Positions 1 to 23,224 of a stretch of 23,224 bases of DNA are shown here, in pieces (positions within the stretch are counted from its first letter, which is position 1; each line of letters starts with the position of its first letter). Position numbers and translations under genes: made by a program. The notes beneath the pieces are model-generated. The model did not search any database and was not told where the DNA came from. It saw only the letters and a program-made list of their open reading frames with translations. This stretch comes from a virus: IMG/VR virus record IMGVR_UViG_3300034403_000373, positions 1-23,224 of that record; one strand, written 5' to 3'.

Positions 1-120
1 ATTGCGATCGAAATACACCATACAATTAAGTTCCCAGCTAGACCTATACACAATATTAGTGTGATCCCCTCTGTATTTTTTAGGAAATTTCGGTTTAAAT
101 TTTCCTTGATGGTATTTCAT
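1..120 (-). CDS. 4: Head completion protein, gp4 type (5' part only)
   Basis: The minus strand reads from an ATG at 120-118 without a stop to the window edge, giving 40 residues that begin MKYHQGKFKPKFPKKYRG. The pattern of a basic GKFKPK...P.KY.G start followed by an Ile/Val-Tyr-Arg-Ser-x-Trp-Glu motif (residues about 23-30) and an aromatic 'YFDRN' segment is what I know from the N-terminus of T4 gp4-type head completion proteins. These act after DNA packaging to close the filled head before tail joining. A perfect late promoter lies upstream at 156-149 on the same strand. The predicted 23-nt leader has no visible Shine-Dalgarno sequence. The gene is cut by the window, so length and C-terminus are unknown. 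The family call rests on a short segment recalled from memory. Confidence 0.75.
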   Translation of the reverse strand, partial: MKYHQGKFKPKFPKKYRGDHTNIVYRSSWELNCMVYFDRN

Positions 121-129
121 AATAATTAT

Positions 130-137
130 TATAAATA
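130..137 (+). promoter_or_regulatory. T4-type late promoter for the gp48-onward operon
   Basis: A perfect TATAAATA is the consensus -10 element of T4 late promoters, which have no -35 and are read by a phage sigma (gp55) with the sliding clamp. With the usual spacing the start falls near 143, giving a leader of about 30 nt to the ATG at 173. AGGA at 161-164 is the ribosome binding site. It forms a dyad with the opposing element at 149-156. Confidence 0.8.
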
Positions 138-148
138 GTTTTGTTAAG

Positions 149-156
149 TATTTATA
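149..156 (-). promoter_or_regulatory. T4-type late promoter for the leftward gene 4
   Basis: The top strand reads TATTTATA, so the minus strand reads a perfect TATAAATA. The predicted start is again about 143, which leaves a 23-nt AU-rich leader before the gene 4 ATG. The element lies downstream of the plus-strand start, so each transcript runs through the other promoter's -10 box. Confidence 0.75.
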
Positions 157-172
157 ATACAGGAAAAAAAAT

Positions 173-1333
173 ATGGGTTTCATTAAAGATGCACTAGGTG
201 GGGGAATAAATTCAAACTCCATTAAGAGTCCATTTGGAATTAATGGTGTTGGAAATATTGGACTTTCGTTTGGCGAAAACGGTCCAAGCCTTTCAGCGAA
301 TTTCAATAGATTACTAAAAAAAGCAATAGATCCTTCAAAGGTTTCGGGGGAGCTATCATCGCTATATTCTTCGCCTGTAGAAGAATCTATAGTTTTTCCT
401 AAAGATCTAACTGACGAACACTATATGCTTATTAAGGTTATGAACCGAACACGTGCAAGTGCGGATAACGCTGACCAAAAACGTGTATGGCAGACCATAG
501 TTCTTCCTGTTCCAAGCAACCTTAAAACTGACTACAGTTTAAATTACGAACAGGCATCTTTAGGAATTCTTGGAGGCAAAGCAGCAGGAAGAGGAAGTCT
601 TACTGAAGGCAGTCAAGATATTGGTGCACTATTAGCTAATAAAATTGGAAATATTGGTTCTGAAGTCGGATTAGGTACATCTACCGACGGAAGCAAACGA
701 GGTGCATCTGATATGGTTGATACTGCTACTGCCATTGCTGGCGTTGCTGGTGCTGCATTACTTGGTAAAAAGTTAGGTGGCGGCATGCTTGGTGCGGCAA
801 TTGGTGCTGGTGCAGTTGGTGCTGATCAAGTTGGAACAGCTGTGATGATGAAGCAGGGGGTGGCAGTGAACCCTCATCTCGCTCAGGTATTCAAGGGAGT
901 AGGTCTTAGAGACTTCAATTTTTCTTGGAATCTGGTTGCACGTGATGAAGGAGAATCATTAATCATCAATAAATTAATTAATACATTAAAGAAATATTCT
1001 CATCCAGCATATTTTGCAGGGAGTTATGGTTTCGACTATCCTATGGAATTTGAAGTTGAATTCTCAGAACATATTGCGCACAATTTATTTAAAATTAATA
1101 GATCAGTTTTAAAAGGAGTTAATGTTGATTATGGACCGCAAGGTATTCCCCTATTCTTCGATAATGGTATGCCAGTTCAGGTCAATCTTGGGCTCCAATT
1201 CCAAGAAACTCAGATTATGACAGCTGAAGACTTCGGGGGGCATCCTCGCACAGCAGGATCGTCAGTTGATGGTGAATTCGAAGCATCAAAACCTGGATCA
1301 AGAGATGCTAAATTTATCTCAATAAACGGCTAG
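173..1333 (+). CDS. 48: Baseplate tail-tube cap, gp48 type (gp54 is the alternative)
   Basis: This 386-aa protein has the signs of the T4 gp48/gp54 pair, tube-like proteins that join the baseplate to the first tail-tube ring. An N-terminal block with 'LPVPSNLKTDYSLNYEQ' (about 111-127) matches the P-x-P...L-x-D-x-Y pattern. The C-terminal block has 'LRDFNFSWNLVARDEGES' (245-262), a helix ending in 'KYSHP', and then 'LGLQFQETQIMTAEDF' (339-354), the usual last beta strand. Between them, residues about 183-228 are a Gly/Ala-rich hydrophobic stretch resembling a membrane segment, which is odd for a soluble ring protein. The length is close to T4 gp48 (364 aa). Being followed by gp53 fits the order I recall from marine T4-like phages. 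The start is supported by AGGA 8 nt upstream. Whether it is gp48 or gp54 cannot be settled from one copy. Confidence 0.78.
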   Translation: MGFIKDALGGGINSNSIKSPFGINGVGNIGLSFGENGPSLSANFNRLLKKAIDPSKVSGELSSLYSSPVEESIVFPKDLTDEHYMLIKVMNRTRASADNADQKRVWQTIVLPVPSNLKTDYSLNYEQASLGILGGKAAGRGSLTEGSQDIGALLANKIGNIGSEVGLGTSTDGSKRGASDMVDTATAIAGVAGAALLGKKLGGGMLGAAIGAGAVGADQVGTAVMMKQGVAVNPHLAQVFKGVGLRDFNFSWNLVARDEGESLIINKLINTLKKYSHPAYFAGSYGFDYPMEFEVEFSEHIAHNLFKINRSVLKGVNVDYGPQGIPLFFDNGMPVQVNLGLQFQETQIMTAEDFGGHPRTAGSSVDGEFEASKPGSRDAKFISING

Positions 1334-1343
1334 GAGTTTAATT

Positions 1344-1919
1344 GTGTCAAACTATTTTTCATATTTCCCAAAGACTGAACAAAAAATTGGAGCAGGCGAT
1401 AGTCACGTATTATTGACCAATATTATGCGAAGATTTAAGATTAGGTCTTCTATAAAAAAGAATACGCAAGTATATCACGAATACTCAATTCAAGAAGGAG
1501 AAAGACCTGATATTATTGCTCATAAGTATTATGGATCGTCTAATTATGCTTGGATAATTCTCCATTATAACAATATTGTAGATCCTGTTTTCGGGTGGCC
1601 ATTATTTGGAGAAGAATTTCAAGATTACATTAAAGGGAAATATGGAAGTATTCCTGAGGCAAAGAACGAAGTTCATGAATATCGAAAAATTTTAACTCAT
1701 TCAAAAATTCATTTAAATGGGCATAAAATTAATGAACGTTACGTTGTCATCGATCTAGATCAGTATCAATACACCAGCCCAAAAGATCGAAAGACTGTAT
1801 ATAAGTATGATTATGAATTAGAAATTCAAGAAAAGAAACGCAAAATCAAATTGTTAGATAAGCGATATATTTCTAAAATTCGCGATGAAGTTGAAACGAT
1901 ACTCAGGGACGGAATCTAA
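1344..1919 (+). CDS. 53: Baseplate wedge subunit gp53
   Basis: The 191-aa length matches T4 gp53 (196 aa). The N-terminus 'SNYFSYFPK' is typical. Residues about 45-95 look LysM-like: 'YSIQEGERPDIIAHKYYGS' followed by 'YAWIILHYNNIVDPVFGWPL'. In T4, gp53 binds late to the assembled wedge near the hub and lets six wedges close around it. The start is a GTG at 1344 with AGGAG at 1332-1336. No ATG in frame nearby fits as well. The stop overlaps the next start as TAATG, which indicates translational coupling to the hub gene. The C-terminal third is highly charged and basic. Identification is by motif recognition and neighbourhood. Confidence 0.88.
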   Translation: MSNYFSYFPKTEQKIGAGDSHVLLTNIMRRFKIRSSIKKNTQVYHEYSIQEGERPDIIAHKYYGSSNYAWIILHYNNIVDPVFGWPLFGEEFQDYIKGKYGSIPEAKNEVHEYRKILTHSKIHLNGHKINERYVVIDLDQYQYTSPKDRKTVYKYDYELEIQEKKRKIKLLDKRYISKIRDEVETILRDGI

Positions 1920-3319
1920 TGGCAGGTAATATTTCAGGGTATCGCCATCCTGGTGATATTGATTTTCGGAATGCAAGCCTAATTACTTCAGCAGGGCAAG
2001 TGATAAACTTATCTCTCATGATTGAGGAATTAAGCGTCTATCAAGATATAACAAGCCATTATTTAGAATGCGATATCATACTTCAAGATTCTCTAGATTT
2101 ATTTGATATCATTCCCCCAAATAAAGAAGAAAATATACAAGGTGGGTTTGATGGGTTTGAATATTTTATATTATCGTTTAAAAATAAAACCGATGGGAGT
2201 CAAGGCGATTCTTACGAAAATTATAATAATTACATTTTTCGGCTTTATTCTATAGATGAACGATATAAATTTGGAGAATCAAAAGAAGCAATCATGCTGT
2301 CTGGAATCAGTTCGGAGTATTTTATGTCTAATGTACATAAAATATCACGGTCTTTAGGCAAAACTGACAAAAATACTATTTCTAATATGATAGAATCAAT
2401 AGTCGGCGAATTTGTGTATAATAATAGAATTAAAGACAGTTACAGACATATCAGAGAACTTACAAAATTTAGATTAGAAAAGAAAGTTGAATATGATAAG
2501 ACTTCAGGTTCCCATAAATTCGTAATTCCTAATCTTACAGCTGACGACACTATAGATTTTTTAATTAATGAAGCCGACTCTCATGACCATATTCCATTAT
2601 ATTTCTTTTATGAGGACTCTAATGGATTTAAATTGAAAAATGTATCAAACTTAGTTCAAGCAGAATCAAAGGGGACTTGGATATATTCGCCATTTAACCG
2701 CAAAGGTGCTAGTCCAAAGGACGACGAGGGTGCTAAAGGGGACGATCCTTTTAAGATAGTGTCATATACAGTAGAAAAGCAAATAAATACAATGGAGAAC
2801 ATTTTAGGCGGTCTTTTTCGTCAAAAGACACTTCATGTTGATATTCATAGAAAAAGTTTTCGGGAGACCGAATACGATTATTTTAATACTAAAGATAAAT
2901 TCAACAAATTACAAAAGTCTTTCTTTTATGGTGATGCTGACGGAACTCCTATACTTTCAATGACCACTACTAGGTCTGGACATGAGAGTTCAAGCAATCA
3001 ACCATTTACAATTGAAGATCATTATCCTAAAAAAACGCCAAAATTTAAAGCTAAAAGTGAAGCATACAATAAAATTATATTTAATACAGTATTAAATGTG
3101 GAAATTCCAGGAGCGGATCACCTTAATGTTGGTGAAGTGATTGATATAATCATCCCAAAAACTGCCGGAATGGAGTCAGACAAAGACTCAGGCGGCATGG
3201 ACAAATATTTGAGCGGAAAATATATGATAACAAAACTTAGGCATAAAGTGACTGGCGGAACGACAGGCAGTCCATACGCAACAGTTATGGAAATATCGAA
3301 AGACACATCTTTATTATAG
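1919..3319 (+). CDS. 27: Baseplate hub protein, gp27-like / late-control D-like
   Basis: The protein has 466 residues. The N-terminus (about 15-65) with 'SAGQVINLSLMIEELSVYQD' and 'CDIILQDSLDLFDIIP' has the look of the gp27/gpD tube-domain start, where strands define a probe-like ring. The C-terminal part (about 390-466) with 'VEIPGADHLNVGEVIDIIIP' and 'LSGKYMITKLRHKV' is the strand pattern seen at the end of D-like hub proteins: a 'G...L..G..I' turn, then 'Y.I..v.H'. In T4, a gp27 trimer forms the cup holding gp5 on the tube axis. Here it lies just upstream of the gp5-like gene, so the two partners are neighbours. T4 gp27 is 391 aa, so this copy is somewhat longer. Sequence similarity to gp27 is weak in general, so the call leans on fold-type motifs and position. 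Confidence 0.65.
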   Translation: MAGNISGYRHPGDIDFRNASLITSAGQVINLSLMIEELSVYQDITSHYLECDIILQDSLDLFDIIPPNKEENIQGGFDGFEYFILSFKNKTDGSQGDSYENYNNYIFRLYSIDERYKFGESKEAIMLSGISSEYFMSNVHKISRSLGKTDKNTISNMIESIVGEFVYNNRIKDSYRHIRELTKFRLEKKVEYDKTSGSHKFVIPNLTADDTIDFLINEADSHDHIPLYFFYEDSNGFKLKNVSNLVQAESKGTWIYSPFNRKGASPKDDEGAKGDDPFKIVSYTVEKQINTMENILGGLFRQKTLHVDIHRKSFRETEYDYFNTKDKFNKLQKSFFYGDADGTPILSMTTTRSGHESSSNQPFTIEDHYPKKTPKFKAKSEAYNKIIFNTVLNVEIPGADHLNVGEVIDIIIPKTAGMESDKDSGGMDKYLSGKYMITKLRHKVTGGTTGSPYATVMEISKDTSLL

Positions 3320-3328
3320 GAGAGAAAT

Positions 3329-3466
3329 ATGACATCAATCAATAAAAAAATATTTTTGCAAGAAGTTGTGGAGCCTGAAGTGAGAACTCCCGTTGAACCT
3401 GAAATTCTTTCCGAAATTGTAGATGAAAATTCGTCATCTAATACTGTGTATGAAGAGAGCAATTAA
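3329..3466 (+). CDS. Small acidic 45-aa protein between hub genes, function unknown
   Basis: An ATG at 3329 preceded by AGGAGAG (3318-3324) opens a 45-codon frame that fills the gap between the gp27-like and gp5-like genes. It ends in a TAATG overlap with the gp5 start. The product starts MTSINKKIFLQEVVEPEV and is rich in Glu, Val, Pro and Ser. It looks disordered and has no cysteine or membrane segment. The strong ribosome site, the exact fit and the coupling argue that it is translated. It could be a small chaperone or hub plug, or only a leader peptide that couples translation. I recognise no family. Confidence 0.55.
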   Translation: MTSINKKIFLQEVVEPEVRTPVEPEILSEIVDENSSSNTVYEESN

Positions 3467-4725
3467 TGCGTAATTTTTTTGGTAGAGGGGAATTTGTATG
3501 GTGGGTCGGTGTAGTTGAAGATCGAGGTGATCCTGTTCAGATGGGTCGGGTTCGGGTTCGGTGCATGGGGTATCATACAGAAGATAAAGTTCAAATTCCG
3601 ACCGACGATTTGCCATGGGCATTAGTCACTAATGGTATACAGTCTGCGTCCGCCAGTGGATTGGGACATTCCCCGACAGGATTAGTTGAGGGTTCTTGGG
3701 TTATTGGGTTCTTTATGGACGGAGATCGTGCTCAAGAACCAATCGTAATTGGATCTCTAGTGGGAGTGCCTGAAACTTTTTCAGATTCTTATATAGGATT
3801 TAATGATCCGAGCGATAGAATTCCTAGATGGATAGGCGAAACTGATGTTAATTGGGCAGCAAGAGCAGATCGTTGCGAAGAACATAATGCTAGGATAACT
3901 AAAGATAATGCTAGATCAAATGATAGTGGAACAGAAATAGTTTATCCATGCGCAAGACCGCCTAAAATTACTTCAGTTGCTCCTGATCGTGATGAGGCAT
4001 ATTATTCATATAAGTCTTGGAAAGAACTTCCTGCGGCTGGAGGTTCTATTTCAGTATATCCCCAAAATCATGTATTTGAAACTGAGGGCGGACATTTACA
4101 AGAATTTGATGACAGCACAACCCGATATCATAGATATCATCCGACAGGAACATATGAGGAAATACTCAGCACTGGCGAAAGAACCATTAAGATTATCGGA
4201 GATGATAATGAAATAGTTCTTAAAGGGAAGAATATGTATATTAGAGGTGACTGGAACGTTACTGTCCAAGGCACCAAACGAGAATTGATCAAAGGCGATT
4301 ATCATCTAGAGGTTGAGGGTGAAATGTCAATGGACCTTAAAAAGTCATGGCAAACTAAAGTCGGACATAACCAAGAAACGGAAGTTCTCCAAAATAGATC
4401 GACAAGTGTTGCTAAAAATGATTATAATTCAGTCATTAAAGGGGATCAAATTCATAATGTGGTTGCTGGGGAAAAGGTTGAAAATATTAAGCGTGATTAT
4501 ACATTAAATGTAAATGAAGACTATGCATTGACCACGTTCGGGAATACTCAAATATTTTCTACTGGAGACTATAAGCAAACCAATCTTGGCACAAACACTG
4601 TAACTTCTAAAGGGAATATGACTAAAGAAACTCAAGGGAATGTTAGTGAAACAGTTGAGGGTGCGCAGACGACAGCAGTAACTGGGGAATTTGACTTGGA
4701 TGCATTTAAGATTCATTTAAATTAA
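3466..4725 (+). CDS. 5: Baseplate hub/spike protein, gp5-like, without lysozyme domain
   Basis: The protein has 419 residues. Positions about 8-102 form a gp5/VgrG-type OB fold: 'WWVGVVEDRGDPVQMGRVRV', 'LPWALVTNGIQS', 'EGSWVIGFFMDGDRAQEPIV', 'IGSLVGVPE'. Residues about 200-245 (HVFETEGGH, STGERTIKI) lead into repeated short strands from about 250 to 405 such as 'GNMTKETQGNVSETVEG', the triple-stranded beta-helix needle. T4 gp5 is 575 aa and carries a T4L-like lysozyme between the OB fold and the helix. Here that interval (about 103-200) is only about 100 aa, and I see no Glu-Asp-Thr lysozyme motif. The product should trimerise on the gp27-like cup and pierce the outer membrane, with no peptidoglycan cleavage of its own. 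The start at 3466 is set by the TAATG overlap. Confidence 0.88.
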   Translation: MRNFFGRGEFVWWVGVVEDRGDPVQMGRVRVRCMGYHTEDKVQIPTDDLPWALVTNGIQSASASGLGHSPTGLVEGSWVIGFFMDGDRAQEPIVIGSLVGVPETFSDSYIGFNDPSDRIPRWIGETDVNWAARADRCEEHNARITKDNARSNDSGTEIVYPCARPPKITSVAPDRDEAYYSYKSWKELPAAGGSISVYPQNHVFETEGGHLQEFDDSTTRYHRYHPTGTYEEILSTGERTIKIIGDDNEIVLKGKNMYIRGDWNVTVQGTKRELIKGDYHLEVEGEMSMDLKKSWQTKVGHNQETEVLQNRSTSVAKNDYNSVIKGDQIHNVVAGEKVENIKRDYTLNVNEDYALTTFGNTQIFSTGDYKQTNLGTNTVTSKGNMTKETQGNVSETVEGAQTTAVTGEFDLDAFKIHLN

Positions 4726-4734
4726 GGACACGAA

Positions 4735-5004
4735 ATGCCAGGAATATGCAGAGACACCACTGATACAGCCGGAGGAAAGTTGAATTCAACACAAACAACA
4801 GTTTATGCTGGAGGGCAACTTGTTATAATTGATGGAGACTCAGTGGATAGTCATGGTATATCTCTACATGATTCGCCGACTATGATTGCTGGTTCAAACA
4901 AAGTTTATATTGGCGGTGTTGCAGTTTGTAATGCAGGGGATTTAGCTACTTGCGGTGATGATGCAACTGGCTATGATAAGGTTAATGTAGGAGATCCAGA
5001 ATAA
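4735..5004 (+). CDS. 5.4: PAAR-domain spike-tip protein, gp5.4-like
   Basis: This 89-aa protein begins MPGICRDTTDTAGGK and contains 'DSVDSHGISLHDSPTM' and 'KVYIGGVAVCNAGDLATC'. These are the hallmarks of PAAR proteins, small cones that cap the beta-helix needle of contractile tails and type VI secretion spikes. Cys5, His40, His45, Cys65 and Cys73 are candidate metal ligands. I cannot tell which of them bind. T4 gp5.4 (97 aa) has the same role. It follows gp5 after 9 nt with an AAGGA ribosome site, and its stop overlaps the next start (TAATG). That coupling ties the 489-aa downstream protein to the tip. Confidence 0.88.
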   Translation: MPGICRDTTDTAGGKLNSTQTTVYAGGQLVIIDGDSVDSHGISLHDSPTMIAGSNKVYIGGVAVCNAGDLATCGDDATGYDKVNVGDPE

Positions 5005-6473
5005 TGGGTATTTGCAGTAAAAAAGACAGTGATATATCATTCATAACAGAGGGAAAGGATAAACTCAAATCCCTAATGAATGGAGGAATTGCTGCACTTA
5101 ATGATATGGAATCAGCACAAAAAGACATTAAAGCTGGATTTGATTCTCTTATAGCAAAAGCTGAATCGATGTTACCTGATCCAATGAGTTTACAGAAACG
5201 AATACAAAGTTTAATTTCTTCGGGAAATTCTACAGAATTTGCTAAAGGTTTAGCGAAAATAAAAGAGGATTTTGGTGAAGCAGTTACTGATTTAGATGAC
5301 CAATTATCTAAACTTTCCCCAGAATTAGCCAATTTTGCAGGGAGCATTCCTTCAATTTCGTTTGAATCAATTTGCGGAAAATTGCCTGATATAGAAGTTA
5401 AAGAACAAGAGATCACTGATCCTACAACTGGAAAAACCGAAACTAAAAAAGTTAAGGACGTTATTCCTAAAGAACCTGTTGTTCCTAAAGAAGAACCCAA
5501 GCCATCTGAACCTGCTCCTTCTACTGACACTAAAGAAACTGAAGCATTCGACAATGCATTTACAGTGTTTATGGCAGCAAAAAATAATCTTGAAGATAGA
5601 ACAAAAAAAGTTTTAACTGATTATGATGTAATGATTCCTTCAGTATATGAATCCTTCCAATGGAGTTTCAGAAACGGAATTTATGAAAAATGCGGTAGAG
5701 ATTTAGATAATGATTCTAATAATTTTATCTGGGAGACTGGACTGAAGTTTATAAAGATAGATGCTGAGAAATTTTATAATGTGTTTAAAAAGGCATTAAA
5801 AGATAAAAGCGGTCAGGAGACAGCCTTTCCTACGATAGATAATAGAACTGAAAAACTTTGGTCGGATCTTGTTAAATATTACAACCATTACTCAAAATAT
5901 TCATCTAATTTAGGAAATTATGGTGGAGAGCAAGGATTAATTGAGTTCTGTAATAAATGGTTTGATAATAATGATGAGAAACAAGAAGCACCGCAAAAGA
6001 AACAAGAAGAATTTAAGCAAGTTGCTGAACAAGAAGCACCAATATTAGCTGAACCATCGCCCGATCCTTCCCCAAAACCGCTGACTGGGGAACAAACGAA
6101 ATATTATTTAGGAAAAAAGATATTATATGATGCGGATTTAGTAAATACTAAAGTAGATTCTGCAACGTATAAGTTGAAATCTTCAGGAACTTGGTTTAGA
6201 GCATATAACCAAAAAGAATATGATTCGATGTTGAGGGTTGCTAAGACTCATAATTCCGAATTAGTTACATTAGCTGCAAGAATAGGAACCACGGAATTGG
6301 TTGTCCTATATAAACACAAAAGGCGAAATTCAATATCTAGAATGGTAGTCGATCATCAAGGATTGAGTCCTAGAGCAAAAGAAAATTGGAAAGCTAGGAC
6401 TGAATCTATAGAATTTAAATCAAGATTATCTAAATTAGGCGTAAAACTAATAGACGGGAAATATTCAGTATAA
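5004..6473 (+). CDS. Unknown 489-aa protein coupled to the PAAR gene
   Basis: I do not recognise this family. The start overlaps the PAAR stop, with AGGAGA at 4989-4994. The visible layout has four parts. Residues about 1-130 are mostly helical with coiled-coil character and begin MGICSKKD, which echoes the PAAR start MPGICRD. Residues about 150-178 are a Lys/Glu/Pro linker. Residues about 180-322 are a helical, aromatic-rich domain ('YESFQWSFRNGIYEKCGRD', 'FIWETGLKFIKIDAEKFYNV'). After a second Gln/Glu/Pro linker (about 325-362), a basic C-terminal domain follows (about 363-489) with 'LGKKILYDADLV' and 'HKRRNSISRMVV'. There is no signal peptide or membrane helix. Position suggests a virion hub component, tape-measure-related part, hub chaperone, or cargo carried near the tip. 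None of these is proven. A late promoter overlaps its last codons. Confidence 0.85.
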   Translation: MGICSKKDSDISFITEGKDKLKSLMNGGIAALNDMESAQKDIKAGFDSLIAKAESMLPDPMSLQKRIQSLISSGNSTEFAKGLAKIKEDFGEAVTDLDDQLSKLSPELANFAGSIPSISFESICGKLPDIEVKEQEITDPTTGKTETKKVKDVIPKEPVVPKEEPKPSEPAPSTDTKETEAFDNAFTVFMAAKNNLEDRTKKVLTDYDVMIPSVYESFQWSFRNGIYEKCGRDLDNDSNNFIWETGLKFIKIDAEKFYNVFKKALKDKSGQETAFPTIDNRTEKLWSDLVKYYNHYSKYSSNLGNYGGEQGLIEFCNKWFDNNDEKQEAPQKKQEEFKQVAEQEAPILAEPSPDPSPKPLTGEQTKYYLGKKILYDADLVNTKVDSATYKLKSSGTWFRAYNQKEYDSMLRVAKTHNSELVTLAARIGTTELVVLYKHKRRNSISRMVVDHQGLSPRAKENWKARTESIEFKSRLSKLGVKLIDGKYSV

Positions 6474-6476
6474 ATA
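6469..6476 (+). promoter_or_regulatory. T4-type late promoter for the gp25-gp6 wedge operon
   Basis: A perfect TATAAATA covers the stop codon of the 489-aa gene. The expected start is about 6482, giving a leader of about 86 nt before gp25 at 6568. It is the only promoter-like element in the only sizeable gap of the baseplate cluster. This makes it more credible than a chance match in AT-rich DNA. Confidence 0.7.
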
Positions 6477-6495
6477 CCTTAATAGAATAGTCCCT

Positions 6496-6525
6496 AAAGG
6501 CGGTCAATTATATTATACCGTCTTT
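6496..6525 (+). terminator. Hairpin in the 489-aa protein/gp25 gap: weak terminator or leader stem
   Basis: AAAGGCGGT (6496-6504) pairs with ACCGTCTTT (6517-6525) over 9 bp with one G-U wobble, around a 12-nt AT-rich loop. Only three T follow in the stem and no T run comes after, so termination would be weak. It starts about 15 nt downstream of the predicted late start, so it may instead be a 5' leader structure on the gp25 transcript. Confidence 0.45.
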
Positions 6526-6567
6526 GTATAGATAAGTAAAGCACTTCTTTTAAAAAAGGTTAAATAA

Positions 6568-6957
6568 ATGGAAAACGTGGAAACATATAGCGATTTGAAT
6601 TTAGAGTTCATTGCTCATCCACTAACTGGAAATGTAGCAAGAAAAATTGACAGAACCGCAGTAAGGCAATCTGTCAAAAATTTAATTCTAACAAATTTTT
6701 ATGATCGTCCATTTCAGCCTGAATTGGGGTGCGGGATAAGTTATCATCTTTTTGAATTATTTACCTCTGCGACTAAGCAGTCACTTGAAACGGCAATGAG
6801 AGAAGTGATTGAAAATTACGAACCGAGAGCAAGTATTTTGGAAGTTTTAGTTGAAGACCACCCAGACGACAATGCATTGAGCGCATCTATCGCCTTTATG
6901 ATTAGAAACGACCCAAACCCAATTGTTCTAGACCTAATACTTGAGCGAGTAAGATAA
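6568..6957 (+). CDS. 25: Baseplate wedge subunit gp25
   Basis: At 129 aa it matches T4 gp25 (132 aa) and the GPW/gp25 family shared with type VI secretion (TssE). Signs are 'IAHPLTGNVARKIDRTAVRQ' near the start, 'NFYDRPFQPELGCGI' (about 43-57), and the conserved Glu-Pro-Arg at 85-87 in 'NYEPRASI'. gp25 sits where the wedge meets the sheath and primes sheath polymerisation. AAAGG at 6555-6559 is 8 nt from the ATG. The stop abuts the ATG of gp6 with no gap. It is the first gene after the late promoter at 6469. Confidence 0.95.
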   Translation: MENVETYSDLNLEFIAHPLTGNVARKIDRTAVRQSVKNLILTNFYDRPFQPELGCGISYHLFELFTSATKQSLETAMREVIENYEPRASILEVLVEDHPDDNALSASIAFMIRNDPNPIVLDLILERVR

Positions 6958-8745
6958 ATGTCAACAGCAAATACTTTTTTAAGAGTAACCGATCTCGACT
7001 TTAATGAGATAAAAAATAACTTAAAGACCCACTTAGCGACAAATGATAAATTCAAAGATTTTAACTTTGAAGGATCTGTAATGTCGAACCTCCTTGACGT
7101 TCTAGCATATAATACACATTATAATGCATATTACGTTAATATGCTTGCAAACGAAATGTTTCTTGACACTGCGCAGCAACGGGACTCTGTTGTTTCTAGA
7201 GCAAAGGAGCTTGGTTATGTGTCATCGTCTTCTATAGGTTCTTCGGCTAATGTGAATATAGTATTCGGCGGAATTCCAGCTGGGGTTACAAACTTCACTA
7301 TAAGCAAAAATTCAACATTTGCGTCAGAAATTTCGGATATAACTTATACATATGTTGTTCCAGAAGCAAAAACGGTTGTCGTGAATCAAATCGATAGTTC
7401 AGGTACAGGTTCTACCGCAACAGTTGATCTTACTATTAAAGAGGGGGAGCCTTTAACTTCTACGTTCATATATGATTCAACGAATCCCGAGCGGTTTGTT
7501 ATTCCAAATAAAAATGTAGATACTTCTAGCATTTTAGTTAAAGTTCGAACTTCTTCTTCAGACTCCACCCTTGTTGAATTTCATAGGGCAACAAATGTCA
7601 ATCAAGTCTATTCCACTTCAGAAATTTATTTTCTTGAAGAAGCATATGATGAGAAGTATGAAATTGTTTTTGGTGATGGTGCCTTAGGGAAAAGGTTGGT
7701 TGACGGAAATATTGTAGTTGTACAATATTTGGTCTGTAACGGTGGCGACACTAACGGTGCCGACACATTTGCGATAGATCATTTAAATATGACAACAACG
7801 TATACTTCCGCAACTATAGAAACTAATAAGAAATCTTCGGGAGGAAGATTCCAAGAAAACGTTGAATCAATTAAATTTAATGCTCCACGATCGTACCAGA
7901 CCCAAAATAGAGCAGTTATTAATAATGACTATGAACGAATAATATTGAATGAAAACTCAGATCTACAGTCCGTTGTAGCTTATGGTGGAGAACACGCCAA
8001 CCCTAAACTTTTTGGTAAAGTCATCATTGCTGCTAAACCTTTCGGTGAAGAATATATTACAGAGAACCGAAAAAGGCAAATCAAAGCTTCAATTATGGAT
8101 CGCACTCCATTAGGTATTGATCCTATCATGATCGATCCAGACTACACATATTTAAAGTTGAATATTACCACTAGATACGACAAAACTAAGACTAAGACTA
8201 GCGAATCTTCAATACGAGCATCAATTATTGATGCAGCAAATAAGTTTTCTACTGAAAATTTAGAACGGTTTGGGCGTAACTTGAGATATTCAAATCTATT
8301 GAAGAAATTAGATAGTTCAACTGAGGCTTATGTGTTAAGTAATGCTGCAGAAATTAAGCTAGAAAAACGTATTTCTCCCGACTTGAATGTTGCATCAAAA
8401 GTTAATATAGACTTTAACAACCCCATACGGAAATTATCAGTAACCTCCAGTCAATTTACTTATAACGGATTTATTTCATATATTAGTGATGACGGATTAG
8501 GTAATATTAGTATTTATCGGTTTGGGGGAAATAAAGAAAAAATAATTGTTATTAACAAGGCAGGAACAATAGATTATTCCACTGGGAATATTCAAATAGA
8601 AAATTTTGCCCCGACTTCCCACACAGATATCTATTTGAAAATAATAGCCTTTCCAGAAAGGTTAGATGTGTCCACCCTTAGAGAACAAGTGCTAATTATT
8701 GATCCTAACGATACGAAAGTTAATGTTATCTCAGAGTATACTTAA
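6958..8745 (+). CDS. 6: Baseplate wedge subunit gp6 (Baseplate_J-like)
   Basis: The 595-aa protein compares with 660 aa for T4 gp6. The N-terminal segment 'FNFEGSVMSNLLDVLAYNTH' (about 35-54), then 'YVNMLANEMFLDTAQQRDSV' and 'RAKELGYVSSS', is the gp6 signature. The central 'NAPRSYQTQNRAVINNDYE' (about 308-326) is the Baseplate_J motif that forms the wedge ring. In T4, two gp6 copies with one gp7 make the wedge core, and gp6 dimers knit the six wedges into the inner ring that changes shape on contraction. Start and stop abut gp25 and the gp7-like gene, with no intergenic bases. The ribosome site is weak (GAGCGAG), which fits coupling to gp25. Confidence 0.95.
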   Translation: MSTANTFLRVTDLDFNEIKNNLKTHLATNDKFKDFNFEGSVMSNLLDVLAYNTHYNAYYVNMLANEMFLDTAQQRDSVVSRAKELGYVSSSSIGSSANVNIVFGGIPAGVTNFTISKNSTFASEISDITYTYVVPEAKTVVVNQIDSSGTGSTATVDLTIKEGEPLTSTFIYDSTNPERFVIPNKNVDTSSILVKVRTSSSDSTLVEFHRATNVNQVYSTSEIYFLEEAYDEKYEIVFGDGALGKRLVDGNIVVVQYLVCNGGDTNGADTFAIDHLNMTTTYTSATIETNKKSSGGRFQENVESIKFNAPRSYQTQNRAVINNDYERIILNENSDLQSVVAYGGEHANPKLFGKVIIAAKPFGEEYITENRKRQIKASIMDRTPLGIDPIMIDPDYTYLKLNITTRYDKTKTKTSESSIRASIIDAANKFSTENLERFGRNLRYSNLLKKLDSSTEAYVLSNAAEIKLEKRISPDLNVASKVNIDFNNPIRKLSVTSSQFTYNGFISYISDDGLGNISIYRFGGNKEKIIVINKAGTIDYSTGNIQIENFAPTSHTDIYLKIIAFPERLDVSTLREQVLIIDPNDTKVNVISEYT

Positions 8746-11700
8746 ATGGCGATAGAAAAAATATCAACGCTGGTAAAAAACCAGTTTCCCGCATTCTATA
8801 AAGAAGACGGGCAAAATTTTCTAGCATTCATGGAAGCATATTATGAATGGATGGAAACTAACGGACAAATGTCTGATGCTGTTCGAAATTTAGAATCATG
8901 GAATGATATAAGCACCACAACTGAAGAATTTATAGATTATTTCTTCCACACACTTTTACCATCTGTCCCAGTTGAAGTTGTTGCAAATAAAAAATTGATG
9001 GCAAAATATGTGAGGGAGTTCAACACTTCACGTGGAACTTTATCTTCATACAAATTAATGTTTCGATCAATTTATAATGAATCCGTTGAGTTGAATTATC
9101 CATCAGAGCAAATACTGAAAGTTTCGGATGGAGATTGGAACCTCGAACAATATTTGGTCACGAACTACAATACACAAAACTACACGTTTATAGGTAAAAC
9201 TATAAAAGGAAAAAATTCAAAAGCAGAAGCACTGGTTGAGGATATTAGGACTATTGTAGTTCGGTCTAGGCATATACACCAATTTATCATTTCAAACATC
9301 AAAGGCATATTTAACGATAAAGAGCCTATATCAATTAAATATAATAATGATTCCGAATATTATCCGATTATTGATGCGGGTATCAATTCAATCGCCATTG
9401 CAACTTCTGGCGGAGAGTATAGGCGTGGGGATGTTGTCGGTATATTGTCGGGTAATGTAGGTGATCTAGCTAAAGTTGTAATAACCGATACTATTGATTT
9501 GGGCGGAGCAATATCATTTTCCCTTAATGATGGCGGATCGGGGTATGGAGCATCAACTGATGAAACAGTTTGGGGCGACACTGATATATTTATTGATGGC
9601 GGAGATGGTGTTGAAAAAGGGTCTTTCACTATAGAAAGAACTGATTTACATGATATGTTTGCACTATCAGTTAATGTGAATACGCTGAATTCTAATACAA
9701 TTTTTGGCAATAATGCGCCAGTCATATCTCAAGTGGGCGGTGGTTTCCTAACGGCATCGACGTTTGCAAATACAGTTCTTGGCCAAGCCAGTTTTGGGTT
9801 TCCTGAACACGGCGAAAATGTAGGAAATGCTAATTATCATGATCAAGAAGCAGCTTGGATAACAATAAACAGTTCAACCGATCCTGGAATAGCTATAGAT
9901 CAAGGGTTATATGGGGCAACTTCTGGAGCAAACGCAACAGTTGTGACAGCAATCCGAGGTTATTCTAATAATAATATAGTTTTGAGAGTTAATGGATATA
10001 AAGACTGGATTGTTGGGGAAACGGTTAATAGTTTTGTTGGAGGAAGTTTATCGCCAATAGGAACAGTTGGGAAGTGGGCTGCAAATACTGTAGGTTCCCA
10101 TGAACTTCAATTAGGGTGGATTCCAGACTCAACAATTAATCCTTTACTTGATGATGTTGAACTTGTCGGTATTGACTCAGGGGCATATGGCGTTGTTAGG
10201 AAAATTGTTCCTCCTGATTCAGCAAATCCTTCAACAACGTATCTCGTTAATGGGTATCAGGATACCACATCAAATACATATAGAGATTTGTATAAAGTTT
10301 ACGTTTCTGCAAATAGCACTGCAAATACTTCATCTCAATTTGATACTGGTCCAATGAAAGCATTTGAGGAAGGAGAAGGATTACGTATCGTTGGAAGTTC
10401 GACTTTAATGGCGAATGCGGTTGGCACAACCTCAAATGCGGTTTGCGAAAACATACATACAAAATTAAGCGATTCTCTAATTTTTGCTGCAACATATTAT
10501 GGAAGTATCGGCAAATTATCTAATATGGTTGGCGGATCGGGGTATTCAATCAAACCTGAAGTGACGGTTAGAGCAAATGATATTGCTGCGTTAGGTATAG
10601 GTGAAGCATACCTAACATTACAAACGGACGATCAATATTGGAATTCAGGAAATTCACATATACTTAAAATCGACACTAATGATAGAATAGTTCAATCGAG
10701 TTCTGGTGCATCAGGAGATGTAAAGGGCGGTGATATTGGTAGTGATACTACATCAATCGTACAGCATGCTAATGGAACAATAGAAATGGTTGCTCGTGTA
10801 TGGCAAGACTTTTTGCAGAGAGAACCAGGAAATATTATGTGGAAAGTAGGCGATAATGCCGCTTTGAAGTTTTATGGGGAATCATATATTCCAGGAGAAG
10901 TTGATGATAGATCGACAACAGGAACAGGGCAAGCAACGATAACTTCGGTTGTCGACCGAGGGGTCTTGGGTAAAAATGCTATAGTCCAAACAGGTATTGG
11001 CGCAAATGGTGCTATTTCAGGGGTTCGTGTTCTCGATTCGGGATTTTCTTATTTGAATAACGAGGAAGTAGTGTTCGAATCTACGGGAAGAAATCGTGCA
11101 GTTTCTGGAACAGGAATTGTTAAACTTAAAGGTTCTGCTAATTCGGAAGGATATTATTCTACATCAAGAAGTTTACTTTCATCCAAAAGAAGTTATATTC
11201 AAGATAGCAATTATTATCAAGAATTTTCATATGAGTTGATATCCCCTATTTCATTTTCTAGATATCGCGATATTGCCTTAAATCTATGCCATCCTTCTGG
11301 GCAAATACTATTCGGCAAATATCAAACATCATCTAATGTCCAAGTTGAGGTTTCAGCGAATACTACAAAATCTACTTTATCCTCAATGGAAGGAACGTTT
11401 TCATTAACTAAACCTAAAGCATCAGGAACAATTAGTATTGCGAATGACGGGCAAGAGGTTATTGGAGTATCAACTGCACTTTCAAACCAGATGTCAAACA
11501 ACGATTATATTATAATTGAGACCGATCCTGGAGATGAAATAGATAATCTATTTTGGTTAACTAAGTTGAACGTTGTTTCTGATTCGACTACCGCAAATTT
11601 GGCGAATGTTTGGTCTCATGGGAATGTACTCAATGCAAATGTATATTTCGCAAATACTGGGACTTCGCATAATATAATAGGTTTAAATTCAAACTTAACC

Positions 11701-11868
11701 AATGAAGTTGGCGGAACTGATAATATATTCGTAGAATTTACTCCGCAGGAATATAATACTCTTAAACTAAATATAGTAACAAGTGACACTTTAGCAAATC
11801 TCAATTCGTTATGGATTGGACCAGATTTCACTGGGGTCAACATGCATTACACAACAGGGTCATTCTAA
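8746..11868 (+). CDS. 7: Baseplate wedge protein, gp7-like, with rearranged domain order
   Basis: At 1040 aa it is nearly the size of T4 gp7 (1032 aa) and sits between gp6 and gp8, as in T4. The helical N-terminus has 'QNFLAFMEAYYEWMETNGQ' (about 23-41) and 'SRGTLSSYKLMFRSIYNESV' (95-114), ending in 'ILKVSDGDW'. It resembles a segment that in T4 gp7 lies in the C-terminal third (as I recall, 'FEAFCEAYIQYLSDG' and 'ASYKFLFKVLYNEEVEI'). A His-Pro-Ser-Gly at 849-852 resembles the HPVG near the T4 C-terminus. Between them are about 700 residues of beta-rich insertion with GSGY-type motifs at about 263-267, 596-600 and 766-769. The last 150 residues hold a duplicated module. It overlaps gp8 by TAATG. 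The gp7 name is by position and motif. Confidence 0.78.
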   Translation: MAIEKISTLVKNQFPAFYKEDGQNFLAFMEAYYEWMETNGQMSDAVRNLESWNDISTTTEEFIDYFFHTLLPSVPVEVVANKKLMAKYVREFNTSRGTLSSYKLMFRSIYNESVELNYPSEQILKVSDGDWNLEQYLVTNYNTQNYTFIGKTIKGKNSKAEALVEDIRTIVVRSRHIHQFIISNIKGIFNDKEPISIKYNNDSEYYPIIDAGINSIAIATSGGEYRRGDVVGILSGNVGDLAKVVITDTIDLGGAISFSLNDGGSGYGASTDETVWGDTDIFIDGGDGVEKGSFTIERTDLHDMFALSVNVNTLNSNTIFGNNAPVISQVGGGFLTASTFANTVLGQASFGFPEHGENVGNANYHDQEAAWITINSSTDPGIAIDQGLYGATSGANATVVTAIRGYSNNNIVLRVNGYKDWIVGETVNSFVGGSLSPIGTVGKWAANTVGSHELQLGWIPDSTINPLLDDVELVGIDSGAYGVVRKIVPPDSANPSTTYLVNGYQDTTSNTYRDLYKVYVSANSTANTSSQFDTGPMKAFEEGEGLRIVGSSTLMANAVGTTSNAVCENIHTKLSDSLIFAATYYGSIGKLSNMVGGSGYSIKPEVTVRANDIAALGIGEAYLTLQTDDQYWNSGNSHILKIDTNDRIVQSSSGASGDVKGGDIGSDTTSIVQHANGTIEMVARVWQDFLQREPGNIMWKVGDNAALKFYGESYIPGEVDDRSTTGTGQATITSVVDRGVLGKNAIVQTGIGANGAISGVRVLDSGFSYLNNEEVVFESTGRNRAVSGTGIVKLKGSANSEGYYSTSRSLLSSKRSYIQDSNYYQEFSYELISPISFSRYRDIALNLCHPSGQILFGKYQTSSNVQVEVSANTTKSTLSSMEGTFSLTKPKASGTISIANDGQEVIGVSTALSNQMSNNDYIIIETDPGDEIDNLFWLTKLNVVSDSTTANLANVWSHGNVLNANVYFANTGTSHNIIGLNSNLTNEVGGTDNIFVEFTPQEYNTLKLNIVTSDTLANLNSLWIGPDFTGVNMHYTTGSF
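11425..11820 (+). repeat. Duplicated module at the C-terminus of the gp7-like protein
   Basis: Residues 894-958 and 966-1025 of the gp7-like product align by eye. Each starts with a short strand pair, has 'I.G..T.LSN' or 'IIGLNSNLTN', then 'D.I.IE/VEF.P', then 'L.L.I/VVSD..TANL...W'. The DNA copies have diverged, so this is an old protein-level duplication. A similar 'GTV...GTAVSGSGTDF...GD.I.I' unit occurs near residue 587 of the DUF4815-type protein. Confidence 0.6.
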
Positions 11869-13649
11869 TGCCAGTTTATAGATACGCAACTAAAGACTTA
11901 TCAATCACTACAGCTGAAGCGTTTATAAGACGTGTGCAGGCGACTGATAGTAGTGATGATAAAAACTCATCTATCCTTTATATTTGTTTAGGTAAAACAG
12001 AAGAATGGGAAGATGAGCCTAATCCGAGTACTCCGCCAGACAACGAGCAATATTTACATTATAATGTTCATCGAGAGTTCATAGGCGGGAAAAAAGTAGA
12101 AACTTCTGACATTACACATGTTATTGATAGACATGATTGGATTTTTGGAACGGTATATTCTATGTATCGCGATATTGATACCGATATGTACGATCGTAAA
12201 TTTTATGTACTTACTTCTGAATATAATGTTTATAAATGCTTATATAATAATAAGGGTGGATATTCAACCATAATGCCGAAAGGGTTTTCAACCCTACCAT
12301 TTACATCATCTGACGGATATACATGGAAATATATGTATACGGTTCCATTAGGAGAGCAACAAAAGTTTCTTACTGCTTCCCACATACCTGTCAAAACTAT
12401 TGAATTGGGTGATGGGGGAGTAGAATCTTCTAGGCAAGTTGCAGTTCAGTCATCCTCAGTCAATGGTGCAATACATGTTATTGAAACTGTGGATTCAGGT
12501 TCAAGGTATCATACTCTTTCCTCAGGGGTTGTTGAATCCGCAACTGAAACAACTCTGCGGGTGTTTAATAGTCCGGACGTATCACCATCACCTATTGATA
12601 ATATATACAATGGGTCATCAGTATATATTACTGGCGGAACCGGAACTGGCCAATTGCGGAGAATAATAAAATATTTTGGGTCTACAAAAACTTTAGTTGT
12701 AAACACTGCATTTCAAACTCTAGCCAATTCTGATTCTAGAATTATCATATCGCCCACCGTAACTATTATTGGGGATGGGAGTGGGAGTAAAGCGTATTCG
12801 TTGGTCGATGAAACTGACGGATCAATTTCTAGTATCAATTTGATAGATAATGGGCAACAATATACTCGAGCGCAAGCATTGATAACCTCAAATGGTGTAC
12901 ATGGAACTGGCGCAACCGCAAATGTAGTAATTTCTCCGCTTGGTGGACATGGGAGTAACCCTGTCCGTGAATTGTATGGCGATAAAGTCATGCTTAATGT
13001 TCAATTTAATGGAACAGAAGGAATATCAGCTAACGGTAATGGATATATCCCATCAAATACAGAATTTCGAACAATCAGTATATTACGTGACCCAATATTA
13101 AAGTGCGATGCTAATAATAATTTAACGTCATCTGAAAATATTGCAAACACAAGTAATTCCCCATCATCGTTGAGATTATGTTCAAGGGCAGTTATTTCAT
13201 ACACCGAAATGGATGAAGGCGTTCCTGCAAATCCTCTCGCGATAAATGACACGATAACTAATGAGCGAAATCGTCTTCGTGCCGAGTTAGGGGAACTTGA
13301 ATTTGTGACTGAGTTGGGGTATATTTCTCGTAAAGCTGCTGCTATGGAAAATGCCGTAAAATCGGCAAATGCAAATATTGTATATATTCGTGAAGATGAA
13401 ACGGAAAGCGATACTTCATTTTATACTTCTTATATAAATAACGTTGAGAGTTATAGCGATTATTCCGCTTTTGTTAAGGATGACGTCATCCTTAAACGAG
13501 GTTCCGAAAATAAAATCGCTACTGTTGAGTCCATTAAAGGACCTGAAGCAAACACATATTCTGGCGAAGTAATATACACTGAAAATACGCATCCAGTTAC
13601 CCGCAGTCCAGAACAGATTGAAGATATTAAAATCATTTTAGATTTTTAG
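11868..13649 (+). CDS. 8: Baseplate wedge subunit gp8-like, enlarged
   Basis: I place the start at 11868 (MPVYRYATKD), where ATG overlaps the preceding stop as TAATG. An upstream in-frame ATG at 11811 would lie 57 nt inside the gp7-like gene. The product has 593 aa against 334 in T4 gp8. Matches to T4 gp8 as I recall it are 'DKNSSILYICLGKTEEW' (31-47; T4 DKNTIFITFGRSEPW), 'SDGYTWKYMYTVP' (148-160), 'FRTISILRDPI' (400-410), and the end 'GEVIYTENTHPV...Q.EDIKIILDF'. The extra length lies mainly at about 180-390, a beta-rich insertion with GSRY and GQQY motifs like those of the gp7-like protein, and at about 410-560. In T4 the gp8 dimer joins gp7 and gp10 in the wedge. A perfect 22-bp palindrome lies in the coding sequence. 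Confidence 0.85.
   Translation: MPVYRYATKDLSITTAEAFIRRVQATDSSDDKNSSILYICLGKTEEWEDEPNPSTPPDNEQYLHYNVHREFIGGKKVETSDITHVIDRHDWIFGTVYSMYRDIDTDMYDRKFYVLTSEYNVYKCLYNNKGGYSTIMPKGFSTLPFTSSDGYTWKYMYTVPLGEQQKFLTASHIPVKTIELGDGGVESSRQVAVQSSSVNGAIHVIETVDSGSRYHTLSSGVVESATETTLRVFNSPDVSPSPIDNIYNGSSVYITGGTGTGQLRRIIKYFGSTKTLVVNTAFQTLANSDSRIIISPTVTIIGDGSGSKAYSLVDETDGSISSINLIDNGQQYTRAQALITSNGVHGTGATANVVISPLGGHGSNPVRELYGDKVMLNVQFNGTEGISANGNGYIPSNTEFRTISILRDPILKCDANNNLTSSENIANTSNSPSSLRLCSRAVISYTEMDEGVPANPLAINDTITNERNRLRAELGELEFVTELGYISRKAAAMENAVKSANANIVYIREDETESDTSFYTSYINNVESYSDYSAFVKDDVILKRGSENKIATVESIKGPEANTYSGEVIYTENTHPVTRSPEQIEDIKIILDF
13433..13440 (+). promoter_or_regulatory. Possible intragenic late promoter ahead of the DUF4815-type gene
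   Basis: A perfect TATAAATA lies inside the gp8-like gene, 220 nt before the next ATG. A few such 8-mers are expected by chance in 23 kb of AT-rich DNA, and it reads as ordinary codons (TAT ATA AAT). Its place 34 nt upstream of a 22-bp palindrome, ahead of the longest gene, is the only reason to list it. Confidence 0.25.
13474..13495. repeat. Perfect 22-bp palindrome inside the gp8-like gene
   Basis: TTAAGGATGA-CG-TCATCCTTAA is identical to its reverse complement over all 22 bases and encodes Val-Lys-Asp-Asp-Val-Ile-Leu-Lys. As RNA it would fold into a tight stem of 9 bp with a 4-nt loop. It lies about 165 nt upstream of the DUF4815-type start. It could be a protein-binding dyad, a processing stem or chance. 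Confidence 0.6.
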
Positions 13650-13659
13650 GAAATAGCTA

Positions 13660-16600
13660 ATGGCAATTGAAACAAATTTAAACCAAAGTCCTTATTTTGA
13701 CGACTTTGATGTAGATAAAAACTATCATCGTGTTCTTTTTCGTCCTGGATATGCAGTTCAGGCAAGAGAATTAACGCAATTACAAACAATTCTTCAAAAT
13801 CAAGTTGAAAAATTTGCCAATGAAGTTATGGTTGATGGAACAATTGTTACTGGCGGTGGGTTAATTACTGATAACACCAATTACGTTAAGATGCGTGATA
13901 AAGATGCTAATAACCGAGTGGTTTTACTTGGGGATTTTTATTCTCAAGGGAAGATAGCAAATGTAACTATTACCGGAATCACTAGCGGAATTAATGCTAA
14001 ATTAGTTGCGGTGAAGGAAGGATCGGAGTCAACTGGAGGAAATTACTTAACCGCTTACTGCCATTATACTGATTCTGGACTTGATAAACAAACTAAATCT
14101 TTTTCTGATAATGAAGAATTAGATTTTAAATGGTCGTCTGGTGGGAGTCATAAATTCTTTGCTAACTCTATAGCTACAAATGCTACAGGTAAAGCATTAA
14201 AAGTAAATATTGAGGATGGAGTAATATATCATAAAGGGAATTTTATTTCTATGCCAGCGCAAAGTGCTATTGTTGGTAGATATACTACAACTCCTGATGC
14301 GTTCATTGGATTGACTACAGAAGAAACTCTTGTAGATTCAAATCAAGATTCTTCGCTTTTAGATAATGCTTCGGGAGCAACAAACTACGCTGCTCCAGGT
14401 GCTAGTCGCTTGAGATTGCAACCGAAATTGACAGTACATCCGTATGGGTTTGCAAATACTTCATCTTATTTTACCGTTGCAACAGTAGAAAATGGTTCTA
14501 TTGTCCAAAAAAATACTGACACTATATATTCTGATGTGGGCAATTATGTTGCAGAACGGTTATATGATACTAATGGGAATTTTGTTGTAGATCCATTTAA
14601 TATTAGAATCAGAGAACATTTAAAAATAGAGGGTTCTCTAGGGCGATTTGTAGCATCCGAAGGAGGGTCAACTGATAAGTTGATATGTGAAGTTGAAAGG
14701 GGGGCAGGGTATGTTAATGGCAATAAAATTACATTACAGGCTCCACGATTTTTAGAATTCGATAAAGCCGCAAATACTATTCAAAAAGATTCAGTTGTAG
14801 TAGGGCAATCGTTCGGAAATTATATAAAGGTTAATGAAGTCTGCGGTACTTGGGATATTGATAATCATGGATCAATTACCTTATATGATAGCGCAGCACA
14901 AGCGTTAACTAATGTAAACTATAGTGTGCAAGCTGTATCAGGAAGTGCAAGTGCAATTGGAACTGCTAAAATTCGCGGATTTCAGTGGGATAGTGGTATT
15001 GCAGGAACGCCAACTGCGGTATATAGACTATATTTGTTCGACATTAAAATGGACGAAGAAAAGTCATTTTCTAGTGTCAAAGGTGTACATAGAACCGATT
15101 CTTTTGCTGATATTGTTCTTGAAAATAATATAGCCAAACTTAATGAATCTAGTTTAAGTCGGTTGGTGTTTGGGTTAGGGCAAAGAGCCGCAAAATCGTT
15201 AACCAGTTCAGATAATACCCATAGCACATCATGGGTGTATCGTAGATCTGAAGATACAACTTTCGATGTTTCTGGACTATCAACCATTTCATTGACCTCT
15301 CCGCATACTGGGGGGAGCGAAACTCCATGGAACACAGGAAATACTATTACTGATGTATCCGAATCTAGAAATTATATTGTAGTAGCAAAAGAAGATGTTA
15401 CGACTGCTGGAATGTCGGGAACAGTCACGTGTTCAGGCACAGCTGTGTCTGGATCGGGCACCGATTTCCAATCACAATACCAAGTAGGCGATTTAATTAA
15501 AATTGGGACAGCAGCTGCCGTTAGGATAGTAAGTATCTCATCTGCTACATTGATGGCAGTATCAAGTTCAGTTACCCAAGGTTCCGCAACCACCCATAAA
15601 AAACATTTCCCTAAAGGTTATATTTTTGATTTAAGCGAAAATGGAACAATAATTTCTAGCGGAACTCCTGCAACCGTCGAAATTGATCTTCAGCAACACA
15701 CTTTTGCCTCAAGTTTTGCTTCTACGGTGTACTTTAACGTCAACAGAACATCTTCCCGCCATGTAGGAAAGGTTGTTCATAAAAATAAGTTTGTTCATAT
15801 TAATACGTCTAGCCACACTACAGCAGGTGCTGTTGGACCATGGTCGTTAGGAATAACTGACGCATATAAAATAAATGCTGTATATCTAGGTCCAACGACA
15901 TCTGTTAGTGATAGTTCAACTAATGTGACCAATCAATTTGAACTTATCTCTGGGCAGACAGATGACTTGTATGACATTTCATATTTGGCATTAAAAGCTG
16001 ATAGTGATTTAGATGTGACATCTAAAGGAATTATGGTTGAGTTTAGCTATTTTACTCGAGATACAAGTCAGGGTATCGGGTTCTTTTCAGTAGATTCTTA
16101 TCCCACTTCTAACACTACTCCAATAGAATCTGATAGGATTGAATGGTACGAGATTCCTGTGTTTAGAAGTCCTACATCCGGAGTAACATATGATCTTCGC
16201 GACCATATAGATTTCAGACCAACACGACTATCAACAGTAACTCCAGCTGCAACAGGAACAGTCGCACTTGCACCAACAAATCCAAGTATTACCTCCGACA
16301 TGGACACTTCGGATGCTTCATATTACCCAACGCCTGATGAAAATTTTGTTTGTGATTCTAAGTTCTATTTACCTCGTCGGGATAGGGTCATCATTACTAA
16401 AGGTGGGACGTTTCAAGTCAGTAGGGGCGTTCCCGATTTGAATCCAAAAACTCCTAATGAAATTAGCGAATCTATGACGTTGGGTATATTGGATATTCCT
16501 CCATTTCCTTCCCTTTCTCCATATTTGAGTAAGGCGGTCGGAAGAAAAGATTATTCTGTAAATTTGTCGTTAGAAAATAATCGACGATATACTATGAAAG

Positions 16601-19509
16601 ATCTACGTGCAGTTGATCAGCGTATAAGAAGTCTGGAATATTATTCTACATTAAATCTTTTAGAAACTTCAACTAAAAATAAACAAATTTTTAGTGGTTC
16701 TTCTGGAGCAGATAGATATAAAAATGGGTTTTTTGTTGATCCTATGGGGTCGCATGTGAATAGTGACACAAAAAATAAATATTATCGTGCGGCAATTGAT
16801 GTTAATAGGGGAGTGATGCGACCCACATTTATCCGCAAAGATATTGCTTTAGAAAAAGATGTATCACTAACATCAACTGGTATCACTAAAACTGGAGATA
16901 TACTCACATTAGATTACACGCATGAAACTTTGTTCGAGCAGCCATATGCATCAAAATTGAGAAATCCTGTTCAAGAACTACTATTCAATTGGCGTGGTCA
17001 AGTGGAACTAGATCCGCCAGCGGATAATACTCCCGATATCACTCAAAATGAAGAAATTCAATTAGATTTTAGCGGATTTTACACAGCAATTGAAGAACTT
17101 GCTGAAGCTACTGGAGTAACTGGATCAACATCTTTTGGAACTTGGGGGGCATCAAGTGGTTGGGTTGGGAACTCGATGGACTTCGAACGGACTAACATTA
17201 CAACAACACTAGAATCAGTATCAGAAACAATTTCTTTAGGTAATACTATTGAAAGTATTTCTTCTAGGGCATATATGAGAGGTAGAGAAATTCGGATAAC
17301 TGGGGTTAGGATGAAACCTAATACACAACTTTATGCGTATTTTGATGACGAGAAAGTTTCTTCCTATTGTACTCCGACGGATTCAAGTTTCGCCGATACT
17401 GGTGTTGAGGGCGATCAATTAGAAACAGACGATACTGGAACAGTTTATGCAAAATTTAGAATTCCTGATGATGAAAATTTGAGATTTCGTGTTGGGGTCA
17501 GACGATTCGTATTGAATGACGTTGAAGACCCAATAGTTGAAAAAGATTTAATAACAACTTCTGCGCACGGAGATTTTCAATCGAATCCGCTTGATATTAC
17601 AATGCAAGGAACGGATATCAATTTACAAATTCCACAATTTTCATCAGCAACTGTAATTGAAACTAAAACGCTACATAAAGTTTCTGATGGAGATCGCTCT
17701 TGGTGGGATCCTATAGCCCAGACATTCTCAGTAAATATTTCGGGATCGAGCATAGATGGAATATATGTAACTAAAGTTGATTTGTATTTTGGTAAAAAAG
17801 ATGAAAAATTGCCTTTAACACTCCAACTTCGTAAAGTTGAAAATGGGTTTCCGACTGAAACTATTGTTCCGTATGGAATTAAGACGTTGACTCCATCAGA
17901 AATACAAATTTCGGATGACGCATCATTACCTACAACATTCATGTTTGACACTCCCGTATATTTAAAAAATACTACGGATTATGCATTTATTGTTGTTCCT
18001 GCCGGAAATTCAGACCAATACGCTCTATGGACAGCTGAGATGGGGGGCATGGACGTATTTCGTCCGGACACATTAATCAACAAACAGCCAGCATCTGGTG
18101 TTCTATTCTCATCATCAAACGATAAGACATGGAATCCAATTCAGAGCGAAGATATTAAATTTACGATACATCGTGCAGATTTTAGTTCTTCTGGCACAAT
18201 GTATGTTGAAAATTCTCCACAAGAATTTTTTAGTGTCGATAATCTTAGCGGTTCCCGTTTTCGTGTAGGTGAAACTTTAAGAGCAGAATCATTATTGACA
18301 TTCACTCACAGTCAAACTTTGAGTGTAGGGCAAGTTCTTCAATCTAAAGGGGCATATGATGGGGTTCCTATAACTAATGCCAATTTTGCTAATGGTACTA
18401 TTCGTCAAATTGTAAGTGATTCTGGTGGAACAGCAATAGTTAAAATTGATGCTATGGGATCTTTTCCGAAAACATCAGGAACCGATGATATCTATTCTCC
18501 TGGAACATCGGGGCAATTCGGAACAACTTCAGATTTCATTGCGAATACTGCCACTGGAATGGTTTCATTCTATGATGCGGATAATCAAAAATTGCATGTT
18601 GAGGATTCTACTGCATCCGTTGCAGCAAATAAGTATTTGTTTGCTAATGGGTGGGTTCGTGGATTGAAATCTGGCGCATATTGTAGAGTGACTTCAGTTG
18701 ACGATTTACAAATGAACCTTATAGTTCCTAAAATCCCTGAAATTTTACATGCAAAAACTAATATAGGATGGGCAATTAAGACTACATCTACATCAGGAGT
18801 TCAGTCCACGAAATGGGAATCGCTATCTCCTGGAGTAGAAAATAATTTTTATGATGCAGAGAAACAAGTATATTCAAGATCAAATGAATTATTATTTAAT
18901 GGGGGAAATCGGTCTGTTCAAATTAGAGCTAACTTCGAATCAAGTAAACCGCAGGTTTCCCCTGTAGTTGACTCAACTCGTATGAATGGGATTGTTATAG
19001 GAAATATAATCAATAACGATTCAACAAACGAAACTAATAATTATGGAAATGCTAAAGTTAGATATATTAGTAGAAGAATAGAATTAGCTGATGGTCAGGA
19101 TGCAGAAGATATAATGGTTTATTTGAATGCATTTAAACCTCATGGAACCGATATTAAAGTTTATGCTAAAATACTAAATGCGGAAGATACGGATTTTGAA
19201 TCTAAAGACTTCACTTTACTTAAACAGAATACTGCGTTAAGTAGATTTTCTGAAGGATTTGATGGGTCGGATATAAGAGAGTTTGAATATACTTTTGAAT
19301 CTGATGATGCATCAGGGTTTTTAAATTCAAATGATAATAATCAAGCTAAACTAAATAATGATAATAGCGGAATTGTCGCCTATCGATCCAGTGAGGGTTC
19401 AATATTTAATGGGTATAAAACGTTTTCTATTAAGATTGTCACTACCTCACAAAGCACTGCACTTGTTCCGTTAATTGACGATTTGCGAGTAATAGCATTA
19501 CAAAAATAA
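13660..19509 (+). CDS. Giant DUF4815-type virion structural protein (1949 aa)
   Basis: The N-terminus 'NLNQSPYFDDFDVDKNYHRV' followed by 'LFRPGYAVQARELTQLQTIL' (about 6-45) is the start I know from DUF4815-containing structural proteins of marine myoviruses. A second landmark is 'RRYTMKDLRAVDQRIRSLEY' (about 975-994), a coiled segment. A third is 'WWDPIAQTFSVN' (1348-1359), followed by 'VTKVDLYFGKKDEKLPLTLQ'. Near the C-terminus is 'LADGQDAEDIMVYLNAFKPH'. Residues about 587-640 hold a 'GTVTCSGTAVSGSGTDF' beta module. It lies where T4 has genes 9 to 11, between gp8 and the fibre, so a role in the outer baseplate or as fibre anchor is inferred, not shown. AGGAAAT overlapping the gp8 stop is the ribosome site. 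No signal peptide or enzyme motif is seen. Confidence 0.85.
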   Translation: MAIETNLNQSPYFDDFDVDKNYHRVLFRPGYAVQARELTQLQTILQNQVEKFANEVMVDGTIVTGGGLITDNTNYVKMRDKDANNRVVLLGDFYSQGKIANVTITGITSGINAKLVAVKEGSESTGGNYLTAYCHYTDSGLDKQTKSFSDNEELDFKWSSGGSHKFFANSIATNATGKALKVNIEDGVIYHKGNFISMPAQSAIVGRYTTTPDAFIGLTTEETLVDSNQDSSLLDNASGATNYAAPGASRLRLQPKLTVHPYGFANTSSYFTVATVENGSIVQKNTDTIYSDVGNYVAERLYDTNGNFVVDPFNIRIREHLKIEGSLGRFVASEGGSTDKLICEVERGAGYVNGNKITLQAPRFLEFDKAANTIQKDSVVVGQSFGNYIKVNEVCGTWDIDNHGSITLYDSAAQALTNVNYSVQAVSGSASAIGTAKIRGFQWDSGIAGTPTAVYRLYLFDIKMDEEKSFSSVKGVHRTDSFADIVLENNIAKLNESSLSRLVFGLGQRAAKSLTSSDNTHSTSWVYRRSEDTTFDVSGLSTISLTSPHTGGSETPWNTGNTITDVSESRNYIVVAKEDVTTAGMSGTVTCSGTAVSGSGTDFQSQYQVGDLIKIGTAAAVRIVSISSATLMAVSSSVTQGSATTHKKHFPKGYIFDLSENGTIISSGTPATVEIDLQQHTFASSFASTVYFNVNRTSSRHVGKVVHKNKFVHINTSSHTTAGAVGPWSLGITDAYKINAVYLGPTTSVSDSSTNVTNQFELISGQTDDLYDISYLALKADSDLDVTSKGIMVEFSYFTRDTSQGIGFFSVDSYPTSNTTPIESDRIEWYEIPVFRSPTSGVTYDLRDHIDFRPTRLSTVTPAATGTVALAPTNPSITSDMDTSDASYYPTPDENFVCDSKFYLPRRDRVIITKGGTFQVSRGVPDLNPKTPNEISESMTLGILDIPPFPSLSPYLSKAVGRKDYSVNLSLENNRRYTMKDLRAVDQRIRSLEYYSTLNLLETSTKNKQIFSGSSGADRYKNGFFVDPMGSHVNSDTKNKYYRAAIDVNRGVMRPTFIRKDIALEKDVSLTSTGITKTGDILTLDYTHETLFEQPYASKLRNPVQELLFNWRGQVELDPPADNTPDITQNEEIQLDFSGFYTAIEELAEATGVTGSTSFGTWGASSGWVGNSMDFERTNITTTLESVSETISLGNTIESISSRAYMRGREIRITGVRMKPNTQLYAYFDDEKVSSYCTPTDSSFADTGVEGDQLETDDTGTVYAKFRIPDDENLRFRVGVRRFVLNDVEDPIVEKDLITTSAHGDFQSNPLDITMQGTDINLQIPQFSSATVIETKTLHKVSDGDRSWWDPIAQTFSVNISGSSIDGIYVTKVDLYFGKKDEKLPLTLQLRKVENGFPTETIVPYGIKTLTPSEIQISDDASLPTTFMFDTPVYLKNTTDYAFIVVPAGNSDQYALWTAEMGGMDVFRPDTLINKQPASGVLFSSSNDKTWNPIQSEDIKFTIHRADFSSSGTMYVENSPQEFFSVDNLSGSRFRVGETLRAESLLTFTHSQTLSVGQVLQSKGAYDGVPITNANFANGTIRQIVSDSGGTAIVKIDAMGSFPKTSGTDDIYSPGTSGQFGTTSDFIANTATGMVSFYDADNQKLHVEDSTASVAANKYLFANGWVRGLKSGAYCRVTSVDDLQMNLIVPKIPEILHAKTNIGWAIKTTSTSGVQSTKWESLSPGVENNFYDAEKQVYSRSNELLFNGGNRSVQIRANFESSKPQVSPVVDSTRMNGIVIGNIINNDSTNETNNYGNAKVRYISRRIELADGQDAEDIMVYLNAFKPHGTDIKVYAKILNAEDTDFESKDFTLLKQNTALSRFSEGFDGSDIREFEYTFESDDASGFLNSNDNNQAKLNNDNSGIVAYRSSEGSIFNGYKTFSIKIVTTSQSTALVPLIDDLRVIALQK

Positions 19510-19737
19510 ATGAAAACTGAAAACCATATAGCAAAAATAAAAGGTGACAGCACTTTAGTTAGGGACACTAATAGTAATGCAGTTTTGAGCACCGACATGA
19601 ATTCGCTTGAGAGTTATCGTGCTAGACGTAAAACACATGACGAAAGTCGGCAGGAATTTCAAACCTTAAAAGATGAAGTTTCGGAAATCAAAAAAATTCT
19701 TTTAGAAATAGTTAATAAAGATAACAGAGATAATTAA
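19510..19737 (+). CDS. Small conserved-looking coiled-coil protein (75 aa)
   Basis: The ATG directly follows the stop of the giant gene, and the stop directly precedes the fibre ATG, so it is coupled on both sides. The middle has 'LVRDTNSNAVLSTDMNSLES' then 'YRARRKTHDESRQEF'. The end (about 48-69) is a heptad-like helix 'LKDEVSEIKKILLEIV'. I have the impression that small proteins with an 'LVRD..S.AVL..D...L..Y...R' start recur beside structural genes of marine T4-like phages, with no assigned function. A fibre-assembly chaperone or a small virion trimerisation piece would fit but is inference. There is no ribosome site of note. Confidence 0.75.
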   Translation: MKTENHIAKIKGDSTLVRDTNSNAVLSTDMNSLESYRARRKTHDESRQEFQTLKDEVSEIKKILLEIVNKDNRDN

Positions 19738-22700
19738 ATGACTGTACAAATATCAAACACAGACTTGAACCATAGCTTTAACGTGTGGAGACTCAATACT
19801 AATTATATTTCAACTGTTATCAGTAACAATGCTGTGACGGTTTGGTCAGCAGGAGATGCTGACAGGGGAGGTCTGGCTACAGGGAACGGTCACGTTTATG
19901 GAACATTCTCCGCTAATGAATTTAGGACATCATCGCTGAATGGCGGAAATACTATAAATGGCGGAAGTCTTACTATTTCAAGCAATACTGTAATTGATGC
20001 TAATGACTTAGAAATTAGCGCAAATACCTCAATTTCAGGTAACTTGATCATATCAACAACCGGAGAGGAAGTATTTGATGTTGGTGATGTAAGTCGACTC
20101 AGAATAAGTGGCGGTGGACTAGGTCAATATTTAAGAAGAGTTGGAACAAATAATTTAGATTTTGAGCCGTTAACTTTACGTCAAATTTCAGATTTAAGTA
20201 CAAATTCTGCCCCAATTATTCTTTCTGGAGCAAACACCACCTATAGCCCATATGGAAATTCGCCAGATTTGATGTTCAGTTCTGGAAGCGATAAAATTAA
20301 ATTATTTTTAGAGAAAGGTTCTTCAAGCTCAGATTTACATTTAAAATTGACAGATAATGCAGGTAATTCCAAATTATCCGTTATCGATAGTGGCGGAAAT
20401 AGAGTCGCATATATAGATTCTGATGGCAAATTATACGCTACTGATTCTCAATTAAATAGCCTTACTGCGAACGGTCACATTACGCCTGGAACAGATGATA
20501 CTTATGATTTGGGAAGTAGCACCCATGAGTGGAAAGATTTATATATTGATGGTGTTGCGCAAATAGACGAATTAAACATCGCAACTGGGGCATCTCAGGG
20601 GGTGAGTAGTTCTTTAATACCTAAAACTGACGCTCTAGGAAATTTGGGATCATCTGCAAGAAAATGGGGTAAAGTTTGGTCTGATGAAGTTAATGGTGGA
20701 TCTGGGGTGTTTAGTTCCATCGGCATTTCCGGAAATCTTGTTGCTAACGGCAACGTCACTTTAGGTAATGCCGACACTGATACGATAACACCTAAAGGTA
20801 AGTTCGCTAACATTGCAGTCACTGGAACTTCATCGTTCAATGGCAACGTCAATTTGGGCAACGCTGATACTGATACGATAACACCTAAAGGTAAGTTCGC
20901 TAACATTGCAGTCACTGGAACTTCATCGTTCAATGGTGATGTCAATTTGGGAAATGCCGACAGTGATACAATAACTCCTAAAGGTAAGTTTGCTAATATA
21001 GCAGTTACAGGCGTATCCTCGTTTAATGGAACAACTAATATTAATGGGTCGTTAATAGCTAACGATTCTGCCACATTTAATGGAAATATTACATTAGGCA
21101 ATGCCGACACCGACACAATAACTCCTAAAGGCAAGTTCGCCAATATCGCAGTCACTGGAACTTCATCGTTCAATGGTAATGTCAATTTAGGCAACGCTGA
21201 TACTGATACAATAACTCCTAAAGGCAAGTTTGCTAATATAGCAGTTACTGGGGTATCGTCATTCAATGGAACAACTAACATTAATGGATCGTTAATATCT
21301 AACGATTCCGCCACATTTAATGGTAATGTCAATTTAGGTGACACCGATACTGATACAATAACTCCTAAAGGTAAGTTTGCTAATATAGCAGTCACAGGCG
21401 TATCCTCGTTTAATGGAACGACTAATATTAATGGATCGCTATTAGCTAACAAGCAAGCAACATTTGCTAATACCGTATTAATTAAAGGTATAGCAACTTT
21501 CAACGAGCCAGTGTACCTTTCTGGCAATACTGTAATATCAGATCAATTAACTGTTTCAGGCAATACGTTTTTTACAGGTGACCTTGATTTAGGTAATGCG
21601 TCTACCGGCACAATAGCTATTAATGGTGAAATAAATTCAAATATTATACCTAAAAAAGACCTTAACTCTGCAAACACCACTCCAAATTTAGGAGCAAGTT
21701 CTAGTAGATGGAAGAATACTTATGCAAATAATATACTTGTGCATAGTATTACAGTGGACAAGGAACACATTGGGACTGACGCAAATAACGATCCTATCTA
21801 TAAAAGTGGCACTGGCGATGTCACCATTAAGGGCGACATAACAGTAGAAGGCACCACTACATTTAGTGGCGGAACCCAAACTTCGACAGATACTATAATC
21901 GGCACTTTAGAGGTTACGGGAGAATCCGAGCTTAAAGGGGATACCAAAATAGGTGATGCGACAACTGACTCGGTTGAAATAACTGCTTCATTAAAAGGTA
22001 GTGTGGTCCCAGACAGTGATGTAAATAATACTTCAAATTTAGGAAGTTCTGGGTCCCCATTTGCCCATATATATTCGGACAATATAACATTAGGATCTAC
22101 AACGGCTTTAAAGGGCAAAGTCACTGATGGGACTAATACACTATTCGGGTCTAATGGAAAACTTCACGCCAATAATACTATATCCGATAATACAATAACG
22201 AACGGAATGTTGGCTAATAGTCATTTGACTTTCGTTGAGGGCGACCCAGATGCAACTACATTAGGGAACACAACTTCACAATCGATCGGCAGCTCAATTG
22301 GATTATATTCCGGAACTGGGGTTGATATTGCTGTCGACTCATCAAAAATTGTTATTGCGGGAACTGATGCAACTACCTCAGCCAAAGGGGTTGCGAAGTT
22401 TAATAGCACCAGATTCAATGTTACGTCTGGCGATGTCGATTTAAAAACTATAAGTGGATTAACTGCGAATTCATATGGTAGCGGAACTTCAATTCCAAGC
22501 ATTACAGTTGATAATAAAGGTAGAATAACAGCTATATCTACGACTGCAGTAACTGAAGTTTCTGATACAACATTATCCTCAAATTCTTCTGCAAAAGGTA
22601 TATCAGAATTTGATTATGATGACTTTAGGGTTACATCTGGTAAAGTATCTCTAGCTGATAGTTCTGATGGTGCGGTTCTTGCTATCGGCGGAACAGCTAA

Positions 22701-23224
22701 TGAAGTTAATGTTGCAAGAACAAATGGAACTGTTACAGTTGGACTACCCGACGACGTTACAGTTAGCGGACAACTGAATGTAAGTGAGAATATTGTTTGT
22801 AGCGGGAACCTCATAGTTCAAGGAACCACTACTACAATTGAGGCAGAAACTATAAAATTGGATGACAATCTTATAACACTTAATAGTAATGCGACTGGAT
22901 CTCCAACGGAAAATGGTGGAATAGAAATTGAAAGAGGATCTTCGACTAATGTTAGATTTGTCTGGGATGAAACTAATGATGAATGGACCTCAGTAGGTAG
23001 AAACGCAGCTGATGATGCTGATATAGTAGGAACTATTAATTCTACTCTTAAAAGTGGGGATTTAACAGTATCTGGGGTTTCTAAATTTGATAACATTAAA
23101 ATTGATGGTAATACAATATCATCTACAGACACTAACGGGAATATTAATTTAACGTCTAATGGAACTGGTAGCGTAATTGGTGACTTAACTGGCAATGTGA
23201 CTGGTGACTTAACTGGCAACGTAA
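19738..23224 (+). CDS. Repetitive tail-fibre protein (3' end beyond window)
   Basis: An ATG right after the 75-aa gene opens a frame of 1162 codons with no stop before the window edge. The product is rich in Asn, Thr, Gly and Ser. It contains 'NLGSS...W' modules at about residues 247, 293, 635 and 755, and a six-unit repeat at 343-581. Further on is 'AETIKLDDNLITLNSN' with 'TENGGIEIERGSSTNVRFVW' near 1040-1080, and 'GDLTGNVT' repeats begin at 1148. These modules are known from long tail fibres of marine T4-like phages, where they build beta-rich trimeric shafts and the distal end binds the host. The end, possibly an intramolecular chaperone domain, is not in view. Several long open frames on the opposite strand are artefacts of the repeats. 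The ribosome site is weak, so coupling is likely. Confidence 0.9.
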   Translation, partial: MTVQISNTDLNHSFNVWRLNTNYISTVISNNAVTVWSAGDADRGGLATGNGHVYGTFSANEFRTSSLNGGNTINGGSLTISSNTVIDANDLEISANTSISGNLIISTTGEEVFDVGDVSRLRISGGGLGQYLRRVGTNNLDFEPLTLRQISDLSTNSAPIILSGANTTYSPYGNSPDLMFSSGSDKIKLFLEKGSSSSDLHLKLTDNAGNSKLSVIDSGGNRVAYIDSDGKLYATDSQLNSLTANGHITPGTDDTYDLGSSTHEWKDLYIDGVAQIDELNIATGASQGVSSSLIPKTDALGNLGSSARKWGKVWSDEVNGGSGVFSSIGISGNLVANGNVTLGNADTDTITPKGKFANIAVTGTSSFNGNVNLGNADTDTITPKGKFANIAVTGTSSFNGDVNLGNADSDTITPKGKFANIAVTGVSSFNGTTNINGSLIANDSATFNGNITLGNADTDTITPKGKFANIAVTGTSSFNGNVNLGNADTDTITPKGKFANIAVTGVSSFNGTTNINGSLISNDSATFNGNVNLGDTDTDTITPKGKFANIAVTGVSSFNGTTNINGSLLANKQATFANTVLIKGIATFNEPVYLSGNTVISDQLTVSGNTFFTGDLDLGNASTGTIAINGEINSNIIPKKDLNSANTTPNLGASSSRWKNTYANNILVHSITVDKEHIGTDANNDPIYKSGTGDVTIKGDITVEGTTTFSGGTQTSTDTIIGTLEVTGESELKGDTKIGDATTDSVEITASLKGSVVPDSDVNNTSNLGSSGSPFAHIYSDNITLGSTTALKGKVTDGTNTLFGSNGKLHANNTISDNTITNGMLANSHLTFVEGDPDATTLGNTTSQSIGSSIGLYSGTGVDIAVDSSKIVIAGTDATTSAKGVAKFNSTRFNVTSGDVDLKTISGLTANSYGSGTSIPSITVDNKGRITAISTTAVTEVSDTTLSSNSSAKGISEFDYDDFRVTSGKVSLADSSDGAVLAIGGTANEVNVARTNGTVTVGLPDDVTVSGQLNVSENIVCSGNLIVQGTTTTIEAETIKLDDNLITLNSNATGSPTENGGIEIERGSSTNVRFVWDETNDEWTSVGRNAADDADIVGTINSTLKSGDLTVSGVSKFDNIKIDGNTISSTDTNGNINLTSNGTGSVIGDLTGNVTGDLTGNV
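20764..21480 (+). repeat. Six-unit tandem repeat in the fibre gene (93- and 147-bp units)
   Basis: Units start at 20764, 20857, 20950, 21097, 21190 and 21337. Units 1, 2 and 4 are 93 bp (31 codons). Units 3 and 5 are 147 bp, and unit 6 is 144 bp. The long form has 18 extra codons reading 'TTNINGSLIANDSATFNG'. All share 'DTITPKGKFANIAVTG..SFNG' with small changes. Units 1 and 2 are identical over 68 nt. Units 2+3 and 4+5 form two 240-bp composite copies. Confidence 0.95.
23179..23224 (+). repeat. Start of a 24-bp tandem repeat (GDLTGNVT) at the window edge
   Basis: GGTGACTTAACTGGCAATGT-GACT at 23179-23202 is followed by a second copy that runs off the window, differing at one third-codon base (AAT/AAC). 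Such DLTGNV runs often continue for many copies in phage fibres. How many follow here is unseen. Confidence 0.8.

Follow-up and report, generated by a model that had tools for sequence, protein, structure and literature searches.

A conserved inward-facing pair of predicted late promoters at the gene 4 junction of T4-like phages

Introduction

In bacteriophage T4, a late promoter consists only of an 8-bp TATA box (PMC2988020), which is numbered -13 to -6 and is not accompanied by a -35 element (PMC2988020, PMC1524935). The direction of activation is set by which strand is nicked, and hence by the orientation of the loaded sliding clamp, and the relative rates of late promoters in vivo have not been determined in T4 (PMC2988020). 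A second point of comparison is provided by the bidirectional promoters of Escherichia coli, at which polymerases compete only when one of the two directions is strongly activated (PMC12825309).

The locus described here lies in a virus fragment of 23,224 bases from IMG/VR (referred to below as the window, by which we mean this whole stretch of DNA). Its 5' end starts inside gene 4, which is followed by gp48, gp53, and further baseplate genes. Gene 4, reading leftward, and gp48, reading rightward, are divergent, with 52 bp between their start codons, and it is in this interval that two putative late promoters face each other.

Results

The gene 4-gp48 junction

The features of the junction and of its flanking genes are as follows.

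1..120, minus strand: 5' part of gene 4, head closure/completion (phrog_218), with its ATG at 120, the rest of the gene being cut off by the window edge; full-length gene 4 is found at 1518-1949 of the contig L002, and the full protein matches PF08722 (TnsA-like).
127..159: full dyad with 11-bp arms (127-137 and 149-159), read from the sequence.
130..137, plus strand: TATAAATA, a predicted late -10 box that would serve gp48-gp53 and the rightward baseplate operon; it matches the consensus exactly and stands 35 nt ahead of the gp48 ATG.
138..148: N11 spacer GTTTTGTTAAG, the length of which varies in relatives.
143: base on which T4 numbering places the predicted +1 of both promoters, from geometry (plus-strand G, minus-strand C).
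149..156, minus strand: TATAAATA, the predicted late -10 box of gene 4, the ATG of which follows 28 nt later.
161..164, plus strand: AGGA, Shine-Dalgarno-like, for gp48, read from the sequence.
173..1333, plus strand: gp48, baseplate tail tube cap (phrog_230), with its ATG at 173.
1344..1919, plus strand: gp53, baseplate wedge subunit (phrog_232, PF11246).

An initial annotation had described two perfect late -10 boxes on opposite strands within a 27-mer symmetric about base 143, and the sequence confirms this description; the arms of the dyad in fact extend further than first noted, with 127-137 pairing with 149-159 over 11 bp. A single TATAAATA is at chance level in this AT-rich window (4 copies seen versus 4.04 expected). 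The correctly oriented dyad is rare, with 1 seen versus 0.11 expected in the 23-kb window even when 2 mismatches are allowed. When the 52-bp intergenic stretch was subjected to dinucleotide shuffling, both perfect boxes appeared in 0.3% of the shuffles, face-to-face perfect boxes appeared in 0.06%, and such boxes at a spacing of N11 appeared in 0.002%.

Two extra perfect copies of TATAAATA lie on the plus strand, one at 6469-6476, where it overlaps the end of ORF 5004-6473 and is followed 92 nt later by the wedge-subunit gene at 6568, and the other at 13433-13440, inside ORF 11811-13649 and 220 nt before the gene at 13660. ORF 5004-6473 (489 aa), flanked in the baseplate operon by genes for a PAAR protein and a baseplate wedge protein, had no PHROG match.

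Both boxes of the dyad match the T4 late consensus exactly, each is placed to drive its own gene, and both lie upstream of orthologues of T4 late genes (gp4, phrog_218; gp48/gp53, phrog_230 and phrog_232). A gene for gp55 (phrog_234, with E values of 1e-60 or better) is present in two long relatives that share the inward pair; gp55 was not seen in the 23-kb fragment, which is too short to show it. The literature searched gave no experimentally mapped late start for either gene 4 or gene 53. Very probably, two divergent late operons of a T4-like phage have their common promoter region here, made up of two independent predicted late promoters. The plus-strand box would fire gp48-gp53 and the genes after them and the minus-strand box would fire gene 4, with recognition in both cases expected to be by a gp55-type late sigma factor acting with the sliding clamp and the host's RNA polymerase. 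No clear Shine-Dalgarno sequence was found for gene 4 in its predicted leader.

Conservation of the inward pair

Because a DNA-level search of a phage collection with the first 1.4 kb of the window gave no match, relatives were sought by protein. Four gp4 searches of viral contigs, together with the annotated phages, yielded 296 divergent gp4 junctions, which formed 176 clusters at 95% gp4 identity. The two boxes faced inward in 107 of these clusters, whereas dinucleotide shuffling of the same regions gave an expectation of 1.3. They stood back to back in 15 clusters (1.7 expected), a count that is slightly high in that two junctions (L106 and L184) were scored so by the nearest-pair rule yet also hold an inward pair. 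A plus-strand box only was present in 34 clusters, a minus-strand box only in 14, and neither in 6. The true back-to-back cases were mostly HTVC008M-like pelagiphages, in which the junction is gp2/gp4. With clustering at 65% gp4 identity, 26 of 48 clusters were inward versus 0.4 in shuffles; at 80%, one core carried a mismatch in 15 of 95 clusters, and 27 of 95 fell into neither the inward nor the back-to-back class by exact cores.

T4, RB69, DP45, and three long IMG/VR records each hold a single inward pair with perfect TATAAATA boxes, which in every case lies at gene 4, and the perfect-box back-to-back form was found once in twelve records. Nine of 12 further phage genomes carry a TAAATA-core pair at gene 4, with 0 to 2 other matches each, a number similar to that given by a reversed-pattern control.

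Among the closest relatives, L002, which is 100% identical in gp48 and gp4, has the same dyad, and the closest distinct relative (L003; 83% identity in gp48 and 93% in gp4) keeps both boxes with a spacer of 22 versus 11. Twenty-two junctions were then set out in one orientation. In T4 the pair occupies 77349-77371, between gene 4 (start at 77337) and gene 53 (start at 77385), and inward pairs were likewise present in T2 and RB69 (gene 4/53; N7), RB49 (N8), Acinetobacter phage DP45 (N15), Ochrobactrum phage OspM_OC (N17), the cyanophages (N16-19), P-SSM2 (N18, with a different partner gene), and Sinorhizobium phage phiM7 (N21). Aeromonas phage PX29 and Vibrio phage PG216 have back-to-back boxes instead, K469 and RN05-S have one exact box each, and Cr30, the annotated gp4 start of which is doubtful, has no box at the junction. 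Three contigs with 83% gp4 identity (L110, L111, and L113) lack an exact minus-strand core.

The second box, the conservation of which the initial annotation had set as a test, is thus retained together with the first far beyond close kin. These comparisons lend good support to the view that the inward pair at gene 4 is an old, space-saving layout common to most T4-like phages, including T4. Our literature search turned up no earlier description of the gene 4 pair, which is not proof that it is undescribed.

Several variant junctions were seen in the course of the survey. Upstream of gp4 in L110, L111, and L113, a CTATATA-like sequence replaces the gp4-strand box and the opposite box is still perfect. 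In six other contigs (L037, L038, L043, L048, L066, and L096), the gp4-strand box appears to read TATACATA, not TATAAATA, and ends ~6 to 7 nt before the gp4 ATG, so that the late mRNA is possibly leaderless. The gp2 box of the HTVC008M-like pelagiphages (L004 1980-2050; L274-L290 gp2/gp4) ends ~5 nt before the ATG, and their gp2 mRNA is predicted to be leaderless. In Synechococcus phage ACG-2014f (L022 1042-1513), an annotated group I intron endonuclease gene lies between gp4 and its divergent partner, at the promoter junction.

Spacing and predicted start points

The spacing analysis used the 103 of the 107 inward clusters in which N is 4 or more. N ranged from 7 to 24, with one value of 30, and was mostly 13 to 18; only two clusters (L002 and L299) have N = 11. 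The N11 spacing, which the initial annotation had proposed to test in relatives, is therefore not conserved, the relative with 93% gp4 identity being a case in point.

The initial annotation had also placed both +1 positions on base 143. This holds by T4 numbering, and the predicted starts in this window do coincide, so that they do not match the divergent-start spacings of the E. coli type (10, 18, and 23 bp). A minus-strand start at this base is nevertheless doubtful, because a minus-strand C at the position equivalent to 143 occurs in only 2 of the 103 junctions, and the sequences suggest the A at 142 as the more likely minus-strand start. Since a shared start base requires N = 11, which is confined to L002 and L299, it is incidental; as judged from these junctions, the single shared start is a local coincidence with no special role.

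Interleaved leaders and mutual exclusion

The distance from box to start codon has a median of 29 nt for both genes, and the gap between the genes has a median of 42 bp (103 inward clusters). With the boxes facing inward, each promoter would lie within the untranslated leader of the other transcript, and the layout may persist since two leaders of ~25 nt fit in 30 to 60 bp in this way. As roughly 74 bp would be taken up by back-to-back promoters that had leaders of this length, the inward placement can be seen as the compact solution. An exact trade-off between N and gap length arising from a fixed leader length was also considered and was dropped, as the two were only weakly correlated, and not stably so from one analysis to another (r = -0.33 and -0.05).

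The proposal that the transcripts cross each other's -10 and that only one promoter can be used at a time is borne out as far as geometry goes. Two polymerases on boxes 11 bp apart would be expected to exclude each other sterically, on each DNA molecule separately. A larger role had been proposed for this arrangement, namely, that of a dedicated switch in which one shared start sets the operons for head completion and the baseplate in competition and thereby keeps their output in balance. The bidirectional promoters of E. coli can show competition when strongly activated, which is in keeping with a switch, but they show none at basal activity (PMC12825309). Also in its favor are the geometry, which should leave no room for two polymerases on boxes 11 bp apart and takes each transcript through the other -10, and the strong preference for inward over back-to-back pairs; a switch built on a shared start, however, calls for the N = 11 seen in 2 of 103 clusters and absent (N = 22) from the relative with 93% gp4 identity, and Aeromonas, Vibrio, and pelagiphage relatives can have their boxes back to back. 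In addition, late in T4 infection transcription runs on many DNA template copies. Exclusion would be momentary and would concern one DNA molecule, whereas late templates are many, so that its effect would average out over them. The balancing of head completion against the baseplate operon is thus unsupported, and we regard a dedicated switch as unlikely.

If the two promoters are instead independent, as we favor, the orientation of the clamp would be the most natural chooser between them. Since clamp orientation sets the direction of activation in T4, it probably also chooses here which way a given firing goes. A bolder proposal is that selection has maintained the pair throughout the T4 superfamily because it acts as an orientation-gated promoter, at which clamp orientation, given by the primer or nick strand, picks the operon and ties head-completion and baseplate transcription to the direction of the replication fork; we offer this as a speculation with a small chance of being correct.

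One promoter or none

It could be argued that only one box is an active promoter and that the other arose by chance in sequence rich in A and T, given that lone copies of TATAAATA are at chance level in the window and that the minus-strand box is degenerate in the three relatives at 83% gp4 identity. This reading is made very improbable by the occurrence of both boxes together far above chance (107 of 176 clusters versus 1.3 in shuffles) and by the need of the divergent gene 4 for a promoter of its own. That the dyad acts as a hairpin in RNA or DNA, or as an operator for a dimeric regulator, rather than as two promoters is scarcely credible: the 11-bp arms do fold as RNA at -8.2 kcal/mol (z = -3.5), but a transcript from 143 carries one arm only, pairing outside the 8-mers across the 103 junctions equals that of shuffled partners (0.18 versus 0.19 at -14 and 0.20 versus 0.24 at -15), the two boxes often differ (for example, CATAAATA versus CCTAAATA in cyanophages), and the spacer may be anything from 7 to 24 bases long, or 30 in one case. 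The simplest explanation for an excess of pairing at -12 and -13 is that each phage group has its own flavor of the box.

Discussion

The compact two-way late promoter appears to be an old feature of the gene 4 junction that is present in T4 itself. The shared start point is no longer something to explain, and the part of the original observation worth keeping is the broad conservation of the pair at gene 4. The T4 gene 4/53 junction could serve as a ready laboratory model, both for possible interference between late promoters that would be expected to exclude each other sterically and for a possible setting of direction by the clamp.

The T4 junction (NC_000866 77349-77371) resembles the locus described here in that two perfect TATAAATA boxes face inward, with gene 4 on one side and a divergent baseplate gene on the other. 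It differs in its spacing of 7, as a consequence of which the predicted T4 starts do not coincide, and in its partner, which is gene 53 in T4 and gp48-gp53 here. The gp4/gp48 junctions of P-SSM7, P-SSM4, S-H25, S-RIM2, and phiM7 have the same genes and the same inward pair; the boxes of these cyanophages and this rhizobiophage read CATAAATA, CCTAAATA, or TATAAATA at spacings of 16 to 21, and in most of these cyanophages the plus-strand box overlaps the gp4 start codon. The bidirectional promoters of E. coli have symmetric -10 elements for a host sigma factor and divergent starts that are usually 18 bp apart, with 10 and 23 bp also common (PMC12825309). Unlike that class, the present site has two separate late boxes facing inward across a spacer, and a phage sigma factor would be expected to recognize them; the box TATTTAGCTAAATA of Aeromonas phage PX29, which is back-to-back and overlapping, looks closer to the E. 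coli bidirectional class.
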